Shown here one piece after another: positions 1 to 52,600 of a DNA stretch of 52,600 bases. The stretch comes from a bacterium (GTDB lineage: Bacteria; Patescibacteriota; Doudnabacteria; UBA920; VMFF01): the NCBI GenBank assembly GCA_021811585.1, contig JAJZOG010000002.1, forward strand, positions 1 to 52,600, written 5' to 3'. The notes under the pieces are model-generated. The model made no database searches, had not been told where the DNA came from, and was given only the letters and a program-made list of their open reading frames with translations. Within the stretch, counting starts at the first letter, position 1, and every line of letters begins with the position of its first letter. The position numbers were made by a program, and so were the translations under genes.

Positions 1-2
1 GA

Positions 3-119
3 CAACATATGGCACTGGCAGGGAAAACCCCATCAGAATATCTTGATGAAAAACTTAAAAATCATGTCTCAAACCAATCATTAATTGCACCTATCAAAAG
101 TGTTCAAGAGGTGCGTTGA
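3..119 (+). CDS. C-terminal tail of a transposase (partial, runs off the left edge)
   Basis: An open frame enters from the left edge and stops at 117-119. It reads QHMALAGKTPSEYL followed by a charged tail. The pattern PH-x-AL-x-G-K-T-P-x-E-Y-L is typical of the very end of DDE integrase-core transposases of the IS3/IS481 type, just after the catalytic Glu region. Only about 37 residues are in the window, so family and intactness cannot be judged. No convincing gene lies between its stop and uvrC; the antisense ORF 214-777 there is a uvrC shadow. Confidence 0.5.
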   Translation, partial: QHMALAGKTPSEYLDEKLKNHVSNQSLIAPIKSVQEVR

Positions 120-322
120 AAACTACACTGGGACTTCGATCTTCTGTGATGGTTTCGCCTGTGTGGCCGGCAATATGTTTTTAAATCCCTTGCGGAAAAT
201 CCCGAAATGCCAATTACCCATGTAGCCACCCGAAAAGGTTCCCGAAAACTCGGCATGTTTCCTCCGGAAAATTTTGTTTGGATTTCAACTGCGGCCTCTG
301 TGCCTTTATTATATCAAAGCAA

Positions 323-351
323 TTGCCAAACTCCAAAAGCGCAAATAATAT
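323..351 (+). promoter_or_regulatory. uvrC promoter placing +1 at the start codon
   Basis: TTGCCA (323-328), a 17-nt spacer and TAATAT (346-351). The second in-frame ATG of uvrC begins at 358, six bases after the -10 box, which is where transcription would start. No Shine-Dalgarno sequence is possible in this arrangement, so a leaderless mRNA is inferred. Confidence 0.6.
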
Positions 352-357
352 ATGGGT

Positions 358-2202
358 ATGACAGAAGCGCTCACAAAACAATATAAAAACCTTCCCCACA
401 AGCCCGGGGTTTATATTTTCAAAGGCGCTGCCGGGGAAACGCTCTATATAGGAAAGGCGCGCGATTTGAAAAACCGCGTTAGCCAGTATTTTCGAAGCGG
501 CCACGACGGGCGGCATCAAATACCTTTTCTCATGGGCGAAGCGTCCGCGCTCGAGCACATTATCACCGATAATGAAATTGAATCGCTTTTCTTGGAGAGT
601 TCGCTCATAAAAAAGCGCAAGCCAAAATACAACATCAAATTGCGCGACGATAAAAATTACGTTTTCATCAAAATAGATTTTTCCACGGAGATCCCGCAAA
701 TTACCACTGCCCGCAATGCCGATGAGGCGGGCGCAAAATATTTCGGGCCTTATTCTTCGGCGCAAAAGGTGCGGCAAACTCTAAAATTCGCGCGCGGCAT
801 TTTCCCCTACTGCGCAAACAAAAAAATCGGGGAGCGCCCGTGCTTTTATTATTATCTGCATAAATGCCCGGGCGTCTGCATTGGAAAAATTTCCATCCAA
901 GAATACGGCGAAACCGTAAAACGAATTATGCAATTTTTGTCCGGAAACCTGGCGGCAATTAAAAAATCATTAAAATCGCAAATGCGCCGGGCCGCGCAAA
1001 AGCGCAGATTCGAGACAGCCGCGCGCATCCGAGACCAGCTTAAATCCCTTGAAATCATGGAAGAAAAGCAGAAAGCGATCTTCGCCAAAAAGGCGGATTG
1101 GGATTTTATTTCCTATTTTCAGGCAGCTGATAAATCCGGCGTTAACGTTTTCGAGCTGCGCGGCGGCAGAATTATCGACAACAAAAATTTCATTCTGGAA
1201 AACACGCGGGGCAAAACCGGCGCGGAAATCCTGGAGGCATTTTTGGAAAATTATTACTCTGAAAATTCGGAGGATTTGCCCAAGGAAATTTTCGTTCAGG
1301 AAAATATCGGCGGCGCAATGGAACACAGCGGCGGAAAAAACGAAAATGCCGAGATTTTGAAAAATTTCTTTGTCAAAAAGCGCATAAAAATTTCCAAGCC
1401 GGCGCGCGGCAAAAAAGCGGGACTGATAAAACTGGGGCAAAAAAATGCGCAGGAATATTTTGAGAATTGGCTTGCGCAAATGGCCGGCGAAACGGCTCGG
1501 ACAACCCTGGCATTATCCTTCCTTGCGCAAATCTTGGGGCTTCCGCAAGGGCCGCGGCGCATGGAATGCTTTGACATTTCCAACACGCAAGGCACGAACG
1601 CTGTTGCAAGTATGGCTGTTTTTGAAGGCGGCAAGCCGAAAAAATCGGATTATCGGAAATTCAAAATAAAAACCGACGGCCGACCGAATGATTTTGCAAT
1701 GATGAAAGAAACGCTGGAAAGGAGATTCCGCGGATACCGCGGCAACGGGAATGCGGCGGCAATAAGCGAGCGCGCGGAAAAAAAATGGCCCCTGCCGGAC
1801 CTGCTTGTAATTGACGGCGGCAAAGGCCAGCTGGGAATCGCAACAGAAGTGCTTGCAAAATTGGGCTTGGAAATTCCGGCAATCGGGCTGGCGAAGCGCG
1901 AAGAAGAAATTTTCGTGCCGCAAAAAAGCGACCCGATAGTATTGCAGAAATCCGATTACGCGCTCCAGCTTCTGCAGCGCATTCGCGACGAAGCGCACAG
2001 GTTTGCCGTAACTTTCCATAAAAAGATCCGTTCGCGCCAGGCCTACGGCTCCGCGCTCGACGAAATTCCGGGAATCGGCCCGAAAAAGAAAAAACAGCTC
2101 ATAAAAAAATACGGCACAATAAAAAAAATCAGGGAAGCAAGCCATGCAGAACTTGCTTCCCTGGTTGGGGAAAATGGGGCAAAAAATCTGGATAATCTCT
2201 AA
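358..2202 (+). CDS. uvrC: UvrABC system protein C, excinuclease subunit
   Basis: UvrC makes both incisions around a DNA lesion during nucleotide excision repair, acting with UvrA and UvrB in the cytoplasm. Seen in order: an N-terminal GIY-YIG nuclease (KPGVYIF then LYIGKA, about residues 15-45); a UVR motif that binds UvrB (AARIRDQLKSLE, around 220); the RNase H-like 5' nuclease domain (MECFDISNTQGTN and LLVIDGGKGQLG); and a C-terminal helix-hairpin-helix (IPGIGPKKKKQL). The length of 614 aa is normal. I chose ATG 358 rather than 352 because the promoter places +1 at 358. The 3' end overlaps the convergent HD-domain gene by 4 bp. UvrA and UvrB are not in the window. Confidence 0.96.
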   Translation: MTEALTKQYKNLPHKPGVYIFKGAAGETLYIGKARDLKNRVSQYFRSGHDGRHQIPFLMGEASALEHIITDNEIESLFLESSLIKKRKPKYNIKLRDDKNYVFIKIDFSTEIPQITTARNADEAGAKYFGPYSSAQKVRQTLKFARGIFPYCANKKIGERPCFYYYLHKCPGVCIGKISIQEYGETVKRIMQFLSGNLAAIKKSLKSQMRRAAQKRRFETAARIRDQLKSLEIMEEKQKAIFAKKADWDFISYFQAADKSGVNVFELRGGRIIDNKNFILENTRGKTGAEILEAFLENYYSENSEDLPKEIFVQENIGGAMEHSGGKNENAEILKNFFVKKRIKISKPARGKKAGLIKLGQKNAQEYFENWLAQMAGETARTTLALSFLAQILGLPQGPRRMECFDISNTQGTNAVASMAVFEGGKPKKSDYRKFKIKTDGRPNDFAMMKETLERRFRGYRGNGNAAAISERAEKKWPLPDLLVIDGGKGQLGIATEVLAKLGLEIPAIGLAKREEEIFVPQKSDPIVLQKSDYALQLLQRIRDEAHRFAVTFHKKIRSRQAYGSALDEIPGIGPKKKKQLIKKYGTIKKIREASHAELASLVGENGAKNLDNL

Positions 2203-2978
2203 GATTTTGCCGCTGCCGCGCCGATTGCGCGAAGCTGAATTCCATCAGCCGGCATGGTTCCGTTGGGTGCATTGGAACCAAAATCCGGCCCTGGCGCAGA
2301 ACCAATTTCGGAAATTACTTCAATGACCTGCGCCGCAAAGAGGGTATATTTAAGCAGCTCCGCCCGCTGTTGGCGCATGCACATGCCCGCCTCCTCGCGG
2401 CTCATGCCCGGCCTGTGGCGGGATTCCATGCAAGCTACAAAGATATCTGCAAAATGTAATATCTCGCCCAAACGGCGTACATGAATATTTTTAAGTTCCC
2501 ACGGAGCGTGATGCTTGTCGATCATGTCAAAAATCGGCTGATACCAAAACTCTGTCCGATATCCTGATTTCATGACATGTTCGCGCACGGAGTTTCGAAA
2601 CATTACCGCGGAACTCCGCGCGTGATGGCCGGCCATCAGCCGCTCCGCCTCCGTGAACTGCCTGTTCAGCCAAAACATGCTGGCGAACAGCTTGCCCTGG
2701 TCATGCAAACAGGCGGACGTACACAGAAGTGCCGCATCCACTGAATTAAAGCCCAAAGCCAAGGCCGCCACAACGCACAACTCCGCAACGCCCACCGAAT
2801 GTTCAAAAAGCGAATATTCGGCAAAAAATTGGGCGCTGTTCGGATCAGTGGCAATTCTCCGGCACATTGCCAGATCATGCTCTTTGATTTTTTGAAGCGA
2901 TTTAAAAAGAACCGTGCCCAGGCCTTCAGGCAAGAATCTCGCCACCGCCCCAGTTCTTGCAGGAATGCTTATGGTCAT
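2199..2978 (-). CDS. HD-domain phosphohydrolase, HD-GYP-like
   Basis: A predicted metal-dependent phosphohydrolase of 259 aa. The metal-ligand pattern is visible: H60, the HD pair in HDQGK (92-96), HH at 118-119, HH at 156-157 and D178 in ILHFADIF. The spacing, with paired histidines after the HD motif, resembles HD-GYP c-di-GMP phosphodiesterases more than the simple dGTPase/RelA type, but the GYP triad itself is not clear. The substrate is therefore unknown. The N-terminus has no sensor domain and the last 40 residues are low-complexity. The gene is convergent with uvrC and ends inside its last codons. Confidence 0.7.
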   Translation of the reverse strand: MTISIPARTGAVARFLPEGLGTVLFKSLQKIKEHDLAMCRRIATDPNSAQFFAEYSLFEHSVGVAELCVVAALALGFNSVDAALLCTSACLHDQGKLFASMFWLNRQFTEAERLMAGHHARSSAVMFRNSVREHVMKSGYRTEFWYQPIFDMIDKHHAPWELKNIHVRRLGEILHFADIFVACMESRHRPGMSREEAGMCMRQQRAELLKYTLFAAQVIEVISEIGSAPGPDFGSNAPNGTMPADGIQLRAIGAAAAKS

Positions 2979-3181
2979 CGCTTAATTCCCTGCCCTTTCA
3001 TCCTCCGTTTTGTTTTTCTATAACCTCCTCCTGATTATGCCTCCTGCCAAATTTTCAACAGTTATTGTAATATTATTCAAATGCCGGAAATTGCTTTATG
3101 TACGTTCTCAACTAAAATAAGCGCGTTAACTTGGAATCCTTGTCCATTTGCACATATCCTGTGCATTATTATTTTCAGGTT

Positions 3182-3210
3182 TTGACCGCCCAAATTTGTT
3201 TTGATATAAT
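3182..3210 (+). promoter_or_regulatory. secG promoter, near-consensus, leaderless geometry
   Basis: TTGACC (3182-3187), a 17-nt spacer and TATAAT (3205-3210). The secG ATG is at 3219, only 8 nt past the -10 box, leaving no room for a ribosome-binding site. Confidence 0.65.
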
Positions 3211-3218
3211 CCCGACAT

Positions 3219-3449
3219 ATGCTTCACTCCACAAAAATCATCAGCTTGGCGCAAGTAATTGTCGGCGTCATTTTAATTATTGCCATTGTCTCGCAAAACA
3301 AAGGCGTGGGGCTTTCCAATGTTTTCGGCGGCAGCGGGGTTATTTACAGAACCAAGCGCGGCTTTGAAAAATGGCTCTTTTACGCAACCATTGCATTGGC
3401 GCTTATTTTTGTGGCTCTAAGCATTGCGGCCGTGCTTTACGGCAAATAA
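3219..3449 (+). CDS. secG: Preprotein translocase subunit SecG
   Basis: Small inner-membrane subunit of the SecYEG protein-export channel that helps SecA-driven translocation. The 76-aa product has the family layout: an N-terminal TM helix (about 8-26), a short loop containing QNKG and the Gly-rich segment VFGGSGVIYRTKRG, and a second TM helix (about 52-72). This matches SecG length and topology. The start ATG lies 8 nt after the -10 box, so the mRNA is probably leaderless. The next gene, a solute-binding protein, begins almost at once and may be co-transcribed. Confidence 0.85.
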   Translation: MLHSTKIISLAQVIVGVILIIAIVSQNKGVGLSNVFGGSGVIYRTKRGFEKWLFYATIALALIFVALSIAAVLYGK

Positions 3450-3454
3450 TAATT

Positions 3455-5224
3455 TTGAAAAATTTTTTCGCCACAACTTTTAAAGAAGCCGAAAAAATCG
3501 GACGCGGAATCAAAAATCTGCGTTCTTTTAAGTTTGGGCGAATCGCCGGGACATTCGGGATTTTCGGCAGAAAAGAAAAAATCGCGGCTGTACTTTTGGG
3601 CGCGATTTTCGTCTTGGATATTTCATTCTCCGCGGCAAGGTTCTATTTTCTGCACACGCAAGCAGTGCCCGCATACGGCGGCACATACACCGAAGGGTTT
3701 GTCGGCCAGCCGCAATTCATAAATCCGCTCCTGGCGCAAAGCCCAACCGATAAGGCGCTTGCGCGCCTGGCTTATTCTGGATTGTATAAATTTGACGATA
3801 ATGGCAACCTCGTTCCTGATCTTGCCCAAGGCATGCCGGCAATCTCCAAAGACCAGAAAACAATTTCAATAAATTTAAAACCCAATTTGCAATGGCAGGA
3901 TTTGCAGCCCATAACATCCGATGACGTAATTTTTACGCTGCAATCGGTGCAAAATGCGCAGGTGAAAAGCCCGCTGCGCGGGCTCTGGGAAAATGTCAAA
4001 ATCCAAAAAACTGGAAATCTCTCGCTCCAAATTACAACGCCGAACGTTTCAGCTCCTTTTTTAAGCAATTTGGTTTTGGGAATCCTGCCGCAGCATATTT
4101 GGGGAAAAATCGCGGCCGCAAATTTTTCCGTTTCCCCGTATAATTTGGAACCAATCGGCAGCGGCCCGTATTTTATGAAAGAAATCAGCAAATCGCCTTT
4201 TGGAGAAATTAATTATATTAAAATGAATTCGTTTGCCGAATATCAGGGCGGCAAAGCGTATATAAATACCTTTGAAGCGAAATTTTTTGATAATTACCAG
4301 GATGCCATACTGGCCCTGCACAGCAAAACCATACAGGGCTTGGGTTTTGTGCCCTTTGATCAGAAAATTTACGTGGATACCGCCAAAACAAACCTGCAAA
4401 TTATAAAATTGCCGATCCCTGAATATCAGGCGCTCTTTATAAATGAAGGCGAAGGCGGCTCCAGCATTCTCCAGGATCCGGCTGTGCGGGAGGCCTTGGC
4501 AAAAAGCATTGACAGGCAAAATTTAATTACAACCGTTTATAACGGCCTTGCCGCGCCTGCCTACGGGCCCATAATGCCGCAACAGCTTGGATATAATTCC
4601 GCGGTTCAAAATATGAACGGGTATGACAGCGCGGCTGCCGGCGCAATTTTGGACAAAGACGGCTGGGCAATGAACGCAAGCAGCGGCACGCGCTACAGGG
4701 CGGGGCAGCCGCTTGCATTTACGATAACCACGAATGATTACGAATTGAATGAAGAAAGCGCGGAAAACCTGCAAAGCCAGTGGAAAAAAATCGGTGTTGA
4801 GGTTAAAATAAATGCGGTGCAAACCAGCGACCTGGAAAACAATTACATACGCCCCAGAAAATTTGACGCCATTCTTTTTTCCGAGAGCACGGGCTTTGAT
4901 CCGGATCCGTTCGTGTTTTGGCATTCATCCCAGGCGCGCAACCCCGGATATAATTTAAGCCAATACCGCGACAGCGCCGCTGACAAGCTTATTAATGAGG
5001 CGCGCAACACTTTTGATCCCTCGCTGCGCGCGCAAAATTACAGGCAGTTCCAGGCCTTGATAGAAAATACCGTACCGGCAATTTTTTTGGATCAAAGCGA
5101 ATTTGTTTATGAATTGTCGCCGGATATTAAAGGCACGCAATTTACGGAGCTTGCAAATCCGGAAGACCGGTTTTATGATATTACTCACTGGTACATAAAT
5201 ACCGGCAGGATCTGGAAAAAATAA
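3455..5224 (+). CDS. Family-5 extracellular solute-binding protein (peptide/nickel ABC transporter type)
   Basis: Predicted lipid- or membrane-anchored binding protein that captures oligopeptides or similar ligands for an ABC importer. After a cytosolic N-terminal segment of about 50 residues comes one TM helix (KIAAVLLGAIFVLDISF), then the SBP_bac_5 fold: YGGTYTEGFVGQP, INPLLAQSPTDKALARLAYSGLY, the LAQGMPAIS...TISINLKPNLQWQD region, and the late DAILFSESTGFDPDPFVFWHSSQ motif. I chose TTG 3455, six bases after the secG stop. The longer ORF from 3371 only shadows secG, so the start is uncertain. No permease or ATPase gene is adjacent; stand-alone SBP_bac_5 proteins next to secG or tRNA genes are common in CPR genomes. 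tRNA-Leu follows 4 bp after the stop. Confidence 0.8.
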   Translation: MKNFFATTFKEAEKIGRGIKNLRSFKFGRIAGTFGIFGRKEKIAAVLLGAIFVLDISFSAARFYFLHTQAVPAYGGTYTEGFVGQPQFINPLLAQSPTDKALARLAYSGLYKFDDNGNLVPDLAQGMPAISKDQKTISINLKPNLQWQDLQPITSDDVIFTLQSVQNAQVKSPLRGLWENVKIQKTGNLSLQITTPNVSAPFLSNLVLGILPQHIWGKIAAANFSVSPYNLEPIGSGPYFMKEISKSPFGEINYIKMNSFAEYQGGKAYINTFEAKFFDNYQDAILALHSKTIQGLGFVPFDQKIYVDTAKTNLQIIKLPIPEYQALFINEGEGGSSILQDPAVREALAKSIDRQNLITTVYNGLAAPAYGPIMPQQLGYNSAVQNMNGYDSAAAGAILDKDGWAMNASSGTRYRAGQPLAFTITTNDYELNEESAENLQSQWKKIGVEVKINAVQTSDLENNYIRPRKFDAILFSESTGFDPDPFVFWHSSQARNPGYNLSQYRDSAADKLINEARNTFDPSLRAQNYRQFQALIENTVPAIFLDQSEFVYELSPDIKGTQFTELANPEDRFYDITHWYINTGRIWKK

Positions 5225-5228
5225 ACAT

Positions 5229-5315
5229 GCCCTCGTGGCGGAATTGGCATACGCGTACGCTTCAGGAGCGTATGGGAGCAATCCCGTGTGGGTTCAAGTC
5301 CCACCGAGGGCACCA
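5229..5315 (+). tRNA. tRNA-Leu(CAG)
   Basis: An 87-nt cloverleaf: acceptor GCCCTCG pairs with CGAGGGC, the anticodon loop TTCAGGA gives CAG, there is a long class-II variable arm (TGGGAGCAATCCCGT), the T-loop is TTCAAGT, and the CCA end is genomically encoded. It starts 4 bp after the solute-binding protein stop and lies 21 bp before murC. Confidence 0.95.
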
Positions 5316-5336
5316 AAAATTTAATCGGAACATAAA

Positions 5337-6713
5337 ATGCGGCGAAAAATTTACTTTATCGGCATCGGCGGCATAGGCATGTCCGCTGTCGCAGGCCTTG
5401 CCAAAGCGCGCGGATATGATGTTTGCGGATCGGATTCCGGCAAAATCTACGAACCCTCAAAAAGCATTTTGGAAAAATATAAAATCGTTTGCCTGCCCGG
5501 AGCGGCGGCGGAAAATATAGATAACGCCAAGCCGGACACGGTTGTCGCGACTTCGGCGGCGGATTTAACAAACCCCGAGGTTGCGCGAGCCCTGGAATTG
5601 AAAATCCCCGTGCTTTCTTTTCCGCAGCTGCTTGCCGAACTTACCAAGGACAAACGGAAAATAGTTGTCGTGGGAACTCACGGCAAAAGCACAACCTCCG
5701 GCATCCTCGGCTTTGCACTGAAGAATTTAAACGACTCTTCTTTTTTTGTCGGCGGAGTGCTCGCAAATACCGAATCCAATTTTTACCTTGGGGCAGGCCC
5801 GGACTTTGTGATCGAAGGCGACGAATACAAATCCTCATACAATGACAGGCGCCCGAAATTCCTGCATTATTCACCGGATATTCTGCTCATAAATAATATC
5901 GAGCTTGATCATCCGGATATTTACCCGACATTTGAGGATTTTAAAAAACAATTTCTTATTCTGGCGGAAAGCATGCCCGCAAATGCCACAATAATTTACA
6001 ACGCGGATGATCCGGCGGTGATCGAGGCGGTAAAAAACGCTTGCGCGAAAAAAATCCCCTTCTCATATTCTGATCTCAAAAATTTTAATTTCACGGCGCG
6101 GCTCCCGGGAAAAATATACGCCTACGATTACCTCGGCGCCGCAAAAGTTTTGCAGGAACTTGGCTTTGCTTTCAAGCAATTCAAGGGCTTGCTGGAAGAA
6201 TTTTCCGGAATCAGGCGCAGGTTTGAAATAATTTACGACAGCAATAGCGCGGAAAGCCGCGCAGGCGGCGGGTTTACCGTAATTGACGACTACGCGCACC
6301 ATCCCACTGCCGTTTTGCGGACACTTGAAGCGGCACGCGAAAAATACGGCCGCCGCCGAATAATCTGCTTTTTCGAGCCGCACACGTTTTCACGCACAAA
6401 AGAAACTTTGCCTGATTTGGCCAAATCCTTTGTCCCGGCGGATATCGCTTATATTGCCGAAATTTATTCCGCGCGAGAGCAAGGCAAGGATTTTAAAATT
6501 TCCGGGCAGGACGCGGCTGCCGCTGTCTCCGAATATAACGCGCGCATCGGCGCAAAAACGCAGACATTTTTTGTCGAAAACGCAAATGCCGCATTTGAAA
6601 ATTATTCAAAAATCAAACAGCCCGGAGATGTCCTCATCATAATGGCTGTCGGCGAATTCCACGAGCTTGCATATAAAATCAAAGCGCTCGCAACCGAAAA
6701 AGTGGGGGCATAG
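5337..6713 (+). CDS. murC: UDP-N-acetylmuramate--L-alanine ligase
   Basis: Cytoplasmic ATP-dependent ligase that adds L-Ala to UDP-MurNAc, the first peptide step of peptidoglycan synthesis. Seen: the N-terminal Rossmann glycine motif (GIGGIGMSAVAGLAKARG), the ATP P-loop GTHGKSTTSG, the central Mur-ligase region with EGDEYKSSY and NNIELDHPDIY, and the C-terminal domain with IDDYAHHPTAVLRTLEA and FFEPHTFSRT. These residues favour MurC over MurD/E/F or Mpl. The length of 458 aa is normal. No Shine-Dalgarno is obvious; it may be read through from the tRNA-Leu transcript. Its 3' end is 3 bp from the convergent TrmB-type gene. Confidence 0.93.
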   Translation: MRRKIYFIGIGGIGMSAVAGLAKARGYDVCGSDSGKIYEPSKSILEKYKIVCLPGAAAENIDNAKPDTVVATSAADLTNPEVARALELKIPVLSFPQLLAELTKDKRKIVVVGTHGKSTTSGILGFALKNLNDSSFFVGGVLANTESNFYLGAGPDFVIEGDEYKSSYNDRRPKFLHYSPDILLINNIELDHPDIYPTFEDFKKQFLILAESMPANATIIYNADDPAVIEAVKNACAKKIPFSYSDLKNFNFTARLPGKIYAYDYLGAAKVLQELGFAFKQFKGLLEEFSGIRRRFEIIYDSNSAESRAGGGFTVIDDYAHHPTAVLRTLEAAREKYGRRRIICFFEPHTFSRTKETLPDLAKSFVPADIAYIAEIYSAREQGKDFKISGQDAAAAVSEYNARIGAKTQTFFVENANAAFENYSKIKQPGDVLIIMAVGEFHELAYKIKALATEKVGA

Positions 6714-6715
6714 GC

Positions 6716-7456
6716 CTAAAACCCTTCAGAAGATTGTTTCCAGGCGATTTCAAAAAGCGAACGAAAAGTTTTAACCACGTCTTCGCTTTGGATCATGACC
6801 ACGAATTCCTTGTCATAGGAAAAAATCGCAATTTTATCCTGCCAAATTATATTGTCCGTAAAAAACGGCGTGCTCTCGCGGACAAAACGCGCTTCGCGGT
6901 TCGGCAACTTTCCGCCTTCCTTAATATAAAAGTGCTGGCGGTTTTTAGCGTAGATAAGTTCCCGGCTCTTAATTCCGGGGTTGGTTTTCAAAAACTTCAC
7001 AAAAAGGTCGAAAGATTCGTGCGCCTTGGAAGAAATCGCTTCCGGGGAAAAAAAACTCAAAAATTCTTTTTCGCCTGAGCGCAAAATTTCTTCGTACGCC
7101 CCGCGGATCGCGCCAAGGCCCTCATAAAGCCGCACAGCCGGCTTTGCGGTTTTAGAATTGTAAAGCGCCGCGAGCTGGGGCATGGCTGTTTTGAGCGCCA
7201 TATTTTTCCGCTCATAACTTTCTCGGATCCTGTCCGGCGGCAATGCCAGATAAATTTTCTTTTTTTCGTGGGGAACCGTGGCAATATATCCGAGTTTTAT
7301 TAAATCCTCTAAAACCAAATAAATAGTGGGGCGCTTTAAATTAACCTGCCTGCTTATTTGCACCACAGTCGCTTGGCCGAGCTGGAGAAGCCCAATATAC
7401 ACTTGCGCTTGTTTTGAATTTAATCCCAGATTCTCGAGAAGATTTTGGAGTTCCAT
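6716..7456 (-). CDS. TrmB-family transcriptional regulator
   Basis: DNA-binding regulator with an N-terminal winged helix (MELQNLLENLGLNSKQAQVYIGLL, then VVQISRQVNLKRPTIYLVLEDL), the TrmB/PF01978 arrangement. A longer C-terminal domain (about residues 90-245) probably senses a ligand. In archaea TrmB controls sugar transport; in CPR bacteria such proteins are frequent but mostly uncharacterised, so no target is assigned. I start at MELQNL (7456), not at the upstream ATG at 7471, because its promoter (TTGACA-N17-TATGCT) ends six bases before this ATG. Confidence 0.8.
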   Translation of the reverse strand: MELQNLLENLGLNSKQAQVYIGLLQLGQATVVQISRQVNLKRPTIYLVLEDLIKLGYIATVPHEKKKIYLALPPDRIRESYERKNMALKTAMPQLAALYNSKTAKPAVRLYEGLGAIRGAYEEILRSGEKEFLSFFSPEAISSKAHESFDLFVKFLKTNPGIKSRELIYAKNRQHFYIKEGGKLPNREARFVRESTPFFTDNIIWQDKIAIFSYDKEFVVMIQSEDVVKTFRSLFEIAWKQSSEGF

Positions 7457-7462
7457 ATAAAC

Positions 7463-7491
7463 AGCATACACAAAAATAAAAATTATGTCAA
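7463..7491 (-). promoter_or_regulatory. Promoter of the TrmB-type regulator, leaderless geometry
   Basis: On the minus strand TTGACA (7491-7486), a 17-nt spacer and TATGCT (7468-7463). The chosen ATG starts at 7456, six bases beyond the -10 box, as at uvrC. Confidence 0.6.
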
Positions 7492-7653
7492 TATTTCTGA
7501 CAACATTTGTATTTTAATGATTATTTGCCTTAAATAAGATAAATTTCAATAGATTAGTTTGTATGGTTCTTTGACATTTTGTTTAATTATTGGTATTATA
7601 TATTCATAAAAAATTAATTGGCCTATGTCGGGCCAAAATAGAAAGATTAAAAA

Positions 7654-7827
7654 ATGCCAAAAGGATATAACGATAAAGCCATTGCCGGAATGCTCACTTT
7701 TCTCGAAGGATGCTTTGAGCTGATCCTCAGTGAAATAAAACGCGGCAAAGCGCCTGAACAGGCAATACAAGAAGAGCTCGACGAAATACATCGCCGGCTT
7801 GAAGCAGATAAGGCACCAGCCAGATAA
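7654..7827 (+). CDS. Small orphan protein, 57 aa
   Basis: Frame MPKGYNDKAIAGMLTFLEGC to the taa at 7825-7827. The peptide is amphipathic and helical (FELILSEIKRGKAPEQAIQEEL), ending in a charged tail. I do not recognise a family. It is too short for the ORF track but is followed 7 bp later by a clean terminator hairpin, and the spacing to its neighbours leaves room for an independent transcript. No good Shine-Dalgarno is seen upstream. Confidence 0.5.
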   Translation: MPKGYNDKAIAGMLTFLEGCFELILSEIKRGKAPEQAIQEELDEIHRRLEADKAPAR

Positions 7828-7834
7828 CAAAAGC

Positions 7835-7860
7835 GGCAGGAGCATGCTCCTGCCTCTTTC
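7835..7860 (+). terminator. Terminator hairpin after the 57-aa orphan
   Basis: Perfect 10-bp inverted repeat GGCAGGAGCA/TGCTCCTGCC followed by TCTTTC. It separates the 57-aa ORF from the next small gene. Confidence 0.65.
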
Positions 7861-7913
7861 CAAGTCCGCAAATTTTTTTGCGGATTAAGAAGGGCGAAAA
7901 CCAAGGAGGATTT

Positions 7914-8324
7914 ATGGCAACCGATACGGCAACCGAATGGATTAACGGAGTAGAATATTTATCTGCGGCTTGCGACCGCTGCGGGCGGCGCCTGGAACCA
8001 ATACAAAAAGTGCTTCGCTTGGATGAGCGCGATATTAGCGAATGGGCGGAATTAAATAAACAATATGAAGGATTTTGTGTGATGTTATCACTTCCGATGA
8101 TATGTCTGTTTGTATTTGTTTTAATCCTATATGGTTATCGCCTAGCAACCCACTGGGACATTCTGCTTGCAATACTTAACGGATTAATCTTCTGGATTTT
8201 AGTGAAAACTATCCCGGATGCATTGAATCGGCGCAAGCAACGGCTGCAGCAAACAATTCTCGACCGCTATAACTATAAAATAGAAATTAGCGACGGCAAA
8301 TATGTTTTTTTGCCGAAACGCTAA
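7914..8324 (+). CDS. Two-TM orphan protein with a zinc-knuckle-like N-terminus
   Basis: Starts at ATG 7914 behind a strong AAGGAGGA site, so the ORF-track start at 7878 is too long. The 136-aa product has a Cys pair CDRCGRR near residue 25, then two hydrophobic segments (about 60-80 and 85-105), then a basic C-terminal tail. The Cys-x2-Cys pair may be half of a metal site, but no second pair is present. I do not recognise a family. It is flanked on both sides by terminators, so it forms a single-gene unit. Confidence 0.6.
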   Translation: MATDTATEWINGVEYLSAACDRCGRRLEPIQKVLRLDERDISEWAELNKQYEGFCVMLSLPMICLFVFVLILYGYRLATHWDILLAILNGLIFWILVKTIPDALNRRKQRLQQTILDRYNYKIEISDGKYVFLPKR

Positions 8325-8395
8325 AACTGTACAACAAATTTTCTCGAAGTTGCTCCCTAAAAGCAATTTTCTCGATGGTTGTTCGTCTGTTTGCG

Positions 8396-8428
8396 GCGCC
8401 TGCACATGCATGTGCAGGCGCATTTTTT
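8396..8428 (+). terminator. Strong rho-independent terminator
   Basis: A long palindrome GCGCCTGCACAT/ATGTGCAGGCGC is followed by ATTTTTT. It ends the 7914 gene. The remaining bases to 8557 hold nothing I can identify. Confidence 0.85.
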
Positions 8429-8557
8429 GGATTTTTATAGGCAATTGCGCCGTGCAAAATAAAGCTTGTGATAGATGCCCATGCGGGCTGAAACCAGCAT
8501 TTCCTTTGAATCCAGCTGTTCTTAGGTTCTAATCCAAAGTGCAACATTCTTTTGCGT

Positions 8558-8586
8558 TTGACAAACCCATCCCCTTTATATATAAT
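8558..8586 (+). promoter_or_regulatory. Consensus promoter of the RNase J gene
   Basis: Perfect TTGACA (8558-8563), a 17-nt spacer and perfect TATAAT (8581-8586). Transcription would start near 8593, giving an untranslated leader of about 220 nt before RNase J. Confidence 0.75.
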
Positions 8587-8661
8587 ATAAGCAAATCGTT
8601 AACTTTTACTCTAAATTTCCTTTAAAACGGGAAACAAAAACTTTTAATCAAATAACTAACT

Positions 8662-8723
8662 ACCGAGTTCTTGAGTATACTCGGTGAAAAACTGTTTTCG
8701 CATGGAATTTTCCGCGAAAACAG
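8662..8723 (+). promoter_or_regulatory. Structured 5' leader of the RNase J mRNA
   Basis: Two hairpins lie in the leader: ACCGAG/CTCGGT (8662-8685) and CTGTTTTCGC/GCGAAAACAG (8692-8723). Neither is followed by a T-run, so they look like structural or ribonuclease-recognition elements, not terminators. The start codon has its own AAGGAG site at about 8800. Confidence 0.5.
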
Positions 8724-8813
8724 CCAGAAAATTTGGGCGCGCTAAAACCCGGGAGCAAACGCGAAAGCGAAAACGCACCGGCTTGCGGCGCATTCAAAAG
8801 GAGATAAGATAGA

Positions 8814-10622
8814 ATGATGAGACAGAGATCTCACAGGACGCAGGCAGACCAAGATCCCAGCCAGGATAGGCCCGCAAATGTCCCGAGCGACAGAATCGCG
8901 CACAGCGCGATTATGCCTCAACCTCAACCCGTTATAAACACAAGCAAATTCACCTCTTCAAGGCAGAACTTGCGCGTCATACCAATGGGCGGCGTGGAAG
9001 AAATCGGCGAAAACATGACTGTTTTCGAATATGGCGATGACCTCATAATCATAGATATGGGCCTTGCCTTCCCGGACGAAACCATGCCCGGAATTGATTA
9101 CATAATTCCGGATACAACTTGGCTGGAACAAAACAAGAAGCGCATCCGCGGAGTAATAATTACGCACGGACACTTGGACCATATCGGCGGAATACCGTAC
9201 ATTTTGCCGAAACTGGGAGATCCGCCGATTTACACAATGCCGCTTACAGCGGGATTCGTAAAAAAGCGCCTCGAAGAATTCGGCCTTTTGGGCAGAAGCA
9301 GGATTAACACCTTTAATAAAGACGATGTCCTGAAACTCGGAAATTTCTCCATAAGATTTTTCCGCATCAACCACAATATTCCCGACGGCGTTGGTTTGGC
9401 AATCACAACCCCTGTCGGCAACATTGTCTATGCCACTGACTGGAAATTCGACCATACGCCGGTGGATGACAGGCCCACGGAATTCGACAAGCTCGCAAAA
9501 TACGGAAGCGAAGGCGTGCTTATGCTTATGTCCGATTCCACGAACGCGACAAAGCCGGGATATTCCACTTCAGAAAGCGAACTTTCCGAAACCATCGACA
9601 GGATTTTCCAGGATGCTCAGGGAAGAATTATTTTTGCGACTTTTTCAACCTTGATTTCCCGCATTCAGCAGGTTTTCAATTCAGCGGCAAAGCACAACCG
9701 CAAAGTAATTGTTGTCGGCCGCAGCATGGTCAACAATATTGAAATAGCGCTGTCGCTGGGATACCTGAAAATCCAGCCGAAAATAATCATAAAAACAGAG
9801 CAGGCGAAAAAATATCCGGACAAAAATATTGTCATTCTCACAACCGGCTCCCAAGGCGAAGAAGCCGCGGCGCTGGCGAGAATTTCACGGGGCGAGCACA
9901 AAACAATTAAGCTCAAGCCCGGCGATACGGCCGTGGTTTCGTCTTCCCCAATTCCGGGGAATGAACGGGCAATTTCGTCCGTGCTTTCCAACATCACCCG
10001 CGAAGGCGCAAAAGTCCTGTATTACCAAAATCTGGACATTCACAGCTCCGGACACGCCAAGCAAGAAGATTTGAAACTCATGATTGCCCTCACAAAGCCG
10101 AGATACTTTATGCCCATCCACGGCGAACACCACATGCTTGTGGCGCACGCCGAACTTGCGCAATCGCTGCACATTCCGGATCAGAATATTTTTATTCTTG
10201 ATAACGGCCAGGCAGTGGAGCTTACTTCCGCCGGCACGGCAAAAAAAATCGACCCGAAAATTCCTTCAGGATATTTATTCATTGACGGGCTCGGGGTCGG
10301 CGATGTCGGCGAAGTTGTGATCCGCGACAGGCAAGTAATGGCGCGCGACGGAATGTTTGTGATAATCATGACCGTGGACAAGCGCACAGGCAAGCTTATC
10401 AGCCAGCCGGACATTATTTCGCGCGGGTTCATATACATGAAAGGGTCTGACGAGCTCATCCGCGAAGTAAAACACGAGGTGCGCAAGCTCTTCGAAAGCA
10501 AAGGCAAAGGCGAAGCCAACTGGGCATATATCCGCCAAACCGTCCGCGACCAAATCGGCGAATATCTCTACCAAAAAACCGAACGCAAACCAATGATTCT
10601 GCCGGTTGTTCTGGAAGTATAA
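8814..10622 (+). CDS. rnj: Ribonuclease J
   Basis: Metallo-beta-lactamase/beta-CASP ribonuclease with 5'-3' exonuclease and endonuclease activity in mRNA decay and rRNA maturation. Seen: a disordered N-terminal extension of about 50 aa, the core starting at LRVIPMGGVEEIGEN, the metal motif HGHLDHIGG (118-126), GLAITTPVGNIVYATDWKFD, the beta-CASP motifs SDSTNA, FSTLISRIQQV and SSPIPGNE, the late HSSGHAKQEDL and MPIHGEHHM, and the C-terminal domain. The length of 602 aa is normal. The start could be either ATG of the MM pair. The long structured leader suggests autoregulation, as described for other RNA-decay nucleases. A terminator follows the gene. Confidence 0.94.
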   Translation: MMRQRSHRTQADQDPSQDRPANVPSDRIAHSAIMPQPQPVINTSKFTSSRQNLRVIPMGGVEEIGENMTVFEYGDDLIIIDMGLAFPDETMPGIDYIIPDTTWLEQNKKRIRGVIITHGHLDHIGGIPYILPKLGDPPIYTMPLTAGFVKKRLEEFGLLGRSRINTFNKDDVLKLGNFSIRFFRINHNIPDGVGLAITTPVGNIVYATDWKFDHTPVDDRPTEFDKLAKYGSEGVLMLMSDSTNATKPGYSTSESELSETIDRIFQDAQGRIIFATFSTLISRIQQVFNSAAKHNRKVIVVGRSMVNNIEIALSLGYLKIQPKIIIKTEQAKKYPDKNIVILTTGSQGEEAAALARISRGEHKTIKLKPGDTAVVSSSPIPGNERAISSVLSNITREGAKVLYYQNLDIHSSGHAKQEDLKLMIALTKPRYFMPIHGEHHMLVAHAELAQSLHIPDQNIFILDNGQAVELTSAGTAKKIDPKIPSGYLFIDGLGVGDVGEVVIRDRQVMARDGMFVIIMTVDKRTGKLISQPDIISRGFIYMKGSDELIREVKHEVRKLFESKGKGEANWAYIRQTVRDQIGEYLYQKTERKPMILPVVLEV

Positions 10623-10674
10623 CAACCAGGGCAGGCGCTGAAATCCATGGCTCTGCCAAAAATCCAAAAAAACG

Positions 10675-10703
10675 AAACCCCCGGAAAAGCCCGGGGGTTT
10701 TTC
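10675..10703 (+). terminator. Rho-independent terminator after RNase J
   Basis: CCCCCGG/CCGGGGG stem with a short AAAAGC-type loop, followed by TTTTTC. Confidence 0.9.
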
Positions 10704-10774
10704 ATTGTTGATAACGCAAAACCTAGGGCCGCAAAATATGTGCTAAAATTAAAACATATTAAATTTAATCCCAG

Positions 10775-11749
10775 ATGCCCACAACAAAAATTTTAGTTTC
10801 AGGGGTTCGCGCTTCGGGAGAGCCGCATATTGGAAATTACCTCGGCGCGATCAAGCAATTCATCGCACTTCAAAACCAATACCGCTGCCATATTTTCATA
10901 GCAGACCTGCATGCCCTGACGACAATTTCCGATCCCAAAGAAGTGCGCGTGCAAACCCTGGAAGTGGCGGCGGATTACCTCGCTCTTGGCATTGACCCGA
11001 AAAAAACAACGCTTTTCCTGCAGTCGCAAATTCCACAGCACGCCGAGCTTGCCTGGATTTTTAATTGCATTACGCCTATCGGCGAGCTTGAAAGAATGAC
11101 CCAGTTCAAGGAAAAATCCAGCCAGCAAAAAGAAAATATTAATGCCGGCCTTCTAAATTATCCCGTGCTTATGGCAGCTGATATTTTACTCTATAAAGCC
11201 GAAGCCGTGCCTGTTGGCGAGGATCAAGTCCAGCACTTGGAACTTGCCCGAACCATTGCCCGAAAATTCAACAAGCATTTTGGCAAGACATTCCCGGAAC
11301 CAAAGCCGCTTCTTTCGGAAGCGTTGCGCGTTAAAAGCTTAAGCAATCCTGAAAAAAAAATGAGCAAAACAGGAGACGAAGCGCTTCTGCTGTCGGATCC
11401 GCCGGAAGAGATTTCGCGCAAGCTCAAAAAAGCCGTAACAGCCACGGACGCAAAAGGCGCACACCCCGGAGTGGATAATTTAATGCTCATGCTTCGCGAA
11501 TTCGGAAGCCGCGAACAAATTCTGCGCTTTGAAAGCGAGCTGGAAAACAACACCATAAAATATTCGGAATTAAAAGAAATCCTGGCGCAAAGAATTGCCG
11601 CGCATTTCGCGGATTTCAGAAAAAAAAGAAAAGAATTGCTCGCAAGCCCAGAAACGCTCGCGGATATCCTGGGCGAAGGTGCGGAAAAGGCGCGCGCTGC
11701 CGCGGAAAAAACCATGCGCGAGGTTAAAGAAAAAGTCGGCTTGCTCTAA
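10775..11749 (+). CDS. trpS: Tryptophanyl-tRNA synthetase
   Basis: Class I synthetase that charges tRNA-Trp in the cytoplasm. Seen: the HIGH-like motif PHIGNYLGAI (about 18-27), tryptophan-pocket residues around FIADLHALT, GEDQVQHLELAR, and the KMSKS-like loop KKMSKTGDE (about 195). The length of 324 aa is normal for TrpS. The ATG at 10775 follows a TTTAAT box by only five bases, so this gene may also be leaderless, but its -35 region is poor. Confidence 0.95.
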   Translation: MPTTKILVSGVRASGEPHIGNYLGAIKQFIALQNQYRCHIFIADLHALTTISDPKEVRVQTLEVAADYLALGIDPKKTTLFLQSQIPQHAELAWIFNCITPIGELERMTQFKEKSSQQKENINAGLLNYPVLMAADILLYKAEAVPVGEDQVQHLELARTIARKFNKHFGKTFPEPKPLLSEALRVKSLSNPEKKMSKTGDEALLLSDPPEEISRKLKKAVTATDAKGAHPGVDNLMLMLREFGSREQILRFESELENNTIKYSELKEILAQRIAAHFADFRKKRKELLASPETLADILGEGAEKARAAAEKTMREVKEKVGLL

Positions 11750-11762
11750 AGTTCATAAAAAT

Positions 11763-11790
11763 TTGCCACATCCTGCCTTGGTGCTATACT
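11763..11790 (+). promoter_or_regulatory. Promoter of the small zinc-ribbon gene
   Basis: TTGCCA (11763-11768), a 16-nt spacer and TATACT (11785-11790). Two small hairpins follow in the leader: CTCTG/CAGAG, and AAGCCC/GGGCTT (11823-11843). The second stem takes in part of the AGGAGGG ribosome-binding site just before the ATG. Confidence 0.5.
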
Positions 11791-11843
11791 TATTTTAATA
11801 AACTCTGCTGCAAAACAGAGGGAAGCCCAAAAAAGGAGGGCTT

Positions 11844-12017
11844 ATGTGTGCGGTAACCCGGAAGTGCGCCGTCTGCGGACGGTATATCTGCTGCGGAGAC
11901 AGCCACGACGAGTGGCCGGTCTACAAATGCAGTGAATGCGGGGGACCTACGTATGCAACCCCGATCCAGCCGCGGCCGGAGAAACAAACATCAGCACAAC
12001 AAGGAGCGAGCGCATGA
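11844..12017 (+). CDS. Small zinc-ribbon protein, 57 aa
   Basis: ATG 11844 follows a strong AAAGGAGGG site. The product has three Cys pairs, KCAVCG, YICCG and KCSECGG, in its first 40 residues. That is a compact treble-clef or zinc-ribbon layout, followed by a disordered Pro/Gln tail. The role is unknown; such proteins usually bind nucleic acid or stabilise a complex. A 4-bp overlap (ATGA at 12014) leads into an 11-codon ORF that ends in the terminator stem. It sits between two housekeeping genes with its own promoter and terminator. Confidence 0.55.
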   Translation: MCAVTRKCAVCGRYICCGDSHDEWPVYKCSECGGPTYATPIQPRPEKQTSAQQGASA

Positions 12018-12039
12018 AACAAACGCACACTCCGCCAAA

Positions 12040-12077
12040 AACGGCATCCTAATTAGGAGGACAAGGATGCCGTTTTC
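12040..12077. terminator. Bidirectional terminator between the zinc-ribbon gene and pgm
   Basis: 10-bp stem AACGGCATCC/GGATGCCGTT with T-runs on both strands. It can end the plus-strand small gene and the minus-strand mutase. Confidence 0.75.
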
Positions 12078-12105
12078 ATATTCCTATTTAAAATTCAACC
12101 TCGCG

Positions 12106-13572
12106 CTATGCCGTGCGAATCTCTTCCAAAATTTCATCGCGCTTCTGCGCCATAATTTCCGGGCTGCGCGCTTCCAAAGTGAAGCGGATAAGCGGCTCTG
12201 TATTTGACGCGCGCAAATTAAACCAAAAATCGGGATATTCCACGCTCAAGCCGTCAATTAAATTCTGTTTGCCGTCCGCAAACTTTTCCTTAAGCGCGGC
12301 AATTTTGCGCAGAGAAGCTTCCATGCCCGCCACTTTCATGTTAATTTCGCCCGAGCTGAAATATTTTTTGTACGGCGCAAAGCACTCCGAAACCGGCCTG
12401 CCCTGCGCGGAAAGGAATTTCAATAATTTATAAATTAAGACAGCAGGCGCCTCAAAAGTGCCGTACGGCAATTTATAAAAAAAATGGCCCGACGATTCGC
12501 CGCCAAAAACCGCGCCATGCTCTATCATTTCCGCTTTTATAAGAGAATGGCCAACCGGCGTAATAATCGCTTTGCCGCCGTGCGAATCGATTATGTCTTT
12601 TGTGATTCTTCCCGGCCGGATATCATAAGCGACCACTGCATGCGGATTCTCGGCAAGCTCTATTTCCGCCAGAACGCCGCGCAAAATATCCTGAGCAATC
12701 ATCTCGCCTTTTTCGTCGCAGAAAAAATACCTGTCCCCGTCGCCGTCCGCTATTATGCCAAGATCGCATTTGCCTTCAAGCACCGCGCCGCGCAGCTGCG
12801 CCGTGTTTTCGGCGATCATCGGATCAGCGCCATGCGCGGGAAAATTTCCATCCGGCCGGAAATTCAGCTTCACGGCTTCGCAATTCAAATTTGAAAAAAT
12901 CGCGTCCATGTCCGCGGCGCCCATGCCGCTGGAAGCATCCGCGGCGATTTTAAATTTTTTTATCGCCGAGCCGGGAAAACGGCCGCCGCCGGCAAAATCA
13001 ATCTGCTCCTTAATCTCTTCCATGACAACATTCTCCTTTTTGCCAAGCACTCCCCACCCATGCTTTGCAACCGGCGAAAAATCTTCATTTAAAATAATAT
13101 CCCGAATTTCAAAAATTCCCGTTTTCGCGCTCAAAGGAATTGCATGGGATTTCACAATCTTAAAACCATTCCATTCTTTGGGATTATGGGAAGCCGAAAC
13201 CTGAATGCCGCCGCTGTATCCGTAAAACGCCGTGGCAAAATAGAAACTTGGCGTGGAAACCATGCCAATATCGTCAACATCAATGCCGCTGTCCAAAAGC
13301 GCGGAAATAATTTTCGTTTTGAGGGCAGGGCTGGATGTGCGCATATCAGAGCCAACTGCCACGCGAAGCTTTTCCGCTTTTTCCACAGTACTCGCGGAGA
13401 CGATGCCATCCCCCATACCAGCTTCGGTGCCTGCTTCAGCGGCGTTTTCAGCGGCCAAGAGCCAAGTTGCATACGCGCGGCCAATGCCGTAAGCTGCCTC
13501 CTCATTTATCTGCCCGGGGTAAATTCCGCGGATATCGTAAGATTTGAATATGTTTTGATCTATGTTTCGCAT
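12106..13572 (-). CDS. Phosphomannomutase/phosphoglucomutase
   Basis: Alpha-D-phosphohexomutase that interconverts hexose 1- and 6-phosphates, feeding nucleotide sugars for envelope glycans. All four family signatures are visible: the phosphoserine loop VSASHNPKEWNGFK, the metal loop ADGDGDRYFF, the sugar loop GGESSGHFFY, and the phosphate-binding RASNTEPLIRF near the end. The length of 488 aa fits ManB/AlgC-type enzymes. An insertion of about 30 Ala/Glu-rich residues sits near position 45. Which sugar it prefers cannot be told from sequence alone. Confidence 0.92.
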   Translation of the reverse strand: MRNIDQNIFKSYDIRGIYPGQINEEAAYGIGRAYATWLLAAENAAEAGTEAGMGDGIVSASTVEKAEKLRVAVGSDMRTSSPALKTKIISALLDSGIDVDDIGMVSTPSFYFATAFYGYSGGIQVSASHNPKEWNGFKIVKSHAIPLSAKTGIFEIRDIILNEDFSPVAKHGWGVLGKKENVVMEEIKEQIDFAGGGRFPGSAIKKFKIAADASSGMGAADMDAIFSNLNCEAVKLNFRPDGNFPAHGADPMIAENTAQLRGAVLEGKCDLGIIADGDGDRYFFCDEKGEMIAQDILRGVLAEIELAENPHAVVAYDIRPGRITKDIIDSHGGKAIITPVGHSLIKAEMIEHGAVFGGESSGHFFYKLPYGTFEAPAVLIYKLLKFLSAQGRPVSECFAPYKKYFSSGEINMKVAGMEASLRKIAALKEKFADGKQNLIDGLSVEYPDFWFNLRASNTEPLIRFTLEARSPEIMAQKRDEILEEIRTA

Positions 13573-13585
13573 TTTGGCCGCAAAA

Positions 13586-13623
13586 AAATTGGGTTTAATT
13601 TCATTTTAATTATAACCCAATTT
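13586..13623. promoter_or_regulatory. Inverted repeat over the mutase promoter region
   Basis: AAATTGGGTT and AACCCAATTT form a long imperfect palindrome that includes a TATAAT-like box on the minus strand and is followed, on that strand, by a run of seven T. It could be an operator, or an AT-rich terminator/attenuator in the mutase leader. Confidence 0.35.
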
Positions 13624-13663
13624 GAGTTTGAAAATATAGTGCTTTGCACAATATCTATACTGC

Positions 13664-13695
13664 GAGCCGGCTCACGCCCTAACATGAGCCGGCTC
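13664..13695. terminator. Hairpin downstream of the 142-aa orphan
   Basis: The self-complementary 10-mer GAGCCGGCTC occurs twice, 12 bases apart, giving a strong stem. It lies just past the stop of the minus-strand orphan. There is no clear T-run, so termination is inferred from position. Confidence 0.5.
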
Positions 13696-13713
13696 CTTAA
13701 AGCAACAAAAAAA

Positions 13714-14142
13714 CTATTGAACAAACTCGTCAGTAATCTCCTGTTCGCTGTCGAACATGGAATTACTGACAAATTCGCTGGAAAGATACCGGAATTTCCG
13801 GTATCCCCCGGGCGTGAGAAACCAGACGGTAACCCATCCCGTGCGAGGGCCCTCACTGGCGCACACAGCATTGTACATTTTATTGTACAAATGCCATGAA
13901 CCACCAGCCGCCAAAGAAATTTTGGATGCCAACTCGGCATCCGGAGGTACCCAAACCAATGCCAATCGCTTGGCAATGGCCCGGAGCACCACTTGGCGGC
14001 GCGGACCAGTTAATCCTTCAGATAATCCTTCTTTTTTTTGAATACCAGGGGCAGCATTTGCCCCCTGTCTATTTTGTTGAGGTTTCACCATGGGCACCTT
14101 GCGGCGCACGGCGGTATTGCGAGTCACTACAATAGAACTCAT
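13714..14142 (-). CDS. Orphan protein, 142 aa
   Basis: Minus-strand ORF with an AAAGGA site seven bases before its ATG and a hairpin after its stop, so it looks like a self-contained unit. The N-terminal 50 residues are basic and Gln/Asn-rich (KVPMVKPQQNRQGAN), probably disordered. The rest has mixed secondary structure with conserved-looking aromatic residues (GWVTVWFLTPGGYRKFRYL) and an acidic tail. I recognise no family. The overlapping plus-strand ORFs are less protein-like. Confidence 0.5.
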   Translation of the reverse strand: MSSIVVTRNTAVRRKVPMVKPQQNRQGANAAPGIQKKEGLSEGLTGPRRQVVLRAIAKRLALVWVPPDAELASKISLAAGGSWHLYNKMYNAVCASEGPRTGWVTVWFLTPGGYRKFRYLSSEFVSNSMFDSEQEITDEFVQ

Positions 14143-14326
14143 TATGAGTCCTTTCGTGTGGAATCGAGCCCCAACTTCAGCTCATATAAAATATTTTACT
14201 CTTGAGGAAAAATTAGTCAAATGCACCAACTGTTGATAATTTTTAACCAAAATTTTGTGCAGCATACATAAAAATCAAAAAATAAAACCACCACACTCCA
14301 AGATTGAACCGTGCCCCTTCTCATTC

Positions 14327-14362
14327 AAAATCACCTCGTCCGATAAACGCGGGGTGATTTTA
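14327..14362 (+). terminator. Terminator hairpin upstream of ychF
   Basis: AAAATCACC/GGTGATTTT stem followed by ATT. No convincing plus-strand CDS precedes it within 180 bp, so either a short RNA is made from about 14.2 kb or it protects ychF from readthrough. Confidence 0.55.
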
Positions 14363-14414
14363 TTAACCTGGCTGATACGCTATACTTTATATATAAATTT
14401 TAACGAACACCTTA

Positions 14415-15512
14415 TTGTCATTCAAAATCGGCATAGTCGGATTGCCAAACGTGGGAAAATCAACGCTTTTTAATGCCTTAACCAAAAGCAAGGTTGAAGC
14501 GGCAAATTATCCGTTCGCGACAATCGAGCCAAATATTGCCGTTGTCGCTGTGCCGGACGAACGGCTGGAAAAGCTTGCGGCGCTCGAACATTCCGAAAAA
14601 ATCGTGCCCACAACAATAGAATTCGTGGATATTGCAGGCCTGGTTGCAGGAGCCCATAAAGGCGAGGGGCTTGGCAATAAATTCCTGGCGAAAATTCGCG
14701 AAGTTGATGCGATTCTCGAAGTTGTCCGTTTTTTTGAAGACAAAGATATTATCCATGTGTCGGGCTCTGTTGACCCTGATCGGGATTTGGAAACAATTTC
14801 CATTGAACTTGCGCTTGCGGATTTGGAAACAGTTGGCAAGCGGATTGAAAATAGCTCCAAAGAAGCCAAGAGCGGCGACCGCGAGGCGCTCCAAAAAAAA
14901 TTCGCACTGGAAAAAATCCAAACGCTTTTATCTCAAGGCAAACCGGCAAGAGAAGCTGTTTTAACGGAAGCGGAACAAAAAACCGTTGCAGATATCCAAC
15001 TTCTTACAGCCAAACCCTTTTTATATGTTGCCAATGTGGCTGAATCTGAAATTGCAAACGCGCAAGCGGCAAAAACAGGGGCGCAGCATGCATCCGCTGA
15101 TAAAAACCGGCCGACGCTGATACCAATATCCGCAAAAATAGAAAGCGAGCTTTCCGAACTCCCGGATAACGAGCGCAAACAATATCTGGCTGACCTTGGC
15201 ATGGAATCCTCCGGCTTGGAAAAAGTTATTCGCGCGGCCTACAAAATACTGGGCCTCGTAACCTTTATTACAGCCGGCCCGAAAGAAAGCAAGGCCTGGA
15301 CATGCCGAGCCGGCACAAAAGCCCCGCAAGCTGCCGGAATTATCCATACGGATTTTGAACGGGGCTTTATCCGCGCCGAAATCATACAATGGGACAAGCT
15401 TTTGGAAGCAAACGGATATGCCGGCGCCCGTGAGCGCGGCTGGCTAAGGGTTGAGGGCAAAGAATACGTTATTCAAGACGGGGATGTTGTACATTTCAGA
15501 TTTAATATTTAA
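14415..15512 (+). CDS. ychF: Redox-regulated ATPase/GTPase YchF (OLA1 family)
   Basis: Obg-like P-loop ATPase that binds ribosomes and is linked to stress responses. Seen: G1 GIVGLPNVGKSTLFNALT, the hallmark YPFATIEPN, G3 VDIAGLVAGAHKGEGLGNKFL, the TGS domain near the C-terminus (TFITAGPKESKAWTCRAGTKAPQAAG) and the conserved end GKEYVIQDGDVVHFRFN. The length of 365 aa is normal. The start codon is TTG; a TATACT box at 14381-14386 is the likely -10. Confidence 0.95.
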   Translation: MSFKIGIVGLPNVGKSTLFNALTKSKVEAANYPFATIEPNIAVVAVPDERLEKLAALEHSEKIVPTTIEFVDIAGLVAGAHKGEGLGNKFLAKIREVDAILEVVRFFEDKDIIHVSGSVDPDRDLETISIELALADLETVGKRIENSSKEAKSGDREALQKKFALEKIQTLLSQGKPAREAVLTEAEQKTVADIQLLTAKPFLYVANVAESEIANAQAAKTGAQHASADKNRPTLIPISAKIESELSELPDNERKQYLADLGMESSGLEKVIRAAYKILGLVTFITAGPKESKAWTCRAGTKAPQAAGIIHTDFERGFIRAEIIQWDKLLEANGYAGARERGWLRVEGKEYVIQDGDVVHFRFNI

Positions 15513-15627
15513 TTAATTTCCCAAACGTATAATAAACAGGAAGAAAGTTTCAAAGCAATTTTCAACAAATCTCTAAATTCCAGCATCCAGCCTAAAGGTT
15601 GCAAAGGCATTCAACCAAAACGCGCCC

Positions 15628-15656
15628 TTTACAAAAAAGCCCTCTTTTGATAAAAT
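15628..15656 (+). promoter_or_regulatory. Promoter of the rpsF-ssb-rpsR operon
   Basis: TTTACA (15628-15633), a 17-nt spacer and TAAAAT (15651-15656). It leaves a leader of about 140 nt before rpsF, the site where ribosomal proteins often regulate their own operon. Confidence 0.6.
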
Positions 15657-15804
15657 CCCTGTACAAGTTAATATTCACATATTCGCCCCAAGCTATTCGG
15701 GGCGATGATAAGATAAATCATATTTGCTCCTCAGCTCGGAATCCTCACGCTTCGCGTTCGGCTTCCCTTGGCTAAGTTGCGAACAAGAAAGGATTTTGAT
15801 CATC

Positions 15805-16281
15805 ATGCCGAAATATGAAATGATGTACATAGTTGCATCAAGTGTTTCAGATGACCAAATCCCCGCTGTTACAGACGGGGTTTTAAAATACATAACTGAG
15901 CTTGGCGGCACGGTTGTGAAAGAAGAAAAATTGGGTAAAAAAAAGCTCGCCTATCCCATTAAAAAAACCAGGAACGGTTTTTACGATGCGGTTGTTTTCG
16001 AAATGGACGGCAAGCAGGTAAATGAGCTGGATTTAAAGCTCCGTTCCTCGGCCGACATTATCAGGCATATTGTAGTTAATATCGAAGAAGCGCTGGTACG
16101 AATACAAAAAGACGCCGAAGCCCAGGAAAAAATGAATCGCAGCAGAAGCGAGCGCGCCAAAGCATCGGGCTTTAAAGGCGAAAAAACCGAACAAACAAGC
16201 GAGGGCAAAGCGGAAATTTCCGATGAAAAACTTAATCAGAAAATAGAAGAGGCCTTATCCGAGGATTTAACAAACATTTAA
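15805..16281 (+). CDS. rpsF: 30S ribosomal protein S6
   Basis: Component of the small-subunit platform that pairs with S18. The core (residues 1-95) shows the S6 motifs KYEMMYIVASSVSDD, KKLAYPIKKTRNGFYDAVVFEM and IRHIVVNIEEALV. A charged C-terminal tail of about 60 residues follows, longer than in E. coli but typical of many S6 proteins. ATG 15805 is preferred over the ORF-track start because the S6 fold begins there. First gene of the rpsF-ssb-rpsR cluster. Confidence 0.95.
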   Translation: MPKYEMMYIVASSVSDDQIPAVTDGVLKYITELGGTVVKEEKLGKKKLAYPIKKTRNGFYDAVVFEMDGKQVNELDLKLRSSADIIRHIVVNIEEALVRIQKDAEAQEKMNRSRSERAKASGFKGEKTEQTSEGKAEISDEKLNQKIEEALSEDLTNI

Positions 16282-16305
16282 CGCGTTTAACGCAACAATA
16301 ATTAA

Positions 16306-16319
16306 GGCCCGAACGGGCC
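16306..16319 (+). promoter_or_regulatory. Short GC hairpin before ssb
   Basis: GGCCCGAACGGGCC, a tight inverted repeat ending 14 bp before the ssb ATG. With no T-run, it could tune translation or processing between rpsF and ssb. Confidence 0.35.
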
Positions 16320-16333
16320 GCAAAGCAAAACAT

Positions 16334-16810
16334 ATGGATTTAAACAAAGCTTTAATAATCGGCCGGCTGACGCGCGATCCGGAAATGCGCACAACGCCCC
16401 AAGGTGTTAATGTCTGCTCGTTTTCAATAGCAACCAACTATGTCTATTCCAATGCCGGCGGACAAAAACAAGACCAGGTTGAATATCACAATATCGTTGC
16501 CTGGAGAAAACTCGGCGAAATCGCCCACCAATACTTGAAAAAAGGCAGCCGCGTTTACGTTGAAGGAAGAATTCAGACCAGGTCATGGCAGGGAACCGAC
16601 GGCGTAAAGAAAAACCGCACCGAAATTATTCTTGATAACATGATCATGTTGGATTCCAAAGGCGCAAACAGCAGCGGCTTCGGCGGCAGCGCAAGCGCAA
16701 ATGCAAACAATGCGCCGGATTCGGCCTCCCAGCCCGAAGAAATCCCAACCATAAGCCAGGACGCCCCAACCGATGCCGAAGAAATCACCGTAGAAGATAT
16801 TCCATTTTAA
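16334..16810 (+). CDS. ssb: Single-stranded DNA-binding protein
   Basis: Binds and protects ssDNA in replication, repair and recombination. The OB fold occupies residues 1-110 (MDLNKALIIGRLTRDPEMR, VEYHNIVAWRKLGEIAHQYLKKGSRVYVEGRI), followed by a Gly/Ala/Ser-rich linker and the acidic protein-interaction tip EITVEDIPF, close to the canonical DDIPF. The length of 158 aa is normal. It lies between rpsF and rpsR, the conserved order. Confidence 0.96.
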   Translation: MDLNKALIIGRLTRDPEMRTTPQGVNVCSFSIATNYVYSNAGGQKQDQVEYHNIVAWRKLGEIAHQYLKKGSRVYVEGRIQTRSWQGTDGVKKNRTEIILDNMIMLDSKGANSSGFGGSASANANNAPDSASQPEEIPTISQDAPTDAEEITVEDIPF

Positions 16811-16911
16811 ATGGCTTGGTTTTGACAAGGCCTCGGGCCCAAAAACGTCCGCTTTGAATGAGGGCCTCTGTCTAAAACCGTTGAAGCAAACGCTAATTAT
16901 AAAGGAACACA

Positions 16912-17127
16912 ATGCAAACAACAGCAAAAAAAGTATGCTATTTCTGCAGTAATAAAATTAATTATGTTGATTACAAGGATTCGCAAACCTTGAGGCGCTT
17001 CATGTCCCCGCATGCAAAAATATTGTCGCACGCAAGAACAGGCACCTGCCCCAAGCACCAGCGAATGGTAACCATTGCCTTGAAACGTGCGCGGCATATG
17101 GCGCTTTTGCCGTTCGTGGCAAGTTAA
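16912..17127 (+). CDS. rpsR: 30S ribosomal protein S18
   Basis: Small-subunit protein that pairs with S6 on the platform. Its 71 aa contain the S18 core IDYKDSQTLRRFMSPHAKI-like segment and the C-terminal HQRMVTIALKRARHMALLPF. The N-terminal CYFC, together with the GTCPKH motif, suggests the zinc-binding version of S18. Third gene of the cluster. Confidence 0.93.
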   Translation: MQTTAKKVCYFCSNKINYVDYKDSQTLRRFMSPHAKILSHARTGTCPKHQRMVTIALKRARHMALLPFVAS

Positions 17128-17198
17128 CCACCTACTAACTACTAACTACTAACTACCAACTACTAACTACCACCTACCAACTATTAACTCCCAACTAC
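17128..17198. repeat. Degenerate short tandem repeat, purine-poor
   Basis: Between rpsR and efp lies about 70 bp built from variants of CTAACTACT/CTAACTACC, with a G-free strand. The copies are imperfect, so the array has probably drifted. It contains no promoter-like box and ends seven bases before the efp ATG. Confidence 0.7.
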
Positions 17199-17204
17199 TT
17201 CCCT

Positions 17205-17765
17205 ATGGACATCTCGGATATTAAACTTGGCTTGATCATCAACATGGATAACCAGCCGTATCAGGTGATATGGTCGAATTTCATGCGCACCGCACAAAGA
17301 AAGCCGGTAATGCAAACCAAACTAAAAAACATCATCAACGGAAAAGTTATCGAATATTCATTTAAGTTCGGCGAAAAAATCAGCGAGGCAGATGTCACCC
17401 GCGAACGCGCCAGCTTCCTGTATGCCGATGGCGGCGGCACGCATTTCATGAACCAGGAAAATTTCGAGCAGATTGATTTCCCGAAAGAGGCCACCCAAGA
17501 ACAGGAGAAATTCCTGAAAGAAGGCATGGAAGTTATGGTTTTGCACTACAACGGAAATCCGGTTTCAATAGAACTGCCTATTAAAATTGATCTAAAAGTC
17601 GCCGAAGCCCCGCCTGCGATTACGGGCAATTCTGCCGGAAGCATAACCAAGCCCGTTACTTTGGAAACCGGCCTTGTCGTGCAAACGCCAATGTTTATAA
17701 AAGAAGGAGACACAATTCGCATTGATACCCGCACCAGCAGTTATGTTGAACGGGCAAACGCATAA
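17205..17765 (+). CDS. efp: Elongation factor P
   Basis: Three-domain translation factor that rescues ribosomes stalled at polyproline. Seen: the N-terminal KOW-like domain (MDISDIKLGLIINMDNQPYQVI), the OB domain II, and the C-terminal OB domain ending in VQTPMFIKEGDTIRIDTRTSSYVERA, a classic EF-P signature. The length of 186 aa is normal. The tip loop that carries modified Lys34 or Arg32 elsewhere reads MRTAQRKPVMQTKLKN, lacking the usual PGKG, so the tip residue and any modification are unclear. No epmA/B or earP is in the window. A terminator follows. Confidence 0.93.
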   Translation: MDISDIKLGLIINMDNQPYQVIWSNFMRTAQRKPVMQTKLKNIINGKVIEYSFKFGEKISEADVTRERASFLYADGGGTHFMNQENFEQIDFPKEATQEQEKFLKEGMEVMVLHYNGNPVSIELPIKIDLKVAEAPPAITGNSAGSITKPVTLETGLVVQTPMFIKEGDTIRIDTRTSSYVERANA

Positions 17766-17833
17766 AACAATTTTAGTAAAAGAGCCGGAATCCGCGCCTC
17801 TTGGTGCGTAAACTGTTGCGGAAATTATTGTGT

Positions 17834-17867
17834 AACGCGTGAATTTCCCACGCGTTTTTTGTTTTTG
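17834..17867 (+). terminator. Rho-independent terminator after efp
   Basis: AACGCGTG/CACGCGTT stem with a 7-nt loop, followed by TTTTGTTTTTG. Confidence 0.9.
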
Positions 17868-17896
17868 TTGATGGAAAATCAGGCCTCCAAAACTTA

Positions 17897-17956
17897 TTGG
17901 ACAAAATATCCGGACATTGAACAAAATATCCGAACATTGGACAAAATATCCGGACA
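17897..17956. repeat. Three 20-bp tandem iterons upstream of a small membrane gene
   Basis: The unit TTGGACAAAATATCCGGACA occurs three times head to tail; copies 1 and 3 are identical and copy 2 differs at two positions. Each contains the imperfect dyad GGACAAAATATCC. The 20-bp period puts all copies on roughly the same DNA face. The third copy supplies a TTGGAC that could serve as the -35 for TAGAAT at 17962-17967, so this is a likely operator. Confidence 0.8.
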
Positions 17957-18002
17957 TGAAATAGAATATGCTTGAGAATTGTTCACAGCTCAAGGAGGAG
18001 CT

Positions 18003-18425
18003 ATGAAAATGACAACCCGAAACAAAATGGACCCGTGGATATGGATCCTGGCTGTTGGTTTTTTACTCTTGTTGGTGCTGATGGGCCAAATAAACGCCCA
18101 GAAACCGCGGCAACGGCCAATTTTCATCCGTGTCGCGGCCTTTCTGCCGCGGCTATTCACGCAACCGGCGCGGCAAGCCCGTGAGCGCGCGGCCCTGGAA
18201 ACCGCAGAAAGCAAGGAGGCAGCTGGCTATGTAGCAGCATTTGGAATGCTGCGGGATCAGCTCCAAACACCTGCCGCTAAAAAAGAAGTGGCAATGTTGA
18301 GGCCATGCGTCCAAGCGCTTAAAAAAGCGATGGCAGCGCATATGCCGCTGATTTGTTTCAAGCGGTTGGAATCGGAGTCCTGTAAACGAACAGCAACCGT
18401 GAGGTTGCTGGACCCGGATCCGTGA
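18003..18425 (+). CDS. Membrane-anchored orphan protein, 140 aa
   Basis: ATG 18003 follows an AAGGAGGAG site that sits in the loop of a small hairpin (AGCTC/GAGCT, 17987-18002). The product has one N-terminal TM helix (WIWILAVGFLLLLVLMGQI), then a basic stretch, then a helical domain of about 80 residues with three Cys (PCVQALKK, LICFKRLE, ESCKRT). Topology suggests a single-pass protein. No family is recognised. The three iterons just upstream and a terminator just downstream mark it as a regulated single-gene unit. Confidence 0.6.
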   Translation: MKMTTRNKMDPWIWILAVGFLLLLVLMGQINAQKPRQRPIFIRVAAFLPRLFTQPARQARERAALETAESKEAAGYVAAFGMLRDQLQTPAAKKEVAMLRPCVQALKKAMAAHMPLICFKRLESESCKRTATVRLLDPDP

Positions 18426-18448
18426 ACCACAATATCGAGTTTTCTAAA

Positions 18449-18478
18449 AAAGGCACGCCTCCCCCGAGACGTGCCTTT
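18449..18478. terminator. Bidirectional terminator between the orphan and trxB
   Basis: AAAGGCACG/CGTGCCTTT stem flanked by A/T tracts on both sides, between convergent genes. Confidence 0.75.
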
Positions 18479-18522
18479 AAAATTATTTTTGTTCTTCCCG
18501 TTATTCCCATCTTCCGCTATTT

Positions 18523-19503
18523 TTATTTTTCCGTCAAAAATTTTTCCACATCCAAAGCCGCCATGCAACCCATGCCCGCGGCAGTAACCGCTTGGCGGTA
18601 CCGCGGATCGCCAATATCCCCGGCCACAAAAACGCCCTCCGCACTTGTGCGCGTATTGTTCAAAACCTTTACATATCCGCGCTCATCCAGTTCCACCTGC
18701 CCCTTCAGGAGCCCTGTGTTTGGATGGTGGCCAATTGCCAAAAATAATCCGTCAATTTTCATTTCCGAAACATCGCCGCTCGCCGTATTTTTCAACCTCA
18801 GGCCTTCAACTTTATTTTCGCCCAAAACATCCGCAACTTCGCTGTTGAGCACAAAAGCAATTTTTGGATTTGCCTGCGCGCGCTCCAACATTATTTTTGA
18901 GGCCTTGAATTCACCGCGCCGGTGAATTATCGTCACCTTGTTCGCATATTTTGTCAAAAAATTTGCCTCCTCCATCGCCGAATCGCCGCCGCCGATAACA
19001 GCCACTTCTTTTCCTTTGAAGAAAAACCCGTCGCACGTCGCGCACGCGGAAACGCCTTTACCGCGCAAGCGCTGCTCACCGGGAAGCCCAAGCCAATTCG
19101 CCTCCGCGCCCATTGCCAAAATGACGCTCTGCGCACTGTACTCGCCGCTTTCGGTTTTCACAACCAGCGGCCGCGCGGCAAAATTAACGGCGCTGACAAT
19201 TTCATATAAAATTTTTGCGCCAAACCGCTCTACCTGCTTTATCATGTTGTTCATGAGGTCAGGCCCCATTATGCCCTGGATAAACCCGGGAAAATTTTCA
19301 ACTTCTGTTGTCATCATCAGCTGGCCGCCGGGCGTGATGCCGGCAATGACCAGCGGCCGGAGCTCGGCGCGGGCAGCGTACAAAGCCGCAGTAAGGCCGG
19401 CCGGCCCTGAACCGATAATAATAACTTTATGGAGCGCGCCTGTTTCGGCTTGCGTCTCTGTTGTCGCTACTTTTATTCCATTTGTCCCGTTTGTCTGGTC
19501 CAT
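18523..19503 (-). CDS. trxB: Thioredoxin-disulfide reductase
   Basis: Flavoenzyme that passes electrons from NADPH to thioredoxin. Seen: the FAD motif GSGPAGLTAALYAARAE (31-47), the redox CATC (154-157), the NADP-binding GGGDSAMEEANFL, and the C-terminal FAD motif FVAGDIGDPRYRQAVTAAGMG. The length of 326 aa includes an extra N-terminal segment of about 24 residues, Thr/Asn/Gly-rich, and the start could lie further in. No thioredoxin gene is adjacent; the TlpA-type protein at 21.8 kb is not related to this unit. Confidence 0.93.
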   Translation of the reverse strand: MDQTNGTNGIKVATTETQAETGALHKVIIIGSGPAGLTAALYAARAELRPLVIAGITPGGQLMMTTEVENFPGFIQGIMGPDLMNNMIKQVERFGAKILYEIVSAVNFAARPLVVKTESGEYSAQSVILAMGAEANWLGLPGEQRLRGKGVSACATCDGFFFKGKEVAVIGGGDSAMEEANFLTKYANKVTIIHRRGEFKASKIMLERAQANPKIAFVLNSEVADVLGENKVEGLRLKNTASGDVSEMKIDGLFLAIGHHPNTGLLKGQVELDERGYVKVLNNTRTSAEGVFVAGDIGDPRYRQAVTAAGMGCMAALDVEKFLTEK

Positions 19504-19709
19504 GATTTTTTAGTTTATCCTGTAGTTTAATTGTAGCAAATGTGTCAAATTTCAGGAAATTTGAAGGATTGGCGAAAAATTTGCCTGTCCTTTTCCCGGC
19601 GCGTAAATTCACTCAGGCAACCCCTTGGCTTGGAAAAACCTTTTGCACTTTGGCGGGGTTAAGCCCAAATACAAGAATGTTTCCAAGCTAGTGGCACAAT
19701 GCGACGCAG

Positions 19710-19738
19710 TTGAAAAAAACCGCCATATTTGATAAAAT
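19710..19738 (+). promoter_or_regulatory. Promoter of tRNA-Glu
   Basis: TTGAAA (19710-19715), a 17-nt spacer and TAAAAT (19733-19738). The TTTGATAAAATC context closely resembles the rpsF promoter, so the 5' flank of this tRNA belongs with the left-hand genome. Confidence 0.6.
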
Positions 19739-19755
19739 CTAAAGGCAAAACGCAT

Positions 19756-19830
19756 GGCGCTATCGTCTAATGGTTAGGACACCACGCTTTCAATGTGGGA
19801 ATCCGGGTCCGATTCCCGGTAGCGCTACCA
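19756..19830 (+). tRNA. tRNA-Glu(UUC), integration site
   Basis: 75-nt cloverleaf ending in an encoded CCA: acceptor GGCGCTA/TAGCGCT (with a G:U first pair), anticodon loop CTTTCAA giving TTC, T-loop TCCGATT. The gene is intact, but its antisense strand encodes the last 21 or so residues of the neighbouring recombinase. The acceptor-end wobble could mark where element-derived sequence replaced the host 3' end. Confidence 0.95.
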
Positions 19831-21254
19831 GGCGGGATAGTTTGGCGGTTTGCGACCTCGCGGAATACAGAATCAAGCGTAAATACAGGGGTTTTGGAGC
19901 ACAGCTCGCGGTTCGAGGTTGAGATTTCCAGCAGATCACGTTTTTCGTAGGGATTTGCTTTTAAATACAATGAATATGCGCTTTTTGCGAGTTCGAGGAA
20001 TTTTTCCAACTTCGATGGCATGTCAGGCAGCGGCTCTTGACCCGAGGTCACATTGTTGATCTTTTGCCTCTCCAACAGAAGCGCGGTTCGGCGTTCCTCA
20101 AAAATTGTTTTTTCGAACACACCATCAAGATAGGCATCGGCCAGGCGGTTTAATTTCCATGAAATCTGGGACTCCTGAAGGCGCAAGCCGGCCTTAAATT
20201 CATCTTCTTTGTTTCCCCAATCCTGCCGAAATCCCGCAATGATGTCGTTGATGACGTAATCCTCTTCCGCGGTAAATTGAAGTGGCTTGAATTTCGAAAT
20301 TGCTTCATCATTTAACTTCTCTTCACGCACAGAATTCGTGGGACAGCTTTGGGTATGACAGCGGTAGTAGATATTGCCCTTTGCGATCTCGCCGATAATC
20401 GAATATCCGCAGTGGGCACAGCGCACCAGCCTGCGAAAAAGGAAATCGTGCCGAATAATTTTTGCGTTGGTCCTGCCCTCTGCCACGGCGCGCGCCCTTT
20501 CGAATAGCGAGGCGGAAATTATCGGCTGATGTGCGCCTTGGTAGATTTCGCCGGTTTTCTGAATTTCGATCAGGCCGGCATAAAAGGGATTGGACAAAAT
20601 ACGGGAAATGACGGTTTTTCCTACCTTCCCCCCTGATTTTGTACGCAGCCCCAGGCAATCCATTTTATCGCTCAACTCGATGATGCCGCACTGGCCTGAG
20701 GCATACAGCTCGAACATTCGCCTGATCAAGGGCATGGTCATTTGATCGGGCGTTTTTGGCTTTCCCGGGCCCTGGTCTTTGTATCCCAACGGGGCAGGAC
20801 GCGGGTATATCCCCTGCTTTAGCCTGCCGTAGAAACCTTTGCGGGTCTCTTCGCGCAAGTTGCGGATGTAGTCGGCGGCCACGACGGCTTGAATATCAGC
20901 CGAGAGCCGGCCGCCGCGTGATTGCAGGTCAACGGAATCATTGGCAAAACGAACGTCAATTCCGGAATCGATTAGTTCGCCGAGATCCGACCAGTCCTTA
21001 AGGTTTCTGGCGCTCCTGTCGATTTTATGGATGATGACGCCAGAGGCTCGCCCATTTCGCAGTAGTGAAAGCATTTGGGTGAAAACAGGCCGGCCAAGTT
21101 TTGCGGCTGTCTCTCGCTCTTCAAACCATCGGCTGATTTGAAGCTCGTGAATTTTGGCGTATCGTTCAATTGCTTCTCTCTGCTGAGGGAGCGACACTCC
21201 CTGTTCTCCCTGCCTTGCTGTGGAAACGCGGATATATGCGTAGAACTGCTTCAT
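19767..21254 (-). CDS. Large serine recombinase/integrase overlapping tRNA-Glu
   Basis: Site-specific recombinase of 495 aa that would catalyse integration or excision through a phosphoserine intermediate. Domains: an N-terminal resolvase catalytic domain (YIRVSTARQGEQGVSLPQQ with the nucleophile Ser near residue 10, then IIHKIDRSARNLKDW), a Recombinase domain (about 165-260, PLGYKDQGPGKPK), a zinc ribbon (RCAHCGYSI...YYRCHTQSC), and a coiled-coil segment. Oddly, the last 22 residues (…GNRTRIPTLKAW…) are the reverse-strand reading of tRNA-Glu, so the true C-terminus depends on what sequence joins at the attachment site. It points into the tRNA, the standard layout of a tRNA-targeting element. 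Confidence 0.9.
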   Translation of the reverse strand: MKQFYAYIRVSTARQGEQGVSLPQQREAIERYAKIHELQISRWFEERETAAKLGRPVFTQMLSLLRNGRASGVIIHKIDRSARNLKDWSDLGELIDSGIDVRFANDSVDLQSRGGRLSADIQAVVAADYIRNLREETRKGFYGRLKQGIYPRPAPLGYKDQGPGKPKTPDQMTMPLIRRMFELYASGQCGIIELSDKMDCLGLRTKSGGKVGKTVISRILSNPFYAGLIEIQKTGEIYQGAHQPIISASLFERARAVAEGRTNAKIIRHDFLFRRLVRCAHCGYSIIGEIAKGNIYYRCHTQSCPTNSVREEKLNDEAISKFKPLQFTAEEDYVINDIIAGFRQDWGNKEDEFKAGLRLQESQISWKLNRLADAYLDGVFEKTIFEERRTALLLERQKINNVTSGQEPLPDMPSKLEKFLELAKSAYSLYLKANPYEKRDLLEISTSNRELCSKTPVFTLDSVFREVANRQTIPPGSATGNRTRIPTLKAWCPNH

Positions 21255-21331
21255 ATATATTTCTTTCTAACCATTTAGACTTTAATTAATTTCGACCTTT
21301 TCTGAATCCTAATTGGATGAATCGTGATCCG

Positions 21332-21571
21332 TCAAGGAGTTCCCTTTTTTTCTGCTTCCAAGCGGTTAAATATGCGTAGCGCCAGAAGCAAATATTGCTC
21401 TAGCTTGTCCCGCCCGCGCACAAGCTCCTCTTCAGTTAAATTTGGGAACAGGCGCCGCAACTCTTTGATCTGGGCTTGATGGCGCGGCCTCAATTCTGGC
21501 GAAATCTCAGGATTCATGCTTTTCAGCTTCGCGTGAAGCATGGACCGTTTGGAATTAAGCGATGGGCGCAT
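21332..21571 (-). CDS. Small helical orphan next to the recombinase, 79 aa
   Basis: Highly charged, predicted all-helical protein (PELRPRHQAQIKELRRLFPN, then LTEEELVRGRDKLEQYLLLALRIFNRLEAEKK). It lies directly upstream of the recombinase on the same strand, a position often taken by recombination directionality factors or accessory proteins. No HTH motif is clear. The role is unknown. Confidence 0.55.
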   Translation of the reverse strand: MRPSLNSKRSMLHAKLKSMNPEISPELRPRHQAQIKELRRLFPNLTEEELVRGRDKLEQYLLLALRIFNRLEAEKKGTP

Positions 21572-21756
21572 GAACGCATCATAAATAAAATTCGCGCCAG
21601 ACCGAAGACGTGAAAATGTATGATTTTATTTATATAAAGTTCAAAGCCAGAAGTTCTTTCTCGCACGGGTAAATTGAGAAGTCCCCAAATATCCCGCAAT
21701 CAGTTTTATGGAGCTTGAATGCGCGTCGCACTGGAATGCAAACGAAATGCGGAATT

Positions 21757-22656
21757 TTATTGCAGTCCAGCGTGCTTCAGCATGGCCAAGAACTGCGGTC
21801 GCGTGCGCATATCCATAGCCACTGCCGCCAACTTGCCGGCGCGGTCGTAAAGAAAACTCATCGGAATGCCTTCCACGCTATATAGCCGGTGCACGCGATC
21901 GCCGGGGTCGAGCAGCACGGGATAATTAACGCCAGCCTGGCGCACGTAGGGCAGAATCTTGGCTGGCGCTTCATCGTCAATGCCTAAGATCACCAGCCCG
22001 TGCGGGCCGTAGCGCCGCGCCAGCCCCTCCAGATCGGGAATTTCCGCCCTGCATGGCGGGCACCAGGTGGCCCAGAAATTCACCAGCACCACTTTGCCGC
22101 GCAACTGGCTAAGTTTCCATAAGCGGCCGTGCAAATCATGCAAGGAGAAATCTGCCGCTTGCCGGCGGGCGTCTTGCCGCGCCAAACGCGCCATTGCGGC
22201 AGTGAATGGCGGTACCTGGAGATCAGTCTGCATGTGCTCGTACCGCACCAGCGAAGCGAGTTCCAGATAGGCCATATTGACGCCGGGATTGTTCGCGGGC
22301 AACTGTTTGTGCCGAAGCGACTCGGCCAGAGTCGTGGTCACTTCTTGCAAGACAGACGGCCCGCCGGGATCGCCTTCGGTGGATAAGTTCGCCAAGGCAT
22401 TAGCCAACATGACCTGCACCATTGAGGGTGGCAATCCTCGGATTGCCCGAGCCAGCTTGAGTGTGGCCGCGGCGCGCGCGGCGGGGCGCAGGCCGCGCAG
22501 TGTATTGATTTTGGCGATAATGGCGCGTTGCTGCGGTGACAGCTTCGGCGGGGATTGCTGCGCGCCTAGCGGCGGTGCGGCAAAGCAGCAGAACAGCATG
22601 AGCCCCAGGAGCGCCGGTGCAAGAAGGAATTGACGACAATTGGCCGTATTATCCAT
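21757..22656 (-). CDS. Exported TlpA-like thioredoxin-fold protein
   Basis: Periplasmic thiol-disulfide oxidoreductase of the TlpA/ResA type. A Sec signal peptide (LLAPALLGLMLFCCFAAPPLGA) is followed by about 140 residues of helical domain, then the AhpC-TSA/TlpA fold: ADFSLHDLHGRLWKLSQLRGKVVLVNFWATWCPPCRAEI with the redox motif WCPPC, and GIPMSFLYDRAGKL with the cis-Pro. The helical N-terminal extension and Ala/Gln-rich style are familiar from Acidobacteriota. ATG 22656 has an AGGAG site; the ORF-track start at 22686 is less likely. GC content is visibly higher than in the left part of the window. Likely roles are reduction of disulfides or cytochrome maturation. Confidence 0.85.
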   Translation of the reverse strand: MDNTANCRQFLLAPALLGLMLFCCFAAPPLGAQQSPPKLSPQQRAIIAKINTLRGLRPAARAAATLKLARAIRGLPPSMVQVMLANALANLSTEGDPGGPSVLQEVTTTLAESLRHKQLPANNPGVNMAYLELASLVRYEHMQTDLQVPPFTAAMARLARQDARRQAADFSLHDLHGRLWKLSQLRGKVVLVNFWATWCPPCRAEIPDLEGLARRYGPHGLVILGIDDEAPAKILPYVRQAGVNYPVLLDPGDRVHRLYSVEGIPMSFLYDRAGKLAAVAMDMRTRPQFLAMLKHAGLQ

Positions 22657-22918
22657 GCGGAATTCTCCTATTGGATGATTCTTCACTCCGCACTATACAC
22701 CCGCAGCTGTTGAACAGATATGGAACACATTTAGCCGTTCCGAAAAGCGAGCACCACTAGTAGACACCATCCGAAGCTTCACCCATTCCAAGCTGCAGGA
22801 TCCTTTTGATTGGACTCGCCTGAACTGTGGCAATATGACCATGTAGCGCAACGGCAAAACCTTTACTCAAAGCGAAGATTCCGATTGTTTTTTCAGTTCT
22901 AATAACATTTAAAGCTGG

Positions 22919-23539
22919 ATGAACATGAGCACGAACAAAAATATCAGACAAAAGATGGAAGAATTTTCGAAGCGGAACGCGCCGTGGAAACCAAAACAAA
23001 GTTGCGATTATTCGTGGGTTTGGGACATGTCCTGGAAGAGGCAGGAATGGATCAATACGGCGATCGAGCGTATTGAAGCAAAATCCTTAACCTTATTGCG
23101 CGGCCTTTGGTATTTTGGTGCTGCACTTGCAGCGTGGTTCGGCTTTGCAGCTTCCCACGGATATGGAATGCGTTGGTGGTCGTTAGGTATAGGGGCCGGT
23201 ATATGGGCTATCCTTGCAATACTCTCTCTTTATGCGCTTGATCCGATTGATAGATGGCCACCTCCGGATGAACAAAGGCTAATCATGGTTGCGGAAAAGT
23301 ACTCTTCACGCGAGGAAGCCCTTGGTAAGGCTGCCCAAGGCATGTCTTTTGCTAATGCGCAGTCTACGATCGTCGCAAGAATTAAAGCTCGCCGTTTGCG
23401 CCGGGCACTGGTTGCGAGTGCGATTGGAATCCCGCTTATTGCCCTAATTATTTTTTGGGGGACGGGGGCACGTAATCCGAAAGCGGAATTACATCATCAC
23501 CATGCGGCGACCAAAAGTCAGGGTCTTCTGGATCATTAG
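22919..23539 (+). CDS. Membrane orphan protein, about 205 aa
   Basis: Starts with two closely spaced ATGs (22919, 22925). The N-terminal 50 residues are charged with aromatic residues, followed by two adjacent TM helices (LLRGLWYFGAALAAWFGFA and WWSLGIGAGIWAILAILSLY), a cytosolic segment with SSREEALGKAAQGMS, and a third TM helix near the C-terminus (VASAIGIPLIALIIFWG). The paired-helix layout resembles SLATT-type effector proteins of conflict systems, but this is a topology-level resemblance only. The 260 bp before it contain no other gene I would support. Confidence 0.6.
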   Translation: MNMSTNKNIRQKMEEFSKRNAPWKPKQSCDYSWVWDMSWKRQEWINTAIERIEAKSLTLLRGLWYFGAALAAWFGFAASHGYGMRWWSLGIGAGIWAILAILSLYALDPIDRWPPPDEQRLIMVAEKYSSREEALGKAAQGMSFANAQSTIVARIKARRLRRALVASAIGIPLIALIIFWGTGARNPKAELHHHHAATKSQGLLDH

Positions 23540-23603
23540 GCTGGTCCGGTTCTGGAGAAGGCTGGGGCTTGGGATTGCCTGAATCACCAGATTCGTTGTC
23601 CAT
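23448..23603 (-). CDS. Possible Pro/Asp-rich micropeptide antisense to the 22.9-kb gene
   Basis: Minus-strand ORF of 51 codons starting at ATG 23603. The peptide is strongly acidic and proline-rich (PKPQPSPEPDQPNDPEDPDF) with a short aromatic tail. It overlaps the last 30 codons of the plus-strand membrane gene. No Shine-Dalgarno is seen, so it may be a chance ORF; its odd composition is the only reason to list it. Confidence 0.2.
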   Translation of the reverse strand: MDNESGDSGNPKPQPSPEPDQPNDPEDPDFWSPHGDDVIPLSDYVPPSPKK

Positions 23604-23803
23604 GGTTCGCATGCTATCACAAAATTACTCGGTAAAATATGCTGTACAGCCTACATAATCTGGCTAGGCATGCTTTATAAAGGGGTTATCCATCTGATAT
23701 TCACAAAACTTATTAAATAATTATTAAAAGCATACAATTGCACGGCTTCCTGCATTTCCAGAAATTTGATAATGTCCGAAATGTAAGGAGAAAATATTCA
23801 GAA

Positions 23804-24103
23804 ATGAATAAAACAAAAACTAAAGTACCCAACAACCTGCTGCAATATCGCCGCCGTCTAGGACTGAGCCAGGAGAGAGTGGTCGAGCTCCTTGGAATAA
23901 AATCGCGGCAAATGCTTTCAAATCTGGAAGCCGGCAGGTGTTTGCCAAAGCTGACCACAGCATTCCAGCTTTCGGCCATATACCGCGTTCCGGTTGAATT
24001 TCTTTTCAAGGACATCTATGAAGCCCTTCGGGACAATGTTCGCCGCTTAGAAAAGGATCATCCCGTTGCTGAGCAGGGTATGCTTGCATTTTCAAATCTA
24101 TGA
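23804..24103 (+). CDS. XRE-family transcriptional regulator
   Basis: 99-aa helix-turn-helix protein. The HTH_3 domain spans about residues 12-66: LLQYRRRLGLSQERVVELLG, IKSRQMLSNLEAGRCLPKLTTAFQLSAIYRVPVEFLF. The C-terminal 30 residues form a short helix. ATG 23804 is preferred; the ORF-track start at 23738 has no support. A weak AAGGAG lies 12 bases upstream. It heads the operon and overlaps the next gene by 4 bp, so it is probably the element's master repressor or activator. Confidence 0.85.
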   Translation: MNKTKTKVPNNLLQYRRRLGLSQERVVELLGIKSRQMLSNLEAGRCLPKLTTAFQLSAIYRVPVEFLFKDIYEALRDNVRRLEKDHPVAEQGMLAFSNL

Positions 24104-24327
24104 GCATCCTCGATAAATTTAAAACACAGGGGGCCTCATTTTCAGCCGGAAGCATTCAGGAATACTTCGCCATCCAGCTTGCCCGAAAGCTAAAGGATGA
24201 AGCCAATATCCATTTTTATGTTCAGATCTGCCAAAATCACGCTCCTGAGCAGGTGCTTGCCGCATACCGGCGCCTCTCTGTAAGAAAACCGACTATCGAA
24301 CAGTTCCGTTCATTTTTCAATCATTAA
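24100..24327 (+). CDS. Small orphan, 75 aa, coupled to the XRE gene
   Basis: Starts in an ATGA overlap with the regulator, which implies translational coupling. The peptide is helical and charged (EYFAIQLARKLKDEANIHFYV, LAAYRRLSVRKPTIEQFRSFF). No known family is recognised. Its position suggests a partner of the regulator or an early element protein. Confidence 0.6.
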   Translation: MSILDKFKTQGASFSAGSIQEYFAIQLARKLKDEANIHFYVQICQNHAPEQVLAAYRRLSVRKPTIEQFRSFFNH

Positions 24328-24341
24328 AACCAAAAATTAAA

Positions 24342-24809
24342 ATGCCCACCCCGCTTTCGGCGGCTGTTGCCATTCACCGCCGGTCTATGGCTATTGCTCT
24401 TTTCCGCGGTATACAACTGGAGGATATCCAGCAGCACCAGCTCCCAAACGATCCGGCAAAGGCAGTAGACAGTCTTTCGGCGTTCATTCACCGCGCCATA
24501 AGCCTTTTCAATATTCAAAACGCTTTCATCAATGGCGCTGATGTCCAGAGCGGGCGCATCGAGCTTTTCTACACCCAGGCAGAAGGGATATTTAGGACTG
24601 AGGGCATTCCGATTGAGAAAACATCCCAAAGCAAGCTTTTTGAAAGCTTCAGAATGCCGCCGCTCCTGCGCATGGACCAGCTCAGGGAAATCGTCCGCCT
24701 GATTTGGCCATCGCTTGCTGCCGCAGCCAAACCGGCCCTAGATGCCGCAGCCCTTGGCCTTCATTGTGCCGTAGAGCGCCTTTTCAGAATTAATCAACCT
24801 GCCCAATGA
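24342..24809 (+). CDS. Orphan protein, 155 aa, upstream of the methylase
   Basis: Mostly helical protein with no signal peptide or clear TM helix. The middle has an acidic beta-like stretch (NAFINGADVQSGRIELFYTQ), and the C-terminus holds an amphipathic Ala-rich helix (LAAAAKPALDAAALGLHCAVERLF). It overlaps the Dam-type methylase gene by 4 bp, so the two are probably co-translated. No family is recognised. Confidence 0.6.
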   Translation: MPTPLSAAVAIHRRSMAIALFRGIQLEDIQQHQLPNDPAKAVDSLSAFIHRAISLFNIQNAFINGADVQSGRIELFYTQAEGIFRTEGIPIEKTSQSKLFESFRMPPLLRMDQLREIVRLIWPSLAAAAKPALDAAALGLHCAVERLFRINQPAQ

Positions 24810-25561
24810 GAGGACCGCTTTGCTACATCGGTGGCAAAAACCGTATTGCCCAGTTGATAATCAAGCAAATACCGCTACATCGGACATATGTTGAGCCCTT
24901 TGCCGGAGGCGCCCAGGTCTTTTTCCACAAGGAACCGTCTAAGGTAGAGATTCTGAATGACTTAAGCGACGATATTGTCAATTTCTTCAGGGTTTGCCAA
25001 AGCCATGCACCGGAACTTGTCCGGCAATTGAAGAGCATGGTGGCCGCCCGGCGGCTTTTCGAACTACTTCTCAATACCCCGCCGGCATCGCTTACCGATG
25101 TTCAGAGGGCCGCGCGCTTCTTCTACCTCCAAAGGCTTGCCTTTGCCGGCCTCATTGCACATCGTAATTTCAGAATCCAGGTTGTGCAGTCAGCCCATTG
25201 GGACCAGGAACGCCTTGAACAGATGATCTCGGAAACAGCCCGCCGGCTACAGAATGCACAAATCGAGCATTTGTCTTATGAAGAGATCATCCGCCGGACA
25301 GACCGGCCGTCCACCTTTTTCTACCTTGACCCGCCGTATTTTGGGAAAGCCCTTTACCAGTTCAATTTGAAGGAGGAGGACTACATTTCAATGGCAGAAT
25401 TGCTTTCGCAGATCAATGGCAAGTTCATATTGTCCCTGAACGATGTCCCCAAAGTCAGGGCCATTTTCTCCAGGTTTAAAATGCAACCTATTGAGCTTGC
25501 CTACAGTGCGCAGAAGAAAGCAGGAAACCGGTACAAGGAACTGCTGATCAAAAATTTCTGA
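24806..25561 (+). CDS. DNA adenine methylase, Dam/D12 class
   Basis: N6-adenine DNA methyltransferase of 251 aa. Seen: the SAM-binding motif variant YIGGKNRIA at the N-terminus, EPFAGGAQVFF (motif I region), NDLSDDIVNFFRVC, and the catalytic FFYLDPPYFG (DPPY). The helical insert between them carries target recognition and sets the motif, which cannot be read from sequence; GATC is possible but not assumed. No restriction enzyme is adjacent, so this is an orphan methylase. It may protect the element from host restriction or time its gene expression. Confidence 0.88.
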   Translation: MRGPLCYIGGKNRIAQLIIKQIPLHRTYVEPFAGGAQVFFHKEPSKVEILNDLSDDIVNFFRVCQSHAPELVRQLKSMVAARRLFELLLNTPPASLTDVQRAARFFYLQRLAFAGLIAHRNFRIQVVQSAHWDQERLEQMISETARRLQNAQIEHLSYEEIIRRTDRPSTFFYLDPPYFGKALYQFNLKEEDYISMAELLSQINGKFILSLNDVPKVRAIFSRFKMQPIELAYSAQKKAGNRYKELLIKNF

Positions 25562-25576
25562 GGAGTTTCATGGGTC

Positions 25577-26734
25577 GTGGTTGAGTTTGCATCCATTCCT
25601 AGACCGGGAAGCGCCGCGCAGTACTACCGTTCAATCCGGCTCCTGCATGAAGGCTTTGGAGTACCTGTAAATACAATTGCTCGCCTTTTCCAGACAGGGC
25701 GCCCTAATATCCGTCAAACCGAATCCCGGGAATATGAGGATGTTCCGACCTTTCTAGTGCCTCCCATCACTGGCTTGCTCAAAGAATATTCAGATGAGCG
25801 GCAGTGGGACCTGCTCAGGAAAAAATCACGCATCGAAAGCCCGTTACGAAACAGCAGGAGTCTGGATGCTTTTGAGCGGGAAATCGAAAAGACCTTCAGC
25901 ATATATTCAAGATCAGAAAACTTCCTTGCTGGTGAAAGGGCACTGCGGCTTTACATCCCATTTGTTGCCCGCGCAAGCAATCCCAAGATGCTTCGGCTGC
26001 GGGCGATTGTCTTTCAAAATCCTGCCTGGATGCTCACGCACGCCGGAAATGCCAGACGCTCCATTGAATATGCGTTTGAAGCCATGCATTGCGCATCGCT
26101 TGCCTTTGACGCCAGCCTTGGCGACCGAGCATTCCTCAAGCAATATCATCAATCCGCGCTCATCGCATCGAATGCTCTATTGAAATCTAGGCAACCTGAT
26201 GCAGCGATGTCTGTGCTTGACCAGGCGGATGCCGCGGTCCTTGTCCGTGAAGGCAGGCTTGGGAGCGAACATTACCATCAGCGGGCAGTCGGACATTTTC
26301 AAAAGGGAGAAGATGAGGCGGCTAAAGAAGAGCTTGAAAAAGCCCGTGTTGAAGTAGAGCGCGTCGGATATTCAGATTTCATCCAGGTCCGCATGGCGAG
26401 CCAGCGCCAGTTGAATGTCATTGAACCATCATCCGGCATACCACGCGCATTTAATCTAATCCATCAAGCAGCCAAATTTTACGGGCAAGGAAGCCTTGAG
26501 CACACCATGGCAATTAATTGGGCGGCAGGCAGTGTGCTTGCAACTGATAGTCAAGAAGATTTAAAGCAAGCATCCTCGATAATTTCCAGCATTGATCCTT
26601 TAAAGCGCGGGTTTGGACACCAGGCAACGACCAGATTCCTGCTATCCATAACGCCGGCACTCAACCTTTCCAAAGCAGCGCGAAATCGTTGGATTCGTTT
26701 TTTATTTTACGAAAATGCCTTTCGAATGAAGTAG
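25577..26734 (+). CDS. TPR-like helical-repeat protein, 385 aa
   Basis: GTG start at 25577 with AGGAG eleven bases upstream. The first 50 residues contain a putative HTH-like segment (LLHEGFGVPVNTIARLFQTG). The rest is a solenoid of paired helices with TPR-like hydrophobic spacing (HQSALIASNALLKSRQPDAAMSVL, EYAFEAMHCASLAFDASLG, HFQKGEDEAAKEELEKARVE). This could be a regulator that binds a peptide or protein partner through its repeats, as in RRNPP-type systems, but no signalling peptide was identified. It lies between the Dam and GGDEF genes. Confidence 0.65.
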   Translation: MVEFASIPRPGSAAQYYRSIRLLHEGFGVPVNTIARLFQTGRPNIRQTESREYEDVPTFLVPPITGLLKEYSDERQWDLLRKKSRIESPLRNSRSLDAFEREIEKTFSIYSRSENFLAGERALRLYIPFVARASNPKMLRLRAIVFQNPAWMLTHAGNARRSIEYAFEAMHCASLAFDASLGDRAFLKQYHQSALIASNALLKSRQPDAAMSVLDQADAAVLVREGRLGSEHYHQRAVGHFQKGEDEAAKEELEKARVEVERVGYSDFIQVRMASQRQLNVIEPSSGIPRAFNLIHQAAKFYGQGSLEHTMAINWAAGSVLATDSQEDLKQASSIISSIDPLKRGFGHQATTRFLLSITPALNLSKAARNRWIRFLFYENAFRMK

Positions 26735-26850
26735 CTACCCTCCATAAACGAAATTTTCTGCTGTGACAAAAATCGAGGGGGATCAGCTGGCCTTTCGTTC
26801 TTGACTTGCACGATTATCATTTTCAGCGCTTCAGAAATGCGAAAGATAAT

Positions 26851-26914
26851 GCCGGCGTTGCGCAAACAACGCCGGCTCCGCAGATGCGGAGCCACCCCGA
26901 ACTCAGGAGGTTCG
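26851..26914 (+). promoter_or_regulatory. Three-hairpin leader of the GGDEF gene
   Basis: Serial stems: GCCGGCGTTG/CAACGCCGGC (26851-26876), GGCTCCGC/GCGGAGCC (26874-26893), which shares GGC with the first, and CGAAC/GTTCG (26898-26914), whose loop and 3' arm hold the AGGAGG site. This is likely a translational control region or a processed terminator from the upstream gene. Confidence 0.55.
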
Positions 26915-26916
26915 AG

Positions 26917-27741
26917 ATGACCGCCCACCGGCCTTCATACGATCAATACGGGCCTGAAGACCACCACGCACAAAATAACGGTGCCGGAGATGTCCGTCAA
27001 GAGATTGATCATCCAACATCCCGCCATACCGTAGAAGCATCTACAGCACAGCTCGCATTCATAGCAATTCAAAATGGTCTAGAAATCCGTGTTCTACGTG
27101 CCCAGAACCAACTTCTTATAGGCACCGTTGCCGAACTTGAAAAAAAGAACCGGATATTAGCCCTAAAAGTTGAGGAACAGCGGGTTAGGAATGAATTCGA
27201 TCTGCTTACCGGCGTTCGTGTTCGAAGCGCATATCCCTGGATTATTGAGGATCAACCCCTACCGCCAGCTGTCAGTGCTGTGCTCTTCATTGATGTAAAC
27301 GACTTCAAAGAGGTAAACGATAAATACGGTCATGCTGCCGGCGATGTAGTACTTCGAGAAATTGCGTTAACAATTCAGTCGGCAATACGGACATGGGATC
27401 TGTACAGGTACGGAACAGACCACATGGACGCGCGGGAGAGAGATGAAATTATTCGAAGCGGTGGCGATGAATTTGTGATCATTCTGAACCATTGCTCTCC
27501 CCGGGTCGCAAGAAAACGCGCCGACCAAATTCGTCTGGCTGTTCATGAACACCCAATCCGTCTTGGAAGCGATTTACTACACGTATCTATATCAGTTGGC
27601 ATAGCTCCTAGATCGCTTGGCAGAACATTCCGGGAACTTGCTCTTGCCGCAGATAGCGATATGTATGCCGATAAGGCTTCGATGAAAATGTCTATCGCAT
27701 ATGGAGACAGGAAAGCTTCGCTAACGAATAGCAATCTTTGA
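26917..27741 (+). CDS. GGDEF-domain diguanylate cyclase
   Basis: Makes c-di-GMP from two GTP. ATG 26917 has CAGGAGG just upstream; the ORF-track start at 26806 is too long. The N-terminal 95 residues are disordered then coiled-coil (AQNQLLIGTVAELEKKNRILALKVEEQ), a likely dimerisation helix. The GGDEF domain follows: LFIDVNDFKEVNDKYGHAAGD, the active-site IRSGGDEFVIIL, and ISVGIAPRS. An inhibitory I-site RxxD (RERD) sits five residues before GGDEF, so product feedback is expected. There is no TM helix or sensor domain, so activity is probably set by expression or dimerisation. Confidence 0.9.
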   Translation: MTAHRPSYDQYGPEDHHAQNNGAGDVRQEIDHPTSRHTVEASTAQLAFIAIQNGLEIRVLRAQNQLLIGTVAELEKKNRILALKVEEQRVRNEFDLLTGVRVRSAYPWIIEDQPLPPAVSAVLFIDVNDFKEVNDKYGHAAGDVVLREIALTIQSAIRTWDLYRYGTDHMDARERDEIIRSGGDEFVIILNHCSPRVARKRADQIRLAVHEHPIRLGSDLLHVSISVGIAPRSLGRTFRELALAADSDMYADKASMKMSIAYGDRKASLTNSNL

Positions 27742-27749
27742 TTTAGCAA

Positions 27750-29132
27750 ATGCCCATGGTTTTTTTCGAAACAATCCTCGCCAACACCTGGAACCGGCTC
27801 ATGCGGCTCGGAGATCAGCGCCTCACGGGCGGCCTTGATCTGGGCAAGATGGTGATCGACCGCAGGACATCGAAAAAGCACTTTTACATTCCCCATATCA
27901 AGCGCGCCGAGCACATGGTCGTGCTTGGCAAAACAGGCTCAGGTAAAACCAGGCTGCTACTGCGGATGTGCATGCAGGACATCAAGGCCGGCCGCGGATT
28001 TGTTTTTTTCGACCATCATGGCGACACAATTCCCCTGCTGCTTGCAGCCATCGCGGCTGAAGAAAAGCGCGCCGGCACTGATTTAAGCAAGCAGCTAGTA
28101 GTCATTGATCCCTCGGACCCCGACTGGTCCATAGGACTCAATATTCTGGAGCCGTCAGGGCGCGACCCGTTCGTTGATGTTGTCTCAACGACAACCATCC
28201 TTAAGGACCGCTGGGGCCTGTCGTCATTTGGGGCGCCGACCGAGGAATTGCTGCGAAACAGCCTTTATGCTCTTTGCCAGAGCAGGAAAACCCTGGTTGA
28301 ACTCGGGCCGTTCCTGATGGATTCGGCATTCCGGGCGCAGTGCTTAAAGCACGTTTCCAATCCCGACATCAGAGAATATTTTAAGCTGCGCTTTGAACCG
28401 CTCAGCGAGGCATACAAAGCAGTTAAACGCGATCCGGTTCTGAATAAAGCAGCTGAGTTCACAACTGATCCGCACTTCCGCCACATCATCGGGCAGGAAA
28501 AATCAACGGTTGATCTACTCGACTGCTTTGACAGCGGCAAATGGGTTCTCGTAAACCTTAATAAAGGTAGGCTTGGCCGCCATTCCTCAACCCTGGGAAG
28601 TTTGATTCTTGGCCAGATCAGGCAGCAGGTTTTCCGCAGGCGCACCCGGCAAATATTCACGCTCTACTGCGACGAAATCCAGAACCTGCTAGCTCAGGAC
28701 TCAGGAATTGACGTGCTTTTTGCAGAAGCGCGCAAGTTTGCGGTATCACTGACCACCACAAATCAATTCCTGGATCAGTTCCCAAAGGACATCCGCTCTG
28801 CCATTCAGGCAATCGGTTCTCATATATTTTTCCAGGTATCAAGCGATGATGCCTCAACAGCCGCTTCAATGCTCGACGGCGGCAAAGCGCTTGCCGAGCT
28901 TTTAAAGAACCTGCCCAAGCGCAACTGCATTGCAAAAACCGGGCATTACAAATATCGCCAGGTTGAAATCCCGCCGGTGGAAATTCCAAAGGTTTCCTTT
29001 TCAGACCTTCTGCAGCGCTCGAGAGCATTTTATGCAAGGAGGCGTAGCGACATTGAGGCGGATATCCGCAGCCGCCGGCCAAAAACGTTAACAGGAAATG
29101 CCAAGGAGGAAGTGCTTCGTGAATGGGAATAA
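27750..29132 (+). CDS. VirD4/TraD/HerA-like DNA-translocating ATPase
   Basis: P-loop ATPase of the type IV coupling protein superfamily, which pumps DNA in conjugation. Seen: Walker A GKTGSGKTRLL (60-70), the following FDHHGDTIPLLLAAI and VIDPSDPDWSIGLNILEP segments typical of the TraG/TraD AAD domain, Walker B LYCDEIQNLL, and the sensor-like SLTTTNQFLDQFP. The length of 460 aa is short and lacks the N-terminal TM anchor of VirD4, so it is a soluble version. It ends just inside the replication-relaxation gene and so is probably its partner. Confidence 0.85.
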   Translation: MPMVFFETILANTWNRLMRLGDQRLTGGLDLGKMVIDRRTSKKHFYIPHIKRAEHMVVLGKTGSGKTRLLLRMCMQDIKAGRGFVFFDHHGDTIPLLLAAIAAEEKRAGTDLSKQLVVIDPSDPDWSIGLNILEPSGRDPFVDVVSTTTILKDRWGLSSFGAPTEELLRNSLYALCQSRKTLVELGPFLMDSAFRAQCLKHVSNPDIREYFKLRFEPLSEAYKAVKRDPVLNKAAEFTTDPHFRHIIGQEKSTVDLLDCFDSGKWVLVNLNKGRLGRHSSTLGSLILGQIRQQVFRRRTRQIFTLYCDEIQNLLAQDSGIDVLFAEARKFAVSLTTTNQFLDQFPKDIRSAIQAIGSHIFFQVSSDDASTAASMLDGGKALAELLKNLPKRNCIAKTGHYKYRQVEIPPVEIPKVSFSDLLQRSRAFYARRRSDIEADIRSRRPKTLTGNAKEEVLREWE

Positions 29133-29895
29133 CCGGATCGTGATGGACTGCGACCGGCAATTGTTTTTCGCCCTTGCAGAGATGCGCCTTGTAGACCGCG
29201 AGCAGGCGGCTTTGATAACAGGCCGGCAGGGCGTTTCCGTAAGCACCACCAATGCCTGGCTTTCAAAACTTGTAAAGGCAGGATTTCTTCGCCGCTACTT
29301 TATCGCCACAGAAAAGCGCGGCATCAAGGCACTGTATGGCCTTTCGCCAAAATCCGCCCTGATTACCGGCAGGCGGTTTCAGCCAATCCAGCGTCCCGAG
29401 AATTCTGTCCTTACAAGCGAACCATTCATCTTGCACCAGATGGCGGTAAACCACATTTATGTCCAGCTGCGGTTCAAAATTTTCTCAACGCCTGGCATCA
29501 GTTTGATCCGTTGGCAAAGCTTCCAAAAAGTACTTTCTGAAAATTCACCAATAAAGCCTGACGGGTATTTTGAGCTTGAAACCCCGGAAGGCATCAAGTC
29601 CATGTTCTGCGAGGTCGATCGCGGAACGGAAAGCCAAAAGGTCTGGTCCAAAAAGGTTGAACTGTACATCAGGTATGCAGCATCAGGCGAATTCGAAATC
29701 GAGTTCAAGAACAAGCAATTCAGGGTGCTTGTCATAGCGCAGTCACAAAGGCGCCTGGAAGAAATCCGCAAAACCGTTCAGGCGCAAACCCAGAAGATCT
29801 TTTGGTTTTCAACCCTATCCGAAATTAATGGCGAGGGACTGTTTGCATCCATCTGGACTCGTCCAGAAGGAAGTGAAAGGTTCCCGCTCATTTAG
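29119..29895 (+). CDS. Replication-relaxation family protein
   Basis: GTG 29119 follows an AAGGAGGAAG site and overlaps the ATPase stop. The first 70 residues form a winged helix (LFFALAEMRLVDREQAALITG, VSVSTTNAWLSKLVKAGFLRR). The C-terminal half carries a nuclease-like fold with KPDGYFELETPEG, FCEVDRGTESQKVWSKKVELYIRY and FRVLVIAQSQRRLEEI, matching the Replic_Relax pattern with its D/E-x-DRGTE motif. In plasmids and conjugative elements such proteins are tied to replication initiation or DNA relaxation. They are almost always next to the coupling-type ATPase, as here. Confidence 0.75.
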   Translation: MNGNNRIVMDCDRQLFFALAEMRLVDREQAALITGRQGVSVSTTNAWLSKLVKAGFLRRYFIATEKRGIKALYGLSPKSALITGRRFQPIQRPENSVLTSEPFILHQMAVNHIYVQLRFKIFSTPGISLIRWQSFQKVLSENSPIKPDGYFELETPEGIKSMFCEVDRGTESQKVWSKKVELYIRYAASGEFEIEFKNKQFRVLVIAQSQRRLEEIRKTVQAQTQKIFWFSTLSEINGEGLFASIWTRPEGSERFPLI

Positions 29896-29905
29896 GAATC
29901 CATAT

Positions 29906-30286
29906 ATGCGATTTTGCAACAACTGTAAAAGGATGACCGCGGGGCAGCCAAGCTTTTGCCCGCAGTGCGGCGCAAGCTATGGCGTAAAACTCTGCCCGCG
30001 CTCACACCCCAATCCCCGCTCTGCCGAGGTCTGCTCCCAGTGCGGCTCCAAGGATTTGTCCACGCCACACCAGAAATTGCCCTTTTGGCTGTTCTTGCTG
30101 CTCCTTCCCCTGCGTGGCTTTGGGTGGCTGATCTTGTTTTTCTTGATTATCTGGTCTTTCTTCTATGTGCGCCATCTGCTCTACAGCCCCTATGGGCTTT
30201 TGCCTTTAATGTCCATTGCCCTACTGCTTGGCTTTCTTCTATATGTCTGGACCCTGCTTGGCGGATCAGGAAGGAAAAGGAAATAA
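29906..30286 (+). CDS. Double zinc-ribbon membrane protein
   Basis: ATG 29906, 8 bases after the upstream stop codon. The N-terminal 55 residues hold four Cys pairs (FCNNCKR, FCPQCGAS, LCPRSH, VCSQCGSK), consistent with two zinc ribbons. Two or three TM helices follow (FWLFLLLLPLRGFGWLILFFLIIWSFFY, LLPLMSIALLLGFLLYVWTLL) and a basic tail. The ribbons would face the cytoplasm. The function is unknown; the gene belongs to the same operon as the transfer genes. Confidence 0.65.
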   Translation: MRFCNNCKRMTAGQPSFCPQCGASYGVKLCPRSHPNPRSAEVCSQCGSKDLSTPHQKLPFWLFLLLLPLRGFGWLILFFLIIWSFFYVRHLLYSPYGLLPLMSIALLLGFLLYVWTLLGGSGRKRK

Positions 30287-30299
30287 CGGGGAGCAGATT

Positions 30300-30431
30300 A
30301 TGCGCAGATGCATAGGTAGTCGGACTTTTCAGGAGGCAAGCAGTACCGCAATTCCATTGGTCGAAATGGACGATTACCCTCCTGCAGCAATGCAGGAAGG
30401 ATTACAGGAGGCATTGCAGGAAGGCAGATGA
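30300..30431 (+). CDS. Possible short leader peptide before the excisionase
   Basis: 43-codon ORF (MRRCIGSRTFQEASSTAI…) with a GGGAG site, ending in an ATGA overlap with the excisionase start. The second half of the DNA contains several AGGAGG/AGGAAGG repeats, so it may be a translated leader whose reading exposes the excisionase site. A chance ORF is possible. Confidence 0.3.
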   Translation: MRRCIGSRTFQEASSTAIPLVEMDDYPPAAMQEGLQEALQEGR

Positions 30432-30715
30432 ATGATGAAAGCAAGAATCTGGTGGCGCCCGGGCTTGGCGAGGCGCTTTCAATCAAGCAGGTGGCAAAGA
30501 TGCTTGGCTGCTGCCAGTGGACCGTAAGGCACAAGCTCATGCGGCAGGGACTGCCGCACCTGCGGCCCTCTGAGAGCGGCAAATTGATTTTCTTCAAAAA
30601 CCAAGTTGCCGCCTGGGTGATCAAGCGCCAAATACAACAACAAGGAGGTATTCCCATTGACGCTTTACAAGCGAGGACGAATCTTTTGGGCCTACATAAC
30701 CCTAAACGGCCTTAG
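30428..30715 (+). CDS. xis: Excisionase-like HTH protein
   Basis: 95-aa protein with an HTH_17/MerR-like domain (SIKQVAKMLGCCQWTVRHKLMRQGLPHLRP, then GKLIFFKNQVAAWVI), the usual layout of excisionases that bend DNA and direct tyrosine recombinases to excise. It overlaps the start of the integrase gene by 59 bp, a common int/xis arrangement. It could instead act only as a DNA-binding repressor. Confidence 0.75.
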   Translation: MNDESKNLVAPGLGEALSIKQVAKMLGCCQWTVRHKLMRQGLPHLRPSESGKLIFFKNQVAAWVIKRQIQQQGGIPIDALQARTNLLGLHNPKRP

Positions 30716-31784
30716 GCATGCCCGTTCAACAGGAACAGGCAACCGAAAGCTTGCCGAAACCATTGGCCGCAAGTTCGAAGAGGAGCTTTTGACCTGCCAG
30801 GAGGGCATCACAAAACTTCAGCCCGAAATGAAATTTCAGGAGCTTGCCGCCCGCTTTATTGCCGAAGGCGAGGTCAAGCCCTGGCACCTGGAGCGCCTAA
30901 AGCAGCTCCTTCCCTTCTGGGGAGGCCTGCCGCTTCGCTCCATAACCAAAGGCACTGTCCGGGTATACCGCATGGAGCGGCTAAAGCAAAAGAAACTGAC
31001 AGAGAAGACCATCAGCCACGATCTTGCGGTTGTCCGCCACCTGCTTTTCTGGGCTCAGGATGAAGGCATTGTTGCCGCAAACCCGCTAACCAGGCTACGG
31101 CTTCCCAGGGCCCGGCACCGCAAGCGGCCGGTCCTGAGTTTTGAAGAAGAACAAAAACTGCTCACCTCAGCTGCAGTCCACCTTAAGCCCATCATCCTTA
31201 GTGCCATTGACACAGGCATGAGGCGAGGAGAACTTCTCACTCAACGCTGGGAGGATGTTGACTTCCAGCGCGGACTTCTCTCCGTCTCGCATTCGAAAAC
31301 AGCCGAAGGTGAACAGAGGGAAATTCCGCTAACCGATCGGATGGTTTCACTGCTTGAAGGCCAAAGGAAATCATCAGGCCTTGTCTTCACGTTCCAGGGA
31401 AATGCGATCAACAGGATAAAGACGGCCTGGAAGACGGCATTAAAGAAAAGCGGGATACGGGCGATGCGCTTCCATGATCTACGCCACACGTTCAATACAA
31501 GGCTGCTTGAGGTTGGAATTGTCGCTGATGTTCGTAAAGCCCTAATGGGCCATTCCTTAGGCGATGATCCCCATGCCCTATATACCCACGTCGAGCTGCC
31601 GCTAAAGCGAAAGGCAATCCAGGCGCTTAATGCCTGGATTTGGGAGCAGGTCAAAGCGGCCAAGCAAGCTCAACAGCATTTGCAAGTAGATACAGGTGAA
31701 AGGCGGCTGCTTGGGCCGCCAACAGTCGAGGTTTTGTCCGAAAAGCTCAAGGAGGAAAGCTATGAGCGCAGAGAAAAAGTCTGA
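30657..31784 (+). CDS. int: Tyrosine recombinase/integrase
   Basis: Phage-type integrase of 375 aa. TTG start at 30657 behind AAGGAGG. Seen: an N-terminal arm-binding-like segment, a core-binding SAM-like domain (WHLERLKQLLPFWGG, VYRMERLKQKKLTEKTISHDLAVVRHLLFW), and the catalytic domain with R (DTGMRRGELLTQRWEDV), the beta-hairpin Lys region (VSHSKTAEGEQREIPL), HxxR (FHDLRHTFNTRL), GHSLG and the nucleophile Tyr in DPHALYTHVE. All catalytic residues are present. Preceded by the excisionase and followed closely by a small gene with its own SD. Confidence 0.9.
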   Translation: MTLYKRGRIFWAYITLNGLRHARSTGTGNRKLAETIGRKFEEELLTCQEGITKLQPEMKFQELAARFIAEGEVKPWHLERLKQLLPFWGGLPLRSITKGTVRVYRMERLKQKKLTEKTISHDLAVVRHLLFWAQDEGIVAANPLTRLRLPRARHRKRPVLSFEEEQKLLTSAAVHLKPIILSAIDTGMRRGELLTQRWEDVDFQRGLLSVSHSKTAEGEQREIPLTDRMVSLLEGQRKSSGLVFTFQGNAINRIKTAWKTALKKSGIRAMRFHDLRHTFNTRLLEVGIVADVRKALMGHSLGDDPHALYTHVELPLKRKAIQALNAWIWEQVKAAKQAQQHLQVDTGERRLLGPPTVEVLSEKLKEESYERREKV

Positions 31785-31977
31785 GGCCAAAGAACAGCCA
31801 TCTTCCGCTCCCCCGAAAGGCCGCAAGGCCTGGGTGCCGAAGACGCCGGTTGAAAACATCCTGCAGCAGATTGACAAGCAACAGGTGCGGGTTTCCGAAC
31901 TCCAGCAAGATCTGGACAAGGAAAAAGCCCTACTTGCAAAACTGCTTCAGGCCAAAAAGGTCTTGGAATCTGTGTGA
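31762..31977 (+). CDS. Small coiled-coil protein, 71 aa
   Basis: ATG 31762 behind AAGGAGGAAAG, inside the end of the integrase gene. The N-terminal half is Lys/Glu/Pro-rich and disordered; the C-terminal half is a clean heptad helix (ILQQIDKQQVRVSELQQDL). It may be a DNA-associated or structural accessory protein. No family is recognised. Confidence 0.6.
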   Translation: MSAEKKSEAKEQPSSAPPKGRKAWVPKTPVENILQQIDKQQVRVSELQQDLDKEKALLAKLLQAKKVLESV

Positions 31978-31981
31978 TTCC

Positions 31982-32019
31982 AAAAAGGGTACTTGAAACG
32001 ACAGGTGCCCTTTTTCTTT
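31982..32019 (+). terminator. Intra-operon terminator/attenuator
   Basis: AAAAAGGGTAC/GTGCCCTTTTT stem followed by CTTTT. It lies between the coiled-coil ORF and the next membrane gene. Because the genes beyond it continue in the same direction with an SD but no visible promoter, it probably reduces, not abolishes, downstream expression. Confidence 0.65.
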
Positions 32020-32036
32020 TGGGAGGAAATTTTAAA

Positions 32037-32324
32037 ATGCTGCATATTCTGGTTCCGCTCGTTGGCCTTGCCCTGGCGGTATTGGCAATCCTGGTCATGG
32101 TCCGGGCAGTCTCAGTCCAGGAAATCTTCAGCTTCAGCCGCAAGGGCATGGTTGCGCTGGTCGTCTTCCTGGTTGCCGGCTGCTATTTGGAGCACGCCGT
32201 AGTTACCCTGCTGCCGGTCGCGGCAAAAGCGCTTCTCTTCATTGCTTTAGTCGTTGCCATATATTTCCTACTCATATTCCTTGCCAGCAGATTTTCCAGC
32301 CGCGGTGAAAACCGCCAGATCTGA
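32037..32324 (+). CDS. Small three-TM membrane protein, 95 aa
   Basis: ATG 32037 behind GGGAGG. Three hydrophobic helices (ILVPLVGLALAVLAILVMV, MVALVVFLVAGCYLEHAVV, ALLFIALVVAIYFLLIFLA) and a short basic tail. It resembles small integral proteins of transfer or holin-like systems by size only. Co-directional with the larger membrane protein after it. Confidence 0.6.
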   Translation: MLHILVPLVGLALAVLAILVMVRAVSVQEIFSFSRKGMVALVVFLVAGCYLEHAVVTLLPVAAKALLFIALVVAIYFLLIFLASRFSSRGENRQI

Positions 32325-32340
32325 CCTCCGGAGGTATTTT

Positions 32341-33510
32341 ATGCCATCAAGTTCACTTTTCAAATCACAGCTACGCAGGTCAGGCAATATTCGCCAGCTT
32401 GAGGCGGATGCATTTTTCCAAGGCGCGCATGGAGTTGCAATTGATCCAGGCCTTGCCGATATCCATTCCCACTTCGACCAGGAAGCATCCCGGGCAAACC
32501 AGGAGTCAATACCCCGCCAGAAAAATTTCGAACAGACTATTGAGCACGTCCGGGCTGCAATTCCCGAGGCAGAGCACAAATGGCAACTCGTAAAGGAGCG
32601 CCTGGGCGAGCAGACCCCACCATTTGTCTTGCCGCTTCTGGTTGCAATATCAGCCGTAATTGTCGCCATTGCCGAGATCACGATGCTGGCGCCGGCGCTA
32701 GATGTCCTAGACATTACAGACCCGGCATCGCAGGTAATGTCCGCAACCGGTATCACCCTGATCGGCTCCCTTGCCTTTCATTTTGCCTGGGAAAGCCTTT
32801 CATCTGAAAAGTTCACAAAGGCCTGGCGCTGGGCAATACGGATACTTTCCGGCTTTACCGCAACTGCCCTGGCCTACTGGGGAATTCTTCGAGGGCAGCA
32901 AGTGGCCTTTGCCGCTCGGCTTAACGACAATCCCCTGGGCCGCTTCCTTGCAGGACACCCCATTGCTTCATCCATCTTCTACGTTTTCATCACCCTGGGC
33001 GCACCGCTGATGATTGCGGCAGCAAGCCATTATTCTTTCCATCACCTGCGCGACTACTGGGAATGGAAAAAGGCAAATTCTCGGCTTAAGTGCCTGATCA
33101 AGCAAAAAGCAGCCGCTCAAAAGGGGCTTGAGGCGGAAAAACAGGGTCTTGAACACCGCCTTGCTGAAATTGCCCACAAATGCGAGCAATGGAAGGCATC
33201 CTACCGCCTCCACCATGAGCGCGGATCCAAGCGCGGAGCCATACAGGAGCCGTTTTGGACGGTTCCTTTGAAAGCCACGTTTGCCGGCTTAATTGTCGCT
33301 GCGCTGCTCTTCTGGGCACCCATTGTCGTTGAGATCCCAGCAGTTCTGGCTTCCTGGATTGCCGCCTTCCTCTATTTCCGCCGGCAGTGGCATAGCCCCA
33401 CGCCTGAGGAATATTTCGAACTGGAGCATGTGCACTTCTCAAATCCGGCCGATATACAAAATCAAAAACTGCCTTCCTGGAATCAGAAACCTAAGGAGTT
33501 GGCGGAATGA
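32341..33510 (+). CDS. Coiled-coil multi-TM membrane protein, 389 aa
   Basis: ATG 32341 behind GGAGG. The first 95 residues are soluble and helical; then come four TM helices (FVLPLLVAISAVIVAIAEIT, VMSATGITLIGSLAFHFAW, ILSGFTATALAYWGILRG, FYVFITLGAPLMIAAAS), a long coiled coil (LKCLIKQKAAAQKGLEAEKQ…CEQWKASYRL), and two more TM helices near residue 330-360. No family is recognised. It overlaps the VWA lipoprotein gene by 4 bp, so the two products are probably made in fixed ratio and act together at the membrane. Confidence 0.65.
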   Translation: MPSSSLFKSQLRRSGNIRQLEADAFFQGAHGVAIDPGLADIHSHFDQEASRANQESIPRQKNFEQTIEHVRAAIPEAEHKWQLVKERLGEQTPPFVLPLLVAISAVIVAIAEITMLAPALDVLDITDPASQVMSATGITLIGSLAFHFAWESLSSEKFTKAWRWAIRILSGFTATALAYWGILRGQQVAFAARLNDNPLGRFLAGHPIASSIFYVFITLGAPLMIAAASHYSFHHLRDYWEWKKANSRLKCLIKQKAAAQKGLEAEKQGLEHRLAEIAHKCEQWKASYRLHHERGSKRGAIQEPFWTVPLKATFAGLIVAALLFWAPIVVEIPAVLASWIAAFLYFRRQWHSPTPEEYFELEHVHFSNPADIQNQKLPSWNQKPKELAE

Positions 33511-34247
33511 AAGTGGCGGGAATGGTTTTAGCGGCCCTGATTGCAGCAATGGCACTGACCTCATGCGAGCTGCTTCAGAGGCCGCTGGCGCATCCGCTCC
33601 ACGTCGTCTACCTTGTGGACTGCAGCGCCAGCATAAAACCAAAATCCCTGGATGATGCGTTCAGTGCGATCCGGGCTGAGGCTGGCCGGCTTCGGCGCGG
33701 CGATCGGATCACGGTTATCCCGATCACCGGGGATGCCCTGAACGATGTGCCAGGCCGAATTCTAAGCAGGAGAGTCCCGCTTCAGCGGCAACCGTATGAT
33801 CTGGATTTAAAGATATTTCGGAAGAAATTCTCGAAGGAGTTGCGGAAATTCGAGCTGAGGGCCCAAACACATCCATACGAGAGGACTGACATTCTGGGGA
33901 CCGTTGCTGTTGCTGTCCAGGAGTTTGCGATTGACGACTCTCAAGTGCGCAAACGCCTTGTGATCTTTTCTGATTTTATTGAGGAGGATGGCCGATGGAA
34001 TTTCATGAATGATCCTCGATTCGAAAACAAATCAAGCGCGCGAGCACTCGCAGCGCATTTGAGTAAAGCGGAGCCAAGGTTAAATGGCACTCAAGTTTAT
34101 TTGATTGAATTGAGAAGTAAAGAAATGAAAAGGCTGGGGTACGAGAGGCGGGAGGCAATAACAGAGTTTTGGGATGATTATTTTGCTGGTTGCTTTTTGA
34201 GAACACATTGCAAGGTACATCCGATCTTGATTAAAACGAAATACTGA
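33507..34247 (+). CDS. VWA-domain lipoprotein
   Basis: 246-aa exported protein. The N-terminus is a lipoprotein signal (VLAALIAAMALTSC, lipobox L-T-S-C), so it is anchored by its Cys. The VWA fold follows with the MIDAS motif VYLVDCSASI (D-x-S-x-S), a Thr in RTDILGTVAVAV and the Asp in VIFSDFIEEDGRW, so metal binding looks intact. VWA proteins bind protein partners through a Mg ion. Here the partner may be the adjacent coiled-coil membrane protein. Confidence 0.8.
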   Translation: MKVAGMVLAALIAAMALTSCELLQRPLAHPLHVVYLVDCSASIKPKSLDDAFSAIRAEAGRLRRGDRITVIPITGDALNDVPGRILSRRVPLQRQPYDLDLKIFRKKFSKELRKFELRAQTHPYERTDILGTVAVAVQEFAIDDSQVRKRLVIFSDFIEEDGRWNFMNDPRFENKSSARALAAHLSKAEPRLNGTQVYLIELRSKEMKRLGYERREAITEFWDDYFAGCFLRTHCKVHPILIKTKY

Positions 34248-34272
34248 GTTCCCCCAAAGGAGGTGGGAGTTA

Positions 34273-34425
34273 ATGGCGACGACGAGGATAAATCCAGAAA
34301 CTGGGGTGATCGAGGAATTTCATTGGCCTTGCTGGGAACCAGCAGAACCGATGACGAGGATCAACCCGGAAACCGGAATGGTAGAGGAATATATTTGGCC
34401 CGTCTGGCAGCCAAAAGATAAATAA
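34273..34425 (+). CDS. 50-aa protein made of two copies of a Trp-rich unit
   Basis: ATG 34273 behind AAAGGAGG. The peptide is an internal duplication: TRINPETGVIEEFHWPCWEP and TRINPETGMVEEYIWPVWQP, followed by KDK. Each unit pairs a RINPETG turn with a Trp-Pro-x-Trp end. The two DNA copies have diverged, which argues for selection on protein sequence. No function is known. It lies between the VWA gene and a terminator. Confidence 0.55.
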   Translation: MATTRINPETGVIEEFHWPCWEPAEPMTRINPETGMVEEYIWPVWQPKDK

Positions 34426-34436
34426 TCGTTTACGGA

Positions 34437-34463
34437 AGAGGCGGCCAGGTACTGACCGCCTCT
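34437..34463 (+). terminator. Terminator closing the element operon
   Basis: AGAGGCGG/CCGCCTCT stem with an 11-nt loop, followed by TGG. The GC and codon style change after this point. Confidence 0.7.
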
Positions 34464-34537
34464 TGGTTACTATGACAATTTGGCATGATATATACAGCAC
34501 AGTATACTTATATATACATTTAAATATGTTTTATACT

Positions 34538-35284
34538 ATGTCTAATAAACTTGTACGCTATATACAATCATTCTGGTTCGCAACGTGCCAGCACATAAGG
34601 CGCACAATATTGTTCACGCCTAATTCATCGGAAGACCGGGTGAGTCTACAACAAAAACTCCTCAGCGAACATCGTACTCGCTGGCTTGATGTAGGCAGCG
34701 GCCTAAACATGGAGGAAGGGTTCGATCTGCTCGATATCCTTCCGCCGCCGCGACACCTGCCTGCAGGGCAGCGATATTATCAATTGGATATCCTAATGGC
34801 TAGTGATGACGATATTTCATCTCTGGGCTCATTTGATTTGATTCGGATGCAACACGTTCTTGAGCATTTCACTTTCGAGGACGGACTCATAGTACTAAAC
34901 CGTTGTGCGTATCTTCTTCGCCCGGATGGTATTCTCCTTGTTACCGTACCGGACCTCGCTAAATATGTTGATAAATATCTTAATAATTCCTTCTGGATGT
35001 GGCCACGCTTTACTTATTGGGCAACCAAACGCATTCCTCTTTTATCGCCTGATAGTTTTTATTTCAGTATTTATTGCCACAGCGCCTTGAGCGAACCGCA
35101 CAAGTGGTGCTACGACATTGAGGGCCTGCTATACGAGATTAATAATTCCCGTTGCTTCACGAATGCTAAACCACTATCATTTACAGATCCTCTTGCTAGC
35201 TATCCATTTACGCACAATCGGCCAGAGGAAGAGATCTGCGTTGTGGCGACACGTTCCCCATCACTACCTTTGAGATCTTTCTAA
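34538..35284 (+). CDS. SAM-dependent methyltransferase, class I
   Basis: Predicted cytoplasmic methyltransferase of 248 aa. Motif I appears as RWLDVGSGLNMEEGFDLLD, the acidic motif II as QLDIL, and the post-motif region as DLIRMQHVLEHFTFEDGLIVLNRCAYLLRPDGILLVTVPDL, the Methyltransf_11-like pattern of enzymes acting on small molecules or glycans. The start is uncertain: ATG 34538 begins the charged segment, upstream codons are AT-rich and unlikely to be coding, and no good SD is seen. The substrate is unknown; the neighbours give no pathway. Lower GC than the preceding module. Confidence 0.75.
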   Translation: MSNKLVRYIQSFWFATCQHIRRTILFTPNSSEDRVSLQQKLLSEHRTRWLDVGSGLNMEEGFDLLDILPPPRHLPAGQRYYQLDILMASDDDISSLGSFDLIRMQHVLEHFTFEDGLIVLNRCAYLLRPDGILLVTVPDLAKYVDKYLNNSFWMWPRFTYWATKRIPLLSPDSFYFSIYCHSALSEPHKWCYDIEGLLYEINNSRCFTNAKPLSFTDPLASYPFTHNRPEEEICVVATRSPSLPLRSF

Positions 35285-35317
35285 AGCTGCTGCCAATTGT
35301 TGTGAATTGCTAGGTTC

Positions 35318-35908
35318 TCAATTTAGACAGCCAAAGCGCGCTAATTTAGACAGTAGGGCTATCATCCCATAAAGGATTATCAGCAACACATCGGCACAGC
35401 ACAGAGCCCACTGTCCGGGTGTTGGTTTCCACCCTATCCATAAACCGGCGAGAAGGCTGATTAAAGCAAAGATCGAAACCAATGCCTGCCGGAAAAATCC
35501 CGTTATATACAAAGGCCAGGAAATCGTGGACGTGTGAAATGCTTCCCATCGCCAGTAGCGCTCGTCGGCTGATTCTGTAATGAGGGCGCGTAGAGTTACT
35601 ATATAACTACCTATCCGGCGGACCATCATTTCCTCGTTTTGTTGGGTAAGCGCAAACGGCAAGAACAGGAATGGCATAATCAATAAAATAGTAGATATCG
35701 TCCAATTATCAATACCGCGAGCTTTGAGAGCGATGATGGCACTCGCAGCAGCCGCAATCATCACGGTCAAAACCTGAATCACTTTGTTTTGCGAATCGAG
35801 CCGTTGACGCTGTTCCGCTCGAAGTGCATTGTACTCTGCAATATGTAGCTGTAGTAGTTCGCTTGTTTTCAGGATTGCCTTGGTGTGATGCGAATTATCT
35901 TCGTTCAT
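35318..35908 (-). CDS. Four-TM membrane protein with N-terminal helix
   Basis: 196-aa protein. A helical soluble N-terminus (LQLHIAEYNALRAEQRQRLDSQN) precedes two adjacent TM helices (VLTVMIAAAASAIIAL, TILLIMPFLFLPFAL), a loop with QQNEEMMVRRIGSYIVTL, and two more helices (FFRQALVSIFALISLLAGLWIGW, ALCCADVLLIILYGMIAL). This layout is common in bacterial orphans and resembles SLATT/S-4TM-type proteins of conflict systems; no assignment is made. It overlaps the upstream minus-strand ORF by 14 bp. Confidence 0.65.
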   Translation of the reverse strand: MNEDNSHHTKAILKTSELLQLHIAEYNALRAEQRQRLDSQNKVIQVLTVMIAAAASAIIALKARGIDNWTISTILLIMPFLFLPFALTQQNEEMMVRRIGSYIVTLRALITESADERYWRWEAFHTSTISWPLYITGFFRQALVSIFALISLLAGLWIGWKPTPGQWALCCADVLLIILYGMIALLSKLARFGCLN

Positions 35909-36185
35909 TGGCTACCTCCAATCGTGCAGTAAACTTTAGACCAATGGGAACATGCAGAAACACATAGCTGTCCGGCACGTTCAATAATAATATATTAAAC
36001 ATCGCGCAAATGCGTTCATTTACAGTTCGAACAGAAATTCGACTAGGGCAGTCATCTTGAAATATTAGCCGTTCTGCGATCATCAGCAGCAGTTTCAGGC
36101 GCTCGATAGCGGACTCGCCCAGAAAACGGAATGGTAAAGGAATTCGGGACTGTTGGCCTATCAGGTTTCCTGGATGACCACACAT
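35895..36185 (-). CDS. Orphan protein, about 96 aa
   Basis: Minus-strand ORF overlapping the start of the four-TM gene, which suggests coupling. The sequence is a mix of helix and strand (ESAIERLKLLLMIAERLIFQ, MFNILLLNVPDSYVFLHVPIG) with no signal or TM. The start is weakly supported. No known family is recognised. Confidence 0.4.
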   Translation of the reverse strand: MCGHPGNLIGQQSRIPLPFRFLGESAIERLKLLLMIAERLIFQDDCPSRISVRTVNERICAMFNILLLNVPDSYVFLHVPIGLKFTARLEVANERR

Positions 36186-36274
36186 TAATCGCTCAAGCGA
36201 GGGTAGTTTGAGTTAAACTGATCATATCGCTACATAATTAGCAGATCATCAATATTTAAGTTGAAGCACTTGAT

Positions 36275-36730
36275 TTAAGCTGAAGCACTTGCGGTCTTAA
36301 TTAGATCTGGCGTGAACTGAATTCCAACAGGAGTATTGGAAGGAAGTATAAGTAAAACTTTATTCGGTGAATCACTCAAACCTAGTTCAAATGGCGCACA
36401 TAGCATACCTCTACTTTCAATACCTCGAAATGTTTCTCGATGTAAAGTAAAAGATTCGTGCGTATTTGAATGTATATTCTTTTGTATTTTAGCTCCGGGT
36501 AACGCTAGAACAACTATATCATGCCTGTCGAAGTTGGTTGCACTCGTGATGGAATATATTTTAACTTTACCATTTGGTTTATCGAGAATTTTCCGATTCA
36601 AATTCATGAATTCATTATCTTGATATTTGTACCCTAGGTCTAACTTGACTATGCGAAGATGATCGGCATTTGGGTGTTTACGATATTTTACAATTTTAGC
36701 TGTCCATATGTTATGCCATTTATTGTTCAT
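36275..36730 (-). CDS. Free-standing tRNA-binding (EMAP-II/PheT-type) OB-fold protein
   Basis: 151 aa from ATG 36730. The sequence follows the PF01588 tRNA-binding domain found at the N-terminus of PheT and the C-terminus of MetG: AKIVKYRKHPNADHLRIVKLDLG, then SATNFDRHDIVVLALPGAKI, RGIESRGMLCAPFELGLSD and VLLILPSNTPVG. In synthetases this domain captures tRNA; stand-alone versions (Trbp111, CsaA) act as tRNA chaperones. Here it is AT-rich, with an insertion of about 20 residues in the middle, and is not next to any synthetase. A role in tRNA sensing or defence is possible but unsupported. Confidence 0.7.
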   Translation of the reverse strand: MNNKWHNIWTAKIVKYRKHPNADHLRIVKLDLGYKYQDNEFMNLNRKILDKPNGKVKIYSITSATNFDRHDIVVLALPGAKIQKNIHSNTHESFTLHRETFRGIESRGMLCAPFELGLSDSPNKVLLILPSNTPVGIQFTPDLIKTASASA

Positions 36731-37008
36731 GGGTGTGTATCCGTATTCCACAAAAAATATTAACAATTAAATGTCTAAAGTGTCAATTATTAATTCTGAA
36801 ATTTATGATTATACACAAAATATCATGACGGTGCTTTAATCGATTGACACAATACCGCAGTCGCTTCCTGCTTTGTGGATCAGGCATTAGCAGGCATAAA
36901 TTTACGATTTTTAATGTGATTTTCCGACTGTCTGGATGTTTACTATTCAGATACTTGACAAACATCCATGCAATAAATAAAATTTCACGCGATCTCACTG
37001 GAGACATT

Positions 37009-38589
37009 ATGCACCACGCCGTAAGCCCATTTGGAGTCATGCTTTCGATTATTTGTGTGTCTGTAGGGATATTGTATCTATGGTATTTAAAAAATCACGT
37101 ACGAAAAAATATCAAAATGGATTCATTTAACACTTTCTTTTTAGGTGGCGCAAGGATTGGTGAACGGCTAACAACAAATGATAATTGGGGACTTTGTTTT
37201 GCATTTGCTAATGCTATTTGGTACTATTCATACCTTGGATATTATTTTGGCTTATATGTATTTCTTATTCAACTATCTTGGTCTATAGGTGTAGTTTTCA
37301 TCGCTTGGCAACTACAACGTTATCTAGCCGGGAGCAAAGATGGAACCGTTCATGGATTTATAAGCCATACTTATGGGGTTAGGGCTTCCCTGCTTGCAGC
37401 GATAGCTACTTTAATAGGATATACACTCAATATTGGTTTTGAAATATTCTACTCTGCCCACCTATTAGTTACCTCCTTGGGTGGAATTAAATATGAGCTT
37501 CTTTTAGCAATATCAATTGCGATCTTTGTGGGCGGGTATTGTATCATTGGAGGTTATTTAAGCAATGTGGTTTCCGACCCTCTACAAAATAAATTGGCCT
37601 TGTTTTCTCAAATAGCGATTATTGGTCTGCTTATATTTTATTTCCCAACAATAATTCAAAAAAGCTCGATAAGCGCTATGTTAACCGTTTCTAAAACTAT
37701 TGATGCCCCTACGTCCTTTATTATTGGAGTAATAACGTTCTCTTTCTTTTTCAATTTAGTAGATATGGCAAATTGGCAATCAATGGCAGCAAATAAAGAC
37801 GTACCGAGAGAAGACCTAAAAAAAGTGAAAGTGGGATTTATAGTTTCTGCTGCACGCCAAATGATAGCTCCTGCGGCCTTAGGAACCTTATTTGGTGCTG
37901 CTCTCAGAGTTGTTTCATCTGGAGTGCCTGATGATGGTTATTTTGCCGTTCTATTTAAGCCATTATCGTCCTCTATGTCTCCTGTTACGGGTATATTATT
38001 AGGCATTATCATATTGGGGTTTTTCGCTGCAACTATTACTAGCGCTGGTAGTTATTTAATAGCAGCCATGCAGACCCTTGCGGTAGATGTTTTTAAACGT
38101 AAAGAAGCTGTTCAATTGAAAAATAGTGGAATTAATCCTGAGCAATTGCAAGAAGCAGAACAATTAGTGCTTGCATGGGTTAAGAGAATGATGATTCCTG
38201 TTGTACTAGCTATGACACTGGTTTTCGCGTTTTTATATTATGGGCTATCTAGAGTTAATATGCAGGGACTCGCCTTTCAATTTCAATTTGTAATGTATGG
38301 TGCGGCCGTCTCTCTTGTTCCGTCTGTCATATACGGCCTATTTCATAAAGCGCCTGTTGCCAACAGAAGTGCGGGCTTTTGGTCTATATTAATTGGATTG
38401 ATATTTGTCATTATTCCTTTTATTATGGCTGAGGTTTTTAGAAATATAAAACTTCCACTTAATTTAGGCTCCGATGATATCGTAAATCTAACGCCATTAT
38501 TTGGTTTAATTGCTTCAACTGGAACATTTTATATACTTAAAGGTACTAAGGTTGAAAAACACGCGAGTGCGGCCGTTGGAGGCGCATAA
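37009..38589 (+). CDS. Sodium:solute symporter family protein
   Basis: Predicted secondary transporter with about 13 TM helices (526 aa from ATG 37009, GGAGA upstream; the track start at 36844 is unsupported). SSS-family features: FNTFFLGGARIGERLTTNDNWGLCFAFANAIWYYSYLGYYFG near TM1-2, SKDGTVHGFISHTYGVRASLLAAIATL, the long run of helices, and IITSAGSYLIAAMQTLAVDVFKR matching the conserved TM8-9 region. The transported solute cannot be told. It is followed directly, with a 1-bp overlap, by a small membrane protein that may be a partner. Confidence 0.85.
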   Translation: MHHAVSPFGVMLSIICVSVGILYLWYLKNHVRKNIKMDSFNTFFLGGARIGERLTTNDNWGLCFAFANAIWYYSYLGYYFGLYVFLIQLSWSIGVVFIAWQLQRYLAGSKDGTVHGFISHTYGVRASLLAAIATLIGYTLNIGFEIFYSAHLLVTSLGGIKYELLLAISIAIFVGGYCIIGGYLSNVVSDPLQNKLALFSQIAIIGLLIFYFPTIIQKSSISAMLTVSKTIDAPTSFIIGVITFSFFFNLVDMANWQSMAANKDVPREDLKKVKVGFIVSAARQMIAPAALGTLFGAALRVVSSGVPDDGYFAVLFKPLSSSMSPVTGILLGIIILGFFAATITSAGSYLIAAMQTLAVDVFKRKEAVQLKNSGINPEQLQEAEQLVLAWVKRMMIPVVLAMTLVFAFLYYGLSRVNMQGLAFQFQFVMYGAAVSLVPSVIYGLFHKAPVANRSAGFWSILIGLIFVIIPFIMAEVFRNIKLPLNLGSDDIVNLTPLFGLIASTGTFYILKGTKVEKHASAAVGGA

Positions 38590-39239
38590 TGATCATCAAA
38601 TCAGCTTTAGGTTTTTTGGGTTTTGCATTACGGATACTTTTGTCTGCTTTAGCGACATATCTTATTTATATTAAGGTGCCGCTTCCATTTCCAGCTGTCG
38701 TCAGTATTTGGCAAATAACATTGTACCTATCATTTATATTCGTACCTTTACGATTAGACACGATACTCTTGCGCTCAAAAACAGATTCAATGTTAGTAGC
38801 GATTGAGCAGGAATATTATAACATTCCTCACCATATTCACAAGGATAGAATCATGATTTCGCAATTTTGGGACTCGCCAGTCGAGAAGGCCGCGCAAATA
38901 CGGTTCATTTCGAAAGCTTCTTCTATTCGGAAGCGTGCCATCGAGGAGTCTTTTATTCACGATATAATTCCTCTATTCCTGATTACAGCTATTACTATTG
39001 CATTTTCTATATTTTCAGCGAGTGGACAAATCCATATAAATAATAGCTTTATGGGAAGTTCATCGCTGCTGTCTTTCGTCCAAGGCCTGATTGTATTAAT
39101 GCCGCTCCTAATTATATTAGGGAAATTATTTGGGGTTATATCCTGCCACCGGGATACTGTTTTTATTGCATTGGATGCAAATATGCCGACCCATCCTCCC
39201 ACTCCTGTTGCTGCCGCTGCTAGGGCGTCTTCTCCGTGA
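38589..39239 (+). CDS. Four-TM partner of the symporter, 216 aa
   Basis: Starts on the last base of the symporter stop codon. Two N-terminal TM helices (LGFALRILLSALATYLIYI, VVSIWQITLYLSFIFVP), a soluble domain of about 70 residues with SKASSIRKRAIEESF, then two more TM helices (DIIPLFLITAITIAFSIF, LLSFVQGLIVLMPLLIILGKLFG) and a Pro/Ala-rich tail. No family is recognised. The coupling suggests the two proteins form one complex. Confidence 0.6.
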   Translation: MIIKSALGFLGFALRILLSALATYLIYIKVPLPFPAVVSIWQITLYLSFIFVPLRLDTILLRSKTDSMLVAIEQEYYNIPHHIHKDRIMISQFWDSPVEKAAQIRFISKASSIRKRAIEESFIHDIIPLFLITAITIAFSIFSASGQIHINNSFMGSSSLLSFVQGLIVLMPLLIILGKLFGVISCHRDTVFIALDANMPTHPPTPVAAAARASSP

Positions 39240-39273
39240 TTATAATTGAACCTAGTGAGGAGGTGATGAATAA

Positions 39274-39428
39274 TTGAATACTTCAGGTGAATTCAGAAAT
39301 GAATCCTTGATTGACGAAGCCGCGCTAAACGAAAAGCAACGGCGACTTTTTGACCAGAGCGGCGTCAATCCAACTTGCGATCCTTGTAATTGCGATGTTG
39401 GCGACTCTGGTTGCTGCCGTTGCAATTA
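39274..39428 (+). CDS. Micro-ORF behind a strong SD; Cys-rich frame, or N-half of a frameshifted TM protein
   Basis: TTG 39274 lies behind GGAGGTG. The straight reading gives 51 aa ending in CDPCNCDVGDSGCCRCN. The +1 frame, entered at a CTTTTTG run near 39347, instead reads IQLAILVIAMLATLVAAVAI followed by an Arg/Lys tail to a stop near 39459, a textbook TM helix. I judge the second reading more protein-like. Either a single-base indel, programmed slippage or two overlapping peptides could explain this. Confidence 0.4.
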
Positions 39429-39702
39429 ACCGATTGCGGCGTCGGAGAGGAAAATAGCGTAGGCCCCGCGTAAGGGGCCTGCGCCTATAAGCGCACTAGA
39501 TTCTAATTAGCCCAGAAGTAGATAATGAGACATGACCTTTGGTTTTCAACAAAATCAGTGCATCGGTGAACTTTCGCAGTAGTTATTATTTGCTTTAAAT
39601 GAAGAATCTTGTTGAACAGCTGAAAAGCTGTCCGTGTCTACAATTTTGACTACAACGGGCGATTCAGCAAACGTGAATGCGACCGCAAGTCATTGATTTT
39701 AT

Positions 39703-39749
39703 TGGTCGGGGCGAGTGGATTTGAACCACCGACCCCCTGGTCCCGAACC
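39703..39749 (-). other. tRNA-Pro 3'-half remnant, likely attachment-site scar
   Basis: On the minus strand the 47 bases match a tRNA-Pro(CGG) from the anticodon loop (TTCGGGA) through the T-arm (GGTGG/TTCAAAT/CCACT) and acceptor 3' strand to an encoded CCA. The 5' half is missing: the match stops two bases into the anticodon stem. Flanking direct repeats CCGCAAGTCATTGA (39683-39696) and CCGCAAGTTATTGA (39755-39768) could be integrase arm sites. The rest of 39430-40011 holds only a GGCCCC/GGGGCC hairpin near 39.46 kb and no gene. Confidence 0.8.
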
Positions 39750-40011
39750 TGACGCCGCAAGTTATTGAAAATTATGGGTTTGTACTGTTTTTAAGTGATT
39801 GATATTGAACCTGTTGCGGACGATACATTGAAGCCGATTCAATTTTATTGAACTCGGTGGAAATCGCTGCTACAAAATTGCCTACAGTTCAGTGGCATGC
39901 AATTTTTTTTATGATTGATTTCACAACAGGCATGCCCTGCGGATTTGGATCAATAAACAGTGAAACGAGCGCAGACTAGCCGCTTGTTCACAACTGCTGG
40001 TTGATGGTGAC

Positions 40012-43000
40012 ATGCATCAATTCCAACGAATTTCATTCCGGCATTTGAATGGATGCGGGCTGCTCTTCCTGTTGGTTGCAACGGTTACGGCCCAGGTTCA
40101 ATTGCAGAGTATTCCCGTGAAGCACGGGCCGTGGTTGAAGCCGCTGCGCTTGAATCCTGCCGGCTCGACCGATCCATTGAAAATATTTCAGGTTTGGCGG
40201 CGGCGCAATCTGGTCACGCTGCCGGCAACGCCCGAGGTATGGCAGGCGCACCTGAAATGGCTGCAACTGCATCCGCGGATTGCGCGGCAACTGCGAAACA
40301 TGCGGCGCGTTCCGGCGCGGCGTGAGCGGACGGGCAATCTGAACCTGGCGGGGGTCGTGAGCGATGGGAATGTCGTGCCGGCGAATGGCCTGAGCGCGTA
40401 CCAGGGCGAGATCGCGGCAGCGATCAATCCCGGCAATGTGCAGCAGATGACGGCGTCGGCGAACTCTTTTTTGCCTGACCCACAATGTAGCGATATCTCG
40501 ACACTGTCGCTATACGGTTCGCAGGATGGCGGGCAAAACTGGAATTACAGTTGTGCCCCCATACCGTCCGTCTTGGACCACACCCTGTTCGGCTCGGATC
40601 CTTCGCTTGCTTGGGATGCCAATGGCAATGCCTATGCGGCGTATATGTTGTTGCGGAATGATCCCAATATTGCCAATACATACGATTCCGCCATCGTGGT
40701 GGCGAAAAGCAGCGATGGCGGGCAAAGCTGGACGAGCTTAGGGGTGGTGGTCAATCACTACGGCGATCCCTATCATTTCGACGACAAGGAAATGATCGCG
40801 GTTGACCGCAGCAGTGGTCAGGCGTATTCACATCCCAACCGGCTGTATGTCATCTGGGATGAAAACAATACCGAGATGATCGCCCATTCGGACGATGGCG
40901 CGAGTTGGTCGCCGGTCGTGGTTGAAGATGCGGCGGATGCGGGCGACGATATTGGCGGCAATTTAGCCATCGGTCCCGAGGGTACGGTGTATGCAATTTG
41001 GACCCGAGCCGGAAGCGCTCCGAACACGCCCTACGGCGGCGACAGCCTGGTGTTTTGCAAATCCAGCGACGGCGGCCAGAGTTGGACAGCGCCGGCGACG
41101 ATTGCTGCCGGTCAACTGGCGATCATTACTGACAATGTCCTAATCCCGGCGCAGGACCAGCGCGGCATCAATGCCTTCGGCTCGATTGCGGTGGACGATA
41201 GCGCCTCGGCATACCGCGGCTCGATCTATGTCGTTTATAACGAAACCCCGCCAGGCGTGAACGCGCCCGAGCCGCTGGATGGCATTCCCGTGCAGCCGGC
41301 GGTCAATATTTACGCGATTCAGTCGAGCGACGGCGGCGCGATCTGGAGCCCGCCGCTACAAGTAAATGACGATGGCAGCGATGGTGCCTCGCACTTTTTC
41401 CCCTGGTGCGTGGTGGACCCAACGAATGGGATTTTAAGCGTGGCCTGGTACGACACGCGCAACGATCCCGGATACTTGATGCGGACACAGATTTATTACG
41501 CGCAATCCACCGATGGAGGAGCCAGCTTTTCACCCAACCTGCAAGTGACGCAGGCGGCGTCCGGGCTGGACAATAGCTCGGTTGACTACAACGATGAGAA
41601 TTCGTTGGAAAACTTTTTTTCTAATCCCAACCAGTACGGCGATTACACCCAAGTCAGCGCGGCGGGCGGGAAAGTGCTGATTGGGTGGACGGACACGCGG
41701 CAATTTTATCCGCAAGACGGAGTGAATCCGCTGGGCGAGGATCTGGTAACGGACACGTTAGAGAACGGCGCGTCACTGACCTACACTATTTCCGGGCGCG
41801 TGACGGACGCAAACGGACAAGGCATTGCAGGCGTGGCGGTGGCGGCAGGCGGAGCCAGCGCGGCGACCGACGGCGCGGGTCACTATACGCTGTTCGGGCT
41901 GGCGAATGGCGATTATACGGTCAGCGCCAACTCGGCAAATTTCAGCTTTAGCCCGAACAGTATCGCGGTCTCCGTTCAATGCGCGCCCGTTGCCGGAGTG
42001 GATTTCACGGCAACCGCCACGGCTCTGGTGTATTCGATTTCAGGCCAGGTGACGCTGAACGGAACGGGGTTGGAAGGCGTGGCAGTAAGCGATGGAACCG
42101 CTATGGCGATCACGGATAATTCGGGCAATTATGTCCTGGCCGGCCTGCCGGCGGGCAATTACACGATCACCGCAACCGATCCTGCCTACAGCCTCGCGCC
42201 CGGCTCGCGAGCAGTAACGCTAGGCGGCGATGTTAACGGTATTGATTTCAGCGTGCCGGTGTATTCGATTTCGGGAAGAGTTTACGGCACCTGGCCGGAG
42301 GGAGGATCGCCTTGTTGCGCCTCCATTGGCGCCGTGGCCGGTGCTACCATACAGGCCGGAGGGCATGCCACGGTCACCGATGCGAATGGCGAGTACACGA
42401 TTTCCGGCTTGCCTTCAGGCACGTATATCGTTACCGCCCAAATGCCCGGCTTCTGGGTGAATGCCTCCTTCCCGCCCTTTATAGACGATCCCACCGAATA
42501 TGTGTTCTTGACCGGCGCCAATCAGGTCAACGTCGATTTCATTGCGCAGGCGCAAGGCGTCTATAAAATTACCGGCAATATCCAGCAAAACGGGGCTGGC
42601 GTTTCCGGCGTCAAAATCGCTAGCGGCAATACCTTCGGCATCAGCGACAGCCAGGGCCACTATGCGCTGTTCGAGAATGATGGCACTATCACTTTCACAC
42701 CCAGCAAGCCCGGGTATAGTTTCAGCCCCGCCAGCCAAACTTTTTCGATTCCGGCGGGCACTCCCAACGTCATAACCGGCCCGAATTTCAGCGCGACCGC
42801 CACCCAAGGCCTGCACAGCATCAGCGGACAGGTGACGAGCGGAGGCGCCGGCCTGGCAGGTGTGACCGTGGCCGCGGGTTTCAGCTCGGGATTAAGCGAT
42901 GCGCAGGGCAATTACACGATCAGCGGATTGAGCGACGGCGGCTACATGCTGGATGCTGTGGCCGATCAATACGTGTTTACGCCGGTGTGGCAGCCTGCCA

Positions 43001-44928
43001 CGGTGGCGGGCAGCGACATCGGCGGATTCAATTTTAGCGGCGCTACAGCCTTGTTTTCGATCTCAGGCACGATCGCCAATGAGGCCGGCCAACCGCTCGC
43101 TGGCGCAACCGTGACCACGCAACAATTTATCTCGACAACGCCAATTACGGCCACAACCGATGCCCAAGGAAACTACACCTTGAGCGGGCTGCCGCCACAA
43201 AGCGAGGCATACCTGGTAACGCCCAGCGACAAAGGATATAGTTTTCTGCCATTTTTTGGCTGGTCGCCGGTTTCTAACGCCGATGTCACCGGGATCAATT
43301 TCACCGCCATCCCGGCGCTTACAGTCAGCGGCAGAATTACAGACACCAGCGGCGCTGGAGTCGGCGAAATCTATATCTATCCCGATGTGGCCCTCAACAC
43401 CACCATTGAAACCGACAGCGAGGGCAATTACAGCCTGACGATGCCGCCCGGAGATTACACGCTCAGGCCGGTGGATGGCTTAGGGCTGTACAACTTCGAC
43501 CCTGCAGCAGCGCGTATCCATCTTGATACGAGCAATTTAAGCGGGGTCAATTTCAGCGCCTCGCAAAATTTTCAGATCTCCGGCCAGGTGCTGAACGGGG
43601 CTACGGGCGTGCCGGGCGCGTCGGTGAAGTTGTTCCTGGAATCGTTCAGTCTGGAAAATGCGACATACGGTGCCACGACAACCACCGATGCGCATGGCAC
43701 CTTTTATTTCAACAACGTGCCTTCCGACATCGGCGTGCAACTGATGCCGGTGCTGCCGGGCTATGGACTGAATCCCCCCGGCGAATATTTGCAAATGGTT
43801 TACGACCGGTTTTATCCGCCCGAAATCTTCCAGGTCGTGCCGGGGGCGGTGGTTTCCGGCACTGCCGCAGATGGACAAGGGAACCCCATTCCTTATGTGA
43901 TGCTGAACACCCAGCCCGCCACGCCCACCAGTTGGGATATCGAGACATATATCACCGATCCGAACGGGGTCTTTGCCGTAAGCATGCCGGCCGGCGGTTA
44001 CAAAATCACGCCTTGGGATGGAGTGCACGTATTCACGCCGGCGAGCGCGAACATCACCGTCCAGCCAGGAGCCGCGGTGAGCGTCAATTTCAGCGGCGCC
44101 GTTCCCACGCTGGCGATGAGCTTGGGACAAACGCAATACACCATCAACGGCAGCGTGAATACCCTGAATGACCCGGTTACGTTTACCAGCAACGTCAACC
44201 AGGCGGTGAACATTTCCTGCCCATGCAGTTACAGTCCCATGCCGATGCTGTCGCAAGGCAGCGGCACGCTTACCTTTAATGGGCTGGCCAACGGGGCCGA
44301 ATCGCAGCAGACGGAGACGATCGAGGCCAATCTTCTCGGAGCCACGCAAACCCAGACCGTCACGATCAACCGGCAAAGCCTGACGCTGGCGGCCGGCACA
44401 TCCAGCGCTACCGTCAATGCAGGGCAAATCGCGGATTATACGGTGAACGTGACTGCCGTGAATGGCTATGCCGGAGCTGTGACCCTCAGTTGCAGTTCGC
44501 AGGCGAATTATGTATGCAGCGCCAGCCCTGCGAATCCCTCGCTGTCCGCCAATGGCGCGGTCGCAGTTACCATTGCCGTAAATACGGCCGCCAAGACGAA
44601 TGGAAAGTCCAAACCAGGAAAGCATGGGGCAGGCTGGGCCGGCGGATTCAGCCTGGGCGGGCTGGGGTTGGCCCTTCTGATCGCCTGGCTGCCGATCGGC
44701 AAGCGTTCCGGGCAAGGCCGGCGCTCCGCAGCTCGGCGCAGGGTCCGGCGTTGGACGCCGGCGTTGTTGTTTCTCGCCATGAGCGGCTGCGGCGGTAACC
44801 CAAGTTATACGCCTCCCCCTCCGACGCCCATCACGACTACGGTGTCCAGCAGTGTGATTGTCTATGCCACCGCGGGGAGTCTCGCCCAGACGCTCACGTT
44901 GACCTTAAACGTGCAAACCACAAGCTGA
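40012..44928 (+). CDS. Very large secreted protein with Asp-box and carboxypeptidase-regulatory repeats
   Basis: 1638-aa exported protein. A Sec signal (CGLLFLLVATVTAQ) is followed by a sialidase-like beta-propeller region (about 120-590) with Asp-box motifs SSDGGQSWTS, SDDGASWSP, SSDGGQSWTA, SSDGGAIWSP and STDGGASFSP. About nine carboxypeptidase-regulatory/Cna-B-like domains follow (YTISGRVTDANGQGIAGVAV and relatives), then an Ig-like domain (ATVNAGQIADYTVNVTAVNG). The end has a TM helix (GLGLALLIAWLPIG), an Arg-rich stretch, a second hydrophobic segment and SGCGG. The style is well known from Acidobacteriota. No Glu/Tyr catalytic set of a true sialidase was identified, so a binding or surface role is likelier than an enzyme. 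Confidence 0.8.
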   Translation: MHQFQRISFRHLNGCGLLFLLVATVTAQVQLQSIPVKHGPWLKPLRLNPAGSTDPLKIFQVWRRRNLVTLPATPEVWQAHLKWLQLHPRIARQLRNMRRVPARRERTGNLNLAGVVSDGNVVPANGLSAYQGEIAAAINPGNVQQMTASANSFLPDPQCSDISTLSLYGSQDGGQNWNYSCAPIPSVLDHTLFGSDPSLAWDANGNAYAAYMLLRNDPNIANTYDSAIVVAKSSDGGQSWTSLGVVVNHYGDPYHFDDKEMIAVDRSSGQAYSHPNRLYVIWDENNTEMIAHSDDGASWSPVVVEDAADAGDDIGGNLAIGPEGTVYAIWTRAGSAPNTPYGGDSLVFCKSSDGGQSWTAPATIAAGQLAIITDNVLIPAQDQRGINAFGSIAVDDSASAYRGSIYVVYNETPPGVNAPEPLDGIPVQPAVNIYAIQSSDGGAIWSPPLQVNDDGSDGASHFFPWCVVDPTNGILSVAWYDTRNDPGYLMRTQIYYAQSTDGGASFSPNLQVTQAASGLDNSSVDYNDENSLENFFSNPNQYGDYTQVSAAGGKVLIGWTDTRQFYPQDGVNPLGEDLVTDTLENGASLTYTISGRVTDANGQGIAGVAVAAGGASAATDGAGHYTLFGLANGDYTVSANSANFSFSPNSIAVSVQCAPVAGVDFTATATALVYSISGQVTLNGTGLEGVAVSDGTAMAITDNSGNYVLAGLPAGNYTITATDPAYSLAPGSRAVTLGGDVNGIDFSVPVYSISGRVYGTWPEGGSPCCASIGAVAGATIQAGGHATVTDANGEYTISGLPSGTYIVTAQMPGFWVNASFPPFIDDPTEYVFLTGANQVNVDFIAQAQGVYKITGNIQQNGAGVSGVKIASGNTFGISDSQGHYALFENDGTITFTPSKPGYSFSPASQTFSIPAGTPNVITGPNFSATATQGLHSISGQVTSGGAGLAGVTVAAGFSSGLSDAQGNYTISGLSDGGYMLDAVADQYVFTPVWQPATVAGSDIGGFNFSGATALFSISGTIANEAGQPLAGATVTTQQFISTTPITATTDAQGNYTLSGLPPQSEAYLVTPSDKGYSFLPFFGWSPVSNADVTGINFTAIPALTVSGRITDTSGAGVGEIYIYPDVALNTTIETDSEGNYSLTMPPGDYTLRPVDGLGLYNFDPAAARIHLDTSNLSGVNFSASQNFQISGQVLNGATGVPGASVKLFLESFSLENATYGATTTTDAHGTFYFNNVPSDIGVQLMPVLPGYGLNPPGEYLQMVYDRFYPPEIFQVVPGAVVSGTAADGQGNPIPYVMLNTQPATPTSWDIETYITDPNGVFAVSMPAGGYKITPWDGVHVFTPASANITVQPGAAVSVNFSGAVPTLAMSLGQTQYTINGSVNTLNDPVTFTSNVNQAVNISCPCSYSPMPMLSQGSGTLTFNGLANGAESQQTETIEANLLGATQTQTVTINRQSLTLAAGTSSATVNAGQIADYTVNVTAVNGYAGAVTLSCSSQANYVCSASPANPSLSANGAVAVTIAVNTAAKTNGKSKPGKHGAGWAGGFSLGGLGLALLIAWLPIGKRSGQGRRSAARRRVRRWTPALLFLAMSGCGGNPSYTPPPPTPITTTVSSSVIVYATAGSLAQTLTLTLNVQTTS

Positions 44929-45412
44929 TGCGCTGGCCAGATCGTTTGGCCGCCGCAGGTCGGTGTTTTTATGACTTCAACCCGCCTTTGACCCAATATT
45001 CCGTTTTTTGCCCTTTTCAGGTGAATGACTGGTTTGTGAAAAACTGCGGGGAAGGTTGGCGAAAACCTTTTTGATTATTGTAAAATACCAACCACTTTAC
45101 GTCTTTTCCAGGTGGCGCCAGACATGTCCGCGGACGCGAGGATTGCAACCGATCTGTCCCCGATCAATGAATTTCGTCTCCGTCAGGCGTTGAGTATCAT
45201 TCATGCGCGTTTTCGCGAGGAAACCTTAACGGTCGAAATTATCTCGCGCGATTTAGGTTTCTCATCCAGCCTATTACGCCAGCTTTTCCACCGATATTTG
45301 GAAACGACCCCGGTTAAATATATTTGCCATATCCGCCTCAAACAGGCTCTGACGCTGATGCGAGTCAATCCGGGGCAGGAAATCAAGCAAATCATGATGC
45401 AATCAGGATTTA

Positions 45413-45418
45413 GCGACC
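45413..45418 (+). repeat. Left target-site duplication of the IS3 element
   Basis: GCGACC here is repeated at 46594-46599 on the other side of the insertion. Confidence 0.8.
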
Positions 45419-45497
45419 TGACCTGGTCTGGGTATTTTAGACACAAAGGTCGAAATCAATTAACATTGTGTCATAAACTAAATATCCAATAATAAAT

Positions 45498-45758
45498 ATG
45501 CCAAAGAAACATAATAATATATCTTCTGACCTCAAAGCAGATATTCTGCGCCGGGTTAAAGAAGAAGGAATACCGGTATCCCAGGCAGCCAAAGATCATG
45601 GCATCCATGAATCAACCATATATTCCTGGCTAACTAAGGGAGCCAGCGGTTCTCCATCATTCGCTGAGTTTGCAAGGATAGCAAGGCAAAACAAGGAACT
45701 TTTAGAACTGGTGGGAGAGTTAACCTTGAAAATGTCCCAAGCCCAAAAAAACAGCTAG
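45498..45758 (+). CDS. IS3 transposase OrfA
   Basis: 86-aa DNA-binding half of the transposase. The HTH_Tnp_1-type helix-turn-helix is clear (LKADILRRVKEEGIPVSQAAKDHGIHESTIYSWL) and a C-terminal leucine-zipper-like helix follows (NKELLELVGELTLKM). Near its end the run CCCAAAAAAAC is a typical -1 slippery site; a -1 shift continues in the open OrfB frame (QLGKTQNKKALAKALGISRS), giving the fused OrfAB transposase. Confidence 0.9.
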   Translation: MPKKHNNISSDLKADILRRVKEEGIPVSQAAKDHGIHESTIYSWLTKGASGSPSFAEFARIARQNKELLELVGELTLKMSQAQKNS

Positions 45759-45793
45759 GTAAAACTCAAAACAAGAAAGCCTTAGCTAAAGCA

Positions 45794-46576
45794 TTGGGAA
45801 TATCCCGCAGTAGCCTTTACTACAAATCACGCTTAGATGCTAAAGACTGGCAAACTAAGATTAAGATGGAAGAAGAACTTCAAGTGCATCCATCCTACGG
45901 ATCAAGGAATTTAGCCAAAGCGCTTCATATTGGCAGGGATCAAGCCAGAAGGGTGATGCGCAAATATGGTATTAAGCCTTACAGGAGAAGGAGAATTAAA
46001 AAATGGCGTAAACCAAAGCATTCTCACACATTCCCTAACCTGCTTTTGGCTGCACGTCCTAGTTATGAAGATCATGTTTGGGCCACTGATTTTACGGAGT
46101 TAATTTTCCATGGCAGTAAAGTATACATATCAACCATAATTGACTTGTTTACCAGGAAAACCGCGGGGTTGCATGTTGGGGTACGCAAAGGAGCAGCCTT
46201 AACTATTCAAACGCTTGCCAATGCCTTAATGCACAAACCGCCACCCAATATTCTTCATTCTGATAATGGCAAAGAATATGAAGCCCAAAGCTACGTTAAT
46301 ATGCTTAATCAATTTGGTATTAACATCTCCAGGTCAAGGCCGGCTTGTCCTTGGGAAAATGGCTATCAGGAAAGTTTTTATGGCAAATTCAAGCTGGATT
46401 TAGGAGACCCAAACAGATTTAAAACACTAGGTGGACTTGTTGCTGAAATATACAGAGTTATCTGGCATTACAACAATACCAGAATACATTCAGCTCTAAA
46501 TATGCCGCCTGCCATATTTGCCAACCAGCAGGCATCAAAAAAGACGACTTTAGGAGTCGTCGAATTACTGTCTTAA
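45794..46576 (+). CDS. IS3 transposase OrfB (DDE integrase core)
   Basis: 260-aa catalytic half. The HTH_21 segment (VHPSYGSRNLAKAL…RRVMRKYGIKPYRR) precedes the rve core with the DDE residues in WATDFTEL, HSDNGKEY and PWENGYQESFYGKFK. The C-terminal YNNTRIHSALNMPPAIF is the standard IS3 ending. It probably functions as part of the OrfAB frameshift product; the frame is open back to the OrfA slippery run, so a stand-alone TTG start is not required. Confidence 0.92.
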   Translation: MGISRSSLYYKSRLDAKDWQTKIKMEEELQVHPSYGSRNLAKALHIGRDQARRVMRKYGIKPYRRRRIKKWRKPKHSHTFPNLLLAARPSYEDHVWATDFTELIFHGSKVYISTIIDLFTRKTAGLHVGVRKGAALTIQTLANALMHKPPPNILHSDNGKEYEAQSYVNMLNQFGINISRSRPACPWENGYQESFYGKFKLDLGDPNRFKTLGGLVAEIYRVIWHYNNTRIHSALNMPPAIFANQQASKKTTLGVVELLS

Positions 46577-46593
46577 AAAACCAGACCTTGACA

Positions 46594-46599
46594 GCGACC
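46594..46599 (+). repeat. Right target-site duplication of the IS3 element
   Basis: GCGACC, the direct copy of 45413-45418; the AraC reading frame resumes here. Confidence 0.8.
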
Positions 46600-46865
46600 C
46601 CTGCTATTTCAATCGCATCTTTAAGAAGAATCTGGGCATGACCCCTGGGGAAGCTCGCTCCCGAATCGCGCGAAATTTGCCTGTAATACTCGCCGAGTAT
46701 CAGGATTAGCCTCGCCTGGTCCACCAGCTTTCGAAAAAGACAACGATATTTCGAAAAAGACAATTTTTTATCAATTTATTCAATTTTATTTTCTTGCGTG
46801 CGGGATAGTCTTGCGGGTTTGATAGCGGCAGGCTTTTGCCTGTGGGTGAGCGGAGGGGAATAAAG

Positions 46866-49800
46866 ATGCGACTCTCATGGCTCGGCAGGGTAGTGAGTCT
46901 ATGTATTGGCTTAATATTAATACTTTCAACAATGGCCTGGGCGCAGGAAGCGAATTTTACCGATGTGACCTCTACGCCTGTGCCTGGAGCCGGCCATGAC
47001 TACATTAAAGGCCTGAATGAAAGCGTGAACCCCGGGAATGGGTCTCTCAGTATACATATCAACATCCCGCTTCCCGCCGGGCGTCAGCTCAACATCCCCT
47101 TCTCCATCAATTACGACTCCACGGAAACCAACTATCCAGCCGGCACGTCAGGAATCGGCTGGAAGAGTGCCGAAAATCTAGAGCGGATAGGCGGATGGAC
47201 CTACACTGAGCCCGTGGTTACGGCCTCGACCAATCAATCAACAATTCAAGTGGCTTTCAATGAATTGGTTACGTGCGATGTATCTATTAACTATATGGCG
47301 ACAGACCTTACCGGACAGTCGCATCCGCTCGATCTCTCCATTTATGGAATCAAGCCCGGCTCCCGACCCTATGGCCAATACAACAGCAGTTGCTCGCAAT
47401 CGCTTTACCCGGATGGTACAAGCCCGGTGCAACGGACTACGGGCGGGGATGCGCCTTTCTATGCGGATACCAGCGCCGATACCTCAAACGGCACCTCATT
47501 TCAATTTAATCCGGTTACGATGATCGCGCCGGATGGCACTCGTATAACTTTTCCCGGCGGTCCGGCAGGCGATGGGACCAGCTACTCGGAACGCGCTAAT
47601 CAGCTTGAAGACCGAAATGGCAATATTATTACCGTGACTGCAACAGGCACTACGGGTTTTTACTATACTGACACTCTAGGCCGCACATTACTATCAGTGT
47701 CGAGTATAGGTGGAGCCCCTGATGATATTTATGTATCCGGCATCAGCAATCCTTACGTGGTTAATTGGACAAATACCAATGTGAGTTGGAACCCCGCGGC
47801 GGTTCCTCTTTCGGGGACTTACTGTACTGGTTTCTCATCGCTGAGCACATTACGAGGCGTAATCAGCTCGATTCAATTACCGAACGGCCAAAGCTACCAA
47901 TTCCAATATGATGGGACGTATGGATTTGTCAGTAAAATTATTTATCCCTCGGGCGGATATGTCCGATACGTGTGGGGATTGCAAAATCCTTGGGAAGTAG
48001 GAGATTATTCGTGCGGTTCTTACCGTTATGCCTGGCCAGTAATTACCGATCGGTACGTAAGCTATGATGGCACGAATGAAGTATTGCACCAGCATTTTAA
48101 CTATTCCGAAAGTTATACTTCAGGCGAAGATGGTTATGATAGCAGGACCACTACGATAACCACCTACGATATGGCGCGGAACACACAATATCAAACGGTA
48201 TACACTTATAAACCATTGTACGTCCAACCACAAATTAATGACAATTCTGTGAGCTCGAATACGGTGACGCTTGAGCAGGAGATCCAATATTATAATTACA
48301 ATGGAAATTTGTTGAAAACCGTTAACAAAACATGGGGCGGTATTAAAGAATTATTGACGCGCACGGTTCAGTATAATGATAACTCAAATAACCCTACTCG
48401 AGAAATCGCCTGGCATTATGATAATAATCTACAAACTACCGAAATTGATAATTACGATTTCGGCAATGGGTCGCCCGGCGCTTTATTGCGGAAAAAGCTG
48501 ATTAGCTATGCCAGCTTTGGTAATAATCCCTGGAACGAACCCAGCCATATCGTGGACCGCCCGAGCCAGGTGGAAATCGAGGATGGCAGCGGTAATGTCT
48601 GTTCGCAGACGCTTTATGATTATGACCAGCAGGATACACAATCAACGTCGGGCATTTCGCAGCATGACGATACAAATTATTCGAGTAGTTTTAATGTGCG
48701 AGGCAATCTGACCGAGGTTCAACGGTGGGATAATAATACCTGTTCCACTAGCCCGGGCGGCAATTATCTCAATACAACGATTACTTATGACGATACTGGC
48801 CAACCGTTGATATTGACCAATCCCCGCGGCTACCAAACCTCTTTGGGTTATGCCGATCAGAACGCTTATGTATCAACTTTTACGGACTCCATGGGCGACG
48901 TTTGGCAGCGTAGCTATAACCAAGCAACCGGAACGCTAGCCTCGCAGATTGATCCCAACAATCAAACGACGAGCTTTTATTACAATGACATCCTTTCGCG
49001 GCTGACGGAAATAGATTTTCCCGACAGCGGCAAGACTACGGTTGCCTATGACGACACACCGGGCCAGGTTTCGACAACTGTCCAGCGTTACCTGAATGGC
49101 TCCGCTTGGACCGATCAGGTCACGCTTTATAATGGTTTGGGAATGCAATTGTCCGTATCCACCGCCAATGGCGAGGGCAGCCCCTGGGATCGCCATGATA
49201 CTGAGTACGATGGTGATGGCCGCATTCTGGTGTCCGGCTATGCCTACCAAACCGGTACGAGTCCGACGACTTGGCCGTCCAGCTTTACCGGAGACACTTT
49301 TACCTATGATTCCCTGGGGCGAACAACAGTCGATACCCACAGTGATGGCACCTCAGCCAACACTACATATTCGGGAAGAGCTTTGGAAGTATCCGATGAG
49401 GGCGACGGCAGCTACAATGTCACACGCATTTCCCAGATCAACGGCTTAAAGCAGGTGCTGGATCTATGTGAAGTGACGACTATTACCGATGCAGCAGGCA
49501 ACGCAGCCAACCAATGTGGCGGCCTCGATATCACGCCTTCGGGTGGATTTCTGACTACGTATGGATATGATACATTAGGCAATCTGATATCTGTGACACA
49601 AAATGGCAGCGCACATTCATTGAATCCGCGTACTTATAGTTTTGACACTTTATCGCGTTTGATTTCATCCACCAACCCGGAATCCGGCACCACCACCTAT
49701 GCCTATGACGGCGACAGCAATTGTTCGAGCAGCTATCCGGGGCTTTTGGCCAGCCAAACCGATCCGCGCGGCATTCGCACCTGCTTTCAGTACGATCCGC

Positions 49801-51791
49801 TGAATCGGGTAACGCAAAAAAGTTATTCGGATGGCACCGCCAGCGCCAATTTTGTTTATAGTTCCACCAATAGCTTGATTGGCAGCTATATGGGTATTTC
49901 GCTGACCAACACCATTGGCCGTTTGGCGTATGAATATACCGGCACAAGTCCTTCATCGCCCCAAACCGCGGAAGTCTTTTCCTATGACGCGCTCGGTCGC
50001 ATCGTCAACAACTCGCAGTGCGTCACCTACACGTGCTCCAGTGGGAATTTCTTCCCAGTTTCCTACGGATGGGACAATGCCGGCGAGCTGACGAGCTCAA
50101 CCAATGGCGCCGGGGTGAGCTTTACCGATGCCTACAACCAGGCGGAGCGTCTGATCAGCCTGGTGAGCAGTATCGGCAATACCACGCTGATTTCCGGACT
50201 GCACTATAATGCCTTTGGGGAAGAGGTCTCCGGCGCGCTGGGAAGCGGCCAGGGTGAAAGCCGGGGCTATGACGTGCGTGGACGCCTCACCAGCATGGAT
50301 CTGGGCAGTTCTGTTTACACCCTTTCGCTCAGCTATATGCCGAATGGCACGATCGATACGGCCGATGATTCGGTCAACGGCAATTGGACTTTCAGCTACG
50401 ATCCGCAAAACCGGCTGAGCGCCAGTTCCTGCTCAGCGAACTCCACCGCCAATTGTCCCGATGGGGGCGCGTCGCAGGGCTTTAGCTATTCCTACGACCG
50501 CTATGGCAATCGCTGGGCGCAGACGGTGACTGCGGGCACGGGCCCGGGGCCCTCCAATTCCTTCACCGGTGGCAACAATCACATGGATGGCTATAGCTAT
50601 GACGCCGCCGGCGATCTGCTCAGCGACGGCCATTGCACCTATACCTACGACGGCGCCGGCCGGATCAGCTCCGTCTCATCCTGTGCATCGGCCAGCTACA
50701 TCTATAACGCCAGCGGCCAGCGGGTTTACAAGGAGACTGGCACTATTGAGAAGGCATACGTAGTCGATTTGGCCGCCAATGCGGTGGCGCATTTTACCTA
50801 CAACGGCACGGCCTGGAGCTACGATCGCGGCGAGGTTTACGCCGGCGGGCGGCATCTGGCCACCTACAATAGCGGCACGCTTTACTACAACCAATCCGAT
50901 TGGCTGGGAACCGAGCGGATGCGCACCACATCGAGTGGCACGCCCTGTGAGGCGATTCAAAGCCTGCCCTACGGCGATGGGCAAAATACGATTGCCCAAA
51001 ATGGCGGCTGCGGCGACCCCTCGCCACTGCATTTTACCGGCAAGCAGCGCGATGCCGAATCGGGACTCGATTATTTCGGCGCGCGTTATAACGACAGCAG
51101 CCTCGGCCGTTTCATGACGCCCGATCCGTTGAATGGGAAGCTTGGGAATGGATTGAGTTGGAACCGTTATCTGTACACCTTAGATAATCCCGTTACCTTT
51201 ACCGATCCGACGGGAATGGCGCCTGACCTTCCCCCAACTGCAGCAGGCGAACCTCAAGAAACCTGCGGAGGAACTTTTGAATGTGCGGGAACAAGTGATA
51301 AAACTGATACAAATACCAGAAAAGTTCAAAAAAAGGCGCAACAGCAGTTGAGCCAGAAAGGTCTTGAATTCATAGCCCGCCATGAAGGACTCGGCGGAAA
51401 GAAGGTAGGTGGCAGATACCAGGTATACAAAGACGCCTATGGCAATCCGACTGTCGGCTATGGCCACCTCGTCAGAGGCGAGGATTTTTCCAAAGGCGTC
51501 ACGAAAGCGCAGGCCCTCGCTCTCCTGAAGAGTGATGCTCAAACCGCTGTATCGTTCGTGAACGGGCATCTGTCAGGGACTCTGAAGCAAACCCAGTTTG
51601 ATTCCTTGGTGGACGTTGCTTTCAATAGCGAAAGAGCAGCAGCGATCCTCATCAAAAGAGTCAATAGCTCCGAGACAATGGGACCGGCTAATTTTGTAAA
51701 CACGCTCCCACACGGCTATCACAGTCTGCCTGGTTTAATCAACCGACGTGAAGACGAAGCGAATCTATTTCTGAATGGGGGCTATCAATGA
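46866..51791 (+). CDS. Secreted RHS/YD-repeat protein with a C-terminal GH24 lysozyme
   Basis: 1641-aa polymorphic-toxin-like protein. ATG 46866 follows GAGGGG; a Sec signal (SLCIGLILILSTMAWAQ) directs export. A long beta-rich shell of YD repeats follows (YDTLGNLISVTQNG, YDPLNRVTQKSY, YDALGRIVNNS, YDAAGDLLSDG and many more), then the RHS core boundary (GKQRDAESGLDYFGARYNDSSLGRFMTPDPL). After about 55 linker residues, the last 150 residues are a phage-type lysozyme: FIARHEGL (catalytic Glu), VYKDAYGNPTVGYGHL (Asp and Thr of the T4-type triad) and the end GLINRREDEANLFLNG. It would cleave peptidoglycan. The stop overlaps the next gene by 4 bp. Confidence 0.88.
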   Translation: MRLSWLGRVVSLCIGLILILSTMAWAQEANFTDVTSTPVPGAGHDYIKGLNESVNPGNGSLSIHINIPLPAGRQLNIPFSINYDSTETNYPAGTSGIGWKSAENLERIGGWTYTEPVVTASTNQSTIQVAFNELVTCDVSINYMATDLTGQSHPLDLSIYGIKPGSRPYGQYNSSCSQSLYPDGTSPVQRTTGGDAPFYADTSADTSNGTSFQFNPVTMIAPDGTRITFPGGPAGDGTSYSERANQLEDRNGNIITVTATGTTGFYYTDTLGRTLLSVSSIGGAPDDIYVSGISNPYVVNWTNTNVSWNPAAVPLSGTYCTGFSSLSTLRGVISSIQLPNGQSYQFQYDGTYGFVSKIIYPSGGYVRYVWGLQNPWEVGDYSCGSYRYAWPVITDRYVSYDGTNEVLHQHFNYSESYTSGEDGYDSRTTTITTYDMARNTQYQTVYTYKPLYVQPQINDNSVSSNTVTLEQEIQYYNYNGNLLKTVNKTWGGIKELLTRTVQYNDNSNNPTREIAWHYDNNLQTTEIDNYDFGNGSPGALLRKKLISYASFGNNPWNEPSHIVDRPSQVEIEDGSGNVCSQTLYDYDQQDTQSTSGISQHDDTNYSSSFNVRGNLTEVQRWDNNTCSTSPGGNYLNTTITYDDTGQPLILTNPRGYQTSLGYADQNAYVSTFTDSMGDVWQRSYNQATGTLASQIDPNNQTTSFYYNDILSRLTEIDFPDSGKTTVAYDDTPGQVSTTVQRYLNGSAWTDQVTLYNGLGMQLSVSTANGEGSPWDRHDTEYDGDGRILVSGYAYQTGTSPTTWPSSFTGDTFTYDSLGRTTVDTHSDGTSANTTYSGRALEVSDEGDGSYNVTRISQINGLKQVLDLCEVTTITDAAGNAANQCGGLDITPSGGFLTTYGYDTLGNLISVTQNGSAHSLNPRTYSFDTLSRLISSTNPESGTTTYAYDGDSNCSSSYPGLLASQTDPRGIRTCFQYDPLNRVTQKSYSDGTASANFVYSSTNSLIGSYMGISLTNTIGRLAYEYTGTSPSSPQTAEVFSYDALGRIVNNSQCVTYTCSSGNFFPVSYGWDNAGELTSSTNGAGVSFTDAYNQAERLISLVSSIGNTTLISGLHYNAFGEEVSGALGSGQGESRGYDVRGRLTSMDLGSSVYTLSLSYMPNGTIDTADDSVNGNWTFSYDPQNRLSASSCSANSTANCPDGGASQGFSYSYDRYGNRWAQTVTAGTGPGPSNSFTGGNNHMDGYSYDAAGDLLSDGHCTYTYDGAGRISSVSSCASASYIYNASGQRVYKETGTIEKAYVVDLAANAVAHFTYNGTAWSYDRGEVYAGGRHLATYNSGTLYYNQSDWLGTERMRTTSSGTPCEAIQSLPYGDGQNTIAQNGGCGDPSPLHFTGKQRDAESGLDYFGARYNDSSLGRFMTPDPLNGKLGNGLSWNRYLYTLDNPVTFTDPTGMAPDLPPTAAGEPQETCGGTFECAGTSDKTDTNTRKVQKKAQQQLSQKGLEFIARHEGLGGKKVGGRYQVYKDAYGNPTVGYGHLVRGEDFSKGVTKAQALALLKSDAQTAVSFVNGHLSGTLKQTQFDSLVDVAFNSERAAAILIKRVNSSETMGPANFVNTLPHGYHSLPGLINRREDEANLFLNGGYQ

Positions 51792-52558
51792 TTATCCACC
51801 AGCGCGCGTTAGCATGCATGGGTCCAGCGGCCCTATTTATTCTGTTCATTCCGGGAATTGCTCAGGCAAGGACGTCCAGTCCAAAGCCCCCATGTGACAG
51901 CGCCGCCAGTTGCAACCAACTCGGCACGCAGGCTTTCAAGAGGGGTGATATCCCCGCAGCAATTCAACTGTTCAAACTTCAGGTGGGTTACGCGGAAGAT
52001 GCACAGGACGCGAAACAGTCTGCGGCTGCGTACAACAACCTCGCGCTCGCCTATATGCGAGAGCGGGACTACCTCCGAGCCTCAGCATGGACGCGCCTAG
52101 CACTTCAGGCCGATTCAAAAAGCCAAGCAGCGAAGCACAATCTAATAGGAATTCAAAAGGGCTTGGCTCATCACCGTTGGCCAACAAACATCGGTGGAAC
52201 CTATGTCCAATATGCAGGCCGGACACAGTGGAATTCCCTCTGTGTGTCAAAGCTGCAAGACAAGGGCTTTCATTTCAGGCTGCTTGCCTACCGCATGGGA
52301 GCTGCTTGGCGACGCTACGGTCCCGCAGCGTTAGGTGACCTTAAAGGTGAGGCGACTTTAACCGCCGAAGACGACGCTCAGTATAAAGGCGCTGCCGATT
52401 TTCCCACCTGCCACATTGAGATGAAATTCACACCGAATGGGGTCACTCTCGAACAGCAGGGCGACTGCGGTTTCGGACATGGAGTTCGCGCTGCCGGACA
52501 CTATGAGCGGATCAATACAGTCGGCAATGACAACTGTGACGAGCACGGCCTTCCTTGA
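51788..52558 (+). CDS. Exported TPR protein, candidate immunity to the lysozyme toxin
   Basis: 256 aa, starting in an ATGA overlap with the RHS gene. A Sec signal (AALFILFIPGIAQA) sends it to the periplasm, where the target peptidoglycan lies. Residues 40-120 form two or three TPR-like helix pairs (NQLGTQAFKRGDIPAAIQLF, AAAYNNLALAYMRERDYLRAS). The C-terminal 120 residues are a separate beta-rich domain with conserved-looking Cys and Trp (GGTYVQYAGRTQWNSLCVS, CHIEMKFTPNGVTLEQQGDCGFG). Its compact Cys-bearing beta form is reminiscent of periplasmic lysozyme inhibitors, but I cannot assign a family. Confidence 0.6.
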   Translation: MIIHQRALACMGPAALFILFIPGIAQARTSSPKPPCDSAASCNQLGTQAFKRGDIPAAIQLFKLQVGYAEDAQDAKQSAAAYNNLALAYMRERDYLRASAWTRLALQADSKSQAAKHNLIGIQKGLAHHRWPTNIGGTYVQYAGRTQWNSLCVSKLQDKGFHFRLLAYRMGAAWRRYGPAALGDLKGEATLTAEDDAQYKGAADFPTCHIEMKFTPNGVTLEQQGDCGFGHGVRAAGHYERINTVGNDNCDEHGLP

Positions 52559-52600
52559 TCTCAACAGGCATGCCGTGAGCCCTGCGGCTTACTGCCAGTT

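Follow-up and report, generated by a model that had tools for sequence, protein, structure and literature searches.

Large serine recombinases of the family described here probably act as element integrases that carry attP inside the end of their own open reading frame (ORF), target the 3' ends of tRNA and tmRNA genes and exchange their C-terminal tail on integration. We put the probability of this reading at roughly 0.8. The case concerns a recombinase gene that runs antisense into a tRNA-Glu gene in the window, i.e., the whole stretch of DNA analyzed, which is one whole contig of 52,600 bp from a genome of 0.75 Mb that resembles Patescibacteria in size and gene content. In the literature searched, rewriting of a gene by integration was described only in archaeal tyrosine integrases and, in a repressor, in mycobacteriophages; the present family would be a large, testable bacterial case of an integrase gene that is rewritten by its own integration.

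The recombinase gene and the tRNA of the window

The initial annotation placed the C-terminus of the recombinase on the antisense strand of tRNA-Glu, and the ARAGORN and ORF coordinates agree with it (Table 1). The two genes overlap by 64 nt, which hold 20 whole sense codons and the stop, and one more codon shares the last base of the tRNA. The C-terminal tail is GSATGNRTRIPTLKAWCPNH, as first given, and ends at a TAG stop (19767-19769) within the tRNA-Glu D-arm. The protein has the domains of a large serine recombinase, namely the Resolvase N-domain, the Recombinase domain and the zinc ribbon (Pfam Resolvase, Recombinase and Zn_ribbon_recom, each above the cut-off). The same genome encodes three further serine recombinases, more distantly related, which end normally and have no tRNA there. 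The T-loop of the window tRNA-Glu is TCCGATT, with C at position 55, and that of relatives is TTCGATT; the predicted attB motif is therefore CGGAC, a departure from CGAAC that counts against our main explanation.

Table 1. Features of the recombinase locus and of the neighboring genes in the window.
Feature	Position	Strand	Basis
tRNA-Glu(TTC), predicted target, attB half B'	19756..19830	+	ARAGORN; 3' CCA encoded
Large serine recombinase, 495 aa, antisense into tRNA-Glu	19767..21254	-	ORF and Pfam; relatives 42-55% identical (L114, L118, L119, L120)
Predicted core TGGTAG (tRNA 3' end CTACCA read antisense), expected to hold the crossover	19825..19830	-	Predicted from attL, attR, attP* and empty sites of relatives, which switch at TGG + 2-4 nt
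Predicted zinc-domain motif of attB, T-loop, CGGAC replacing the usual CGAAC, +19 from core	19807..19811	-	Sequence; +19 in 78/78 CCA-encoding targets
Predicted P half-site, within the recombinase coding sequence	19831..19855	-	Predicted; the corresponding element DNA of relatives recurs upstream of the gene
C-tail codons and stop, predicted to come from host tRNA DNA	19767..19824	-	Predicted from the native tails of relatives; native tail codons expected at the element's far end
trxB, host flank, tRNA side	18523..19503	-	67-70% identical trxB adjoins tRNA-Glu in G001, G002 and G004
TraG/HerA-like ATPase, same element	27750..29132	+	Homologue accompanies the serine recombinase in G200:C81 and in a Sulfitobacter plasmid
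Tyrosine recombinase, probably same element	30657..31784	+	In G200:C81, too, a tyrosine recombinase adjoins the TraG-like gene

Recombinase 3' ends among the homologues

Homologues were gathered from 145 genomes, many of them draft MAGs, and were retrieved with their flanks. The resulting survey set comprises 111 distinct ORFs whose 3' end is intact; besides Patescibacteria, plasmid records, phage records and MAGs of other phyla contributed a few. A convergent, opposite-strand tRNA or tmRNA lies at the 3' end of 89 of these ORFs, 86 of which read through the RNA 3' terminus, and a same-sense RNA in this position was found in none of the 111. The targets are tmRNA and every tRNA isotype except Cys (Glu, Asn, Gln, Ser, Leu, Gly, Trp, Pro, Asp, His, Ile, Lys, Ala, Met, Thr, Val, Phe, Tyr, and Arg), and group I introns are present in some of the target tRNAs. 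Tyrosine recombinases of the same genomes have no antisense tRNA at their 3' end (0/30), a weak control, most of them probably being Xer-type housekeeping enzymes. The tRNA-reading 3' end is a rule of the family and not a matter of chance. A search of viral contigs for family members returned distant relatives only. Two human gut records designated 'Bacteriophage sp.', L115 (MT836653) and L116 (MT837677), have the same arrangement, with the recombinase running into tRNA-Glu and tRNA-Leu, respectively.

Position of the crossover

It was first suggested that the attachment site lies within the recombinase gene. In relatives this was borne out by attL, attR, attP-like copies and empty sites, but the crossover falls at the CCA/discriminator end and not in the tRNA body, so that the 64-nt overlap consists almost wholly of host DNA. 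Upstream of the recombinase, 20 elements carry a second, inverted copy (90-100% identical) of the 77-179 nt of element DNA that adjoin the tRNA 3' end. After the TGG of this inverted copy (attP*, P-TGG-P') comes a different arm, P', and the tRNA is absent. P' is found in direct orientation 3-7 kb away (attR) in 11 of the 20 elements, starting exactly at the core in 10 and 3 nt into the core in one (L086); an attR without TGG places the crossover of L086 at the discriminator or first acceptor bases. Two more attR sites (L058 and L106) were read by eye from short core repeats. The order of such an element is host-TGG-P'-cargo-rc(P')-CCA-rc(P)-recombinase-P-TGG-tRNA, and TGG with 2-4 further bases is common to attL, attR and attP*.

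Empty sites in related genomes, which the initial annotation had proposed as a check, point to the same position. In G042 the alignment is continuous over the predicted junction of the tRNA-Ser insertion of G033, and G075, whose genome is a single contig, has 28 bp between the flanks that border the tRNA-Ile element in G053. Comparison of the tRNA-Asn insertion of G101 with G145 and G146 gave no clean empty site. Together with the attL/attR pairs, the empty sites indicate site-specific integration into a defined attB in relatives, where the crossover maps to the tRNA 3' end (antisense CCA and 2-4 nt), inside the recombinase ORF. When attR was searched in relatives by the motif only, 9 of 89 reversed sequences gave a false positive. 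Because of this real false-positive rate, the tail argument below is restricted to the P' copies that are defined by repeats.

Several further features were seen around these sites. A complete inverted attP-like site lies upstream of the recombinase in L063, L065, L066, L070, L074, L079, L086, L105, L153, L178, L191 and others, with cargo between the site and attR; its candidate roles are an inversion switch, an operator or a second attP. Next to the attR of G053:C1 (L065), ~470 bp that are absent from G075 separate the conserved host flank from attR and are perhaps the relic of an earlier insertion. L084 has two attR-like sites (motif-based match), 5.3 and 10.4 kb away from one tRNA-Ala, with a nearly identical native tail, a sign of stacked insertions. 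In L073 (G009:C95, 2745-2805), a partial tRNA-Glu copy of 61 nt and the full tRNA are 1.5 kb apart, and the stretch that separates them has no recombinase.

C-terminal tails of the circular and integrated forms

The circular form of the 20 elements was rebuilt by joining P to P' in sequence. The rebuilt tails are alike and follow the pattern L-[LYF]-x-x-[AVI]-R-T-x-[FY]; examples are WSQLLNEARTFYEENPNENF, LVWLYNEVRTYFSKNY, LERLFETARTHFMRNG, and WRCLLYKIRTYFETNPDDE. In 18 of the 20 the native tail ends 13-21 residues past the core, and of the other two, one owes its greater length to masked bases and the second is extended. The integrated tails have 3 to 65 residues, use all three phases and share neither an end nor a sequence. 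Conservation of the native tail is found in the reading frame (mean BLOSUM62 of 1.51 vs. 0.26 and 0.13 in the other frames), and no in-frame stops occur through P', against 8/20 and 12/20 in the other frames. For each of the 19 elements that could be scored, adding the motif offset and the reading phase gives a multiple of three. This agreement extends across about five changes of phase on the tree; the elements are related and do not count as 19 independent cases. Arg is retained by the use of AGA where the DNA word differs, and the offset moves between 23, 24, and 25 with the reading phase. The frame-specific conservation and the agreement of offset and phase argue that the native gene end lies in P' and is lost on integration. 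Judged from the relatives, the native tail is selected as protein and integration replaces it with a tRNA-antisense peptide.

The proposal that integrated and circular forms encode different C-termini holds in relatives, with 20 rebuilt circular forms and a conserved native tail, and is a prediction for the element in the window, which continues off the contig at its far end. The comparison of C-termini in relatives at other tRNAs, also proposed initially, showed integrated tails that differ freely and native tails that are conserved. An ssrA-like end common to the tails, native or integrated, was not apparent when they were read by eye.

One possible option is that the overlap is passive. The recombinase would then lie against the att site for compactness, attP would yield the native tail as a by-product that can be dispensed with, and a tail coded by the tRNA would have no effect on activity. 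The diversity of integrated tails in length, phase, and sequence fits this option in that the integrated protein would tolerate any tail, and the catalytic, recombinase, and zinc domains are left intact. However, conservation of the native tail as protein, synonymous codon changes and phase-compensating shifts would be unneeded if DNA-site function alone were at work. We give the passive overlap some weight as an explanation, although we do not expect it to be the correct one.

The element in the window

The gene order efp-trxB-tRNA-Glu is kept in the family relatives G001, G002, and G004; in G002 and G004 the recombinase is absent and in G001 a different recombinase is found in the same tRNA. 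No attR was found within the 52,600-bp contig, and the element extends past the contig end. Motif-only attR candidates in the window were weak matches inside intact ORFs and were rejected. Long direct tRNA repeats were likewise discarded as att sites, as none exceeds 12 nt in the window; cores elsewhere are short.

The closest relatives of the window recombinase are L118 (contig of an Acidobacteria MAG), L120 (Verrucomicrobia MAG), L119 (Patescibacteria MAG, at tRNA-Arg) and the one on the circular Sulfitobacter plasmid NZ_CP081110. L118, L120 and the Sulfitobacter plasmid, all without a tRNA there, have P'-type tails (RTLEKSFHVISNYF, RTWDRLLDILAKL, and RTLRQWLKDEF) with CGAAC at +25 and the same phase as the window gene. 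From these three we infer that the window element would also have a circular form and exchange its tail. The P' of L118 may belong to a tandem neighbor, which counts against our main explanation. A second P' copy (85%) lies in direct orientation at 13277-13433 of L118 (G200:C81), 1.85 kb past the recombinase core, and suggests tandem element arrays. An AlphaFold model of L118, made from 4 sequences, had a pLDDT of 58, i.e., low confidence, and was left unused for tail structure.

Another hypothesis, which concerns the window only, is that the crossover is deeper in the tRNA and that the element brought in the tRNA 3' half, as tyrosine integrases do. It would fit the presence of a tyrosine recombinase in the region and the identity of the window tRNA-Glu, which is 99% to those of other families (G045 and G009) but only 76-87% to those found at this trxB locus within its own family. 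This pattern of identity suggests tRNA gene exchange. Every mapped relative, however, crosses at the 3' end, and both types of tRNA-Glu are spread across families; we find a deeper crossover unlikely.

Recognition of the target

Counted from the first base of TGG, the antisense T-loop word CGAAC lies at +19 in all 78 CCA-encoding tRNA targets, a position that is fixed by tRNA anatomy. The same word occurs in P' at +24 (+23 or +25 by reading phase). In LI integrase, the zinc-domain motif was found to be 5 bp further out in attP than in attB (Rutherford 2013; PMC3783163). A shift of ~5 bp is present in our relatives (+19 vs. +23 to +25), and the window displays its attB side only. The tmRNA-targeting L108 and L197 have AAAAC at +24 and the tmRNA itself has TAAAC, so that the motif follows the target. 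By sequence, attB is universal tRNA anatomy, with the antisense CCA as core and the T-loop CGAAC at +19 as the predicted motif for zinc-domain binding. Serine integrases that use the conserved CCA and T-loop in this manner would explain the spread over nearly all isotypes and tmRNA.

The motif can also be read to mean that P' is conserved solely as a DNA site for recombinase binding and that the ORF through it is incidental. P' has to be an att half-site, and CGAAC is found in tRNA T-loops as well, but the conservation is frame-specific, in-frame stops are missing, Arg is kept by AGA and the offset tracks the phase. This largely refutes the DNA-site reading, which we regard as quite improbable. 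That the overlap is an artefact of ORF calling, with the real gene ending or broken before the tRNA, is hardly credible: antisense tRNA is frequently open-frame by chance, but the window gene has no stop before the core and 86 of 89 homologues read past the RNA 3' end.

Proposed mechanism

In the tail-exchange mechanism that we favor, attP would sit in the last part of the integrase ORF. Its P arm would be 3' coding sequence, its core the antisense CCA with a few bases matching the target tRNA, and its P' arm, as in relatives, would encode the native conserved C-tail and the stop. The attP motif presumed to be bound would lie ~5 bp further out than that of attB, in line with the attP/attB rule. 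Integration would send P' to the far end of the element and fuse the gene to the tRNA, and the post-core codons and the stop would then come from the antisense tRNA, as seen in relatives and predicted for the window. Since the native tail is conserved as protein and always lost, the integrated enzyme is likely impaired or changed, and the element may be locked in until excision or until another recombinase acts. Most likely, integration alters or disables the integrase and so stabilizes the insertion. It was suggested at first that the exchange could switch activity or stability between the two states.

A more far-reaching version, which we offer tentatively, is that these are bacterial self-editing serine integrases in which removal of the tail turns the enzyme off or reverses its preference. 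The inverted attP copy near the promoter in many elements might permit a flip back onto the native tail, i.e., a reversible switch, and the universal tRNA target would let cassettes spread over nearly all Patescibacteria tRNA genes. A flipped recombinase with its 5' end at the tRNA was seen in none of the elements of the inverted-repeat type, and inversion stays an idea.

Comparison with known systems

The family shares its domain order and the ~5-bp shift of the att motif with the large serine integrases A118/LI, TP901-1, and SPbeta YokA (PMC3783163); solved structures among relatives are those of TP901-1 (3bvp) and YokA (9dxh). Unlike these integrases, the family targets the tRNA/tmRNA 3' ends of nearly every isotype and has attP inside the integrase gene. 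According to the Islander paper, tRNA genes are not among the known targets of serine integrases (PMC4383910). The archaeal suicidal (SSV-type) integrases also have the att site in the integrase gene, which is altered by integration, and self-disrupting recombinases were reviewed as exclusively archaeal (PMC8371274). The SSV-type enzymes are tyrosine recombinases that are split into int(N) and int(C) with separation of the catalytic part, whereas here, with att likewise within the integrase gene in relatives, a protein with serine recombinase domains sheds only its last ~16-20 residues in a C-tail exchange.

The closest logic is that of mycobacteriophage repressors (PMC4557955). In the integration-dependent immunity of BPs, attP also lies in a gene and integration changes the C-terminus and the fate of the protein. 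There the gene is a repressor and an ssrA-like tag is removed, whereas here the gene is an integrase and no common degradation tag is evident to the eye in native or integrated tails. Neither tRNA-targeting serine integrases nor bacterial 'suicidal' serine integrases are described in the literature searched, which was covered in part, and a text search of later papers did not return the arrangement either.

Cargo and other genes

The cargo of the elements is mixed and includes an EcoRI-type methylase with an HNH/GmrSD-type restriction enzyme, as well as DNA methylase, HDAC-like, radical SAM, NAPRTase, and aminotransferase genes. The family exposes short cassette-carrying elements in Patescibacteria, a group with little-known mobile elements, and integrases with a universal tRNA 3'-end attB could serve as tools. 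Further along the window, at 40012-52558, a 1638-aa protein with a carboxypeptidase regulatory domain, an IS transposase (rve domain) and a long RHS-like ORF have a shifted GC (0.59, 0.44, and 0.56) and are probably foreign.
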